Assembly (NCBI GenBank): GCA_964017185.1
Contig: OZ024875.1
Coordinates: forward strand, 24,375,456 to 24,439,455
Direction: 5' to 3'
DNA: 64,000 bases
DNA from: Rugalucina vietnamica
Lineage: Eukaryota; Mollusca; Bivalvia; Lucinida; Lucinidae
The translations under genes were made by a program, and so were the position numbers. Positions 1 through 64,000 of this stretch are shown one piece after another. The notes below the pieces were generated by a model that had not been told where the DNA came from, did no database searches, and worked only from the letters and a program-made list of their open reading frames with translations. Position 1 is the stretch's first letter. Each line of letters starts with the position of its first letter.

Positions 1-1205
1 ATAGTATAAATTTTATTCATTTTTTTATTTCAAGTCAGTATTAAACTACTCTATCCCGGAATATACATGCAACGTGTCCCATATTAAAAAGTGACAATAT
101 CAGGTATTATAACTGACTCGTCACAGGTAATGACAGGTACGCCGAGGTTTTCGTCAAATCTACGGAAAAGTCCGAACACAAACGAAACCAAATAATTTTT
201 GAACATTTTTTGTTCTTAGGCATAAAGACTAATTTCTATTTATGTCACACTTATGAAAATTATAACAGATTACAACACTAAGTGTATCATGTACTAGAAC
301 AATTAAACAGGCATGCTTTGTCATCTTTAAAAGTAGAAATTAAACATTGTACGGTGTTATATACGTTACTTTTAACTCGAAGGAAGATCACATATTGCTT
401 CGAGCTTTTAACAACTATATCGCATAAATAGAGGTTTGGGATCAAAGACGTTTTTATGGCGTAATTCTTTCTTCGTATTCCACAAACGCTAGGTACTTTC
501 TTACTGACAGATAGTTCTATTGGCTATTACACAAAATTAAATGATCAAATTTCTCTTTGTTCAAAATTATACGTTTTCTATGAGTGCTGTCGTAATCTGT
601 ATCATTTGAAAACAGTTGTTTCAACAAAAATATCAAAATGAATACATGGTTTTGTAAATTGATAAGTTCCATTTTACACAATATATGATAAATACACGTT
701 AAGTTTGCTAAAATAAGCAGCCTGTGACTCGCCGGTATGCTCGTGGTAACCTATGTAACACATAAATGTTACAAATAAGGGTGAATTTCATTTAAGTGAT
801 TATAAATGAATAATTATGTAGACGCATTTTAAACTCTTCTCGGGTAAATGACTTAGATCATGTAACACTGAAAAAATATTCAATGCGGACAGTCTTTTAG
901 TACTCACAGTACAACGAAAACATTAAAATAATTACATACAGTGTGAATGACGAACTTGCAACATGGAAATGCTAATTAAATGAGCCGGGTCATGTGAAAA
1001 CAAGATTCAGTATATTCGAAAACAAAGATGCAAGTACTGCAAAGTTGATCAACGCCTTTGTGTCCTCTACACATATATTTTAATCCTTCTTCTAAATCAG
1101 AAATTTCATGCGTCTAATCTTTTGTGACTAAGTAGACCGTATAGTGGCGGAAGAGAGGTTTTCTTGCCCCACGGCTCAAATGAAAGTGGATTCAAATAAT
1201 TAACT
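1..1205. other. AT-rich stretch without recognisable gene
   Basis: No convincing coding frame, RNA gene or complete element is visible. Positions about 718-770 hold an isolated partial copy of the 87-bp tandem unit found just downstream, so part of this stretch is probably old repeat. It is best treated as intergenic or intronic DNA. Confidence 0.5.
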
Positions 1206-1480
1206 GCAAAGCTTTTTCGCATAGGAAACAGTAAGGTTTTTGGGGTATGGTGATTCACTGGTGACTTGCCTGTATGCTAATGGTAACGTATGTAACGCCT
1301 TTTTCGCATATGAAATAGTAAGGTATTTTGAGTAAGGGGATCCACTGGTGACTTGCCAGTATGATCATGGTAACGTATGTAACGCCTTTATCGTATATGA
1401 CACAGTAAGGTATTTTGAGTATGGTGATAAACTGGCGTTTTGCCTATATGCTCATGGTAACATATGTTAGGAAACAGTAA
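1206..1480. repeat. Tandem repeat, 87-bp unit, about three copies
   Basis: Units begin near 1235, 1322 and 1409, an exact spacing of 87 bp. Each has a GTAAGGT start, an ACTGGTGACTTGCC-type middle, a TATGCTNATGGTAAC block and a GTATGTAACGCC end. The third unit is truncated and runs into short GGTTAGGAAACAG repeats. No function is suggested. Confidence 0.8.
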
Positions 1481-1540
1481 GGTTTCCTAACATCGGTTAA
1501 GTAAGTACATCCTAACATCGGTTAGGAAACAGTAAATTAT

Positions 1541-2054
1541 TTTATACTTAGCAGTGAAATTAATGTATATCAAAAATGGATAAAAGTGATATTTTCACTG
1601 CAGAATTGATATTGATATTTTCACTAGTGATTGATATCAGCCGATATTTTCACTGTAGAGATTGGATTACTTCTGACGTTTCTATTCACTTGACGTCATT
1701 TCAGAAATTCAAATGCCTATAACTCCGTTATTTACGAGCGAAAACATAAAGTGTGGGTATTCATTTTCTTAGTTAGAACGTTAGGAACAATGTGGTACCA
1801 AAATTATTTGTGTTTTCAAAAATTTTTGGTTTTTGCATTTTCACCGCCTACTTTGTTAATAGGAAAATGCCCGTGTATTGTATAAAATAAAAAGAAAATT
1901 TACTTTTTATCGGCAAATACCAAATATATTTCATCTCGTGTCTTGAAAACATCTAAATTTTCACTCGTGCTACGCACTCGTGAAAATTTTGATGTTTTCG
2001 ACTCACTCGATGAAATATATTTGGTATTCACCTCAAAAAGGTAAATATCCTCTA
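1541..2054 (+). repeat. Fold-back repeat family FB1, copy 1, with terminal hairpin
   Basis: The same roughly 0.5-kb sequence recurs at 36264-36825 (same strand) and 55075-56250 (opposite strand). It starts near TTTATACTT and ends at TATCCTCTA. It has a zone of GATATC-type short repeats, a conserved middle ending in a CACCGCCT word, and a hairpin at about 1915-2030. The hairpin arms include the palindromic AAATATATTTCATC block around a loop rich in CACTCGTG and CGCACTCG. No coding capacity is seen, so this is probably a non-autonomous element. Confidence 0.8.
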
Positions 2055-2065
2055 TGTATTTTGAT

Positions 2066-2240
2066 TATGGTGACCCAGTGGTAAAGCGTTCCCTCCGGAT
2101 CAAAAGTTCGTTGGGCTCAATCTCAATGGCGCCGTTTTGTGTCCTTGAACAAGACACACGGTGTATCTTTCACAAATGTGCAAACTTTATGACTTAGAAA
2201 GACACAGACTCCGCATAGATCACATTGACATTCTCATCCA
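2066..2240 (+). mobile_element. Degenerate tRNA-derived SINE-like sequence
   Basis: A box-A-like TGACCCAGTGG lies at about 2071 and a degraded box-B-like GGGCTCAATC about 45 bases downstream. The following GTCCTTGAACAAGACAC block resembles the body of animal tRNA-SINEs. Both boxes deviate from consensus, so the copy is old and probably silent. It could also be chance similarity. Confidence 0.4.
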
Positions 2241-2270
2241 ACTGGATTCAAATTCGTGGACCCGTTTACT

Positions 2271-3038
2271 TTAAGCCCCGTTTACACATTCACGATTTTT
2301 GGCTACGGTGCCGCTACGATTCGCCACGATTTGTAAAATCATCGTGTACCGAGGTGCACCGTGGTCATTCGTAGTAGAACCGTGGTGAATCGTGGTGAAT
2401 CTTAATGAATCGTGATGATTCGGGAAACTCTACGGCAGCGCTACGGAAGTTTTAAACCGTTTAAAACATTCGTGGCGTACCGTGGCGAATCGTGGTGGTA
2501 AATGGACGTGGCCTAATTCGTAGCGCAACCGTAGCGGAATCGTGCTTATTCGTATTGACACCGTAGCTATATTCGTGGCTATTCGTGAGAGATCGTAGCC
2601 AGTCGTGGAGCTCCGTAGCGAAACCGTGAAATCTTTGACACCACGAACTCTCACGATTCACCACGAATTGTGTACGGTTGTCCTACGAATCATCCACGGT
2701 TTCGCTACGGAGCTCCACGATTGGCCACGACGGCTACCGCCGTGAATCGTACTAATACCGTATCGAACCGTACTAGCACCGTGAGCATTCGTTGTGCCAC
2801 CGTGGTTAATCCTCATTGACCGTAGCGTTGTCGTCATGAATCGTCATTGATTCGTAGAGACTCCTTACAGACACCGTAGTAATACCGTGGACATTCTTAC
2901 TAGAATCGTAGTGATACTGAATATTTCCACTTTTCGCCACGATTCACCACGATCCATCCCGATTTTTCTGACCATGAGAAACCGGGTTGAATCGTGGTGA
3001 ATCGTAGAGGAAACCGTGAATGTGTAAACGGGGCTTAA
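2271..3038. mobile_element. TTAA-flanked non-autonomous inverted-repeat element (760 bp)
   Basis: The element spans 2275-3034 and is flanked by TTAA on both sides (2271-2274 and 3035-3038). Its ends are perfect 20-bp inverted repeats beginning GCCCCGTTTACACATTCACG. TTAA duplications are the hallmark of the piggyBac superfamily, and the assignment to that superfamily is inferred. There is no transposase frame. The interior is a degenerate short-period array of words such as CGTAGC, GAATCGTGG and CCACGAT in both orientations, so it can fold extensively. Confidence 0.85.
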
Positions 3039-3412
3039 GATTATTTGGTATTCTTTACAGCTTGTGCGCGCCTTTCGGAACTATTTATTTGACGTTGCGG
3101 CAGTGTTTTGATAAATGCAGAGATGTATCCATTAAATCGGGTGAACGAGAAAGAGGAACATCGTCTAGCCCTGCTACACCAGATCTCAAGAGTTGCACAT
3201 CACATGTCAAGGGGTATGGTTCCATACTGGAACTCTGATAAAGCATGATATCATCCAGTACTTGCTATCGCTCTTTCGCTTGGACCAAGCCTTTACAAGG
3301 TATTGCTGTCCTTCATTGCACTCACTGACTGAGATTCCACTCAATAACATTCGCTACACGAGTAAAGCAATAAATTCCAAACTACCTTCGGTAAACAGAC
3401 GACCACGCTTTG

Positions 3413-3496
3413 TTAGATCATATTTGTAACAAATCATATATGTAACACCTGTTACATATATGATCACATATGTAACATGTGTTACATATATGACTC
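3413..3496 (+). repeat. ATATGTAACA palindromic repeat block, copy 1
   Basis: A run of near-palindromic words such as TCATATATGTAACA and TGTTACATATATGA. The first 36 bases recur exactly on the opposite strand at about 6095-6131, and a shorter related block lies at 4702-4735. It is a dispersed inverted repeat without coding potential. Confidence 0.7.
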
Positions 3497-3696
3497 GGAA
3501 ATCAAGCATAAATGTAACATATTTTGTGACGAATATGATCGATGCCGGTTTTTGAAGTGACATGAAATCACATATGTCAAAGGTCAATTTTGATTTAAAA
3601 ACAGTACAAAAATGCATATTTACATCTGAAACACATTTGTAGCAGGTTTTTAAGGCTATTCATGAATATAATGTCCGGTATCGTGGCTGCTTTCTG

Positions 3697-3697
<1 letters not shown>

Positions 3698-3792
<95 letters not shown>
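3698..3792. repeat. (TA)n microsatellite, about 95 bp
   Basis: Uninterrupted TA dinucleotides. Any open frame through it is an artefact. The length makes it prone to slippage and assembly error. Confidence 0.98.
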
Positions 3793-3795
<3 letters not shown>

Positions 3796-4641
3796 GGCCA
3801 CAACGTGAGAAAATGTACTTTCGGACAATTGGTGAGTATTTGATAATATTTACATTTTTCTAAAACCTCCTTAGATGAACCATTAGATGTTCATCTGTGT
3901 TCATACTTCCATGAACAACATTGTGTCACGCGATGTGACGTAATCCAAACTTGACGTCAAAAAACATGAATCTCGCCAATCTGATTGGACGTTGTAAACG
4001 TCGACGCCGTTCCGCTGTTTGAACACACACTGTGTGTAGATTCTCTGTTTGCTGGTAAATGTGACCGCCTTGTTGATTTTTCAACAAGCGATAGAGAGAA
4101 ATGAATGTAAATATAAGCAATGAGTTTAAATGAAATTCATTTCTTAAACAACGTTATATTTCTGGAGTATGTTAGTCTTTATTTGAACAGATTATTCAGG
4201 TTATTTTGTGAGTCTTGACCAATTTACTATATGAACCCTACAAACGTCATTTACCTGAAAAATGAAATCAAAGTTGCGTAATGCATTTCTGCGCGTTACT
4301 AGAACCTACAAAACTCGATGCATTTGCTTAAAACTGTTTAAGCACTGATCAAACCCCGTATTGTTACGGCAATATGTTGAAATTATTGTGTGTATTTTAT
4401 TGCGATGTGGTTGCTATGGTTACCTTTTAACGATAGATATAGGAAAAATATATAAAATGGGCTGAGACAAGGGCAGATAACTCCAAGTATTGAAATAAAT
4501 ATGTTTTAAAACTCATTCAGTTGAAAGATTACAATAACAGTGATATTTTTAAAACATTTATATTACATGATTTTTCCTCTTTTTGCAGCTTTCTACTAGT
4601 GATGACAGAATGTCCGAAGGTACATTTTGTCACGTTGAGGT

Positions 4642-4643
<2 letters not shown>
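3793..4643. other. No recognisable feature
   Basis: AT-rich DNA between two microsatellites. Short open frames lack recognisable protein similarity or codon regularity. No repeat family shared with the rest of the window was found here. Confidence 0.4.

Positions 4644-4702
<59 letters not shown>
4644..4702. repeat. (GT)n microsatellite, about 58 bp
   Basis: Perfect GT dinucleotide run, followed directly by an ACACATGTGTTACATATGTGATCA block related to the repeat at 3413. Short Val-Cys or Thr-His reading frames across it are translations of the repeat. Confidence 0.98.
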
Positions 4703-4703
<1 letters not shown>

Positions 4704-4812
4704 TTACACACATGTGTTACATATGTGATCATATATGACGTGCCCCAAGCGAGCACGAAACGCGCGCATCAAACGTTTGATGCGCGCGCAGGCGCGCCCA
4801 GGGCGTAAACCT

Positions 4813-5447
4813 GCAGTCACACAGTAGCGTATAAGTGAAACGCGCGCCGGCGTGTTAAAAAAGTTGCAAATTTCCACATACTACGCCAGACGCACGTCGG
4901 AGACACGTCCAAGGCGCGTTACGCGCGCGCTGGGTACGCTTGGTGTACGTCCGGCGCGCGTCGCTAAAAGTCGGCGCGCGTTTCGTACGCGTTAGGGCTA
5001 AATAATTTTTTTTAGAAGTTGGGCGTGTGTCGGGCGTGTGACCTACACGTTACAAGTATGTTCCACGCGAGTTACAGACGCGTTGAATACGTTTCGAACA
5101 CGCCCAGCACACGTTTCAAGCACGTCGTATACGCTACGTGCGCGTTTCGATTTTAACCGGATGCTGGTTTGAGCGATTGTGGAACGCGCCCGTAACGTGT
5201 GCCAAGCGTGCTTGGAGCGCGCATGAAACGCATACAGCGCATCGTAGCGCGTGCCTAGCGTGTCTGGGATGTACGACAAACGCACTCCAAAACCTTGAGA
5301 TTTTTTATACGTCCGGCACACGCCTCAGTGACGCGCTAATGTGTGACTGCTAATGCGAGTTAAAGGAACAAATTAATTTTTATACGTCCAATTGAGAGTT
5401 TCCATACGCCCGGAGCGCGTTTGGGTTATACGCTTAAGTGTGACTGC
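4813..5447. mobile_element. CpG-rich inverted-repeat element, about 635 bp
   Basis: The ends match in inverted orientation: GCAGTCACAC followed three bases later by AGCGTATAA at the left, and the complement of the same pattern at the right (ending GTGTGACTGC at 5447). An extra internal copy of the end lies at 5341-5350. The interior is packed with CGCGCG, ACGCG and CGTCCGGCGCGC words and stands out sharply from the AT-rich surroundings. No coding frame is credible. No clear target duplication was found, so the class of transposon is unknown. Confidence 0.65.
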
Positions 5448-5788
5448 TGTTTAAGACTGTTACACCCTGAACAACATGTGGCGCATAGTGAACGGAATCA
5501 CACCACAGTTACGGAATATATATGGCACCAAGACCCGGGATTTCCTGTCATCAAATGATGTTGAACGCCGACTAAGATAAGAAATATGTCTTATTATCTT
5601 TTATTCAACAATTGATCGACAGTCAGTACGAAGCGCAGATTGTATGATAGAATTATAGACTGTATGATGTGTGTTTTGCTGCAGATCAATTTTCTTGCTG
5701 TTTGGATGTTGCTGGACACACTCACGTTCGCGCTCGAGATGCACTGGTAGGCCTACCTTGGACAAAACATCATTATTCCACACGTCCC

Positions 5789-5849
<61 letters not shown>
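5789..5849. repeat. (CT)n microsatellite
   Basis: CT dinucleotide run of about 60 bp with one early interruption. Leu-Ser reading frames through it are artefacts. Confidence 0.98.
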
Positions 5850-5854
<5 letters not shown>

Positions 5855-6059
5855 TGATTCAAGTTGGAGTGAGTCTCGAGAGCGATTAGCTTAATGTGCT
5901 AACTATTGCTTTGCAATCGAGAATAAAATCAATAGTGTAAAGAATATAATAATGTTGCTATTGCTGTTAATTGTTTGAATACAAATAGACAACTAAACCT
6001 GTTACATATATGCTTCTCATGTCAACCCCCATTTCGGACAAACACATTTGTATTACACT

Positions 6060-6134
6060 TTATCTGTTACGAATGTGATCATGTACGTAACAAATGTGTT
6101 ACATATATGATTTGTTACAAATATGATCTAACAA
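6060..6134 (-). repeat. ATATGTAACA palindromic repeat block, inverted copy
   Basis: The opposite-strand counterpart of the block at 3413-3496. Thirty-six bases ending at about 6131 are the exact complement of the start of that block. Sequences outside the blocks do not match well, so this is a short dispersed repeat. Confidence 0.7.
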
Positions 6135-6362
6135 CGCTTCCCGCAGCACTTACAAAGTTGTACGAAATGCCATTTGCCGTTTTAATTCCTACGAACGACA
6201 ATCTGGTTCAAGTGTAAAATAGTGTTCGTCACTGGCTCTTTTTGCCAGAAGCGCTTCATAAATAAAACATGATCTGATCTCTGATCCAGGGGGTGGGGGT
6301 GGGGATACTCACATATAAAATGGATAAGTATGTGCCACCCTAGGTTAAAAAGAAGGGGAATT

Positions 6363-6600
6363 ACAGAGCTGATCAAACTTAAAATTTGCGTGCTTTCAGA
6401 GCTGATTGATTTGTAAAGTTGTGCCTTTAGAGCTGATAGAACTGTAAAAGTTGTGCCTTAAGAGCTGATATAACTGTAAAACGTGTTGTTTTTAGAGCTG
6501 ATGGAACTGGTAAAAATGGATACATACAGAAAAAGTGCACGCTTTTGGAGCTGTTTGAACTGAAAAAGTAGATGCTTTCAGAGCTAAAATACTCAAAATA
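6363..6600 (+). repeat. Degenerate AGAGCTGAT tandem repeat
   Basis: Six or seven imperfect units of roughly 33-40 bp, each beginning AGAGCTGAT followed by an AACTGTAAAA-like block and GTGCCTT. Spacing is irregular and divergence is high. No function is evident. Confidence 0.75.
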
Positions 6601-7450
6601 CTGCGGCTTCTGGGATTCTGTGGTTTGGGTGTGAGCGCTTAAAATTCAATGGCATAACCAGATTACACTTTTGGGTAGTTTATATATCAAATATGAGTTC
6701 TCCATTAGTACCAAATCATAATATTGGACAACGATAAGCATTTCACCTGCATTAAAATAATTAAAACTGATTTTTAAGTTTTAAATGTTTATGTGTTACA
6801 TACGTTACCATCTTTACGAATCGAAAGTATACAATTATGACAAAGCAGTGAGCTTTCAACTTAAAGAATACACATTTGTTATTTATAGCAAGATTTTTTT
6901 ATTTTAAACTGGGCTGTTCATAATTGAATATGAACGCTTTACTCTTTTATAATCTTAAGTGTGTTACTTTGGAAAATCTGTAATAACTTTCGACTAAGGA
7001 ATGATATGGTAAAAATCTTTCTTTATCGGAAAGGAAATTGATCTGTCTTTAAGACCAGAGTATCAAAAGTAAAAAAGCGCAAGGAGATGTATATTAAAAC
7101 AGCTTGTAATTAACCTGTGTATAGGATGTTTTGGAACTGTAACGTAGGTACCACTATCGGTGCATAATAATGATTAACAAACATCAATATATGTGCCAAT
7201 AACTTCCTCTCATCTCAAGATATTACTTTATTAAGTTTGGAATTTAGGTTAGAGATTCATAGTGTATTTTACAAACTTAGAGTATATTTCTGTTTTGAAT
7301 AGGTAACATACGTAACGGTTTCTGGAGGTCAAATCACAAGGCGACAACGTACCTAGGAATTCTAAATAGTAATCAAAGAAGCCGTCCATAGCATCAAACC
7401 TAGTATGTGGAGGGTGTTGTGCGAAACGAAAAATTTCCCTACCCAACGTC
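6601..7450. other. No recognisable feature
   Basis: AT-rich DNA with isolated GTTACATACG-type words. No coding frame, RNA gene or element boundary was identified. Confidence 0.4.
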
Positions 7451-7454
7451 TCGT

Positions 7455-7588
7455 CTATTAAGGCCCAGATGCCAAGTTACGTTGAAATCGGTCCAGCGGT
7501 TCCGGAAAAGAAGATTTTTGAAAGCTTTTTTACCATATATGGGCGTGGCGGCCATATTGGCCATGTGACCTCGATTATTCATAAACAT
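7455..7588 (+). repeat. Fragment of the GCTCACCTGAG repeat family
   Basis: It contains the family's conserved stretch: AAATCGGTCCAGCGGTTCC, an AGAAGATTTTTGA block, then ATATGGGCGTGGCGGCCAT. The same blocks repeat four times in the element at 56622-58634. This fragment abuts the LINE endonuclease piece that starts at about 7589. Confidence 0.7.
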
Positions 7589-7775
7589 GTTGTAATTGGC
7601 GCTGTTTATGTCCCGCCGTCAATTTCTAGATTTTGTACTGAAGATGAATTAGATATGTTTGAAGTTGAAATTTGTAATACTAGTAAATTTTACCCGTCTC
7701 GACGTAGCAGTAAGATGATTGCGGCGATGAAGACAAATAAAACAAAAACATGACCAACAGAAAAAAAAAACACAT

Positions 7776-9003
7776 AAATTTGACCTTTGACCTCGATGAC
7801 CTTTGACCCAATTGGACCCATAAATCTTAATCAGGGATCAACCTGTACAGTATACACTCACCAATTTCATGCAAATCGGACCAAGGACTGCCGAGATACA
7901 GAAATTTGACCTTTGACCTCGATGACCTTGACCTTAAAAAAAATGAACCCATCGAGCTAATATCCGGGGCCGCCCTCAACCTTCCAACCAAGTTTGGTGA
8001 AGATCGGCCCAAGGACCTGGGAGAAGTAGGGGAACAAACAGAAAAAACATAAATTTGACCTTTGACCTCGATACTCGATGACCTTTGACCCAATTGGACC
8101 CATAAATCTAAATCAGGGATCAACCTGTATACACTCACCAAGTTTCATGCAAATCAGACCAAGGACTGCCGAGATACAGAAAATTGACCTTTGACCTCGA
8201 TGATCTTGACCTTTAAAAAATAAACCCCTCGAGCTAATATCCGCAGGGCCGCCCTCAACCTTCCCACCAACTTTGGTGAAGATCGGTCCAAGGACCTGTG
8301 AGAAGTAGGGGAACAAACAAAAAAAAAAAAACGACATAAATTTGACCTTTGACCTCGATGACCTTGACCTTTCAAAAAATGAAGGAACTGGGAGAAATAG
8401 GGGAACAAACAGAAAAAACACATAAATTTGACCTTTGACCTCGATGACCTTGACCTTTCAAAAAATGAACCCCTCAAGCTAATATTCGGGGCCGCCCTCC
8501 ACCTTCCCTCCAAGTTTGGTGAAGATCGGCCCAAGGACCTTAAAGGAAACACGAAAAAAACATAAATTTGACCTTTGACCTCGATACTCGATGACCTTTG
8601 ACCCAATTGGACCCATAAATCTTAATCAGGGATCAACCTGTATACACTCACCAAGTTTCATGCAAATCGGACCAAGGATCACTGCCGAGATACAGAAATT
8701 TGACCTTTGACCTCGATGGCCTTGACCTTTAAAAAATGAACCCCTCGAGCTAATATACGGGGCCGCCCTCAACCTTCCCACTAAGTTTGGTGAAGATCGG
8801 CCCAAGGACCTGGGAGAAGTAGGGGAACAAACAGAATAAAAACCCATAAATTTGACCTTTGACCTCGATGACCTTGACCTTTCAAAAAATGAACCCCTCA
8901 AGCTAATATCCGGGGCCGCCCTCCACCTTCCCTCCAAGTTTGGTGAAGATCGGTCCAAGGACCTGGGAGGAGTAGGGGAACAAACAAACAAACAAACAGA
9001 CAA
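7776..9003 (+). repeat. Higher-order tandem array of TGACCTTTGACC units
   Basis: Nine units of two related types alternate. Type B is about 125-130 bp and ends with AAATCGGACCAAGGACTGCC. Type A is about 150 bp and ends with AAGATCGGCCCAAGGACCTG and a purine-rich GGGGAACAAACAG tail. The order is B-A-B-A-A(short)-A-B-A-A. Every unit starts with TTTGACCTTTGACCTCGAT. Minus-strand open frames across it (for example 8154-8606) are repeat translations. The array ends in (CAAA)n at 8981-9005. Confidence 0.85.
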
Positions 9004-9332
9004 ACGTTGCTCAAATTATAGTACGATGTGTATCCAATATAAATATGTACTATTAACCGGCGATTTCAACGCTAGGACGTGGACCAAAGATGACTTTACC
9101 ACTGCTGATGATTTTCTAGCAGATCATTTTGACTTTGATGATACTATCAGAACTTTTTTCAATGCTTCATCAGTTCTTTTAGATAACAATATGAATTTGA
9201 GACGGATATCACATGATACTGTTTGTAATAACGAGGGTAATGCCTTATTAGAGATATGTAAAAGTAACAATTTGTGTATTTTAAATGGTAGATGCGGTAA
9301 AGATAAAAACCTAGGCTCATTCACATTTAAAC

Positions 9333-10073
9333 CAAAAAACATCTTTAAAAAAGATAATTGTCGAAGATTAATATCTGTTCTGCAATAGGGTACAGGATGC
9401 ATGATGTACATTTTATTTATGTTTTATTCTAAAATATAAATTGTTGACAGTGCATAGAAGCTCAGTGATGTAGTAGTGATACCTAAGCACAAGATGTATA
9501 GTTTTGGGACTGAAATCCATCTTTGACGCACAAAAGACTAGTTTGCTCTGTTGTTGAAATGACATCACTACCTTAGCCTGACAGCTAAACGCTCAGTGAA
9601 AAAAACTGTACCTATTCGTTTTAACATTGACAGTTTTAATGCATATATACCTACCCCAAAATTCCTGGATATCAATCTGATGCAAAAAAAAATGTAGTAA
9701 AAATATCGTTATTGTGCGGTGAGCCGTTACTGGCGGAAACAACTCGTTCTGTGAAGCAGAGGTTTTGATCCGAACACGCCTATATTCAATGGAGAAAATC
9801 CGAACGCATCTTATCTACGATGGCCTGCATGGATCATAAAATTTCAAAATCCACAGATTTTTTTATTTTAATTTTTCTTTGCAAAAGCTTTTTTCACACA
9901 AAAAGCGATTAAAATGTATAACAATAAGGATCAATGATGACTTGTATAGTAAAAAAACGTCATCTTAAAGTACTTTTTAAAGAGATGCAGTTTGTTGCCT
10001 TTTTCATCTTCCATATGGAAAAAACCCGGATGCAGGTCAAAAATGATCTGAGATGTCTTCGACAAAAAACATC
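9333..10073. mobile_element. 719-bp insertion flanked by an 11-bp target duplication
   Basis: CAAAAAACATC occurs at 9333-9343 and again at 10063-10073, exactly at the two sides of a break in the LINE endonuclease frame. The inserted DNA (9344-10062) has no recognisable protein and no obvious inverted-repeat ends. The 11-bp duplication suits a retroposed sequence or a DNA element with long duplications. The LINE frame resumes immediately after the second copy. Confidence 0.75.
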
Positions 10074-10359
10074 AGTAATTGATTACTCTATCACTACTGT
10101 AGATACATTTAAATTCATTGACGACTTTGAAGTAACCAAGTTAGACTCCCACTCACTTCTGCGATCGACATTGAAATTTCAAAACATAAAAAGAACACCA
10201 CAAACACCATCACAAAACACAACAAATAAAAATCAACCAAAATGGAAAGAAACTAAAAAAACAGAATTTATATCAAATTTAGACGATGACAAAATTTCCC
10301 TTATGCAAACCCAGCTGCAACAACAAGCTCAAATAAATATAGCCGAAATGAATAAGGTG

Positions 10360-11330
10360 AGAGTGGTCGGCCTTGATTCATGCTGGCATGATTTTTGTTT
10401 TGGAGCCGAGCGGTAACGTAAAAAAACACAAGTGAAGCAGCTTTAAAGTTGGTAGAGGACATTTGTCTGTTCATGTATTGTGAAAATCCTTAAAGTTACC
10501 GGGACTGAGACCAGTAGAAATGTACGCACACAGAGGTCGTATTCAGCTGTTTCGATGTGGTAGAAGTGCGGGTCCAATGTCGGGTACTGGTACATTCGAA
10601 AATAGGTACAAAGTGTTGAGCCCGGAGAGCGACGGTGAGATGCGGCAAGAAGTGAGCAATAGTAAAGGCAAACATAAAAGGGTTAGGCGTTCCACAGGGG
10701 TTACCTCAGGCCACCGAGGTCAACTAGCAGGCCAGGGACCAAGTCACAAAGGTCAAACTGTGTTGTTCCCAAAGATGAATTTAGCTCAGGCAGAAGGTAT
10801 AATGTGGAAAATAAAGTTGAAATCTTAGAAACAGTGAGCATTGCCCATGATGATCGACTGACATTACTTGAGTATAAGAGCATTGATATGGAGGCCAGGA
10901 GTCGCCGCAACAATTTGATATTCAGAGGGCATCCTGAGACGGTCGGTAATGATGAATGTGTCCAGATTGTGAAACGTTTCTTAGTACAGTGGCTCGAACT
11001 CGACCCCGCTGTATGTATTCAAAGAGCCCATAGACTTGGCAATATAAACAGAGCCCGTAGATATCGTGGGGTAGACTTAAAGTTCAACCTCGCCCAATTA
11101 TCGCAACTTCAGGGACTACGACGATGTTGAAAGTATTCTTGAAAATGCCAAAAAGCTTGCGGGTACTGAGTTTGGTATAGATAGAGACTACCCAAAAGAG
11201 ATCATAAGTGCTAGATCAAAACTATGGCCTGATTACAAGAAAGCCCGAGAGGAGAACCCAAAGGGTGAAGTTTATATTGGGTATCCAGCAAAACTCATTG
11301 TAAGCAAAAAAGTTGTGATAGATGAAAAGT
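10360..11330 (+). pseudogene. LINE ORF1 protein (LINE B), frameshifted
   Basis: A 5' leader from about 10360 leads to a frame opening at 10520. The N-terminal part (to about 10828) is low in similarity. From about 10804 the frame reads a short coiled-coil segment (VEILETVSIAHDD) and then the RNA-recognition domain typical of L1-type ORF1, with SRRNNLIFRGHPE and AVCIQRAHRLG. After a frameshift near 11100 the C-terminal domain follows in another frame (NFRDYDDVESILENAK, then FGIDRDYPKEIISAR). ORF1 proteins bind LINE RNA as trimers. Two frames and the lack of ORF2 downstream make this a dead fragment. The sequence departs from LINE near 11325. Confidence 0.8.
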
Positions 11331-11411
11331 GTTATTACACGTGTGGTCATACGAATTTTATGACATGACGTTAACCACTGGAAAACAGCGACGTCATATG
11401 ATGAATGAAAA

Positions 11412-11414
<3 letters not shown>

Positions 11415-11446
<32 letters not shown>
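11415..11446 (+). repeat. Poly(A) tract, 32 A
   Basis: An uninterrupted A run shortly after the LINE B fragment. It may be the tail of a retroposed sequence whose body is the roughly 90 bp after the LINE break. No flanking target duplication was recognised. Confidence 0.9.
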
Positions 11447-11447
<1 letters not shown>

Positions 11448-11477
11448 GTAAGAAATCGGAGACAAATATCCCAGGAT

Positions 11478-11760
11478 GCTGAAAGAGGTATCAAATGGAT
11501 GCTATGACAATTTACTATGATCCTGTAGTCTGATAGAAGAATAATCTGATTTTCAGTTTCATGAACTTTAATGACGACTTAAAAATTGGAGAGTTAAAGT
11601 AAAAAAAAATAAACCTTCAAAATGACATGTATCTCGGCAGTCAAAGGCCCTTAAGTTCTGAATATGACATCAAATGGTTGCTATAGCAATATTTTACCAT
11701 CCTATACTACAATATATAAGTCATTTGAATTTAAGTATACTCAGAGGAAAAAGTTTAGTC
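11478..11760 (+). repeat. Two units of the 190-bp module family
   Basis: It contains AGGATGCTGAAAGAGGTATC, ATCAAATGG.TGCTAT and TCTCGGCAGTCAAAGGCCC blocks. These match the modules that build the large inverted repeat at 28957-31253, especially 29400-29670. It is a dispersed copy in the same orientation as that repeat's left arm. Confidence 0.75.
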
Positions 11761-12429
11761 AGTAACTTTCATCAGCGGGATTGCTATGATGCCCAGCCGC
11801 TTGCCTTAGATGTTCATCTTTATTAAATTCGCAAAGTTAGTCTCTATCAAATTCTGGAGAGAAACTTCACCATTTGTCAATTTCGACAGAGTTATTGGCC
11901 TTTTTCGTAAAAACTTCATTTTTGTATATACATGTACCCGATAAATGATCAAATTAGCGCTTTGATTAATAGCGCTTTCTGATAGAGGTTGTTGCCAGTG
12001 ACAAAAATCCGAAAAAAGTCAAATATTCATTATTTTTAGATTACCTCCATTTCATTTAAAACAAGAACAAAAATCTATGGAAGGCAAAAGCCGTCAAAAG
12101 TCCCATTTTTAAATGAAATAGACAAAATAGAAATGAACTAATTCATTTTCAAATAAAATAAACCGTTATATCACATAAAACAAACGAAAATGACACAAAA
12201 CAATTACTTATGTGAAATAGACCAATTCATTTTAAAAACCGAACAATCAACTTCGCCAAATGGGACAACTTGAAATCAAACGAAACAAACGTTTCCCAAA
12301 CCAAACAATTGATTCTGAAATAAACCTATCCGGTAATAAAAAAGGTGTAGGTCAAACGAAATACCGAAAAATCGAATATTAATAAAATGGACCCGAGTCA
12401 GTTCGGCCCAAAACAACTTACTTGGAAAA
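11761..12429. other. No recognisable feature
   Basis: AT-rich DNA with many AAATGA and AAACGAAA words in the second half. No coding frame or repeat shared with the rest of the window was found. Confidence 0.4.
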
Positions 12430-13130
12430 CGTCAAAGTCTCATCATGATCGAACATCATCACCATCATCATCATCATCATCATGATCGATCATCATGATC
12501 AATCATCATCATCGATCATCATCATCGTCGATCATGATGATGACTATCATGATCGATCATCATCATAATGATCGATCATCATCGATGATCGATAAACATG
12601 ATCGATCAGCATTATCATCATCGATCATCACCATGACGATCGATCATCATCATCATGATCGATCATCAACATGGTCGATCATCAGCATGATCGATCATCA
12701 TCATGATCGATCATCATCATCATCGACCATCACCATGATGGTCGATCATCACCATCATGATCGATCATCACCATCATTTTTGATCATCATCATCGATCAT
12801 GATCGATCATCATTATGATCGATCATCATCATGATCGATCATTATCATCGATCATCATCATCATGATCGATCATCATCATGATCAATCGATCATCATCGT
12901 CATCATCGTGATCGATCATCTCGATCGATCATACGATCATCATTATGATCGATCGATCATCATCATCATGATGATCGACCAGTATCATTATGATCGATCG
13001 ATCATCATCATCATGATCGATCATCATAACATCTTCGAACATCATCATGATCAATTATCATCATCATGATCGACCATCGTGATTCATAATCATGATCGAT
13101 CATCATGATGATAATCATGATCGATCATCA
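12430..13130. repeat. GATCATCATCGAT satellite-like array, 0.7 kb
   Basis: A dense array of ATGATCGATCATC and CATCATCATCGATC words, built almost entirely from GATC, ATCGAT and CATCAT. Being near self-complementary, it can pair with itself over much of its length. The His-Asp-Arg-Ser reading frames through it are translations of the repeat. Confidence 0.95.
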
Positions 13131-13320
13131 AGAGCAGTGAACACATTATGAGAAAGGTGATGGGCCATACCGCGGTTTCGACTATTGAAGTCTCGTCAGT
13201 GACCCTTTAGATTTGGCAACATGGAGCCAAAGAGAATTACTGAAATTTTGCAACTTTCAACAGGGTAGTCGATACAAAGACTAGTGTTATCTAAATGGGG
13301 CCAAGTATATTAAACATTGG
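13125..13320 (+). repeat. Dispersed repeat, also at 52478-52620
   Basis: It shares AAGAG..GTGAACA.ATTA, GGTCATACCGCGGTTTCGA-type sequence and ACAAGGACTAGT.TTATC.AAATGG with 52478-52620. In both places the copy directly follows a GATCAT sequence, so the satellite may be part of the element. Confidence 0.65.
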
Positions 13321-13895
13321 TTAGAAAATGAATCTTAACCGATAATAAATTTCTGAGTTCTCAGAATATCTTCGCTGATCCCAAAGGACCAAATAGAAAA
13401 TATAACCTGCACTATGGATTATGTACGGGGAGACTTTTTAGGGCCGCCACACGGCACAACACCAGCTGCAGTAATAGCAAATAAAAATCATAGAGTCTGA
13501 CTGACGCCCGACCCACCGGCGTGCAATTAAAGAAGGCAGCATAGTTATCAACCATGATTGGGTTAAAAACTAAGCATGCAGACTGTCGCATAACATTCAA
13601 GTTATAACCTATACGTCTGTAACGTGTTATGATTTTTCTGAACTGAAAAGAAAAATCATTACTTCCTATAAGTTTCTTAAATTTGTAAACTAAGTCACCA
13701 TAAAAGTCAGGTTCCGAAAGGCCCTCACTTAAAAGCGTCTTTAATCCAACATTATATTTGGAAATCAATTCATAGTGTCTACGATAAAATTTAGAAAAGG
13801 TTTTTCGAAGTTTATGATACCGATAGCCCTGTTGCAGAAGTTTTGCCGTTAAACATTTATTTCGAGCGTTGAAGTCTGTAACATGATTGCAGACT

Positions 13896-14960
13896 CTAGC
13901 AATTAAAGAAGGCAGCATAGTTATCAACCATGATTGGGTTAAAAACTAAGCATGCAGACTGTCCCATAACATTCAAGTTATAACCTATACGTCTGTAACG
14001 TGTTATGATTTTTCTGAACTGAAAAGAAAAATCATTACTTCCTATAAGTTTCTTAAATTTGTAAACTAAGTCACCATAAAATTCAGGTTCCGAAAGGCCC
14101 TCACTTAAAAGCGTCTTTAACCCAACATTATATTTGGAAATCAATTCATAGTGTCTACGATAAAATTTAGAAAAGGTTTTTCGAAGTTTATGATACCGAT
14201 AGCCCTGTTGCAGAAGTTTTGCCGTTAAACATTTATTTCGAGCGTTGAAGTCTGTAACATGATTGCAGACTCTAGCAAACCTAATAAGTTGCGAAATGTA
14301 AACACCATAAGAAGCACGACGAGGAACGTCACCATCCAAAAAAGGAAAATTTACTATATCAAAATCAAAGTCATCGCGCTTATCATAAATTTTAGAAGAA
14401 ACAAATCCATTTGCAACAGAAAGATGTAGATCTAAAAAGGGGGCTTCGGTATCTGAGATATTGGCTTTGTTCAACTGAAGTTCAGGTGGATAAATTTGAT
14501 TGACCATATCTTCAAAATAAGGGTTGTCAATGTCCAAAAGGTCATCGAGGTACCTAGATGTGGAATTAAAACCCTCGATAACATCAGCTTGATTATCATG
14601 GTTAAGAGAATCCATGAAATCTCTTTCGTAGCAGTATAAAAATAAATCAGCTACGAGAGGTGCGCAATTTGTACCCATCGGAATTCCAACAATTTGTCTG
14701 TATAACTTGGTCCCAAATCTAATATAAATATTATCAAGGAGATAGGACAAGGCGTCGCACACATTCTGACATGACCAAAGTGTATACTGACTTTGGTCAG
14801 AGGAAGTGAAAAAAGCCTTTCTGTCATTACATGCCAAATAAAGTGAACCATAGATTTTTAATGCCCTTTTGAAGGTCCACTCTATCAAATCCAGAAGTTT
14901 TTCTTTTATTAGATTATGTGGTAATGTTGTATACAGAGTAGAAAAATCTTACGTGGACAA
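13896..14960 (-). pseudogene. N1 reverse transcriptase core and thumb
   Basis: A stop (TAA) replaces the Tyr of the DFSTLYTTLP block (motif A) at about 14950. Downstream the frame is intact: VGIPMGTNCAPLVADLF (fingers/palm) and RYLDDLLDIDNP with the YLDD catalytic motif, then FVSSKIYDKRDDFDFD and YGVYISQLIRFARVC. The RT of Penelope-like elements is a sister of telomerase RT. The C-terminal part is followed head-to-tail by a second copy of itself (13412-13927 region), a truncated tandem copy ending near 13484. Confidence 0.85.
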
Positions 14961-14986
14961 GCTTGTCGCACGGAACCCTCTACACT

Positions 14987-16104
14987 TCAATTTACTGAGC
15001 ACCTCACCAGAATTTTTATTGACCAAAACCAGTTTTTATTTGAAGTTTCATACACTGTCTCACAGTAAATTATAACATGAGATTTGATAGCAGTAAGACA
15101 GGAAGTTAATAATTTAGAAAGTTCAGTGGTAGTACAAGAGCTAGAATTTGCAATAAATCTAGCTTTGTATGGTCTTTTGTGAAGCTTAGGTAACCAATAC
15201 ATCGTAGAAAGTTTGTCTTGGCCTTCATTGACACAAACAGAAAACTTAACAGGTAGATCGTTTAAGTGGGCATTAACTACAGACACTTCATCAGTATCTG
15301 TCTCCAGATAAGCCCAGGTACCATCAAGCTTCTGTTTTAAGGTGTTAACGTAGTGAAGCCTACAAACGACAACAACATTGTTTGCGGCTTTGTCTGCCGG
15401 AACCAAGACATACTTTCTATGAAATTCTTGGATACCCTGCCTAAATGACGATTTGGGTTTAGGAGGTAAAAGATTAGTATTTTGTGAATAAAACTTAATA
15501 CGTTTATCCACGACAGTGAAGATACTTCTTTTCCATTCTTTAAGAGATTATCCTCAACACCCTCTCGTTTACACCATCGACTACCGAAATCATTTAATGC
15601 AGATGCAATCTCCTCTCTACATTTGTCGAAATTAATGTAGGAAGGGAATCTATATTTCGGACCTTTAGAAACAATTTTACGAATTCTAGAATCCGAAATT
15701 ATTTTTAAATTTCCAGTAACTATATGTCCGACTGGTTGATAAACATATTTTGAATCTTAACAATCTCAAGACTTGGGAGTATTAGCATGGATATCAAGAT
15801 CAGAAACAAGTTTATTGAAATTAAAAATAGTATTTCTGATCGGTTTGTTATATTTGTAACAAATAATAGGAGGTTCTGAATTTTGGAAGTAGGTAGGTAT
15901 AGAATGTATCACTGATTTATCTTGGAATATGCTTGGTAAATCAATAAAGTCAATTCCTTTATTAATGAAAGGAATTTTTATAAAACTTCTAATGTGATTA
16001 GCTTCGGAATCGATAAATGGACGAAGAGCATGCTGAGTATAAGATCTTGTTAACAGTGCAGCGTCATACATTTGATGATTTCTATCGTAAAATCTATTAG
16101 CCAA
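14987..16104 (-). pseudogene. N1 linker with U-x-C motif and RT N-terminal blocks
   Basis: The frame opens inside the overlap with the endonuclease segment and runs NRFYDRNHQMYDA to NTPKS, then TGA (15768-15766), Asp, Cys, and a TAA at 15759-15757. The TGA replaces the first Cys of the CxC motif known from Naiads. After that, VGHIVTGNLKIISDSR and, following a frameshift near 15540, FYSQNTNLLPPKPKSS, YVLVPADKAANNVVVV and TMYWLPKLHKRPY are typical Penelope-family RT N-terminal blocks. A one-base deletion near 15040 shifts the frame at the Trp-Phe-Trp block. Confidence 0.8.
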
Positions 16105-16815
16105 GTGTCTGTGTCCAAGGAACGTAATGCAGCTATAGGTAGAGAACTAAGATAAGACAACATTGGATGTCGACCGTGAATCCTTAGTTTAACAGCTAAA
16201 TCATTAAGGGAAATGTTTAATTTCAATGCAGCGCACCGTTTACGTTTGTCATTACCCTTTTTCCGTATACCATGAGATCTCGATTTACGTTTACGGGACT
16301 CTGAAAGTGTCAGTACATCAAAATCGGGCATTTTGAAAATGTTGCCTTCATGGTAAATGTTGTCGTTAAATCCCAGTGGAAAGGGTGTTTGCAGTAATTT
16401 TATCCATTTAAGTTCAGTTTCAAATCGTTTGATGTTTTTGAATCTAACTGAAGAATTTTCATCATATGAGATTTTCTCCACTGGTTGAACTATAACATCA
16501 TTGGGAGAATGACCAGTGCGCTTAAAATGCTGGTACAGAAAGGTATCATTATTTTTGGGCTTTCTGATTCTACGATAGTGCTCACCAAATCGTTTTTGCA
16601 AAGTTCGACAAGTTTGTCCAACATATTGCATCCTACAATTATTTGTATTTCAAGTAAGAACATATACAAGATCCATTGATTTTCAGTCTAAATCAGAACC
16701 ATTAACCACTGAAAATGTCCTACCATTCAGTGATAGTAGTCTTAGAGCATAAATGATTGCAACAGTTGCACTTCTTGGCATTGCACTTAGAAATACAAGG
16801 GTACATTCCAGGTCT
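16050..16815 (-). pseudogene. N1 N-terminal region: Cys-rich leader and GIY-YIG endonuclease
   Basis: The leader reads CISKCNAKKCNCCNHLC. After a one-base frameshift near 16725 comes NGRTFSVVNGSDLD, TGA at 16685-16683, KSMDLVYVLT, TGA at 16652-16650, then a frame reading QYVGQTCRTLQKRF with downstream His residues (GEHYRR, YQHFKRTGH). That fits the CCHH GIY-YIG nuclease of Penelope-like elements, which nicks target DNA. A basic stretch (ESRKRKSRSHGIRKKGNDKR) follows and a frameshift near 16104 ends the frame. The two TGA codons sit where the family has Cys before LVY and Cys before the YVG motif. Confidence 0.85.
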
Positions 16816-16817
16816 CT

Positions 16818-17898
16818 TAAGTTCATTTCAGTAATACTTCAGACACCTGTTAAGTTAAGAATCCTGTTAAGTTCATTTCAATAATACTTCAGACACGTCT
16901 GTAATTCTGGAAGCCCTCGATAGCATGAAGAGTGGGTTAGAATGTAAAATAGACAATATTGAAAAGAAAACTAATGATCGCTTGGGAAAACTACAAGACG
17001 AGATGAATAGTATCAGGGAAGATTTCAATCTTAGGTTAGACGGACTAGCAATACAGGTTGAATCGCGGATTCTAAAAGATGTACAAAATGATACAAAGGA
17101 AAAGTTGACAAATTTAGAAAAGGAGATGAAGAGAGATATGGACAAAATGAAAGATAGTCTTGACAAAACGGAAGCAGGTGTGAAAAAACTATCACAAACT
17201 GAATTACAAACAGTACACAAGAAATTGGGTGATGAAATTGATAGGCTGGCAGAGCGAGTAGCCTCCCTTGAAAATAAAAAGTCGTAGTTTCATTTAAATG
17301 ACGAACAGGAGGGAACAAATGAACGGAAGCGGAGGATTGTGATACGAAATTTAAAAGAACGAGAAAATGAAAACATCAAGGACAGAGTCAACAACATAAT
17401 CGATTGCCTAAAGCTAAACAACATCTCCGTTGAAGCAGCAGAAAGAAAGGTCAATAATTACAATTCGAAACCTGGAGTTGTAATTGCTACATTTTACAGC
17501 AGTGACGACAAAGAGAGAGTCATGAAAGTAAAAAAGAATCTAAAGGACGGGACCAGGTTTACTTAGAAAACGACGTTCCGGTATACCAACGGAAAATGAA
17601 GAGCAATTTGCGTACAATCAATAATACTTTTGGTAAAGATAAACTTAAGCTCTAAGGGTCGAGGATCATACGAGACTTAAGCTACAAGGGTCGAGGATCA
17701 TACGAGCTGGTGTTAATGATTCAGAACAATATACAAATAACCAAAAAAATGAGCGTAGGCAGCAAAATATATCATATCACAATGAGCGTTATGACGCGAA
17801 ATCTGTAGCAAGACGTCACCGATCCAGAAACGCCCACCACCAGGAGCACGACATATCACTAATCACGTGACACAACCCGTCACGAAAATTACTATTAC
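16818..17898 (+). pseudogene. LINE A ORF1 fragment (first copy)
   Basis: Nearly identical to the ORF1 of the long LINE A copy at 18892-23235. It begins with two partial tandem copies of a TTAAGTTCATTTCA block (16821 and 16868). The frame 16925-17287 reads a coiled coil (MKSGLECKIDNIEKK to RVASLENKKS). After a stop and frame change, 17339-17566 gives the RNA-binding domain (RRIVIRNLKERENEN). The basic tail (SVARRHRSRNAHHQEHD) follows to about 17898, where the sequence changes into a hAT-like transposase fragment. It is dead, with stops and a truncated 3' end. Confidence 0.85.
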
Positions 17899-18620
17899 AC
17901 CGGGTGTTTCAGGAGCCAGTTCTTGCATCAGCTTTTCAAACAAGCTGTCCCGTTTTGGAGAAAACATCACGAGGTTCGACGCCTCGTAAGTTGTGTCAAA
18001 GGCATCACGCATGACCCTTGATTGTTTCACAGTATCTCCAACAGCCAGATTCAGGGCATGTCCGTAGCAGTGTGTATATACTGCTCGCGCTTCTTTATCA
18101 CTATTTTGCTTCGCGACACCGTTTTTTGCTTCAGACTTGTTGCTGGCACCGTCATAACACTGACCACGGCAGTTCTTCAACGCCAGATTCATACGGAGCA
18201 AACAGTCCTCAATCGTCTTGTCAGCGTATTCGAATCAATGGAATCAACCTTATATAATCCAATGAAATATTCATGTGTCACGAGATCAACATCAACATGT
18301 CTTAGCACTAACACACATTGTTCCCGGTTTGAAATATCCGTGGTTTCATCTGCCATTATAGAATAATACACAATGTTTCTGATGTTTTGAGCAATGTCCC
18401 GAGCCATTGTCTGAAGCATTTCATTCTGAACGTCGGCACACGTGTACTTTTTATTCTTGCGTTTGAGCCAATCGAGCACACGTGAATCATCTCCCCCGTT
18501 AAGCTTCATAAGCTAGATGTAATTCCCGTCGGTTTCATTACCATCACCGAGAACAGGTAATCCTTGACGACCGAGGAAACGCAAATTAGAATATTCACAG
18601 TAAACAATCATGGGTTGTAA
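17899..18620 (-). pseudogene. hAT-type transposase fragment (DUF4371/ZMYM-like)
   Basis: The minus-strand reading, from a point upstream of 18590, gives LRFLGRQGLPVLGDGNETD, a TAG stop just before LMKLNGGDD, then MADETTDISNREQ, HEYFIGLYKVDS and TLTRRLR. After a one-base frameshift near 18195 it continues NCRGQCYDGASNKS and YTHCYGHALNLAVGDTV to ELAPETPG. These are hallmark blocks of hAT-derived proteins with the DUF4371 domain. The copy lacks the N-terminal zinc finger and the C-terminal dimerisation region. It is sandwiched between two LINE A copies. A domesticated host gene is unlikely given the stop and frameshift. Confidence 0.8.
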
Positions 18621-18891
18621 GCCTTATCTTCAAGGGTGTCCGGACATCCAAACCCCATACCCCATCCAAACCACCCACCTCATCCAAATACACGAAACCC
18701 TGACGTTACCCCAGGGTTTCAGCCTTGGAACTTTGCTGGAGTGATATACGGCCTGAACCCCCTACCACACTCCCCCCTCATTGCGCCCTGACGTTACTCA
18801 TGGTTACGTGGGATTTTCGCTTTTTTTTTTCATCGAGGAATATCCGTCCTGACCTTGACCTCTTACCCACTATCCCTACCCCACCCTAGAT

Positions 18892-20198
18892 ATGGAGTCG
18901 GATACCGGAGTGAGAGAAAACACTGAACAAATTCAGAGAACTGTCCAGGCTCAAGACAGCACACAAAGCCAATCCACGGAATGGCAAACGAACACCATTG
19001 AACCAACAATTAATGTCAATAAAAGTGTACTGAAATTAAAAGAGAACACAGAAGCTGAAAATTATGTCAAAAGTATTATGGCAAAGAATGTGGTTAAACC
19101 AAGTAATAGTAGTAATACTGACATGTCATCACAGTTACTACAGACGCTTGTCACACGAGCCAAAACTGGGAGAAAAAGACACCAAACAAAAATAGATCAA
19201 ACATGAAAAAAGCCAAAAATAGTGTTGATTTAGATAGTGAAAGCATCAGTAAGGAATCACCACAAAGTTTTGGGCATGAAACAAGTGCAGACAAAAAATG
19301 TGAAACTGAAAAGCCAAGGAATGAAAGAGTGACGGTAAAAGTGAAAAGGAGTATAATGCCATAAGACAGACTTAAATTTACTAAAAGTAAGGACAAAAAG
19401 ATGCACAATAAAAACGAAAGTGACGATAAACAGAAACAAAAAGCTAAAAACTCGAAGAAAGATAAAGCAATGCGACATTCCAAAGACATTAAAAACAAGG
19501 AATCCTGTTAAGTTCATTTCAATAATACTTCAGACACGTCTGTAATTCTGGAAGCCCTCGACAGCATGAAGAGTGGGTTAGAATGTAAAATAGACAATAT
19601 TGAAAAGAAAACTAATGATCACTTGGGAAAACTACAAGACGAGATGAATAGTATCAGGGAAGATTTCAATCTTAGGTTAGACGGACTAGCAAAAAAGGTT
19701 GAATCGCGGGTTCTAAAAGATGTACAAAATGATACAAAGGAAAAGTTGACAAATTTAGAAAAGGAGATAAAGAGAGATATGAACAAAATGAAAGATAGTC
19801 TTGAAAAAACGGAAGCAGGTGTCAAAAAACTATCACAAACTGAATCACATACAGTACACAAGAAATTGGGTGATGAAATTGATAGGCTGGCAGAGCGAGT
19901 AGCCTCCCTTGAAAATAAAAAGTCGTAGTTTCGTTTAAATGACGAACAGGAGGGAACAGATGAACGGAAGCGGAGGATTGTGATACGGAATTTAAAAGAA
20001 CAAGAAAATGAAAACATCAAGGACAGAGTCAACAACATAATCGATTACCTAAAGCTAAACAACATCTCCGTTGAAGCAGCAGAAAGAAAGGTCAATAATT
20101 ACAATTCGAAACCTGGAGTTGTAATTGCTACATTTTACAGCAGTGACGACAAAGAGAGAATCATAAAAGTAAAAAAGAATCTAAAGGACGGGACCAGG
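18892..20198 (+). pseudogene. LINE A ORF1, N-terminal and coiled-coil part
   Basis: It starts at ATG 18892 (MESDTGVRENTEQ) with a Ser/Thr/Gln-rich N-terminus, changes frame near 19200 to a Lys-rich segment (KKAKNSVDLDSES), and has two stops (about 19361 and 19508). The coiled coil (19566-19928) repeats heptads with Leu and Lys/Glu. The RNA-recognition domain begins at 19965 (RRIVIRNLKEQENEN) and is cut at 20199 by Naiad N2. ORF1 proteins package LINE RNA. The start was chosen because the frame opens there directly after the pyrimidine-rich leader. Confidence 0.75.
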
Positions 20199-22022
20199 TG
20201 TATGAAACTTCAAATAAAAATTGGTTTTGGTCAATTAAAAATTCTGGTGAGGTGCTCAGTAAATTGAAGTGTAGAGGGTTCCGTGCGACAAGCTTGTCCA
20301 CATATGATTTTTCTACTCTGTATACAACATTACCACATAATCTAATAAAAGAAAAACTTCTGGATTTGATAGAGTGGACCTTCAAAAGGGCATTAAAAAA
20401 CTATGGTTCACTTTATTTGGCATGTAATGACAGAAAGGCTTTTTTCACTTCCTCTGACCAAAGTCGGTATACACTTTGGTCATGTCAGAATGTATGCGAT
20501 GCCTTATCCTACCTCCTTGATAATATTTATATTAGATTTGGGACCAAGTTATACAGACAAATTGTTGGAATTCCGATGGGTACAAATTGCGCACCTCTCG
20601 TAGCTGATTTATTTTTATACTGCTACGAAAGAGATTTCATGGATTCTCTTAACCATGATAATCAAGCTGATGTTATCGAGGCTTTTAATTCCACATCTAG
20701 GTACCTCGATGACCTTTTGAACATTGACAACCCTTATTTTGAAGGTATGGTCAATCAAATTTATCCACCTGAACTTCAGTTGAACAAAGCCAATATCACA
20801 GATACTGAAGCCCCCCCTTTTTAGATCTACATCTTTCTGTTGCAAATGGATTTGTTTCTTCTAAAATTTATGATAAGCGCGATGACTTTGATTTTGATAT
20901 AGTAAATTTTCCTTTTTTGGATGGTGACGTTCCTCGTCGTGCTTCTTATGGTGTATACATTTCGCAACTTATTAGGTTTGCTAGAGTCTGCAATCATGTT
21001 ACAGACTTCAACGCTCGAAATAAATGTTTAACGGCAAAACTTCTCCAACAGGGCTATCGGTATCATAAACTTCGAAAAACATTTTCTAAATTTTATCGTA
21101 GACACTATGAATTGATTTCCAAATATAATGTTGGGTTAAAGACTCTTTTAAGTGAGGGCCTTTCGGAACCTGAATTTTATGGTGACTTGGTTTACAAATT
21201 TAAGAAACTTAAAGGAATTAATGATTTTTCTTTTCAGTTCAGAAAAATCATAACACGTTACAGACGTATAGGTTATAACTTAAATGTTATGCGACAGTCT
21301 GCATGCTTAGTTTTTAACCCAATCATGGTTGATAACTATGCTGCCTTCTTTAATTGCACGCCGGTGGGTCGGGCGTCAGACTCTATGATGGCCCCGACAT
21401 AAAGCTATTCATTTTAGTTGGTTGGGGCCGGAGCTTCTTGTCTGTTGCTTGGCCCACCGGGGTTCAACTGGTGTTTTTCTTTTGCTCCGGAGTTAGTAGG
21501 TTATTCGGCGCCCAGGGATCTCCATCGTCGGGCAGCTTACTCAGTCTGTGAGTCCTGGTTTTTGATTCATCAGGATGTTTATCATGATTTATTTGTTTGT
21601 TCTTGATGATTCATTGACTAGTTAGAGATTCACCACGAGGACCAAATAACTAACTAAATGTTATGAACCACTGCAGAAGCTGAGGGTGAGGTTATGGCCA
21701 TGTAAAACCGGTTTAAGCCCGCCAGTAACTTTGTGTTACTGATCGTTCCAAGTCGATACTTCTGTGGTGGTTCTTTTTGTTTTATGTCTTGGTGTATAAA
21801 ATTTTTTTGTGCTGTTGGCGCCTTATGTATGTTTTCATATTTTTAGTTAAGTTAAGGTAACTGAGTGGCCACCTATTGGGAAAATAGCTGCTCATTCGGC
21901 TTACGATATGTTTCATGGTATAAGTACCTGATTGTTGGTTTGGTTTTTTCCCACCTCGGTTTTTGGAGTGGGAATCTTTTTCTGATTGCGCCTTTTCCTG
22001 ATCTTTGCCTACTTGTACCTTT
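20199..22022 (+). mobile_element. Naiad element N2, 5'-truncated
   Basis: It starts in the RT (YETSNKNWFWSIKNSG) and runs through motif A (TYDFSTLYTTLPH), VGIPMGTNCAPLVAD and RYLDDLLNID. A run of seven C at about 20812 shifts the frame by one base; RT then continues to about 21402 (KIYDKRDDFDFD, YGVYISQLIRFARVC). A 0.6-kb 3' untranslated part follows, ending TGCCTACTTGTACCTTTT. It contains a conserved hairpin whose arms start GAACCAC and end GTGGTTC (21664-21778). It is inserted in LINE A ORF1 between AGGT and TTACTTAG with little or no target duplication. It is better preserved than N1 in the RT. Confidence 0.9.
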
Positions 22023-22140
22023 TTACTTAGAAAACGACGTTCCAGTTCACCAACGGAAAATGAAGAGCAATTTGCGTACAATCGTTAATACTTTAGGTAA
22101 AGATAAACTTAAGCTCTAAAGGTCGAGGATCATACGAGAC
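22023..22140 (+). pseudogene. LINE A ORF1, piece between N2 and the TTAA element
   Basis: Reads YLENDVPVHQRKMKSNLRT and then GKDKLKL, matching the continuation of ORF1 in the first copy at 17562-17655. It ends at the TTAA where the next insertion lies. Confidence 0.8.
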
Positions 22141-22868
22141 TTAAGGACTTATGGGTGGTCACTGTATATACATAATTGAAGATTTACCTGTATAAAAAAG
22201 CATTGTTTATTTTGTCAACAATGCTACATTCTTTAGCATGCTTTATCATGGGACTATTGAATATGTTGCAAATACATGGATTTGTGTATACATGATTGTG
22301 GAATGAGTGTTCAGCTCAGAGCAAGTGAGTCATTTTTCAGTTACTTCCGGGTTGAAATCGTCGGACTCATTTTTCTTAGCTTTTTGAAAAAAATAAGACA
22401 GATTTTTCGATGTAGTCATTGACTTCAATTATTTAAGAACCTGAAACAAAAGGCATGTCATCTTTCAGCAAACAATAAGCGCACACGAGCCGCCCCAAGT
22501 TACCCACTTTCAGAATTTTCCAGAAAAATATGTTTACACTAACTTTTCCCAGAGAAATACATTTCCATGACCCCAAAATAACCCTTTTTTTGTCAGATTA
22601 TGCATCCTAGACATTTAGGCTTTGCGTAATTTTTATTCAAATGCATTCCATTTTCCAGGAAATGGGTCCAACGAAAACCAGTTACATTTCCAATTTTACA
22701 CCAAGCTATTTAAAATTTTAAAATAATAACTATATTGAGTCATTCCTAGAATCAGTGGCGTCTATTAGCAATAAATACACATCATCATTTGATTGACAGA
22801 TTCAAGAAAACAGTAGATTTCTGTTTTACATACCCCACCCACTCATGTCAATATTGATAAATCCTTAA
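22141..22868. mobile_element. TTAA-flanked 720-bp element inside LINE A
   Basis: The uninterrupted first LINE copy reads GAGACTTAAGCTACAAGG. Here TTAA is duplicated (22141-22144 and 22865-22868) around 720 bp. The ends are weakly inverted: GGACTTATG at the left and the complement of GGATTTATC at the right. Together with the TTAA duplication this fits a piggyBac-type non-autonomous element. No transposase frame exists. Part of it (about 22605-22730) recurs around 58646 and 60370-60430. Confidence 0.8.
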
Positions 22869-23235
22869 GCTACAAGGGTCCAGGATCATACCAGCTGGTG
22901 TTAATGATTTAGAACAATATACAAATAACCCAGAAAATGAGCGTATGCAGCAAAATAGATCATATCACAATGAGCGTTATGACGCGAAATCTGTAGCAAG
23001 ACGTCACCGATCCAGAAACGCCCACCACCAGGAGCACGACATATCACGTGACACAACCCGTCACGAAAATTACTATTACCCCCATTATAGACAGAACGAT
23101 AGAGATAGACAGGATGATCGTGACAGGCGTACTCGATGTCAAGGTGACAGCAGGAGGCGAACATATAGGTCAGATGCGGGTTTTGGAATCCGAATGGTTT
23201 TAAAAATGACAAATATTCTGAAAATTATATTATAA
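22869..23235 (+). pseudogene. LINE A ORF1, basic C-terminal tail
   Basis: This segment is rich in Arg, His, Tyr and Asp (ARRHRSRNAHHQEHD, YYYPHYRQNDRDRQDDRDRR). It follows the RNA-binding domain in the first copy too, though it is truncated there. Such a charged tail would bind nucleic acid. The frame is open here for 96 residues from 22945. The ORF2 endonuclease begins just after it. Confidence 0.7.
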
Positions 23236-23815
23236 GGAAAGCATGCCTAGACCCATTGAATCTTGATGTGATCGGAATTGCAGAATCTCACCTGCGAGAA
23301 AATACACTTTTGGAAGTGGATGACTACAATTGGCACGGAAACGACAGGAACGATACATATAGGCCTTCAAGTAAGGGTAGCGGTGGCGTGGGTCTTTTCG
23401 TGAGAAAAAGCTTATATACCGAGTTCAACATATCAAATATACGTTCTGACACAGAGGGAATATTGTGGATTGAACTTCATCATAAAACAACAAAAGAGCT
23501 CTTAAGATTCTGTGTATGTTACCTACCACCAAATAATTCATCTAGAAACATTAATTCAGAAGAGTATTTACACCCTAATGTATATGAATTTCAAAATGAC
23601 TCTATAATTACTATTTGTGGGGACTTCAACGCCAGGGTCGGCGACCAAGAAGATTTTATAGCTGGAGTGGATGTATTACCAGTACGAGAGATTGTAGATT
23701 TTACCAAAAACAGTTCTGTGATGTTTTAACAGACTTTCTTTAAGCACAAACATGTGTAGAAATAGCAAATCAAACAATGATACTAGTATTTCATCAAAAG
23801 GGTCTGCAGTAGTAG
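23236..23815 (+). pseudogene. LINE A ORF2, APE-type endonuclease
   Basis: The frame reads NLDVIGIAESHLRENT, GGVGLFVRKSLYTEF, FCVCYLPPNNSS and ITICGDFNARVGD. The AESHL glutamate and GDFN Asp/Asn are catalytic positions of the LINE exonuclease/endonuclease/phosphatase fold, which nicks the target for reverse transcription. A frameshift and stop lie near 23700-23730. Naiad N3 interrupts the sequence at about 23816, after SKGSAVV. Confidence 0.85.
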
Positions 23816-24767
23816 AAAGGTACAAGTAGGCAAAGATCAGGAAAAGGCGCAATCAGAAAAAGATTCCCACTCCAAAAACCGAGGTGGGAAAAAACCAAAC
23901 TAACAATCCGGTACTTATACCATGAAAACATATCGTAAGCCGAATGAGCAGCTATTTTCCTAATAGGTGGCCACTCAGTTACCTAAACTTAACTAAAACA
24001 TGAAAACATACATAAGGCGCCAACAGCACAAAAATTTAACACCAAGACATAAAACAAAAAGAACCACCACAGAAGTATCGCCTTGGAACGATCAGTAACA
24101 CAAAGTTACTGGCGGGCTTAAAACCGGTTTTACATGGCCATAACCTCACCCTCAACTTCTGCAGTTCTTCGGTCCTCGTGGTGAATCACTAACTAGTCAA
24201 TGAATCATCAAGAACAAACAAACAAATAAATCATGATAAGCATCCTGATGAATCAAAAACCAGGACTCACAGATTGAGTAAGCTGCCCGACTATGGAGAT
24301 CCCTGGGCGCCGAATAACCTACTAACTCCGGAGCAAAAGAAAAACACCACTTGAACCCCGGTGGGCCAAGCAACAGATAAGAAGCTCCGGTCCCAACCAA
24401 CTAAAATGAATAGCTTTAAGTCGGGGCCATCATAGGGTCTGACGCCCGACCCACCGGCGTGCAATTAAAGAAGGCAGCATAGTTATCAACCACGATTGGG
24501 TTAAAAACTAAGCATGCAGACTGTCGCATAACATTCAAGTTATATCCCATACGTCTGTAACGTGTTATGATTTTTCTGAATTGAAAAGAAAAATCATTAC
24601 TTCCTATAAGTTTCTTAAATTTGTAAACCAAGTCACCATAAAATTCAGGTTGCGAAAGGCCCTCACCTAAAAGCGTCTTTAACCCAACATTATATTTGGA
24701 AATCATAGTGTCTACGATAAAATTAAGAAAAGTTTTTTCGGAGTTTATGGTACCTATAGCCCTGTTT
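23816..24767 (-). mobile_element. Naiad element N3, 5'-truncated
   Basis: On the minus strand it carries only the RT C-terminal region (24706-24416: ISKYNVGLKTLLGEG, FKKLIGSNDFSFQFRK) and the 3' untranslated part, ending at the AAAGGTACAAGTAGGCA complement near 23816. It is inserted in LINE A with a likely 3-bp TAG duplication (before 23816 and at 24769-24771). It is highly similar to N1 and N2 in both parts. Confidence 0.9.
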
Positions 24768-26870
24768 TAGTGCCGTATGAACATATAAATAGATACAGTA
24801 ATTTTGAAGTTATTTTAGCAAGAGATGCCATACAGCGTAGTCTAGACATCCAGAGCCTGGGACAGTCGTCGATTCCGGATCATTCGCTCTTATTTGGGAA
24901 CTCTCGCTTAAAACGGATACAAAAGATAGTTAACGAAGAAGGCATTAAAAGTCGCCAAACATACGTAAAATATAACAAACATAATATACCGGCGGAATTC
25001 ATGAGGACTACTGGTGTGTTGTCCAAAATAAATGACATGATACTGAAACTAGAAAACAACCAAAACGAACAGGCGTGGATAGTGTCTATAGTAATTTTAC
25101 GAACACCCTAGAAGATGAAATGAAAACATTTTTAAACCCAAAGGACAATAACAATTGACAGAACAAATAATAAAACACGTCGTGCAAAAACCCTGGTGGA
25201 ACAAGGAGTTAAGTCGGCTATGGAATGATCTGTGTGTATCCGAAAAGTTATGGTTAAAATGTGACATTTAGTCTGAAAAGGTCCATAAAAAGAAGTTGTA
25301 CGTCGAAAAACGGAAATTGTTTGACAGATGCGTTCAACGAAGTAAAAGACAGTATTGGATTGAAAAACAGAACGAATTAGTGGCTTCTTGTGATAAGTCA
25401 GATCATCTAACAAGGCAAATTCTGACATTAATCATAATAAAACGGAATGCGCAGATTGGGAAAATGACTTGACGTTCGCAAAGCAGTGCAGTCATTAAAC
25501 AAAAACAAATCTGCAGGATATGATAATATTCCCGCGGAAGTTCTTCAATCAGATACATGTATATACTTCCTACATAGATTCTGTGTATGTTTCGAGACAG
25601 GAAAAATCCCGGAAGCATGGGAATATGACATAATAACACGCTTATTGAAAGACCCAACTTCGGACCCTAGAACTCCAATGACTTACAGAGGAATAACAGA
25701 TACGTCCGCTCTTTATAAAGCATACTACAATGTGTTAAATCAGCGACTTACATTCTGGGTGGAAAGAGCGGGTAAGCTGTCGGATTTCCAGAATGGATTT
25801 AGATCTATCGACTATAACGTCCATTACAGAAAATCGGAAGTCGGTGAAAAAAATCTACATATGTTGCGTTTGTAGACTTCAGTAAAGCATACGACGCATT
25901 GAACAGGGAGGTTCTGTGGACTAAACTTAAGTCTTATGGAATTAACGGGAAAATGTTTCAGGCACTAAAGTCCTTAATATAGAAGTGTAAAGTGTGCAGT
26001 GAAAATAAATTGCATTAAAACGGATTGGTTCCGCGTGGAATCTGGACTCAAGCAGGGCTGGATATTGTCGACATTGTTATTTAATTTGTATCTGAACGAT
26101 CTTAGTACCATTCTATCAACTGTGGATAAAGGGATAATGATAGATGATAATGCCCGTATAAATCACTTATGTTATGCTGACGACCGTATTCTAGTGGCAG
26201 AAACTGAACGTGATCTACAGAATCTACTTGATATACTGGCAGCCTGGTGTAAGGAAAACTGCATGACAATTGATTTTAACAAAACCAAAGCGATTCACTT
26301 CAGGAACAAGGCTACCGTCTTTTCAATTTACATGTCGAGAAACACCCATTGAATATACAGATATGTGCAAATATTTGGGCCTTGTTCTTAGTGAACATCT
26401 GGATTATAGTGTAACAGCAAAGTTTGTGGCGCAGTCAGCAACACGAGCACTTGGACTTCTAATTTCAAAATTCAAACAGATGGGTGGAATGCCTTTCGAT
26501 GTTTACAAGAAACTATTCAATACTACAGTTTGGTCTGTGGTCAGTAATGGTACAGCTATTTGGGGAACAAGAGAATTCTCTGTGATAAATACTGTACAGA
26601 ATAAAGTTTGTCGCTTTTTCCTCGGTGTTTGCAAGTACACACCAAACGCCGCCGTTAATGGGGACATGGGGTAGGTACCGCCACGTCAAACAGCTAAAAT
26701 CCGTTTTAAGTCATTGGTTTTGCCTGAATCATATCAATAATCGATAATGTGGGGATTTAAGTAGGACCGAAGAACTAACTAAATGCTAACAGAGCAACTA
26801 CTTTCTTGGTACTAATCTCAACAGAGTCATAAGAGGAAATGTTTTGTTCTCATGTAACAGCTGCGTATGA
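24768..26870 (+). pseudogene. LINE A ORF2, linker and reverse transcriptase
   Basis: After N3 the frame resumes VPYEHINRYSNFEV. RT begins at about 25486 (NKNKSAGYDNIPAEVL) and continues with TYRGITDTSALYKAYYNVL and DFQNGFRS. In the next frame is VDFSKAYDALNREVLW (motif A), then ESGLKQGWILSTLLFNL (motif B) and HLCYADDRILVAE with an intact YADD (motif C), CMTIDFNKTKAIHF and MCKYLGLVLSEHLDYS. Frameshifts occur near 25110, 25440, 25875, 26335 and 26670, with a stop near 25980. The C-terminal part (HVKQLKSVLSHWFCLNHINN) can be followed to about 26750 and faintly to 26870. Inactive. Confidence 0.85.
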
Positions 26871-27157
26871 AGCTAACACTCGCTGTAGAAGCCGCTTTGA
26901 TTCTCAAAGCAGTACAAATTCTATTACTGGTCTGTGGGTCCCAAGCCCTTAGCAATCACAAGATCGTGATCTTCTTCTTCCCCTTCATGTGCGAACAGAA
27001 ACTCTGAAACCAGCACTGTTATGTAAATAAAATAAAGCGACAATAACACATGTTGTATGGGTTATACCAGTGCAATGAAGAATCCCAGTGGTTTCGCAAG
27101 CATCAGTCCTTCAAACAACTCATTCCACAGAAAGTTCATTTCTAGTGATATGTTTTC

Positions 27158-27671
27158 GTAGTGTAACGTGCGGCCGAAACAAGCCACAGAAACCCCGTCG
27201 GTGGAAAAGCATGCTCATCCACCAAGGGTGGTTTACTGCGCTATATACCTAACACTCTAATCACAAAGTTTCGAGTTTCTAATTTGCATATTACTACCCG
27301 CTAATGTGCCGCTAATACGTTGCACCAACGTATTCTACAAGGGAGACTATCCCGTTACAATACTTCCCCCTCCGAGAAGACTCGCCCCGAGTCTTGGCCT
27401 GGAGACTACATGGGTAAGGCAACTCCGTTCTGGCAGTTGTCATCATCCCACCGCTGCCACCAAATGTAGCGAACAGCCGAGCTAAGCCACAGCAAACCCC
27501 GTCGGTGGAAAAGCATGCTCATCCACCAAGGGTGGTTTACTGCGCTATATACCTAACACTTACTCGAATCACAAAGTTTCGAGTTTCTAATTTGCATATT
27601 ACTACCCGCTAATGTGCCGCTAATACGTTGCACCAACGTATTCTACAAGGGAGACTATCCCGTTACAGTAG
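27158..27671 (-). mobile_element. Miniature LTR retrotransposon (TRIM-like), tRNA-Leu primer site
   Basis: Two direct repeats of about 200 bp (27162-27359 and 27465-27667) start TGTARCG and end CGTTACA. GTAG is duplicated outside (27158-27161 and 27668-27671). The internal region is only 105 bp. On the minus strand it begins, two bases after the LTR, with TGGTGGCAGCGGTGGGAT (complement of 27445-27462). This is an exact 18-nt complement of the 3' end of animal tRNA-Leu with CCA. It ends with the purine tract GGAGGGGGAAG just before the other LTR. There is no coding capacity, so enzymes must be supplied in trans. The LTRs differ slightly, so the insertion is not brand new. Confidence 0.9.
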
Positions 27672-28956
27672 TAGCACTCAGTACTAGTCAGTAGCCGGAG
27701 GTTTGGAGAGACTGACATTTTGTTACTATATATTTAGATCTACTAGCATCTGTTTTCTGTTCCGGTCTTCTGTGTTGAAATTTTGCAGGACGGAAGCACT
27801 GTTAATTTGGACAGTTTCTCAGTTGTTGATGTGGTTGGTCATGTGTAGTTCCACTACGGGCCTTATCCAATGTCTGGTATGAATCGGCTTATTCATTTTA
27901 AAGTGATGCTGTTTCACTTACACTATTGCAGAAAGGCATACGTGAAGATAAAATAAGACTTGCATGAATTGGTAACTGTTCACAATGATAACATGTATGC
28001 ATTGGCGTTCTTGCAACTGCATATCTAGAAATCGTACTCCGCCACCGAATCGTATATCATTTTCTCCAGCTTTGTCCGAAAGTGCATTCACATACGACAA
28101 AATAAATAAAAAGAATGGAACGAAACCCCAGTTGTTGGATAATCATACTTGGTGGTAATTTCTCACCCACCAGACAAGCATATCCCTTTGTGTGCCTGTC
28201 TGAGATATTTCTGTCTCAGTACTAGTACAAATTTAGCTGTCTCAAAATGCCAATCATTTCTGTATTTAGCCAATAGAAATGTACACCTCAGCTTACTTCC
28301 ATATAAGGAAGTGATGAGCTAGGTGTCAACTGTCAGAGACAAAAATAGCCCAGCAGGTGTTAATTTCAAGAAGATATCAAGATTAATTGTAGTCTGCTGC
28401 TCCCATAAAATCTAAAAATTTAATTTTGCCGGGAATTTTGTGAATAAAACAAAATGATGATTTAATATTTTTGTAAGGTGAGTGCAAATACAAAATTATT
28501 TTTATTTTGTTTCACTGGCTAATTTGCATATTGTTTTGTGTCCAAACAAAATGGCTGCCTGAACAGAAATTGAAGCATACTCAGAGTCAAAATGTTTTAA
28601 AAGGTGGGTGAGAAAAATAACCAATGATGGTGACTTGAATAATCAGAAAACTTGCCTGAGATTTCCTTATCTCGGCCTCAACCCCATCATAGATTCTTTT
28701 AATCCCTTACTGGTTTTCTTTGTCTGGATAGGGCGGACTACGCATTGTTTGTGCTCTTGGTCAGTCCTCACTTATCAAGGTTACTCTGTGCTATATTAAG
28801 GCATCTTTTTTCCCAGATACAATATGTTGAGATGACTATCTGAGATTATACATCTTTTTTGGGATGTGCATGTGGAACCATTACAACTAGACTGTGACAG
28901 CATAATTGAACAATGTATCTGAAATGGTATATCTGTAGGTTACTCACGAATCGTGA
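27672..28956. other. Mostly unassigned DNA with a weak inverted repeat
   Basis: Around 28150-28180 and 28595-28640 a TTCTCACCCACC block appears in inverted orientation, each with an adjacent AACCA- or TTGGT-type word. This could be the ends of a decayed element of about 0.5 kb. Nothing else is recognisable. Confidence 0.4.
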
Positions 28957-31253
28957 ACCATAAAAATGTCGAAAGTCGAGAAAAACGAGGGGAAAACTAT
29001 AGCCATTGCAAGGTATTGGATGGGTTATAAGATATATCTTGCAACCCTGAAATCAGTTTTCATGTCAGTGTTGTCAGAGGGGCCATCGAAATGCCCTAAA
29101 ATATTGTCCTCAACAATGATCTAAAATTACGTAATTTTCACACCCACCTCTAGTGTGATTCTAAAGAATAGGTTGTACTCGCATAAATGTTCATATACCA
29201 TCAATTGCATGCTCTAGAATACTATAATTGGCCTGATAGTGATGCATGGACCTAGCAATTTAATCTTTATACCTATTATCCAAGTCATTGAAATTGCTTA
29301 TTCATGAAAATTTATGAAACACACAATAAGTCGGAGAAAAATCTTTGAAAAATAGGGGGTGTACGTACAAAATCACTTGTACCATAGCTGTTAACAAACC
29401 TAGGATGCTGAAAGAAGTATCAAATGAATGTTATGGCAATGTTCTATGACCTTAAAGTCTCATATAAGGATGATCTGATTACTAATTTCTTGAATTTCAA
29501 TGAAAACTTCATAAAAAGGAATGAAAAAGTGGAACAAAATAGATAGGTAAAACTACAAAATGACTTGTATTTCGGCAACCCTAAGCCCTTACATGCTTAA
29601 AATGGCATCAAATGATTGCTAGGGCAATTATACCATCATCTACTACAATATATAAGTCATTTGATTTTTTTTTATCTTATGAATGTTTACAAAATCTTTC
29701 GAATTTAGAGGAAAATTACGGGAACATTAAGGCGGTATACATACTTAGTCACATGTATCTTGGCTACTGATAGACCTGGAGAGCTATATTTGGTATCGAA
29801 TGATTGCTGGGACAATGTTCTATACCATGCAATCTGATATTTAAAATATTAGCTTTTACTGTAGAATGGATATTTATGAGATTTATATAAATAAGTGAAA
29901 AATCAACGAAAATGAAGGGGGTATACCAACAAAGTGGCGTATGTCTCGACTACCAATAGCTGTAGAGAACTCAAACGGTATCAATAAATAGCTAGGACAA
30001 TGTTTTATTGCCGTGCATTCATGCAGGCCTGCTTTCTGACAACCTAGAGTCAATAAATTTTGTTGGAGCACAAGCTTCAATTTTCTGTTTATATTATAAA
30101 TTTTCGAAATTTTTATTTAACATTTGCATAATTAAAAAATATAGTTAGGCTATCAGACTGCATGACAGTAGTGCACTATCCTAACATTCTATTGGTACCA
30201 TTTTCAGCGCTGTTAGAAAATTGACAGCTGAGATATAAGCGATTTTGTTGGTATTCACCCGCATATTTTGTAGATTTTTCTCTTATTTATATAAATCTCA
30301 TTAATATCCATACGACAAAAATCACTGACGATTTATATTTCAGATTAAATGGTTATAGAACAGTGTCCCAGCAATCATTTGACACCAATTATAGCTGTGT
30401 AGGTCTATCAGTAGTCAAGATACATTTGATTTTCTATGTTTACCGCCTTATTTTTTTCCGTAATTTTCCTCTCCATTTGAAAGGTTTTGTTAATATTCCT
30501 AAAAGAAAAAATCAAATGACTTAAATATTGTAGAACATGATGGTATATTGTTGTCAAAGCAACCATCTGATGCCATTTTAAGCATGTTAGGACTTATGGT
30601 TGCCGAGATACAAGTCATTTTGTAGGATTACCCATTTAATTTCCCACTTTTTCATTCCTATTTATAACATTTTCATTAAAATTCATGAAATTGAAAATTA
30701 GATCATTCTTGTGTGAGACTTTAGGGTCCTAGTATATTGTCACAGCATTCATTTAATACTTTTTCCAGCATCCTAGTTTCGTTAACAGCTATGATACAAA
30801 TCATTTTGTGCGTATACCCCCTATTTCCCTATTTTTTTTTCTCGATTTATTGTGTGTTTTATTAATTTTCATGAATATGAAAAATCAATGATTTATATAA
30901 TAGGTATTAAGATTAAACTGCTAAGACGATGCATCACTATCAGACCAATTTTAGTATTCTAGAGCATGCTATTGTTGGTAAATTAATATTTTTGTGAGTA
31001 CAGCCTATTCTTTAGAACCACACTAGGAGTGGGTGTGTGGGTGTGGAAACTTATGTAATTTAACATCACCTAAGTGTTCATTGTCGAGGACAATATTTTA
31101 TGGCATATGGGTGGTCCATCTGATCACACTGGCAGCCATAGAAATTGGTTTCAGGGATGCATGATGGATCTTATAACCCAGCCAATACCTTGAAATGGCT
31201 ACACATTTCCCTCACGTTTTTCCTTGATTTTCGACATTTTTACTGAAATTCGT
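28957..31253. repeat. Giant inverted repeat, arms about 1.1 kb
   Basis: The left arm (about 28957-30060) and right arm (about 30150-31253) match in inverted orientation along their length. Examples are AATCGTGAA..TAAAAATGTCGAAA at the left end and its complement near 31230-31250, and CTTATTTATATAAATCTCAT near the centre. Each arm is made of related modules of about 185-190 bp, starting with ATCAAATGATTGCT.G.ACAAT blocks (29418, 29604, 29795, 29980). There is no coding frame. It is a fold-back structure, either an element or an inverted duplication of a tandem array. Confidence 0.85.
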
Positions 31254-31960
31254 GAATATGCAAACGAGATAATTTTCATTTAGACTCATGACATCAATTA
31301 ATTTGTCATATGATATTACTGGTTCAATAAAACATGTGTCATAATGATAGTTTGGGTCTGAAATTAGTTTATTACAGATTTTAACGATTTTTCTGCCATC
31401 TTTAATGTTTTCATTAAAGTTCATGAATATGCAAATAAGATATATTGCATTACTTAACACAGAATGTAAGGGCTATATAAAAGCTTTAAAATGAGGCCAG
31501 GTTTAGTGGTCTAGCATAGTTAACAACGGATATATGACCAATGTTGTATGTACACCCCCATGCTCAAAAATCATGTTAACAGTTGCCAAGAAAACCATGC
31601 ATTTTCTCATAGTGCAAACAAGTTTATCTTTGCGGACAAAAATTATTGGCATTTCTTTGGTCAAAATGAATGATTTGGCACCCATGAAAAATTGCCCTGG
31701 GAGTGTAAGGTAGGTCTTATTAGCTCCCGGTGTACCACAGTGTTTATCTGTTTTTTTTTTCACTTTCGGCTATTTTCCATGTTTTCATTAATATTCATGA
31801 ATATGCAAAACAGAAAATTTGCAAATCTTAACATGAGATGAAAGGGACTTATATGTGCTTTAATTTGATACCATATTCAATGGTTTAAGGCAAGCACTTG
31901 CTGAGATATGATTGATCTTGTATGTATAACCACATTTCCGTGCTATTTTAAAAGGGGGTC
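31254..31960 (-). repeat. Further 190-bp-type modules beyond the inverted repeat
   Basis: Blocks such as TTTTCATTAA.TTCATGAATATGCAAA.A.A recur at about 31230, 31400 and 31780, each followed by GTTAACA or TGAGATATGAT-type sequence. They continue the right-arm modules without a matching left partner. Confidence 0.65.
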
Positions 31961-32831
31961 ATGTCGGGGGTATTCGTTCGCTTATTGCCAAGTTGTGTAC
32001 CATCGGATTTTTCTAAGACTTTGATTTTTGAATTCATCATACTTTTCTGCTTCAGAACATGCCTTCAAACCTTTTGGCCTCAACAACATGAATAAACATG
32101 CTTCTGGCTCTCGGGCTAATGGCATGCACGTTTTAACAAATTTTGGAATATGAAGAAAAATAATGTTTTCGAAAAATTTATACGGCAATGATTTTTTGGC
32201 ATGTTGTTTGATTTAATGCAATTATAAACAGTGATTGGGTTATTGTGAAATTATGTTTAATTAGTATTTTCGACTGTGAAATACAGCTTTACACTTTTTT
32301 TATTGTTTTAACACAGAGAATCGATTTTATTCACAATGAATTAAAGAACACTTTGATGCACCTTCAAACGATTATCCGTCAAAATCCAATAATGGCAATA
32401 CTTGTCATTAATACAGGTGTCATTTTCATGATTGTTTTTATAACGACCGCCTTTCACACCATCGGACAGATTGACCGAGCACGCTTAATATCAATTAATT
32501 ACTTAAGATTGGGCCACCGCACTTCAAAAAAGTCGAAAAGGCAAACACATTTTCGGCCAAATAATCGAAAATTGTGGTCGGGCCGAAACCATTTTCGGCC
32601 AAACAAGTGGTCCTGCCATGGCCAGACCAGCCGGACCGCCGACGACGGCCTTGCTGTGACATTTTAGTTTCACAATGGTCAATGAATTTCTTAGCAAAAA
32701 AAAAAAATGCTGCGTTAATTTTATTTCCGCTTAATACTAAAAGATTACAATCTAAGGTTACGTTTCTTGTTTTGTCTAGTATATTGTAATAATAGAACAG
32801 TGTTACTTTTATAACCTTGCATATTTCTTAC
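31961..32831. other. No recognisable feature; probably intron of the GTPase gene
   Basis: AT-rich DNA. A CATTTTCGGCCAAA word occurs twice at 32549-32605. It lies just downstream of the GTPase exon ending at 32832 and should be intronic, since that exon ends in a donor site. Confidence 0.4.
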
Positions 32832-33169
32832 TTGTATGAAACGTGTATCCGGCTATCTAAAGCTGTAGCCATAAGATCTCTGACAGCCTCCAGAAACATC
32901 TTGTAATTATTGCTGATGTAATCAGGGTCCACTTCATAGTCTCGTTTAGCCTTCTCAGTGGAGAAAAATATCACCTGGGTCTCATCAAAGCTTGGCCAAC
33001 ACTCTGACAGTCGCTTTATTGCGTTTTCTTGAACTTGACTCTGTGCTGATTTCTCCACGAGGTCATACCGATTGCACACAAATAAAGCGGCTTTCGGATT
33101 GAATCTCGATGTCGGTATATCTGGACATGATCGGTGTTTGCTGATCACCACTTTCAAGAGATTCAGTAG
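32832..33169 (-). CDS. Dynamin-family GTPase, exon with G4 motif
   Basis: The acceptor TTGTTTTACAG precedes 33169 and the donor GTAAGA follows 32832. The exon is 338 nt and enters in phase 0. It reads LLNLLKVVISKHRSCPD, AALFVCNRYDLVEKSAQ, CWPSFDETQVIFFSTEKAK and LDSRIHVSY. CNRYD sits where dynamin and mitofusin-like GTPases have the guanine-specifying NKxD/NRxD motif (G4), and VIFFST would be the strand leading to G5. It joins in frame to the G3 exon at 41541-41687. Since the exon ends in a donor, the rest of the protein (stalk or helical domain) lies downstream and was not found. Confidence 0.8.
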
Positions 33170-36100
33170 CTGTAAAACAAGTTACAATGTCTTGATTAAG
33201 CCCGTCAGATGTATTTCGAATACAGTCAAGACCGGCCTTGCGACCACCTGTCTTTAGCGATTTCCTGTGGTTACCGACCACAGTCTGATCCTCCGGAGCG
33301 TTGACCTCTCTTTAGCGATTTCCTGCCTGACGCGACAACTACTGCTGAAAAAACAGCCGAAACAGTCATTTTCGTCGCCCCAAACGACCAATATTATCGG
33401 CGATAATGGCGGATTTTGCGGAATTTCAACAAAAAAAAAAGAGAAGAAAAAAAATGTACTATACAGCGTGGAAGGACACAATAGATGCACACTGCATGGC
33501 CTACCGAAGGGACGAGCACGCCAGTGATATAACATCATATTATACATCTTTAGTTACTGAGTCGGTCATTTTCTGACCACTCAAGGTAAAGTTATAATTC
33601 ATTCAATTTTTTTTTTTATTAATAAAAACAATGGGTATTGTAAACACATTGTTTATATCCTCTTAAAAGAAGCAGAAACTGCGATTTCTGCAGTATTAAT
33701 AGACATTTCCAACTTAATCCGATATTGATATGGGAGTTTGAAATGGTAGTTCGGATATTTTTGAGGGATATTGTCAAGGACTACATGTAAGCTAATAGGT
33801 GAAACAAGTTCATGTATATACACGGGATCTATCGGTAAATCGCTTATTGATTAATTATGCGAAATCTTTTATTTTATCTTTTCAATGAAACAAGTGAAAA
33901 CATTGTATTTGTCCGTAAGTTTTGTAGCCTGTGACCTGAAAGTTGGTGGATACAGACGAATTGAGATGCGTGTTCGTGTAATTAAAGGATTTTTCTTTAA
34001 GTATTTCAGTTAAAACAACATTTTCTCAGAAACCGCTTGATCAGGTAAAGGCAACTTTTATGTGTAATTTTCTTAAAAATACAAACAAAACAAAATTCAT
34101 GTAAAAACTACGATGGGCCGGAGTCCATGATGCCACACACCATCAGTTTACCCGTTCCAGAGAAGAAGAGTCGCGTAGGCCGCCTAGACCATTTATACAA
34201 ACACTGGCACTTATTGCACGGACATGTTTTCCTGATGAAACCGTCGATATTTTTAGCTTTCCGCTATTGCACTGCGGAAATCTTGCAAAAAGACTGTACA
34301 ATTCAAAAAACTTACATACATCATTACATGTCCGTTTGTTATGCATTACAACGATGTAACGCAGTCTCAGAAACTCAACCTTACACTGTTTGATGAGAAG
34401 GTTAACGTCAAAAAATATAGGATGACGTAGAAAGGGTACAAAATAACATTAAGCTAATTTGCTTTGAGTAAATTGTTCGATAATCATTTTTAGCCGTTGA
34501 CTAAATGAATGTAGGACAACAAGTCATTGGAAAAAAAGTCATGGAAAAACTTTTTCAGTGACTTTTTTTTTTCGCGACTTTATTTCCCTGACTTTTTCCT
34601 GAGACTTTTTTTTTCCGATGAGCTGTGTTGGAATATATTGTTTTAGTTATTTCAGGATGAAATAAAAATCGTCTCCAATTTTTTGTCGTTTTCTGAAAAT
34701 CTCTGATAGTGCCATTGTTGTTGCTGTTGTTGCTTCGTAGAGCTCCGCCGCTGACTGTTTAGCGAACTGGATAACCAAGAATGATTGAGCGAATAAAAGT
34801 TGTCACTAAAATTCTTAAAGTTTGGATGCAACTTTACTCATTTGTGTTAACTCCATCAGTGTCAGAATATCATTGTCTACGCATATATGACTAGTATATA
34901 CTGACGGACTTTAAAAACGCAATACTCTACATCGGTTATCATTTGCTTAAAACTGAATTAATTTTGAACTGAAGCATAAAATAAACATAGTATCCTGAAT
35001 CCTCACACCTAACACAATATTTATCCATAAAATTTTGTTCGCTGAATTCTTTGCTTAAGCTGCCTTCTTCAACGTAATCGAGACGTTACTTTTCTAAAGA
35101 AAGCTTAATAGTGGCTACAAGAAAGGGATTTTGTGAAAGCAAAACATCTCTGGTGATAGCTAGCAACATAAAGCACAGGAAAAAGCAAAATTAACATCGG
35201 TGTTTTCTTTCAATGTCGTTTGAGGCGCTAACGTTTTTCGCTGACGTCCAACGTTAAGTACTCAAAACACAGAGACATTCGATTACAGCATCAAACATTG
35301 TGGTACATTTAAGTTAGTCCCATGCCTATATAATGTGATCGAAAAATGGTGAATTTCTTTCAATCGTATGCGTAAAAATTATGTTTTTCTTGATAAACGT
35401 TAAACTGACGTAATTACCGCGTTTTTCATGCTAATAAACGGCAACCAACAACATTCGTTTTTGTTTTGATGTTTCTTTCCAGAAAGCATGGTGGACATTA
35501 AGATTTTTTTTCGTCCCCGTTGACTCATTATGCAATTTATTTTTGTTGATTTTTGGGTAACCGTTGATTTCACGCGATGTGGCGTTAATCGCGGACACTG
35601 GCATTTCATTTTTGGTATTGAAGTTAAGCAGACTAATTGTACTTTTCAGTTCAACAGATATTTTTCGGAAACATCCTGTATTCTGAGAGAAGGAATCGAT
35701 AATACAAGTGTTGTATACATGTATATATATGACCGCCGCACTGAGAAAGAAATGTTTACATTTGTGTTTCCGGGTAGCTCCGATGATTCGATCAGTAGCG
35801 GCATAAACTTCTGATTACCTACATAGGGATCGAATCCCTTGATAAACCTATCAAATTGTTCAATCCTGCATCGGCATATTTCAATGGTGTGATTGTCACC
35901 TTTCAGGCACGATGGTTTCACAGGGCATTTTCCGACCAAACATCGAGAACTATTGTGGCTCCCCCACGACCACCACCAACACTAGGCAGTCGGTGTCTAA
36001 GAAGCAGAATTGCTTAGGCAATCATAATTGCTTCACATGCCGTCTGTTTGTTGCAAGCCGCATAGATTTGTGACAGGAAACAATTAAAAACATACCATGG

Positions 36101-36263
36101 TCTTAGCATGCATGTGATCGATGCACAAGATTAAAATAAGATCTGTGTACGATTTTTTTAAATTGAAAAACTTCAGATACCTTCAGAAAAACTTATAAAA
36201 CATGGTACGAAAGTTATCAAACACCTTTGATCATGTAAGGTAGTAGATATATAGGGTTTTATT
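33170..36263 (-). other. Intron of the GTPase gene (part), no other gene seen
   Basis: It lies between the G4 exon and the first repeat of the intron. Short frames (for example 33254-33547 and 35646-35939, minus) show neither domain motifs nor a matching splice context. A run of GACTTTTTT words lies at 34550-34620. Otherwise it is unremarkable AT-rich DNA. Confidence 0.45.
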
Positions 36264-36825
36264 TTATACTTGACAGTGAAAACCAATGTATATCAAAACT
36301 TGATAAAATTGGTATTTTCATTGATATGAAATTTCACTGATATCAAATCTCACTGATATCAAAAGTCACTAGTGACTGATATCAGCCTATATCTTCACTG
36401 TAATGACGTCAGATATTTTGGATTACTTCTGACGTTTCCATTTACTTGACGTCATTAGATAAGTCTCACTTCAGAAATTCAAACGCCTATAACTCCGTTA
36501 TTTATGAACGAAAACATAAAGTGTGGGTATTCATTTTCTTAGTTAGAACGTAAGGAACAATGTGGTACCAAAATTATTTGTGTTTTCAAAAATTTTTGTT
36601 TTTTTTGCATTTTCACCGCCTGCCTTGTGTGTTGGAAAATGCCTGTGTATTGTATAAAATAAAAAGAAAATTTGCTTTTTTTCGGTGAATACCAAATATA
36701 TTTCATCTCGTGAGTTGAAAACATAAAAATTTTCACTCGTGCTGCGCACTCGTGAAAATTCTGATGTTTTCAACTCACTCGATGAAATATATTTGGTATT
36801 CACCGAAAAAAAGCAAATATCCTCT
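36264..36825 (+). repeat. Fold-back repeat family FB1, copy 2
   Basis: Same strand as copy 1 at 1541-2054. Its hairpin (36671-36816) is the best preserved of the family, with arms of about 65 bp including CGGTGAATACCAAATATATT, around a short loop CTCGTGCTGCGCACTCGTG. It lies in the intron of the GTPase gene. Confidence 0.85.
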
Positions 36826-37145
36826 ATTTCTCCAACTAAGTTGGACAGCCTTGAGATACCCCCCAGAACTCGATTAAAGTTTCTCGTCTACCGTATATCG
36901 TATCTCAGACTAAGTTGGAAATGTCTAATATGATATTTATCTGTACAGCTGTAAATGGAAAATCATTCTGATAATTTGATATATTTATGCCACCCTATAG
37001 ATTCACTATACGACAGAAAAAGAGAGAGGTAGCTGTCTCCAGTGGAGTAGCGCATTTTTCGGACAAAATTTGCGCGATAGTGGTAAGTGCTTTGCGTGTT
37101 TTCTGGTAATCGGATTTGTTTATGTGCCACTTTTTACCTTTGATT

Positions 37146-38241
37146 GCTTTTACCAAAAGCCTATGAAGGCGAAAGCCTGCATCGGCAATAGTTTTCGGCA
37201 ACACATGTGACTAATTTCCCCGGCTTCCCGCGCAGATATTTGTTCTATAATTAGAACAAGCATTGCGAAGAGAACATGTTAATCAACGATTACATGGACT
37301 CGTATAAATAATAATTAACATGTACCTGATAATCAGCGCTCGTGGTGGTATGAATGTTAATAATACATTTAAATATCAACTAACGCACCCCAAAACAAAT
37401 CTTTGAAACTGCATTTAAATAACTACATGTAATCACAAATGGCGGAAGATTTAAGGGCGTATATGAGTGAGCATCTGTCTAAAGAGATGCATATAATCAA
37501 TGAAAGAATGTTGCATTATAACAAAGTTATTAATTAAAACAGTTTTAGTGAGATTGTGACTACTTTTGGTGAAATGTATGCTTGCAATGTAAAAGAAGCA
37601 AGAAACAATCTCCGTTTTCTGTTCAACTTTCATTTGCATTGTGGGAAACACTGCTTGACATTTTCAAAGGAAATGCAAATTACACAATATACAAATGTAT
37701 GGCGGAAGGTGAAATGTGCGATTTGCTTGCGTTTTTCATATTTACTGTGTTTTTTTTTTTCTCTGAGAAACAGATCAAGTCAATAGGAAGCCCAGATAGA
37801 TAAAACGGGAAAAGAGACTGAAACTGAATGCATGATTAAACAAGAAAATGAGAGAGGATTGCTTGCTCTTGGCGGTGGACGTTTAGATATCTGTCCAAGC
37901 CACACTTGTTTTAACAATACCTTCATTTTTCTCAAAACGAATTAAATTGCAGTGCATTTCTATGCTACGTTTAGGATTTATGATAACGGCCTGCACACAA
38001 CATTAATTAATCTAACAGCAGAATCAATTATCGCCAATTTTTATGCCTGCTGTGCGATACAGGTGGCGCTACTGAGGTGCGATTTACCTATCCCATGAGC
38101 CGTTTCTATTTATAGCAACACCGTTTCAGCCCTGCTACGTCATCACATGTTATCGGTATGGGGGAAATTAGTACTGTGCCTTTCCAATACCTATTGACAG
38201 TAGATGCAGACTTTCTCCTATTCATCTACTTTTGCTTTTAC
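37146..38241. mobile_element. 1080-bp insertion with 8-bp target duplication (hAT-like)
   Basis: GCTTTTAC occurs at 37146-37153 and 38234-38241, exactly where the left arm of the surrounding transposon is interrupted; the right arm is intact at this point. The inserted ends are loosely inverted: CAAAAGCC...GAAAGCCTGCATC at the left and the complement of AAAAGT...GAAAGTCTGCATC at the right. Eight-base duplications are typical of hAT elements. No transposase frame is present. Confidence 0.75.
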
Positions 38242-39053
38242 ACATGTATGCGTGTCGTGCTATGGCAAAATTACCACAATAGATGTTTGTAGGAGCATGA
38301 GGAAGGCATTCGTTTTTGATGGCAGTCGAAAAAAAAGTCGAAAATCGCAGCATTGTCTCTTCTAGTTTGACAATCGAGCACTTTGGAAAAAATTGAATGA
38401 AACCAGAAATATGCGCCTCCTTGGATCTTTCAACATGCCAAATCGCAGTCTGGTGTGATTTGTCTATTTCGAGATTTTTCAGCAATTAGTGACTGTACGG
38501 AAGATTAAGAAGAGGTGCGCGACTGGTGCAGTGGAGTAGATGGTGTTTTATTTTTTGTACCCAGTAGTAACTACAGACTGTGTGAAGTATTGAGATCGTT
38601 GGTATGGAAATTTGCGCATTACCAGCAGAAATCTGCCTAAATTTCGGACAAAAATTCATTGTGTCAGCCAAAATAACATTTTTTATTCTTCAAAGTTTGT
38701 TTGTGCATTAGACAACATTAATTAATATTTACATTTTTATTGTAATCGCCCTAGATGAAAGTATCTTTTTTGATGTTCTTCATTTCCCAATGAAAAACAT
38801 TATGTCACGTGATCTATAGGCCGCGCCTATGGGCGGGGCGACGTCAAACCCCATCCAGTAACGTTGTTTGTTTACTCTTGTTGTCGTGACGTTGGTCGCG
38901 TATCGCCATGACGTTAGGCGCGAAAATTTGACGTTTTGGCTGTTCCAAAATTACGTTAAGTCGGATTTAATGTCAAATAACATGAAAATGAACGGTGATA
39001 TGTGCAATTAAAAATCTGATACTTGATTGATAATATAAAATGTAAATATAAGT

Positions 39054-39197
39054 ATTGAAATTCAGATTTTAGCTTTCACTGGATGATGAAAAACATTAGC
39101 TATTTTAACGTCTCCGAGAAGGCCTTCGGGCTTCACAGACATTAAAACAGCCTAATGTTTTTCATCATCCAGTGAAAGCTAAAATCTGAATTTCAAT
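39054..39197. repeat. Perfect hairpin, 45-bp arms, 54-nt loop
   Basis: The arms 39054-39098 and 39153-39197 are exact complements (ATTGAAATTCAGATTTTAGC is the start). The loop carries GAAGGCCTTCGGGCTTC. Perfect arms suggest a recent or gene-converted fold-back element. Confidence 0.95.
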
Positions 39198-39408
39198 CCT
39201 TAAATGCTAGCAACAATGAGTTAATACTTGAGTCGAGATAATTAATATAATATACAAGGATAAGTTTTTATACGGTTAATATAATAACCTAGAACTTCAT
39301 TTTGTGACAAATCAATCGACATTTCCAATTCACCGTACATGTTTTATGACCAGAGACACGCTCTACTAAACGTGCATAAGTCCGTGCGTTTCTAAGGCAT
39401 ATCCACAT

Positions 39409-40528
39409 TTCACAGTTTAGTAAAACAACGTTCTACCCTTGGAAGACAACGGGAGGAGACATTTTAAACTTCACACTTCATACTTCACACTTCATAGTTC
39501 ATACTTCATACTTCACACTTCACAGTTCAGACTTCAAACTTCACAGTTCATACGCATGGCCAGTAGAGACGTCATATCTCGAATAATGACGTCACCTCAC
39601 AACTCGAGACGTCAGACGAAGCGTGACCTGAAGTCATTTAATGTGACGTGACTTCGTGGCATGGTGCAAAATGACTTCACCACCGACGTCACACGAAACG
39701 TGTGATTGACGACAGTGACGTCATGTGAAGTCACCCGAAACGACATGCGACGTCTCACATAACATCATGTGGCATCACATGTAACATCATGCAGATTCAA
39801 TTGTAACGTCAGATGACGTCGCTTTTGACGTCGCTTTATGACGCCGCCGTAGTAAGTGACGTCACTTGACGTCAAACAGTTTCGTCACCTGACGTTACAA
39901 GCGACGTCACATGACGTCACACAATTATGTCACCTGTCATCACTCGACGTTACCTGACGTCACAAGCGACGTCACCTGACATAATAAGCGCGGTCACAAG
40001 ACATCACAAGTGCCGTCATCTGGTTCCACAAGTGGCGTCATCTGACGTCACAATTGACGTTATTTGATGTCAAACGTCACGCTGCATGACGTTACAGGTG
40101 ACGCAATATGACGTTATGTGTGAGGCTGCATGTCGTTCCATGTGACGTCACATGACGTCACTGTCGTCACACACGTGTCGCGAGACGTCGCTGTTGGCGT
40201 CATTTTGCGCCATGCCACGACGTCACCTCACATCACATGACTTCAGGTCAGGCATTGATACACGTCAACTGACGTTAGATATGTTGACGTCACGTCACGT
40301 CACGCATGGTCTGGCGTCTCACGTTATGAGTATGATCTGTGAAGTTTGAAATGTCCACTCCTGTTGTCTTCCAAGGGTAGAATACTGTTTTACAAAACTG
40401 TAAAGTGTGATGTATGAAGTGTAAACTGTGAAGTGAGAAGTATGAAGTGTTAAGTAAGTACTGTGAAGTTTGAAATGTCCCCTCCCGTTGTCTTCCAAGG
40501 GTAGAATGCTGTTTTACAAAACTGTGAA
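39409..40528. mobile_element. Inverted-repeat element filled with TGACGTCA words
   Basis: The ends are inverted repeats of about 68 bp at roughly 85-90% identity, beginning TTCACAGTTT.GTAAAACA and containing CTACCCTTGGAAGACAACGG. The right end is present twice (about 40341-40412 and 40463-40528). Next to the ends are CTTCACACTTCATA short repeats. The core (about 39560-40340) holds about ten perfect TGACGTCA palindromes and many near matches. No coding frame is believable. The target duplication was not identified. Confidence 0.8.
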
Positions 40529-41540
40529 GTCACCACCGGTCTTTCGTAGCTATTAAATACCATTTGTGCATATTTCTTTCGCCGCGTGGGCATTTATCAC
40601 TTCAGAATTAATGGAATACACGAACGATTTCTAGTATCACTGGGTACAAAGCAACTAAGTAGATATGATTTACTTTGTACAATGTCTCTACTCCACTGCT
40701 ACAATCGCGCACCTCTACTAAAATCACTGTACAGTCACTAATTGCTGAAAATCTCGTAATAGACAAATCAAACCAGACTGCGATTTGGCATGTTAAAAGA
40801 TCCAAGAAAGCGCATACTTCTGGTTTCATTCATTTTCTACAAAAGTGTTCGATTGTCAAACTAGAAGAGACAATGTTGCGATTTTCGACTTTTTTTCGAC
40901 TGCCATCAAAAACGAATGCCTTCCGCATGCTCCTACTAACATCTTTTGTGGTAATTTTGCCATAGCACGACATGCATGCATGTGTAAAAGCAATCAAAGG
41001 TAAAAAGTGCTACATAAACAAATCCGATTACCAGAAAACACGCAAAATACTTACCACTATCGCGCAAATTTTGTCTTAAAAATGCGCTACTCCACTGGAG
41101 ACAGCTACCTCTCTCTTTTTCTGTCGTACAGTGAATCTATAGGGTGATGTTTTTGATATATTTATGTTTTCCTCCGTTATGCACGAGTGATCTTAAGGGA
41201 ATACCCACGCACAGTGCAAAACTATGAAGTCATTCGTGAAGAAAATTCAGCAACGGTCCATGCGTCTATGGAGAACAGAGTAGGCATAATAAGAGGCTTT
41301 AACATGAACAGTGTGGTTAGGATTAACTGGCTGTCCTGACATGACTTCAACTGTTGGCCGAATACACAAAGCACGAAATCAATCAAACAAACTACTGGTT
41401 TACCCTTTGTCTTTTTATGTCTACACATGTCCCTTGTTGTGTCAGTATTGTAGAATTACCTCAGCATACCAATTGTTTTTATTAACAATTATCTCCCCCT
41501 AACTTCGTTACAAGTTTCCGTGCTGTCGTAGATGACTTAC

Positions 41541-41687
41541 CCTATCTTCTTGTACGCCCCCTGCGTTGTCAGTCTTAATGATGTATATGAAGCCGAGTAT
41601 TGTATTCTCACTGATAAACTCCATCAATTCCGATTCAAGAAATTCGTTTTCCCCAATACCCGGTGTGTCAACCAGCGTTAACCCAGA
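41541..41687 (-). CDS. Dynamin-family GTPase, exon with G3 motif
   Basis: The exon of 147 nt (49 codons) is bounded by acceptor TTTCACATTTTCAG and donor GTAAGT, both phase 0. It reads SGLTLVDTPGIGENEFLES and then ISENTILGFIYIIKTDNAG. VDTPG is the DxPG switch-II motif (G3) that binds the gamma-phosphate and Mg in dynamin-type GTPases. It joins in frame to the upstream exon ending LALLK (50397) and to the downstream exon starting LLNLLK (33169). The intron to the next exon is 8.4 kb and is filled with transposons. Confidence 0.85.
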
Positions 41688-41819
41688 CTGAAAATGTGAA
41701 ACAAAACCTGTAGAATTTAGAAATACAGTGGTGCACGACGAAATGCACTTTACCAATTAGTGCACTTACAGAGACACTCCATGTGAACAAGGGTTTGACC
41801 AGTCACATTTCGAGTCTTA

Positions 41820-42300
41820 GCACTCACGGGGACCCAACTGTTAATCGTGATTATTGATGCGACGTGGAATCTTAATGCATGCTATTATGAAGTTTCGTAT
41901 GCGTCGGCGAGATCGTTACAAATGCGACGTTCCACATCCTCTGCCCTTGGACCGTAAGTAGCACATGTTTTGCTCTCGTGAAAATAAACAAAGCCGAGTT
42001 CAACCTATGGAAACGGTGTATTAGAAAAACGGTGAAACAACGGGGGTTAATCGGATAAATGTGAAGCATCGGGCGATGTGTCGGTGAGACATCGGGATTT
42101 GCACTAGATAAAAGGTATCTTGTTTGTTTACTTCTATTTTAAAGCGAAAGCTAAAAATACTGCAGAAAATAAAAACATATCGAACACTTGCAGGAGCTGT
42201 AAGGGTCTTTGATGCAGCCCCGGAAACCCTAAATTTGTTGAAAATATATTTTGTTTAATCGCCACAGTGCGCCCCATTTTACTACTCAAACATTTCAGTT
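41820..42300 (+). repeat. Inverted segmental duplication, copy 1 (with E1 exon-like ORF)
   Basis: It matches 47880-48440 and 49740-49900 in opposite orientation, in patches. Shared blocks include GATGCGACGTGGAAT, the E1 exon, GAAACGGTGTATTAGA, GGGGGTTAATCGGA.AAATG, GCATCGGGCGATGTGTCGG and a CTAAAATGGGGCGCAC complement near 42270. The order of blocks differs between copies, so rearrangement followed or accompanied the duplication. Confidence 0.7.
41875..41953 (+). pseudogene. E1 exon copy on the plus strand
   Basis: ATG to donor GTAAGT, 79 nt, reading MKFRMRRRDRYKCDVPHPL. It is the same length, with the same donor, as the minus-strand copy at 49790-49868. No intact partner exon follows on this strand (the plus-strand E2 copy at 49496 is frameshifted), so this is probably a duplicate fragment. 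Confidence 0.5.
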
Positions 42301-43265
42301 GACTTTCGGTTGTATTTTTGTTTATTTTTTATGCTTACATCGAATTAAGGTTGTTTACATTCGTAATTCGTACATTCAGATTGGTGAATATAGAAAAGTA
42401 AGCTCCTGATTATCAACCTTCAGAAAAAATGTAAAAAAGTCTGAGAAAATCGAGATTCAGCCGGGTGATTGATTATTTGGTGAGTCTCCGGGCAAGTTGT
42501 GTGTGTCGCCGGGGAGCAACCAAATTTTAATGGAATAAAACTTTAATTTCTTAATTCTAGCCAGTACATGATTGTTGTTTTTTAACGGATGCTATAAACA
42601 CAAGTTAATCACCGGCAGTGATGAGAACTCGGACGTTCATCGTCCGCGGCGTCCCTCATATCGCACTGTTCGCATATGTATGGTTTTTTTCGCTGGTTAA
42701 ATGGAGCTGAAGCAAAGGAAAACGTGTAAGAAATAATTGGAAAAGATACTGTCTCAAATTCTTAAATTTCTTCAGTTGAAATTGCGGACCAAAGCAGTTC
42801 AAAATTCGCATCTCTTGTGAGATCTAAATTTTAAGGACTAATTTCGCCATCACACAAACACCATCAGGAAAACGAGGCGAGGCGGCTCTAACGTGTTTTG
42901 AGCAAAAATAAGAAAAATATCCGAATTGTTCCGATGAAATTTTCAATTTTTACAGCTGAAAAAAAATCTCTGTATATTGCATGGGCAAGTTTTCGTAATG
43001 ACGCCCAGTCCCAATGGAGTGATGGTTGTCACTTTGGAATGTCACCAGTGGTTAGTGGTCGGTTGCCAATTTGAAGACTGGGTAAATTATAACAGTAAAC
43101 GCAGGTCCAATCTTTGGAAATAATATGGAACAGTATCTATTGGGGTAGCTTCTTTCCCAAAATTATCAGGGCCTGAAATGCCCTCTCTGATGTCTACCGC
43201 TGAGGTGCCAGATGATTGCGTGTCGAAGCTTAACGTTTCTTGTGAGATCTAGGGACAAAAAAGAT
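42301..43265. other. No recognisable feature
   Basis: Intronic DNA of the GTPase gene on its minus strand. No repeat shared within the window and no credible frame. Confidence 0.4.
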
Positions 43266-43269
43266 ACCA

Positions 43270-43480
43270 CAGTCACAGCCCCCGCTAGAGCGCGGTAGCT
43301 GAAGCGATAGAGCGTCAGACTCTGGAGCGAGAGGTCCTGGGCTCGATCCCCACGAGCGCCGCGTGGGTATAGGGTTCGAGCCCCGCACGGGTCACATGTG
43401 GGATAAGTCAAGTTCTGCTTGCAGGTGTGTCAGGTGCTTTTTCCTGGAGTACTCCTATTTTCGCCCCACCTAACAACGTT
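43270..43480 (+). mobile_element. tRNA-derived SINE with two box-B-like motifs
   Basis: CGGTAGCTGAAGCGATAGAGCG resembles box A and its surroundings (about 43292-43312); GGGCTCGATCCCC (43340-43352) is a good box B. A second box-B-like GGGTTCGAGCCCC lies about 30 bases on (43373-43384). The body continues with TTTTTCCTGGAGTACTCC, a phrase common at the 3' side of animal SINEs. No poly(A) or target duplication was found. Confidence 0.65.
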
Positions 43481-43885
43481 AGTTTAAACATATTCTCAAT
43501 ATAAGTTTGACATGCGAAACATATGTACATACAATAACAAAGTATAGGATTAGAACGAAAGCTTTCAGCTTATAAAGTCCCTTTCCCATGATAAATTTAA
43601 ATATTTAGTGCATAGAATTGGCAGGTCGTAACTTACTGGATTAGGTATTTATATTACAATTTGTCAAATATGTATGAGCTAATAGTAATAGTATAAATGG
43701 TAGATATTATTACAAATTACTAAAAAGGAAAATACAAAGCAGAAAAAAGACATCAACATATTCTTATAAAAAGAAAGCGTAAATGGAGAGAAAAAAAAAG
43801 AAAGTATTGGGTGTCGTGGAGGAACAGATCGTGAGCGTTTAGGGGGGCTGTAGCTTTTGTTCAGCGAGATTCTTCCCATCCAACA

Positions 43886-45670
43886 TTAGTTTAACAAACG
43901 GGTCATAGTACTGATACAACGTACTTTACACTGAAGACATGTACAAGTACATGTAATTGTATGCACAAGTAAGAAAATTTGGCTGTTTGTTTCGAGGGAG
44001 AGCGAACTATCACCAAATAGGAGTACATCGAGAGTAACATGACACAGCTGTGAGACGGAATTAAGCATTTCAAGTCGTTGAAGGCGGTAAAAACGACACT
44101 GTAAGAGAAAATGTTCCGCGTTTTCAATATTGCCGCATCTGCAGAAGGGTGAGTCATTTAAATTCCTAATAAAAATGTCATAATTTAGAGAACTACACTT
44201 TGTTCTTAAACGAGTGTGCAAAATTTGTGTGTGTCGATCTCCGGTGTAATAGTACTTCGGTGTAATAGAGGTGTGTTGATTAAGCCGATTTTTGAAAGAG
44301 GTGACAGTTGCCGAGTTTCTAAGTTCTTCAGGGAGAGAGTACCATCCTCTGATAGCTGACGGTAGAAAAGACGAATAGTACTGAACTGAACTAGCATTTG
44401 TTGTCCTAATATCATTGGAGTTTCTGAGATTATAGTTAGATGTTTCATTGACAGTTGGAGGTATGAGTGACGTTAAGTAAGATGGAGTTAAGTTATGTAC
44501 CATTTTGTAAAAGAGAGTAAGCTTTTGTTTATTTCTTCTAACTTCCAAAGTTTCCCAACCAATTTCACTGTTTAGATTTTCAATTGATACCAATTTAGTA
44601 GTTCCTATTGCGATTCGCGCTGCTTCTTTCTGGATATTTTCGAGGTCTTCTTTTTCATAATCTGCACAGTTATCCCAAATTTCGTTACAATATTCTAAAA
44701 TAGGCCGAATGAAAGAAGTATAAATTATTTCTTGAGATTTTCTATCTAATTGAAACTTAAGTTTACGCATTACCTTAATTCTATTCCAGGCTTTTTCCTT
44801 AATGTAATTAATATGTGTGTGCCAGGTTCCGTCATTGCTAAGGTAGATACCGAGGTGTTTATGACTTTCAACTTCTTGAATTTGCTGATTTAGCATGTAG
44901 AGCGGAGGATGTAATGGTTGTATTACTTTTCTACTTATTAGAAGAGATTCTGTTTTTGCAGGATTGAACTTAACAAGCCAAGTTTTTGCCCATTTTGAAA
45001 TTTTTTCTAGGTCAGAGTTTAAAGTTTGGTCAGCAGTATCAGGGTTATCTACAACAAGAAATAAACTAGTGTCATTGGCAAAAAGTCTTATGCTTGATCC
45101 AATATCATTTACAATGTCATTTATATACAGTAAGAATAAGAGCGGACCAAGAATAGAGCCTTGTGGGACTCCTGCATGTATATAGTTCCAGTCAGATTCT
45201 GTGCCTGGGAGAATAACTTTTTGTCTCCTTTCAGAAAGATAGCTACTGAACCAAGACAGAATATTGCCAGATACCCCCGCAGCCTTTAACTTACAAAGAA
45301 GACCTTTGTGCCAGACGCGGTCAAATGCCTTGCTGACATCACAGAAGACGACACGTACTTCTTTTCGAGCATCTAAAGCTTTACAGAAAGTGTTATAGAG
45401 GAAAGTGAGTTGGTTAGTAGTTGAATCTCCAGGTATGAAACCGGACTGAAGAGGAGAAAGTATATCGTTATCTCGAAAATGATTGTAAAGATGTTTGAAG
45501 ACTACTCGTTCCGGGACCTTTTCTAAACAGCTGAGAAGAGAGATAGGACGATAGTTAGAAACAGAGGCTGCACTTCCACCTTTGGGGATAGGACAGACTA
45601 GCGCATCTTTCCAAATGTCTGGAAAAATACCAACACTTAAAGAGTGATTAAGAAGAGAACATACTGGGAA
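43886..45670 (-). pseudogene. LINE D reverse transcriptase and C-terminal domain
   Basis: The frame is open from the stop at 45671 to 43886. Blocks: DALVCPIPKGG, NYRPISLLS, SPLQSGFIPGDST, VVFCDVSKAFDRVWH (motif A), HAGVPQGSILGPLLF (motif B), RLFANDTSLFLVV (motif C) and WLVKFNPAKTE. The family norm at motif C is F-A-D-D; here the first catalytic Asp is Asn, which should abolish polymerisation. The C-terminal part has a Cys/His cluster CRCGNIENAEHFLLQC. A CR1/Jockey-like clade is likely. Confidence 0.85.
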
Positions 45671-46804
45671 TTACAATTCATGTGCTAATTCTCTGAGAGT
45701 ACGATTACTAATATCGTCCGAAACGACGGCTTTGCCAAGTGGAAGGTTCTTTAAAACGGATTCTACTTCAGTGGGTGTAATGACTAGATTTGAGAGCAAA
45801 TTATCAACATTACAGTCAATATGGGGTACTTGAGCATTTGTGTCGTCTAAAAGAGTTTGGTCTCGAAAGAAATTGTTCAGCAGATTTGCTTTATCAGTGT
45901 CGTCATTGTAAACTCGTCCATCTTTTTCAAGAGTCGGAACAGATGTTTTGGACGATGGTGATATGAAGGTCTTGAGTGTAGACCACCAGTCCTTAGAAGA
46001 TAATGGCTTCGTCTTTAGCTTATTTGAGAGTTGATCAAGATATTGTTGTTTTGACAACCGTATTTGTGTTATAACCTTATTTCTTAATTTTTTTTAAATT
46101 TATTCCACAACCTAGGAGTGTCATTATGCTTAACCTTTTGGTATGCCTGTTTTCGTTTACGAATAAGTTTGCGAATAGCTGTAGTTATCCATGGTGGGTC
46201 TGAGGGCCTTATCCTGACAGTTTTATTTGGAATACATTCTTCTGTTAGATCGTTTAATTTGTTAGTAATGTTACAAGCATGGGTGTTGACGTCATCGTCG
46301 TATAGTGAGTCCCAGTCTGTATTGGCTACTTTGGTTCTAAAAGAGTCATAGTCTCCTCTATCGTAACTCCAGATTCGACGGGAATAGGATTTTCTTGAAG
46401 CTTTTGTATATTTAAAGACACCATAAATAGGACAGTGGTAACGAACGTTCTGATTTAGAAATGGTTCTGCTACACCGCTGTAAATGAGATTACTCTTGTC
46501 GTTTGATAAGAGAAGAAGAGTTTTCAGTAAAATGAGTTGGTTCTGTAACAGTTTGATATAAAGAAAATTGTTCACAAAGTTCAGATACCTTACGAGATGT
46601 TTGTCTACTGAACACATCTAGATTAAAGTCACCTCTGATGATGATGTTGTTAATTTGTGTGTCCATTGCTAGTGATATAGAATCTTCAATGCTAGAGAGG
46701 CATGCTGCGTCAGATTCCGGCGGGCGATAGAAAAGGCCAAATAAAACACGTGTGTGATTTAACTGGATCTCAATCCATATGCATTCTACGTTGCGCGGTT
46801 CCAA
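45671..46804 (-). pseudogene. LINE D endonuclease end and linker
   Basis: 46804-46490 reads VLFGLFYRPPESDA and IIIRGDFNLDVFS, the C-terminal half of an APE-type endonuclease with GDFN. After a frameshift, 46617-46084 reads IWSYDRGDYDSFRTK and SDPPWITTAIRKLIRKRK. After a second frameshift in an A/T run near 46080, 46057-45671 reads LSSKDWWSTLKTFISPSS and GKAVVSDDISNRTLREL, then TAA. Confidence 0.8.
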
Positions 46805-46845
46805 ATATGACTTGAACCACTTTCAGATCATGGAACTTTGAGTTC

Positions 46846-46910
46846 TGGAGAATATTTTTAAAGGATTTTACCAATATATGGACGTGGCGGCCGCCTTTGG
46901 TATGGGTCGT
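46846..46910 (+). repeat. Fragment of the GCTCACCTGAG repeat family
   Basis: Contains TTTACCAATATATGGACGTG and GGCGGCC, matching the conserved blocks of the 56622-58634 element. It marks the 5' truncation point of LINE D. Confidence 0.6.
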
Positions 46911-46994
46911 TTATATACATGCCAATGAGGCTTCATATTTTTCTGAAATATGAGTGATGTTTGAAAACTGCAATTTGTAGTTTAACGGCCATCA

Positions 46995-47190
46995 CTAATA
47001 TTTCCTTAGAAGCCTCCGTGGCATGGTGGCCAAGCTACTGGCCTTGTAAACTAGGGGTCGTGTGTTCGATCCTGGGCTTCTCCAGTCTTTCGGATGAGAC
47101 TTTAAACCGAGGCCCCTTCTCCATATGACCTGATAGCTGTTGAGTGGGAAGTAAAACACCAATCAAACAAAGAAACAAACTAATATTTCC
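46995..47190 (+). mobile_element. tRNA-derived SINE, 174 bp, with 11-bp target duplication
   Basis: CTAATATTTCC at 46995-47005 and 47180-47190 flanks the element exactly. Box A-like TGGCATGGTGGCCAAGC (about 47019) and box B GTGTTCGATCC (47071-47081) form an internal Pol III promoter. The body has CTTTCGGATGAGACTTTAAA and CGAGGCCCC, a phrase shared by SINEs of many animals. The tail is AATCAAACAAAGAAACAAA. The clean duplication suggests a fairly young LINE-mobilised insertion. Confidence 0.9.
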
Positions 47191-47200
47191 GAAAATATTT

Positions 47201-47826
47201 CCAGATGTCGTTCGCAGTTAACGGACGGCTCATTGGAACTAAAATTGCAATTTGGTGATGACGCTAAATGTAATTGCTTAAAATATTACTGGACTATACA
47301 AAATTACTACAGTTGGGGTTGAGTTTAAAATGAATATACATGTACATATTTTAAACAACAAACGGTAATCCGTTTTGGAACGATTTTCACACAAGTGCGT
47401 CTGGCACTGGCAATGATTCAGGTGAACGCTAGCGTTTTACACTTGTCGGTCTAGCACTTTAATTTCCCAACAAGAAAGGGTCGAAGATGATGCGGAATGT
47501 GAAATTACCAGGTCCAGATGTCGTTCGCAGTTAACAGACGGCTCATTGGAACTAAAATTGCAATTTGGTGATGACGCTAAATGTAATTGCTCAAAATATT
47601 ACTGGACTATACAAAATTACTACAGTTGGGGTTGAGTTTAAAATGAATATACATGTACATATTTTAAACAACAAACGGTAATCCGTTTTGGAACGATTTT
47701 CACACAAGTGCGTCTGGCACTGGCAATGATTCAGGTGAACGCTAGCGTTTTACACTTGTCGGTCTAGCACTTTAATTTCCCAACAAGAAAGGGTCGAAGA
47801 TGATGCGGAATGTGAAATTACCGGGT
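47201..47826 (+). repeat. Tandem duplication, two 313-bp copies
   Basis: CCAGATGTCGTTCGCAGTTA starts at 47201 and again at 47514, and the two copies are almost identical throughout. A third partial start (GGGTCGAAGATGACACGGAA) follows at 47822. The very low divergence suggests a recent event. No gene is inside. Confidence 0.9.
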
Positions 47827-47879
47827 CGAAGATGACACGGAATATGAAATAACCTTGATCAAAAATAGCTCTAGAGTGT

Positions 47880-48440
47880 TTATAATCGGAAATTAATGCA
47901 ATAAGTTTTGATTGCCCGATGACTCACAAAATTCGCCCCGTTGTCTCACACAGCTTGTCTGATGCCTCACATTATGTAAATGCACCTAGCATTAAATCCC
48001 TTTGTAATGCTTGGCGAGATTTTATTTTTTGTGGGAATTTTCAAGTATACTGTTATTCATTTGCAAATACCAACGTGACCTTCTTGGTCCATTTCTTTTA
48101 CTAGAAAATCAAACGAAAATGTGTTTTCGTGGCCTTTAAAGGCATGCCCTCTAAAATGGGGCGCACAATCACGCGTTTCTTGGAATATTTATTTACAAAC
48201 TGTTTACATAATAAAGAACAATAACGATTTCTACAGCTCCTGCAGCAAACAGAATTTTAACATGCAACGTCACCCAGCCATGTCGGAACAAAACAAAAAG
48301 AAGATTAAAACTACGTACCGTGTCACCATTGTAAATCCCGATGTCTCACCGACACATCGCCCGATGCTTCACATTTTTCCGATTAACCCCCGTTGTCTCA
48401 CCGTTGCTCTAATACACCGTTTCCATAGGTTGGAGTTTGT
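47880..48440 (-). repeat. Inverted segmental duplication, copy 2
   Basis: The opposite-strand counterpart of 41820-42300. Shared blocks include GATGTCTCACCGACACATCG, CCGATTAACCCCCGTTGTCT and AATGGGGCGCAC. It runs into the E2 exon on its downstream (higher) side. Confidence 0.7.
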
Positions 48441-48509
48441 AAAATCGGCGTCCACTATGATCTGCAAAATTCTTCTATGTTCCAACTTGAAGTCTATTGG
48501 AATACTTAC

Positions 48510-48701
48510 GACACTTGTGTTTTTCAGCTAATGGTTTATAATGTTGACCTGTAGATACAATTTTGCCACGGAAACTCATTACATTCTTTAAGTCCTTTTG
48601 TTTTTCTTTGTCTTGGTCGTAAACTAAGAAGTATAACACAGTCCTGTGGGTGTCTTTATTGAAATTTGTATCAAACGGCTTTGTAAACGCATATTTATTT
48701 A
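48510..48701 (-). CDS. Unrecognised gene, exon E2
   Basis: 192 nt between acceptor TGTTTTTCACGCTCAG and donor GTAAGT. It enters and leaves in phase 1, compatible with E1 (49868-49790), which ends in phase 1 on the same strand. It reads NKYAFTKPFDTNFNKDTH, TVLYFLVYDQDKEKQKD, LKNVMSFRGKIVST and YKPLAEKHKC. I do not recognise the family. A second, frameshifted copy lies inverted at 49496-49694 inside the E1-E2 intron. Conservation of the frame and both splice sites between the copies supports coding. Further exons were not found; the next exon should start in phase 1, which the G3 exon does not, so this is probably a separate gene nested in the GTPase intron. Confidence 0.55.
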
Positions 48702-49115
48702 CTGAGCGTGAAAAACAGTAAGTATGCATCGAAGACGAAGGTACGTACTACCAGAATGAGTCATGGAAGAATTAGCATTTTGTTGTGCTCTTTCAAAAGT
48801 TATTTACGTGCATGCAGAAGTATAACGAGTGCCTTTATCAAGCGAAACATTGCATGGCGTTTTTTTCCTTGGACTACATGCACTTCGTTGAGTGAGCCTC
48901 AAAGCATATACCACTTTTATTTTGAATGAGGTCACAGAGTGGTGTTCCTGATTCATCTTTGTCAAAATTCGAGTATTCTTGCCTCGAAACAGCAAATCAT
49001 TTTCGGACATATCAGTGACAGAGCTTATATGTTTCCTTACATTAAATGAATCTAAGGCTAAACCAAACATTTTTTTTTATAATTGAACAGGTTGAATATG
49101 GATTTCTGATAGGCA

Positions 49116-49130
49116 GGGGGGGGGGGGGGG
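49116..49130. repeat. Poly(G) run
   Basis: Fifteen consecutive G on the plus strand. A run of this kind can form G-quadruplexes and is a common sequencing-error site. Confidence 0.95.
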
Positions 49131-49495
49131 AGAAAAACAACAGAATTATGAGGTTGTAAGATGCGGTTGCGAGGCAGTTTTCCCTTGGAATGGAGTGTAT
49201 ACAAGAACAGCGATCAACTATGGTTATTTCATTGCATTAGCACTTTGAACCCTCGTCCTCGGGCTCAAACAACTTTCTCCAGCCTCTGCACGTAATAATG
49301 TAGTATGAAAACCATGGTTGACCCCTTTAACATTTATTGAAGAAAATGCACCACTGTCTCCATATCGCAACATTTGCTATTTTATTTTACTGAATCATGG
49401 GTCTCATTCTTCCACGATGCATTTCTGTGTCGCATATTAAATTTTAACAACGTCTTCGATGCATACAAAAGATGCTTATTACCGTTTTTTTTCAG

Positions 49496-49694
49496 GGTCT
49501 GTAGATAAACGTGCGTTTACAAAGCCGTTTGGATACAAATTTCAATAAAGACACCCACATGACTGTGTTATACGTTTTAGTTTACGACCAAGACAAAGAA
49601 AAACAAAAGGAATTGAAGAATGTAATGAGTTTCCGTGGCAAAATTGTATCTACATGTCAACTTTATAAACCATTAGCTGAAAAACACAAGTGCC
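49496..49694 (+). pseudogene. Inverted copy of exon E2, frameshifted
   Basis: It retains acceptor ACCGTTTTTTTTCAG and donor GTAAGT, and reads THMTVLYVLVYDQDKEKQ and LKNVMSFRGKIVST. One extra G in the KPF-DT block shifts the frame relative to the minus-strand copy. It lies inside the E1-E2 intron of the minus-strand gene and just upstream of the inverted E1. Confidence 0.6.
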
Positions 49695-49789
49695 GTAAGT
49701 ATTCCAATTGACTTCAAGTGGGAACATAAAAGAATTTTGCATAGTGGACGCCGATTTTGTAAACTCGGAGCAAAACATGTGATACTTAC

Positions 49790-49868
49790 CGTTCAAGGGC
49801 AGAGGATGTGGAACGTCGCATTCGTAACGATCTCGCCGACGCATACGGAACTTCATATTAGCATGCAT
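49790..49868 (-). CDS. Unrecognised gene, exon E1 with start codon
   Basis: ATG at 49868, 79 nt, then donor GTAAGT. It reads MKFRMRRRDRYECDVPHPL, an Arg-rich basic N-terminus of 26 codons plus one base. The intron to E2 is 1088 bp with matching phase. The copy at 41875-41953 keeps start, length and donor, which argues for a real first exon. No promoter motif was identified. Function unknown. Confidence 0.5.
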
Positions 49869-50134
49869 TAACATTCCACGTCGCATCAATAACAGTTGGG
49901 TCCCCGTGGCACTACTGTAACTTCTCCAGGGCTAGATAATATTCCACGCAGAAGATATTATACTTTACATGGATATTTTTTCTACATTGGAATGAAAGAA
50001 CATTCTTTGATTCAATATATTAAAGTGTGGTCAGAACGGTTTCGTTTGTTTTATCTACTTGGCGATGCAATATGCCTGAAGTGCATTTAGTTTAATTTCG
50101 GCATGCTAAAATAGCGATCAGTAATACAAACAGT

Positions 50135-50308
50135 TTAGGTAACTAAGTGGCCACCTATTGGGAAAATAGCTGCTCATTCGGCTTACGAAATGTTTTCATG
50201 GTATAAGTACATTATTGTTACTTTGTTTTTTTCCCGCCTCGGGTTTTTGGAGTGGGAGTCTTTTTCTGATTGCGCCTTTTCCTGATCGTTGCCTACTTGT
50301 ACCTTTTT
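50135..50308 (+). mobile_element. Naiad 3'-end fragment N6
   Basis: It matches the last 170 bases of N2: GTGGCCACCTATTGGGAAAA, CTGCTCATTCGGCTTACGA, GAGTGGGAGTCTTTTTCTGA and TGCCTACTTGTACC. It lies in the GTPase intron about 90 bases past the donor of the G1 exon, in opposite orientation to the gene. Confidence 0.9.
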
Positions 50309-50396
50309 ATTTTAAAAACACATTATTCTGTATTCTATTCTATTTAATTATACAACTCAGTGACCTCAGTCCAAACGTATCAATTAAGCACTGTAC

Positions 50397-50680
50397 CTTG
50401 AGCAAGGCTAGTGGCAGGTACACATGAACTGCTTTGATATTGTGACTTTCTCTCTCATCGGCGTTTTCCATAAAAGCAACAGCATGGAGTTCCTTCATCC
50501 CTTCATCATCCAGATCAAACACTCGTTCCGGCTCATTGGTTTTGTACACGATTCTAGCGTGAGCTTTTCTGTTGTATCTTACTATGGTTATAACGGACGT
50601 AGAGCTCTTTGTATGTACCGGCAAAACTTCATCTTCAAACAGCAGATTAAGAACGCTTGATTTTCCGGCTGACGTTTCCC
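50397..50680 (-). CDS. Dynamin-family GTPase, exon with P-loop (G1) and switch I
   Basis: Reads PGETSAGKSSVLNLLFEDE, VHTKSSTSVITIVRYNRKA, RVFDLDDEGMKELHAVAF and VHVYLPLALLK, followed by donor GTACAG. GETSAGKSS is the GxxxxGKS P-loop in its dynamin form and TKSSTS fits the switch-I threonine (G2). Two acceptors are possible: after CAG at 50681, giving 284 nt in phase 1, or an upstream TTTACCAG that would add LSLFGRIDIP. The exon joins in phase 0 to the G3 exon at 41687 across an 8.7-kb intron. Bacterial-dynamin or mitofusin-like relatives are the closest type I can name; upstream exons remain uncertain. Confidence 0.8.
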
Positions 50681-50699
50681 CTGGAATATCAATGCGACC

Positions 50700-51539
50700 G
50701 AAAAGTGATAAAACTGGTAAATAGCTCTAGGACAAGAGGAGAAAGCTCAGTGTACGAGCAGGCAGTTCCCTGCGAAAAACGTTTTTCTTAAAAAAATGCA
50801 AGGATCAATTTGCTCATTTTATGCATTTTTACCATTTAATGACTTTATAGCAGTCAATTCCATTCACATGCATGAACGACAAAAGTTGAGTTTGCCGTTA
50901 AATAGGTCAAACTCACCCACAGTGCCACAATTTATACAGACATTAAACAGATAACAGATAAAGTCTTGATGATCCTTGCTAAGTCCGCGTTGACTAAAAT
51001 TGCACTTTTTCTGGAATTTTGTAAAATAAGTGATAAAATGATGTTAGTCTGAGTCAATATGAGTCTCTTGAAGGTTACTTGCAGTAAACGTTTCGAACAC
51101 ATTTTTTCAGAACTTCCGATAAAATCAAGGTTAACAGACATGTAAAATGATAGCATGACGCCTTACTACTACTCAGGCGAAACAAACTGAATGAAGCCCG
51201 AAAGTTTGTGAGTATCAGATTAATTATTCATACTGATAATTCAAAGTTGCATGGTAATAAGGCTATACCATTTTTCGCACGAACAGGTAAATAACGGTAA
51301 ATAAATGCAATCTGTAGAGGCGAACTCTAAAACTTGGGATAACGTTGAACATGATCTAAAAGTTTACAGTAAATACGTCATACCTGTAAAACCTAAAACG
51401 CGGGTGAGTCGATGATCTTTGTTTATAACGGATTCCTTAGATCTATGAATGATTTATACCTTATAATTCCAACTTGAGTTGATAACATTGCATTGTTCAA
51501 CAACAATTTTAATTTTCGTAGTCAGAGCCGCGGTAATTG
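50700..51539. other. No recognisable feature
   Basis: AT-rich DNA upstream of the P-loop exon. No coding frame with splice context or repeat match was found. Confidence 0.4.
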
Positions 51540-52100
51540 ACGACGGTGAAACGGTCCCAACACCGGTTACTACGGTAGTTTCGCTACAAAATTTGATGGA
51601 TGCGAATAAATTTCTTGTTTTCTTCAATGTTATATAAACGTTTGCGATGAAGTAAAAAGCGCATCTAATGGATAATTAACTTGACTTTTTATTTCTGCTT
51701 GAATGAAAAGCTGTTTTTGTATAATTTACCCAAACATTCGATCCAAAGCTGGTAAACAAGGTTCGGCCAAGGCCTATTCTGCCGATTTGTACATAAACTC
51801 TTCGTATTTTCCAAAATACGCATAAAATGTAAGCAAACGAGCATTTTGCAATGACTTTTAGGCAAGATTGTGGGACGTTTGCATCGTTTTCGATAAAGGC
51901 TTTTTCCACGAAAAATGCACAGAGAGAATTTTATGACAAAAAGAAAAAAACAACGCCGGTTACTACGATCTCAGATTTACCTGGATTGTTGGATAGATGT
52001 GCATTCTAGCTTTACAAGACTTACTTGTGTCCTGCTTCTGCCTACACACCTGTTTCATGTAGGTTTCGGGAATCCATTCGTTCACTGGCATGGACATCAA
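51540..52100. repeat. Inverted duplication, left arm
   Basis: Its complement is at 54643-55074 plus 56251-56412. Matching blocks include GGTGAAACGGTCCCAACACC, GCGCATCTAATGGATAATTA, CAAGATTGTGGGACGTTT and CTGTTTCATGTAGGTTTCGG. The spacer is about 2.5 kb. Confidence 0.8.
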
Positions 52101-52208
52101 GTCTATAGTGAAGAGGTTTTTTTTATGAAACGGTTCCGTATTCCGGTATTGTGATAAGATAGATCGTGTCTCATTGTAGAAAAGGTTGCCGTTAGCCATA
52201 TAAGACAC
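52050..52208 (-). CDS. Candidate exon in the inverted duplication
   Basis: The frame reads MANGNLFYNETRSILSQYR, FHKKNLFTIDLMSMPVNE and WIPETYMKQ, then GTGTGT. The inverted copy (about 54598-54700) keeps the ETYMKQ end and a better donor (GTATGT) but is broken upstream. It lies upstream of the GTPase P-loop exon on the same strand. However, it ends in phase 0 whereas that exon needs phase 1, so it cannot be joined directly. Confidence 0.35.
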
Positions 52209-52477
52209 AAGCCGGTATTACTCATTTATTTTTTAACTTCTTCGTATCAAGTTTTTTTTTTACTTCAGAACTGACTCATTAAGATTAAGATGTTTCTACC
52301 AACTCTAAACCAAAACAAAAACAACATATCTTACTGTTCTGGAAAATAAACGTTCCTCCGATCAACCCTATTTTCTCCCATAAATTAGAGGTTTTAACAA
52401 GACTTTAAAATGCATAAGCCATATAGTAAAATAACTTCTTAGACTGGCTTATCGACAATCAATAATTAAAACAGATC

Positions 52478-52620
52478 ATTTAAGAGATGTGAACATATTA
52501 ATGAGAAAGGGGTGGGTCATACCGCGGTTTCGAATACTCAAGCCATTACGGTCAGTTTGTAACTATCAAAAGGGAAGTCAGCACAAGGACTAGTATTATC
52601 CAAATGGCAAAGTATCGTAT
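52478..52620 (+). repeat. Dispersed repeat, second copy of 13125-13320
   Basis: Shares GTGAACATATTAATGAGAAA, TCATACCGCGGTTTCGA and ACAAGGACTAGTATTATC. It begins just after an AGATCAT word, as in the first copy, but lacks the satellite. Confidence 0.65.
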
Positions 52621-52693
52621 TGTTTTTTTGTTTTGTTTTTTTTGCAGAATAAGACACTATAAGTGGAGGATGCGAAAGGAGTCATTATTGACT

Positions 52694-52741
52694 TTTTTTA
52701 TAAATAAATAAATAAATAAATAAAAAAAAAAAAAAAAAAAT
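52694..52741. repeat. (TAAA)n and poly(A) tract
   Basis: AAATAAATAAATAAAT repeats followed by about 18 A. Low-complexity tail-like sequence without an evident retroposon body. Confidence 0.9.
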
Positions 52742-53234
52742 CCACATTCGTTTCAAACACGAACCTTAGAGACTTCCATTGAAGACCGAGCTCCAATTGA
52801 ACTAAGAAGTCCAGTATCTGCTGAAAAGATAATCTTCTCCCCATTGAAAAGATCTTGTTTGGTTGGATTTTTTTTTCACAAACGTGACATTCCATTTCTG
52901 ACAAAAAAAAATAAATAAACATATACGTATCAAATTGATTATTTAGTGTATTTCGGGTATAGCATTTCAAATAACTGTATGAGGCATTATACGGTTAACA
53001 TTAGGTGCGTGCATGTATGATGTCACTTAGGGGGAGATAAATTATTTGTTTGTATGTTTGTTTTTGCTTTGACGTTCCAGTCAATAGTAATTGTTGTGGC
53101 TAGATTGGGAAGGGCTTCGATATTTTGTGGGACTGCTGTTCTAAATTGGGGTGCCATGTGAAATCCATTTTTTTTTGCTCCAACACAACATACATGATTA
53201 TCTTATATTATTATTTACCGAAGAAATTACTCCG

Positions 53235-53327
53235 TTCACTTTACATTGCTCAGTTGTAAAGCAGATCAAATCACGAGCGCGCAGCGCGAGTGATTTATCT
53301 GCGTACAACTGACCGACAAACAGTGAA
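53235..53327. repeat. Hairpin with GCGCGCAGCGCG loop
   Basis: Arms CAGTTGT..GCAGAT..AATCAC (53251-53273) and complement (53289-53311) enclose GAGCGCGCAGCGCGAG. An outer TTCACT/AGTGAA pair extends the stem. It resembles the FB1 hairpin in its CpG-rich, CACTCG-type loop, although the arms differ. Confidence 0.8.
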
Positions 53328-54357
53328 TTATTACTCAACAATTCACGCGCTAGAGCTGATCTTTTTCGATTCTTACACGCAATAAACAAAATAAAATCAT
53401 TTTTAACCTTCAGTTTCTTTAACTTTTCGACTATTGCACTGAAGTAATTCCGCCAAACTTTTGACGTTACCGAAAATGTCTACACATGTTTGTTACGTTT
53501 CTAACGCGTTGAAATGACGTTACACCGTCAAACGTCAAGGTAACGTGACTTATGATAGCTGAGGTCATAATCTAACCAAAATGGCGTAAAAACGTCGTAA
53601 ATTAAAGTCACGCTTATTCGCCCAGTGAAATTGTTGCACAATATATAAACACGTTTTTTAACCATTGACTATATAGGCGAGGTGTGTTAGAATTTTCCAT
53701 ATTCAACAATAGTTTAGAATGTTTTCCATGGAAACTTATGCCATATTCAATAGTTTGAACTCGTTCATATTGTACGGGTCTAAAAAAGCAAGTTCCCGGC
53801 GGGACTACTTTCGATAGTACAGTACGTCCCCATTGAAAAAATATCTGGCGGCCATTTTCCATTTCCACTTCAACTAAACGAACGACGAATCTAGAAAAAT
53901 TCGCACAATAAATACACAAAAACTTAATTTCAGGAAGAATACCGGCAAATTTTGGAAGAACAATAATTTAAAAGTGTTTGAACTCCGAATTTCTAACTTT
54001 GTTCATGAAATTTCCGACCGCAACGACGTCCAAGAGTCTCGTCGACGTCATCAATTTTACTGTTGTTAACCATTTCCCGCCAAAGTTGAAGCTCTGTGTG
54101 TGTTGTAATATGGTGATAAGTCGTTAGAAACGATACCTTTTTACATGAAATGTGGCCAAATGAAATGTCTATCAGGACTGGAGATGCCAGGAATAAGCAT
54201 TTTCAAACCTTCCATTGCGTACTTTAGGGTATATACATGTAATGAAAAGGTTATTGAATGAAAATCGTAAAATATTCCGGCTGAGATTCACTTGCAAGCT
54301 CGTGTGTCCTCGCCATATGAACTCGTTCAGAATAGTTTTTGACATTCATTCAATTAC

Positions 54358-54358
54358 C

Positions 54359-54394
<36 letters not shown>
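54358..54394. repeat. (TTA)n microsatellite
   Basis: Twelve TAT/TTA trinucleotides. Tyrosine runs in open frames here are artefacts. Confidence 0.95.
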
Positions 54395-54395
<1 letters not shown>

Positions 54396-55074
54396 ACATA
54401 TTGAATAATGTTTCGACTCGGAACTTTCGAATGCGTGAGTCAGTCATAGAGTCATTGAGCGAGTAAGTAAGTACAAGCAAGAAAGTACTTCAATTTAAAC
54501 AGGTTGCAGAAAGGTTGGTGAAACTTATAATATCCAAGGTACCTCAAAGTATAATTACGTGCAATTACAAGCCCTGTTTTCCTTTTGGAACCACTTCTAT
54601 CTCATAACAATACGGAACTGTTTCATTAGAATCTCTTCACTTTTGGGTTGATGTCCATGCTAATGAACGTATAGTTCCCGAAACCTACATGAAACAGGTA
54701 TGTAGGCAGAAGCAGGGCACGAATAAATAACCCATTCCGCATCTTGTAAAGCAAGAATGCCCATCTATCCAACAATCCAGGTAATTCTAGGTATTAGGTA
54801 CCGTAGTAACCGGCGTTGTTTTTTCTTTTTGCCATAAAATTCTTCATGTGCATTTTTCGGGGGAAAATCTATCGAAAACGATGAAAACGTCCCACAATCT
54901 TGCCTACAGGTCATTGCAAAATGCTCGTTTGCTTACATTTTGTGCGTATTTTGAAAAATACGAACAGTTTCTGTAGAAATCGGCCGAATAAACCTGACCG
55001 AACCTTGTTTACTAACTTCGGATCGAATGTTTGGTGAAATTATACAACAACAGCTTTTCATTCAAGCAGAAATA

Positions 55075-56250
55075 TAGAGGATATTTGCTTGTTTGAGGTG
55101 AATACCAAATATATTTCATCGAGTGAGTTGAAAATATCAGAATTTTCACGAGTGCGCAGCACGAGTGAAAATTTTGATGTTTTCAACTCACGAGATGAAA
55201 TATATTTGGTATTCACCGAAAAAAAGCAAATTTTCTTTTTATTTTATACAATACATGGGCATTTTCCTATTCACAAAGCAGGCGGTGAAAATGCGAAAAC
55301 CAAAAATTTTTGAAAACACAAATAATTTTGGTACCACATTGTTCCTTACGTTCTAACTAAGAAAATGAATACCCACACTTTATGTTTTCGTTCATAAATA
55401 ACGGAGTTATAGGCGTTTGAATTTGTGAAGTGAGACACATTTAATGACGTCAAGTAAATGGAAACGTCAGAAGTAATCCAAAAAATCTGACGCCATTACA
55501 GTGAAGATATTAAGAGATTATCATATGGCAATTTTCATATCATACCCCGTATCAACCTGAGACTTCCGTATCAGCCCGAGACTCCCATATCAGCCTGAGG
55601 GCCGAAGGCCCGAGGGCTGATATGGGAGTCGAGGGCTGATACGGAAGTCGAGGGTTGATACGGGGTATGATATGAAAATTGCCATATCATGATCTCTTTA
55701 TCATATATTTTTATTGAAAAAAAAGTGTTTGATACAGTTCAATGCACAAAATGTTTCCCAACATGATTTCAAGTGGAAAAAAGAAAGAATGAAAAAAAAA
55801 ATTCTGGTCACAAATTTTATTCAATAACATTTAACCATTAATACAGAAAATTCAAATACAAAAATTTATAAATTGAGAACAATTTACAACGTACTATTGA
55901 ATAGAACAGAGCGCTCCGAATGTGGGGGTCACGTGAGATGTGATATGAGGTTTGGGGTGTGATATGGGGGTGTGATATGAGTCCATATCTCCCTAGGGAG
56001 ATATGGATTTTGCCAAATTTTGAACTGATACAGCTTTCGAGATATGGTGTCCCGATACGTGCATAGGACTTGCGCCTGTATCGCATATGTAAAAAGAACG
56101 TATTTTACAGTAAATATATGATAAAGGCTGATATCAGTCACTAGTGACTTTTGATATCAGTGAGATTTGATATCAGTGAAATTTCATATCAATGAAAATA
56201 TCAATTTTATCAAGTTTTGATATACATTGGTTTTTACTGTAAAGTATAAA
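55075..56250 (-). repeat. Fold-back repeat family FB1, copy 3, itself interrupted
   Basis: Opposite orientation to copies 1 and 2. The hairpin lies at 55085-55230. The body continues to GAAGATAT at about 55507, then a hairpin element is inserted, and FB1 resumes at AGGCTGATATCAGTCACTAG (about 56119) to end near 56250. Confidence 0.85.
55508..56118. mobile_element. Hairpin element nested inside FB1 copy 3
   Basis: Nearly perfect arms of about 90 bp (55512-55603 and 55607-55697) surround a 3-nt centre in GGGCCGAAGGCCC. Each arm carries three related subunits of the type GACTTCCGTATCAGCCC. The inserted DNA extends further to about 56118. The insertion is defined by comparison with FB1 copies 1 and 2, which are continuous at this point. 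Confidence 0.8.
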
Positions 56251-56412
56251 ATAAAAAAAAAGTCAAGTTAATTATCTATTAGATGCGCTTTTTACTTCAT
56301 CGCAAACGTTTATATAGCATTGAAGAAAAGAAGAAATTTATTCGCATCCATCAAATTTTGTAGCGAAACTACCGCAGTAACCGGTGTTGGGACCGTTTCA
56401 CCGTCGTCAACG

Positions 56413-56621
56413 TTGGACAGGGTGAGTAATTAAGCAAGATAGGCGATTTTTTATTCAAATGCCACAGAAGGTTTAAATACTTACCGTATAATGTCCTGTT
56501 AACAACTGTCCCAATTATTAATGAAAATACAAAAAATTCAAATTGACACCATCAAAATGCATTGAATCATTGTTTTCCGTGATTCCTTAACAAAGCGATA
56601 ACGGTTTTAGAAACTAAATAA
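56413..56621. other. No recognisable feature
   Basis: AT-rich DNA between the inverted duplication and the long GCTCACCTGAG repeat. No frame or repeat match. Confidence 0.4.
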
Positions 56622-58634
56622 AACAAGTAGCCCAAGGGCAACAATCGCTCACCTGAGAGTCAACAAGTATAGTCACTGGACAAAGTGATTTATTTTTTAT
56701 TTATTTTTTTTTTACCATAAATGGGTATAACAGCCATCTTGGTCATGTTTCAGGTCTATGGCTGCAATAGTTACCATAGGAGCATTGGTCCTGTAAACGC
56801 TTACCTGAGACCTAGTTGTCACTTTTTCCCATGTTTCCATGTTTGCCTATGTTTCCATTGACCTAAATTAATCACATACCTTCATCTACTCTATTATTTG
56901 TTTGCATCTACCACTTTTCAGGTCTCAGGCTACAATAGTTTTCAAAATATCCATTGTTTTCACTTTTTCCCATTTAAAAACCTATGTTTCTGAAATTGAC
57001 CTTGCCATAAAATAGGTCAAGGTCATCATTTTAGCAAACTATGATGGGCTGGAGTCCCAAATGCTACATACCAAGTTTCGTGAAAATCGGCCTGCCGGTT
57101 CAGGAGAAGAAGATTTTTTAGTGTTTTTTTACCATATATGGGTGTGGCGGCCATCTTGGTCATGTGACCTGGATTTTGCAATCGAACTTTCGTTCCCCCT
57201 ACCCATGGCTGCTGCACATAAAATTTCACTTTAATTGGCCAAGCGGTTTCAGAGAAGATCCTTGAAAAGTGTGTATGGATGACGGACAGGCCATGATCAA
57301 GAGACGACCTTGACCTAAATTAATCATATACTTTCATTGACTCCATAAGTTGTTTTGCATCTACCACGTTTCAGGTCTCAGACTGCAATAGTTTTCACTT
57401 TTTCCCATGTAAAAGCCTGTTTCCAAAATTGACCTTGCTGTAAAATAGGTCAAGGTCATCCTAGGTTCATCATTTTATCAAACTATGATGGACTGGAGTC
57501 CCAAATGCAGCATACCAAGTTTCGTGAAAATCGGCCTGCCGGTTCTGGAGAAGAAGATTTTTTTGAGTGGTTTTTACCATATATGGGCGTGGCGGCCAAT
57601 TTGGTCATGTGACCTGGATTTCGCAAACTTTCGTTACCCCTACCCATGAATGCTTCACATAAAATTTCAGTTTGATTGGCCATGCGGTTTCAGAGAAGAA
57701 GATATAGATAGAAGAGATGACCTTGACCTAAATCAATGACATACTTTCATTAGTTGTTTTACATCTACCACTTTTCAGGTCTCAGGCTGCAATAGTTTTA
57801 AAAAAATCCATAATTTTCGCTTTTTCCCATGTAAAAGCCTGTGTTTCCAAAATTGACCTTGCAGGTCGTCATCCAAGGGTCATCATTTTATCAAACTATA
57901 ATGGGCTGTAGTCCCAAATGCTACATACCAAGTTTCGTGAAAATCGGCTTGCCGGTTCAGGAGAAGAAGATTTTTGAGTGGTTTTTACCATATATGGGCA
58001 TGGCAGCCATCTTGGTCATGTGACCTGGATTTCGCGATCAAACTTTCGTTCCCCCTACCCATGAATGCTGCACATAAAATTTCACTTTGATTGGCCAAGC
58101 GGTTTCAGAGAAGATGATCTTTGAAAAGTGTGTATGGACGACAGACAGGCCAAGGTCAAGAGATGACCTTGACCTAAATTAATCACATACCTTCATCTAC
58201 TCTATTAGTTGATTGCATCTGCCACTCTTCAGGTCTCAGGCTGCAATAGTTTTCAAAAAATCCATAGATTTCACTTTTTCCCATGTAAAAGCCTATGTTT
58301 CTAAAATTGACCTTGACGTAAAATAGGTCAAGGTAATCCCAGGGTCATCATTTGCACAAACAATGATGGGCTGGAGTCCCCGATGCTACATACCAAGTTT
58401 CGTGAAAATCGGCCCGCCGGTTCTGGAGAAGAAGATTTTTGAGTGGTTTTTACCATATATGGGCGTGGCGGCCATCTTGGTCATGTGATCAAGATCCCTC
58501 GAACAAACTTTCGTTCCCCCTAACCATGGATGCTCCACACAAAATTTGGCTTTCATCGGTCAAGCGGTTTCAGAGAAGATGTTTGAAAATGAGAACGGAC
58601 GTGGACGCCTTCGGCTCAGATGAGCTAATAATCC
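56622..58634 (+). repeat. 2-kb element of four units with GCTCACCTGAG ends
   Basis: It begins near AATCGCTCACCTGAG (56644) and ends with GGCTCAGATGAGCTAATAA (58613), short inverted ends of the GCTCANCTGAG type. Inside, four units of roughly 410-465 bp each contain ACCAAGTTTCGTGAAAATCG (about 57066, 57513, 57926, 58391), an AGAAGATTTTTGA block, ATATGGGCGTGGCGGCCATC and TTGGTCATGTGACC. Fragments occur at 7455 and 46846. Its repeats read through as short frames in places but carry no known domain. It is probably a non-autonomous element common in aquatic invertebrates. Confidence 0.8.
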
Positions 58635-58683
58635 TGTATTTACAGGAACATGTATCCTAGACATGTAGGCTTTCCATGCTTAG

Positions 58684-59372
58684 TCTGCGACAGCCTGCAT
58701 GCTTAGTTTTTAACCCAGTCATGGTTGATAATATGCTGCCTTCTTTAATTGCACGCCGGTGGGTCGGGCGTCAGGCTCTATGATGGCACCGACATAAAGC
58801 TATTCATTGGTTGGGGCTTGACGTTTGCTTGGCCAACCGGGGTTCAACTGGTGTTTTTCTTTTGCCCCGGAGTTAGTAAGTTATTTGGCGCCCAGGGATC
58901 TCCATCGTCGGGCAGCTTCTCAGTCTGTGAGTCCTCGTTTTTGATTCATCATTGTATTTATCTTGATTTATTTATCAAGCTTGAGATTCACAACGAGGAC
59001 CGAACAACTAACTTAAATGTTGTGAACCACTGCAGAAGCGGAGGGTGAGGTTAGGTACCTGTAAAATCGATTTAAGCCCGCCAGTAATTTTATATTACTG
59101 ATCGTTCCAAGGCGATACTTCTGTGGTGGTTCGTATTGTTTTATGTCTTGGCGTTTAAAAGTTTTTGTGCTGTTGGCGCCTTATGTATGTTATCATATTT
59201 TTAGTTAAGTGGCCACCTATTGGGAAAATAGCTGCTCATTCGGATTACGATATGTTTTCATAGTATAAGCACCTGATTGTTAATTTGATTTTTCCCCACC
59301 TTGGGTATTTGGAATGGGGACCTTTTTTCTGATTGCGCATTTTCCTGATCGTTGCCTACTTGTACCTTTTTT
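58684..59372 (+). mobile_element. Naiad 3'-end fragment N4
   Basis: From GACAGCCTGCATGCTTAG, the end of the RT region, through ACGCCGGTGGGTCGGGCGTC and the full 3' untranslated part to TGCCTACTTGTACC. It keeps the conserved 3' hairpin with GAACCACTGCAGAAG and CTTCTGTGGTGGTTC arms. It is inserted in a repeat related to 22605-22730. Confidence 0.9.
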
Positions 59373-60436
59373 GAGTAATATTCATTCAAATGTACGTGGG
59401 TGATCCAAAACATAATGCAAACACAACTATCTTTTAGTAACCAATGCAGATACATTTAAATAATTTGGCATATTTACACGTGTATATATGTGTAGTAATT
59501 AGGTGTAATATCATGAAGTTCGGATGACGAGTTGAGATTTAAGGATTATTTGGTTTGTCGACCCGAAGTCGACATGGACGCGAAATTGACTGAAAACGTC
59601 ATTTTTGTTAGGGGTACAGGGAAAGATTTTGTGCTCCAATTTATTAAATTGACATATATATACAAGCAAATTATATTCGTTGTGTTATATATTCCTTATG
59701 TTTGGAAATAATAGAGAAAACGAAATGCAAAGATAAGCAGGGACTATTCTTTGTTGCCTAGCAACGGCATCTGACAAAAAAATAACAATTTCGACGAAGT
59801 AGGACAAATACCCATAATTCATGCGTATATTTGACTCCGATAAGGATGTAAATATCGACATTTATGCCCACAGCCTATCACAACGAAGAATTTCTATTAA
59901 AAAATAAATAAATAAATATTGTATGGAATTTAACCCTTTTGGTTAAGTAGAGGGGGCGTTGATGAAAATGTGGAGATTTTGAGAGATCAAAATTGACTCA
60001 AATTATAGGGTGTACAGACCAAACCTCAATAATTTGCGCTGCGTTAAACCCATCAAGGTATGTACAGTAAATCTATTCAAGGGATTAATGTAGTTTGAAA
60101 TAAAACGATTACTGACGTAATTTTGCTTTGCATGTGACACTTCATAATACAAATAAAATCCATTTTAACCGTGGCCAAGGTCGTTTACCTTGCATTCTCT
60201 TGTTGCTAGGCAACGAGGGTTGCTATGTGATTTGGTCAAAATAGTAATCGGATCTGTAAAACCGATAATGCATCATAATTCTGATGTAAACCATCTTGAA
60301 AAATGACGATGGTGAAAGAAATTACACACGAGTTCGCATTACTTCTTGGATCACCCTCGTATTCTGTTTTCGGCAGGAAATAGGTCCAACGAAAATCAGC
60401 TACATTTCCAGTTATATTAAAACCAATCAATTAAAA
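59373..60436. other. Unassigned DNA with two perfect X-box-like palindromes
   Basis: GTTGCCTAGCAAC lies at 59753-59765 and its complement at 60202-60214. Both fit the RFX X-box consensus (GTNRCC N RGYAAC type). The last 70 bases (from about 60370) resemble 22650-22730. No gene was recognised. Confidence 0.45.
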
Positions 60437-61464
60437 ATAGTACTTATACTAAGAAAATATATTGTAAGCCGAGTAAGCAGCTATTCCCCAATGGGCGGCC
60501 ACTCATTTAGTTAATACCCGAACATAACTAAAATATGAACACGTACATAAGGTGCATACAGCACAAAAATTCAACGTCAAAACAAACAAAAACAAATTAG
60601 GACCACAACAGAGATATCGCCTTGGAACGATCAGTAATATAAAATTACTGGGCGCTTAAACCGGTTTTACACGATCCTAACCTCAACCTCCGCCTCTGCA
60701 GTGGTTCATAACATTTAGTTAATTGTTTAGTCCTCATGGTGAATCTCTAACTAGTCAATGAATTATCAGTGTTACGTCCCATCGCACCACTCATTCATTC
60801 GAGATTATCTATGATGCGTAGCTTCTATAAATAGCACGGCTATTCGATACAATGTATCATATAAGTACAATCTCTGACATATTGCGTCAGCGAGTCGACT
60901 CTTTGGCTCAGTGGTAATAGCATTGGATTTCTACCCTAGCGGTCCGGGTTCGAATCTGGGGCGTGGGATTTTTTCGAGCTAAGCTTCATCTCTTGTTAGG
61001 AATTTTCATATTCGTAAGATGGGGGCTCGTCGGAAATATTCAGTACTAAAAATGACATTCTCGTAATCATAAATGATTACTTTCTCAAAATTGGGGTGTG
61101 TTATGTCCCATCGCAACACTCATTCATTCGAGATTATCTATGATGCGTAGCTTCTATAAATAGCACAGCTATTCGATACAATGTATCATATAAGTACAAT
61201 CTCTGACATACTGCGTCAGGGATTCGACTCTTTGGCTCAGTGGTAATAGCATTGGATTTCTACCCCGGCGGTCCGGGTTCGAATCCCATCTGGGACGTAG
61301 GATTTTTTCAAGCTGTGCATCATCTCTTAGTTACGAATTTTCATATTCGTAAGATCAGGAACAAACAAATAAATTATGATAACCACCATGATGAATCAAA
61401 ACGAGGCCCGGATTCACAGGTCCAAAGAAAAATACCAGTTGAATCTCAATGGGCCAAGCAACAC
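60437..61464 (-). mobile_element. Naiad 3'-end fragment N5, split by a miniature LTR element
   Basis: 60437-60769 and 61355-61464 align with the 3' untranslated part of N3 and N2 (CTGCAGTGGTTCATAACATT, AACAAACAAATAAATTATGA, AATGGGCCAAGCAAC). The break corresponds to an uninterrupted ATCATCAAGAACAAAC in N3. The extreme 3' end is missing. Confidence 0.85.
60766..61358 (+). mobile_element. Miniature LTR retrotransposon with tRNA-like boxes in its LTRs
   Basis: LTRs at 60770-61019 and 61099-61354 start TGTTAYG and end CGTAAGA. TCAG is duplicated outside (60766-60769, 61355-61358). Directly after the first LTR, TGGGGGCTCGTCGGAAAT (61020-61037) resembles the tRNA-Pro primer site used by some retroviruses, with the first 12 bases identical. 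The internal region is 79 bp and ends with GGGGTG before the second LTR. Each LTR holds TGGCTCAGTGGTAATAGC (box A) and GGTCCGGGTTCGAAT (box B), a Pol III-type promoter pair. No protein is encoded. Confidence 0.85.
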
Positions 61465-61540
61465 CCTATAGATTCACTGTACGACAGAAAAAGAGAGAGG
61501 TAGCTGTCTCCAGTGGAGTAGCGCATTTTTCGGACAAAAG
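61465..61540 (+). repeat. End of the CACCCTATAG transposon family
   Basis: CACCCTATAGATTCACTGTA, then AGAGAGAGGTAGCTGTCTCC and GTGGAGTAGCGCATTTTTCG, as at 36991-37070. It is a solitary end next to N5. Confidence 0.85.
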
Positions 61541-62384
61541 GCCTAGGTGCACGAACCGTCGAAATCGGCCCTGTAAATGCGGGAAAAATCAAAATTAATT
61601 ATGACTAGGTATGTTGATGTTAGTCACACATTCAAACATTCTAGTTTCAGAAACCGTTTAAATTTTCAGGCTGCGTTCATTGACATGCATGTAGTATGCC
61701 CTCAAAGTTACCTAGGTTAGGGCATTTTTGTGATTTTCCGTCGATTTCGGGCCATTTGGGACCTAAACAAACATAGAGCGCATCGAGGTTACAACACCAT
61801 TTTTTCACAGTCAAGTCCATTTATCGATAGAAACCGGTAGCCAAAATATAAAATTGTAACCTACATGCGCTCATAGTTAAAAAAAAAAACTTTTCCCATA
61901 TTTTTCCGTCTATTTCAGCACACGTAACGTTACAAACGGCGCGGAAAGATAACGCGCTAATAATGGACGTCACGCGATATTATAATTGACGTCAGACTCA
62001 CGTTCACGCACCTTGCGCACCTTACGATAAGAAAGTATTGATAGAAAGATAATGTTTGCCGTATATACCTACCATCAGGTAGAATTCTGTCTTTCTTTTG
62101 TCTGAGGTGATTTTCTTTCGATCCATGATAGTTACTTTCTTATCGCAAGGTGCGCGATTTTTAATTGTTTTCTAAAACCATCGCAAAATATGCTCCTGTC
62201 TATGATTTGAGAAACACACTTCAATGTAGCTTTACAAAATCACCATAAATGCTTTTTAACGAAACTTTTACTCAAACTCAATAACTAGAAACAATATGTT
62301 CATTGTCAGTGCGCCCATTGCTACAAAGACAGATTGCTGCTGCACGATCACCAATTTCGTGAGTTTACTGCTTAGTTTACGCCT
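61541..62384. other. Unassigned DNA with one inverted repeat
   Basis: GCACCTTACGATAAGAAAGTA at about 62029 and TACTTTCTTATCGCAAGGTG at about 62131 form a loose hairpin with about 80 bases of loop. No gene or other repeat was recognised. Confidence 0.5.
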
Positions 62385-62890
62385 CGGTTACATTTGGCCT
62401 AAGATTAATTTGCAATGATCGTACGATGCCATTTTTTTGTGCTGTCTCCTACGCAGTGTGACCCTACGATGCCCCTACGATTCTATGGCTTCCTACGCTC
62501 TCCGTAGCCTCTACGATTTTGTAATAGTTTACGGAGACCCTGCGATGATCTTGCAGTCACCGCACGTTTTTGTATTTTGATTTTGGGACAAAAATCGTAC
62601 GACGGTCGTAGGGAGACCGCAACCCGAAGGGTTCAGTCAGCATTCATAGGGACTCCGTACCGTGACATCGCACTGGCTCCGTACGATCGCCACTTAAAGT
62701 GTGCGGAGACCATACGATTACCGTACGATCTCGTTGCGATTTTGTCAGAGAACTTCGACGAAAACCACAACAAGAAATCGAAGGCATACGATGCCTGTGT
62801 GTATTGTTACCACAGACGTCGTAGCACAAAGACACCTACGATGTATACACTTGACACTCGTACGGCGGTAGGGGCATGCAACCTAGGTAT
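62385..62890. repeat. TACGAT-word-rich block
   Basis: Dense in CGTACGAT, CCTACGAT, TCCGTAC and related words on both strands, and CpG-rich compared with its flanks. Its style resembles the elements at 2275 and 4813. The ends are not clearly inverted, so element status is uncertain. Confidence 0.5.
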
Positions 62891-64000
62891 AAGCCATTGC
62901 ATAAACACAATGTCTTGGTACAGTGGTCGCATTGTTTATTAATCACCTCCACGTGACCAGCATTGTCCCGTTCATCTGTTTAATTGACGGAAGACGGTAC
63001 CAAAATGACCTTGGCCACGATACGTATTGGCATTATACCACGCTTCTAGTCTTACTAACTTGTACTATGCATGACACCGTATTGGCGAAAATTATATACA
63101 AAATGAAACAAAACTGTCCCACTGAAATCACATAGATATTTCACCAAAAGAAAAAATGTCATTTGCAAATAATTGAATATTGAACACAACAAAACAACGA
63201 AAGCTGTTTCGTTCCCTCCTTCCTGGTGTTAAGGAAACGGTTTGAGATATGATTGGTGTGCGTACGTGCGATGGTTTGCTCTTGTCTCACATTTATCGAA
63301 ACCATCCATAAAACTACGCGTCATGTCACTTGATCGGCTGGTAGAACAACTTTTTGTTTTATTGAATGTTTTGTAAATAACTAGCGCCTTTTGTTTTCGC
63401 TATACTCTTCTCGTTAAATCTGAACTTCTAAACGCTTCTAGCTGTTTTCTTTGGTTGTACAGCCTGGTTTGTGTCAGACCTGATCGAAAACTTAGATTGC
63501 TGTTTTTTTCTGAATTAGTAGAAAAATGTTCATGACCATCCTCGGATGGGCCGTAAGACTTTTACTTGTTAATAATTTTCAAGGGAGGCAATAACTATCT
63601 CTAAAAGAATGTGTTACAAAGTGAAATCTGTATGTTAAAATGCTGTGCATACTGGTATATATAAATAAAATCGTTAATAAAAAATGAGCAAGATAATAAT
63701 TTAGAAGAACCTAGAGCTTTGGACGATCATATGTGAACAATCCATTTACCTTCACCATTTTCATTGGAAAACCATTTTTATTAAGGCTAAAGGGAAACAA
63801 TGTTTCTCAGCTTGCTATATTAATCTCGGTTGAGTTTTCGGGTGCTCCCAGACACAACAAACAGCTTCCTACTACGGTCAACACACGATAGATAAAAGTA
63901 AGCATTGTATAGCATCTCACCATGTTTGTATTTACATGTAGCTGCAAACTGTCAGTTGGAAGTACATAGATCAAACATACCACTGAACTCAATGTCAAGA
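62891..64000. other. No recognisable feature
   Basis: AT-rich DNA to the end of the window. No coding frame, RNA gene, or repeat shared with the rest of the window was found. Confidence 0.45.

Follow-up and report, generated by a model that had tools for sequence, protein, structure and literature searches.

A dead Naiad copy with in-frame TGA at conserved cysteine codons, very probably from a mollusc family that encodes a selenoprotein

Introduction

Naiads are Penelope-like elements, and those of clams and spiders reportedly encode selenoproteins with several selenocysteines (Sec). A search of an article library for work on Naiads or Penelope-like elements and selenium found no paper. Two other systems offer points of comparison. 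A review places cellular SECIS elements in the 3′ UTR and names fowlpox as a case with one inside its coding sequence (PMC8310308). The bivalve selenoprotein P mRNA has 132 UGA codons read as Sec (PMC10235951).

Here, we describe a Naiad copy, N1, in a 64-kb stretch of DNA (the window, by which we mean the whole stretch analysed). An earlier sequence-only reading of the window had noticed three in-frame TGA codons at Cys positions of this copy and proposed a Sec-coded mobile element. Homologue searches and sister copies in the same window indicate that N1, itself dead, very probably comes from a mollusc Naiad family that codes for a selenoprotein. If such an element needs the host selenium machinery, its transposition would be tied to Sec decoding, and the thousands of related database sequences would serve as natural experiments on the exchange of Cys and Sec at four sites.

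Results

N1 and the parts that can be recognized in it lie at the following window positions.

About 16817-13487, minus strand: N1, a decayed Naiad copy with an N-terminal GIY-YIG domain, a CxC linker and a reverse transcriptase (RT)
16491..16670, minus strand: GIY-YIG domain of N1 (PF01541, 24.7 bits, cut-off 22.6)
15759-15757, minus strand: in-frame TAA, a decay lesion at a non-Cys position
13899..15547, minus strand: RT part, split over two frames and interrupted by a TAA in frame at 14951-14949
13523..13902, minus strand: 380 bases of the 3′ coding end that are duplicated in tandem (second copy)

The N1 protein can be traced in pieces: a Cys-rich start, the GIY-YIG domain (residues 9-68 of the piece starting at 16694), a long linker, the CxC site and the RT part. 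N1 is a dead copy, untranslatable as it stands, because it carries two TAA codons (the second, at 14951-14949, likewise on a non-Cys position) and four frameshifts (near 16731, 16104, 15547 and 15015), and because its 3′ end is cut within the SECIS region. This terminus, at 13487, keeps the AUGA and nothing beyond.

In its domain order, CxC motif and telomerase-like RT, N1 fits the description of Naiads. The PF01541 domain is N-terminal and the RT pieces lie downstream, and between endonuclease and RT there is a CxC linker if the TGA of N1 is taken as Cys or Sec. The telomerase-like RT was seen on a predicted model of the relative P0124 (mean pLDDT 80), whose 14 best PDB matches by E-value are all telomerases, at TM-scores by query of 0.39-0.47; this model is the fold with 42 rows, an earlier fold with 14 rows being poor (pLDDT 45.7) and unused. 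Pfam RVT_1 scored below its cut-off in relatives and was absent from the N1 pieces, and a sequence search against solved structures gave chance-level matches only. Two Naiad RT proteins, P0156 and P0159 (82% and 76% identical), are named under Candidatus Thiodiazotropha MAGs. Candidatus Thiodiazotropha are symbionts of lucinid clams, so these two sequences probably stem from host DNA in the symbiont assemblies and are consistent with a clam source.

Several other repeats occur in the window. A 703-base segment is present twice, 97% identical and inverted (16859-17561 and 19500-20202), flanking N1 and a sister copy, N2; N2 starts at the end of this segment and N1 lies about 40 bases away from it. 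Downstream of the 3′ end of N1 is a GATCATGATGAT-like repeat array (12440-13130); microsatellites are said to be favoured by Naiads. Farther along, a LINE-like element with open frames carrying RT motifs, recognized by eye, occupies 43886-46617 on the minus strand, and a near-perfect inverted repeat at 55535-55675, with a mir-2008 score on both strands far under the cut-off, is perhaps a small inverted-repeat element.

Four Cys positions of N1, here called S1 to S4, are central to what follows.

16685-16683, minus strand: S1, TGA, at a conserved Cys ahead of the GIY-YIG core
16652-16650, minus strand: S2, TGA, at a conserved Cys within the GIY-YIG part
15768-15766, minus strand: S3, TGA, where the CxC linker has its first Cys
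15362..15364, minus strand: S4, TGT (Cys) in N1, a stop or Trp in sister lineages

All three TGA codons are in frame, as the sequence-only reading had it. S1 and S2 are 11 codons apart in a single frame, which is also that of the GIY-YIG domain, and S3 is in the frame used after the frameshift near 16104. The assignment of these codons to Cys positions was likewise upheld by 16 distant relatives, defined as proteins with at most 51% identity that were new in the profile search (P0241 and, in part, P0245-P0279). Cys is found at S1 and S2 in all ten of those that cover both sites. At the linker, where N1 reads TGA-D-C, both Cys are present in 16 of 16, and Cys is likewise found at S4 in all 16, a few of which are near-copies of each other. 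N1 thus has in-frame UGA where homologues have Cys, as expected of a selenoprotein gene. There are five in-frame stops in N1: the three TGA codons all fall on Cys positions, and neither of the two TAA codons does.

How surprising this is depends on the Cys codons counted. For N1 alone, with 924 codons counted, three of three TGA would land on Cys codons of any kind with a chance of 2.9e-3 to 8.6e-3. The corresponding figure for S1-S4 is 5.1e-6 to 1.5e-5, which flatters because these four sites were named after the relatives had been seen. Nine Cys are conserved within the counted stretch (Cys in at least 13 of the 16 distant relatives, or in all of those covering the site), and for these a hand calculation with the same weights gives 1.1e-4 to 3.1e-4. 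The selenoprotein case rests on the relatives, not on the chance estimate.

Three sister copies in the window retain all or part of a SECIS.

20198..21402, plus strand: N2, a sister copy, 5′-truncated and frameshifted near 20815, with its open reading frame (ORF) ending at TAA 21400-21402
21377..21444, plus strand: SECIS of N2 (SECIS_1, 37.4 bits, gathering cut-off 35)
24374..24441, minus strand: weaker SECIS of N3 (31.6 bits, under the Rfam gathering score)
58777..58799, plus strand: 5′ arm of a SECIS in N5, with a damaged 3′ arm

The 3′ end of the sister copies had been pointed out as the place to look for a SECIS, and the search was successful in N2 and, below the cut-off, in N3. Indeed, SECIS_1 in N2 is the only Rfam match at gathering score in the window (E 0.00069, or 2.2e-6 when a 201-base stretch is searched). 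A permissive search (E up to 5) yielded 38 matches in the window, two of them SECIS, namely those of N2 and N3, which are at the same place in the two copies. The AUGA, A-rich apical motif and GA, downstream of UGA, are present in N2 and more weakly in N3. The N2 hairpin is more stable than shuffled sequences, with a z of -3.47 (1 of 200 as good), and the N3 hairpin is no more stable than many of them, with a z of -1.04 (32 of 200 as good). The N5 stretch folds otherwise, the 3′ arm of its SECIS being broken. The 5′-arm pattern, which was drawn from these same copies, occurs three times with at most three mismatches versus 0.02 expected. No SECIS is left in N1, and no copy within the window has TGA sites and a SECIS together.

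To place the N1 codons in their family, we searched protein databases with the 5′ half (385 matches), with the RT half (3101 proteins) and with a profile (674). From each search the 120 best matches were taken, giving a pool of 282 different proteins; pooled counts are taken from pairwise alignments, which replaced a MAFFT alignment of the 282 partial proteins that fell apart. Among the best 120 of the 385 5′-half matches, 51 proteins end exactly one codon before S3 and 32 end one residue before S4, and the next peak of protein ends (10 of 120) is the end of the alignment query itself. By MAFFT, S3 in the same 120 is an end in 52 (51 at the exact residue), Trp in 17 and Cys in 31. One of these proteins, P0001 (97% identical, 286 residues), ends at S3 and represents a cluster of 760 sequences; further clusters ending there are P0008 (1412 members), P0016 (539), P0039 (673), P0048 (539) and P0082 (418). 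The clusters behind 50 of the 51 proteins with an end scored at S3 total 4483 members, whose individual ends may differ.

The pooled counts (n = 282) show the same states at all four sites. S3 is an end in 51 proteins, Trp in 23, Cys in 49, another residue in 7 and not covered in 152. S4 is an end in 34, Trp in 23, Cys in 64 and another residue in 4; 15 proteins start just after it and 142 do not cover it. The two GIY-YIG sites are covered less often: S1 is Trp in 3 and Cys in 10 (269 not covered), and S2 is Trp in 3 and Cys in 11, with 2 proteins starting just after it (266 not covered). The count of Trp at S1 was lowered from 4 to 3 when P0078 was discarded, a fusion with another RT in which the Trp is a misalignment. 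Among the best 120 of the 3101 RT-half matches, S4 is Trp in six, and other Cys positions of the query are Trp at most once each. Among the relatives that continue with Trp at S1, S2, S3 or S4 are P0003, P0010, P0041, P0095, P0116 and P0146; of these, P0116 (42% identical) is a distant exception with Trp at all four sites.

The relatives are known from their protein sequence, and a search for their nucleotide sequence in viral contigs, genome contigs and plasmids found no match. Their stop at these sites is most simply taken as UGA, to judge from the Trp at the same positions in other rows. Stop rows and Trp rows are adjacent in the trees described below, which fits UGA translated under codes 11 and 4, respectively. 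That TGA is fixed at these codons, as the sequence-only reading would have it, held in part: the proteins that end before S3 and those with Trp there agree with it, but 31 of the best 120 carry Cys, so that Sec at S3 would be bound to a clade and not universal. TGA at these codons looks like a feature of the family and not like decay.

A rival reading is ordinary decay, in which nonsense mutation of three Cys codons gave the TGA of a dead copy. N1 is clearly decayed, TGC or TGT becomes TGA in one step, and the any-Cys chance given above is small, not tiny. However, a stop at the very codon of S3 ends 51 of the best 120 5′-half relatives, including clusters of hundreds of sequences, and a SECIS is present in the sister copies. 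Ordinary decay was dropped as the whole explanation after the homologue searches, and we regard it as very unlikely. We find it highly improbable, too, that the stops are real ends, i.e., that the broken frames give separate GIY-YIG and RT proteins without Sec. In favour of this, the stretches bounded by stops are long, conserved and annotated by gene callers as proteins of their own. Against it, distant relatives have a single ORF of about 1000 residues, the stops coincide with Cys positions, other rows have Trp at the same sites, and there is a SECIS. A decoding of UGA as Cys, Trp or some other residue, through reassignment or leaky readthrough, is extremely unlikely, since the database proteins with Trp at these sites, which could speak for it, are closely related to stop rows and fit machine translation with code table 4, since it would leave the SECIS unexplained, and since we know of no animal nuclear code that reads UGA as sense.

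The selenoprotein reading also draws on the end of the ORF. In N2, the AUGA (21385-21388) lies within the codons for S-M-M, and the stop codon TAA (21400-21402) overlaps the apical AAA (21401-21403). An end pattern caught 84 proteins among the 282 pooled. In 69 of the 84, the tail opens with M, continues with M, T or I and closes with three further residues (40 MMAPT, 16 MMVPT), and these 69 all keep one distance between M and the stop, as a fixed length of the helix from AUGA to the A motif would require. Seven end otherwise: P0109, P0266 and P0267 are not true tails, P0186 and P0234 have the M-M tail and run past the stop, and two would break the AUGA, P0210 (V-M, which also runs on) and P0226 (M-V). 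The remaining 8 are short; one of them, P0271, belongs to the distant relatives and matched by chance. None of the 15 other distant relatives has a DSMMAPT-like tail, although some (e.g., P0245 and P0279) do not end at the native C-terminus. A simple reading of the fixed tail is selection on the RNA.

As a separate observation, the tails of P0161, P0184 and P0242 stop early, after GRxSD, and their ORF may thus end ahead of the SECIS.

To follow the exchange of Cys and Sec, we made quick trees without bootstrap, from which N1 itself is absent and in which its near relatives P0124 and P0001 are included. The RT tree holds 72 of the 102 proteins that have a readable S4, the rest being too short, and the linker tree 95 of the 123 proteins that have a readable S3. 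In the RT tree, the P0124 clade with Cys at S4 (31 rows, SH-aLRT 94) is nested among lineages with Trp or a stop at S4, with the Cys-type rows outside; this nesting makes a return from Sec to Cys at S4 likely, and the TGT at S4 of N1 is apparently such a return. In addition, P0175 is the sole Cys row inside a clade of stops and Trp. In the linker tree, 52 rows with a stop or Trp at S3 group with P0001 in one clade (SH-aLRT 100). Beside this clade stand 30 rows that combine Cys at S3 with a stop at S4; of these, 29 share a weak clade (SH-aLRT 81) with the Trp row P0069. The branch of P0116 is long, and its placement is unsure.

P0035, P0037, P0052 and their kin, which have Cys at S3 but stop at S4, are a lineage of their own.

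Discussion

If N1 descends from selenoprotein-encoding Naiads, working copies would recruit the host Sec machinery (tRNA-Sec, EFSec and SECIS-binding protein) by means of the SECIS hairpin at the end of the ORF. UGA would then be read as Sec at three sites, S1 and S2 of the GIY-YIG part and S3 of the CxC linker, and sister lineages would have a fourth Sec site at S4, ahead of the RT core. Intact copies would most likely produce a single protein of about 985 residues with S1-S3 as Sec. With AUGA in the last codons and the UAA stop in the apical A motif, the SECIS overlaps the end of the ORF, and such an overlap would explain the fixed C-terminal tail.

On balance, we lean toward a scheme in which the SECIS lies in the ORF end with the stop in its apical A motif, selection at the RNA level keeps the final residues constant, and Sec sites are gained and lost singly, S4 having gone back to Cys in the N1 lineage. 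The overlap of SECIS and stop raises the question of how Sec insertion is served by a hairpin in which ribosomes terminate. Once a SECIS is present, a Cys-to-Sec change may be nearly free, because bivalve hosts read 132 UGA codons as Sec in one mRNA, that of selenoprotein P (PMC10235951).

The N1 family resembles the reported clam and spider Naiads in its N-terminal GIY-YIG domain, CxC linker, telomerase-like RT and several UGA codons at Cys positions. Clam Naiad selenoproteins have already been reported, and the point of this well-supported member is the overlap of SECIS and stop. Elements of the Cys type with an N-terminal GIY-YIG domain (the 16 distant rows) share the domain order, and wherever they cover S1-S4 they carry Cys, but unlike the N1 family they have no stop or Trp at these sites and no DSMMAPT-like tail. 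Bivalve selenoprotein P is alike in having several UGA per mRNA and a host able to decode them, and differs in being a cellular gene with many more Sec. In the fowlpox selenoprotein mRNA, the SECIS also reaches into coding sequence (PMC8310308), whereas that of the N1 family lies across the stop codon with which the ORF closes.
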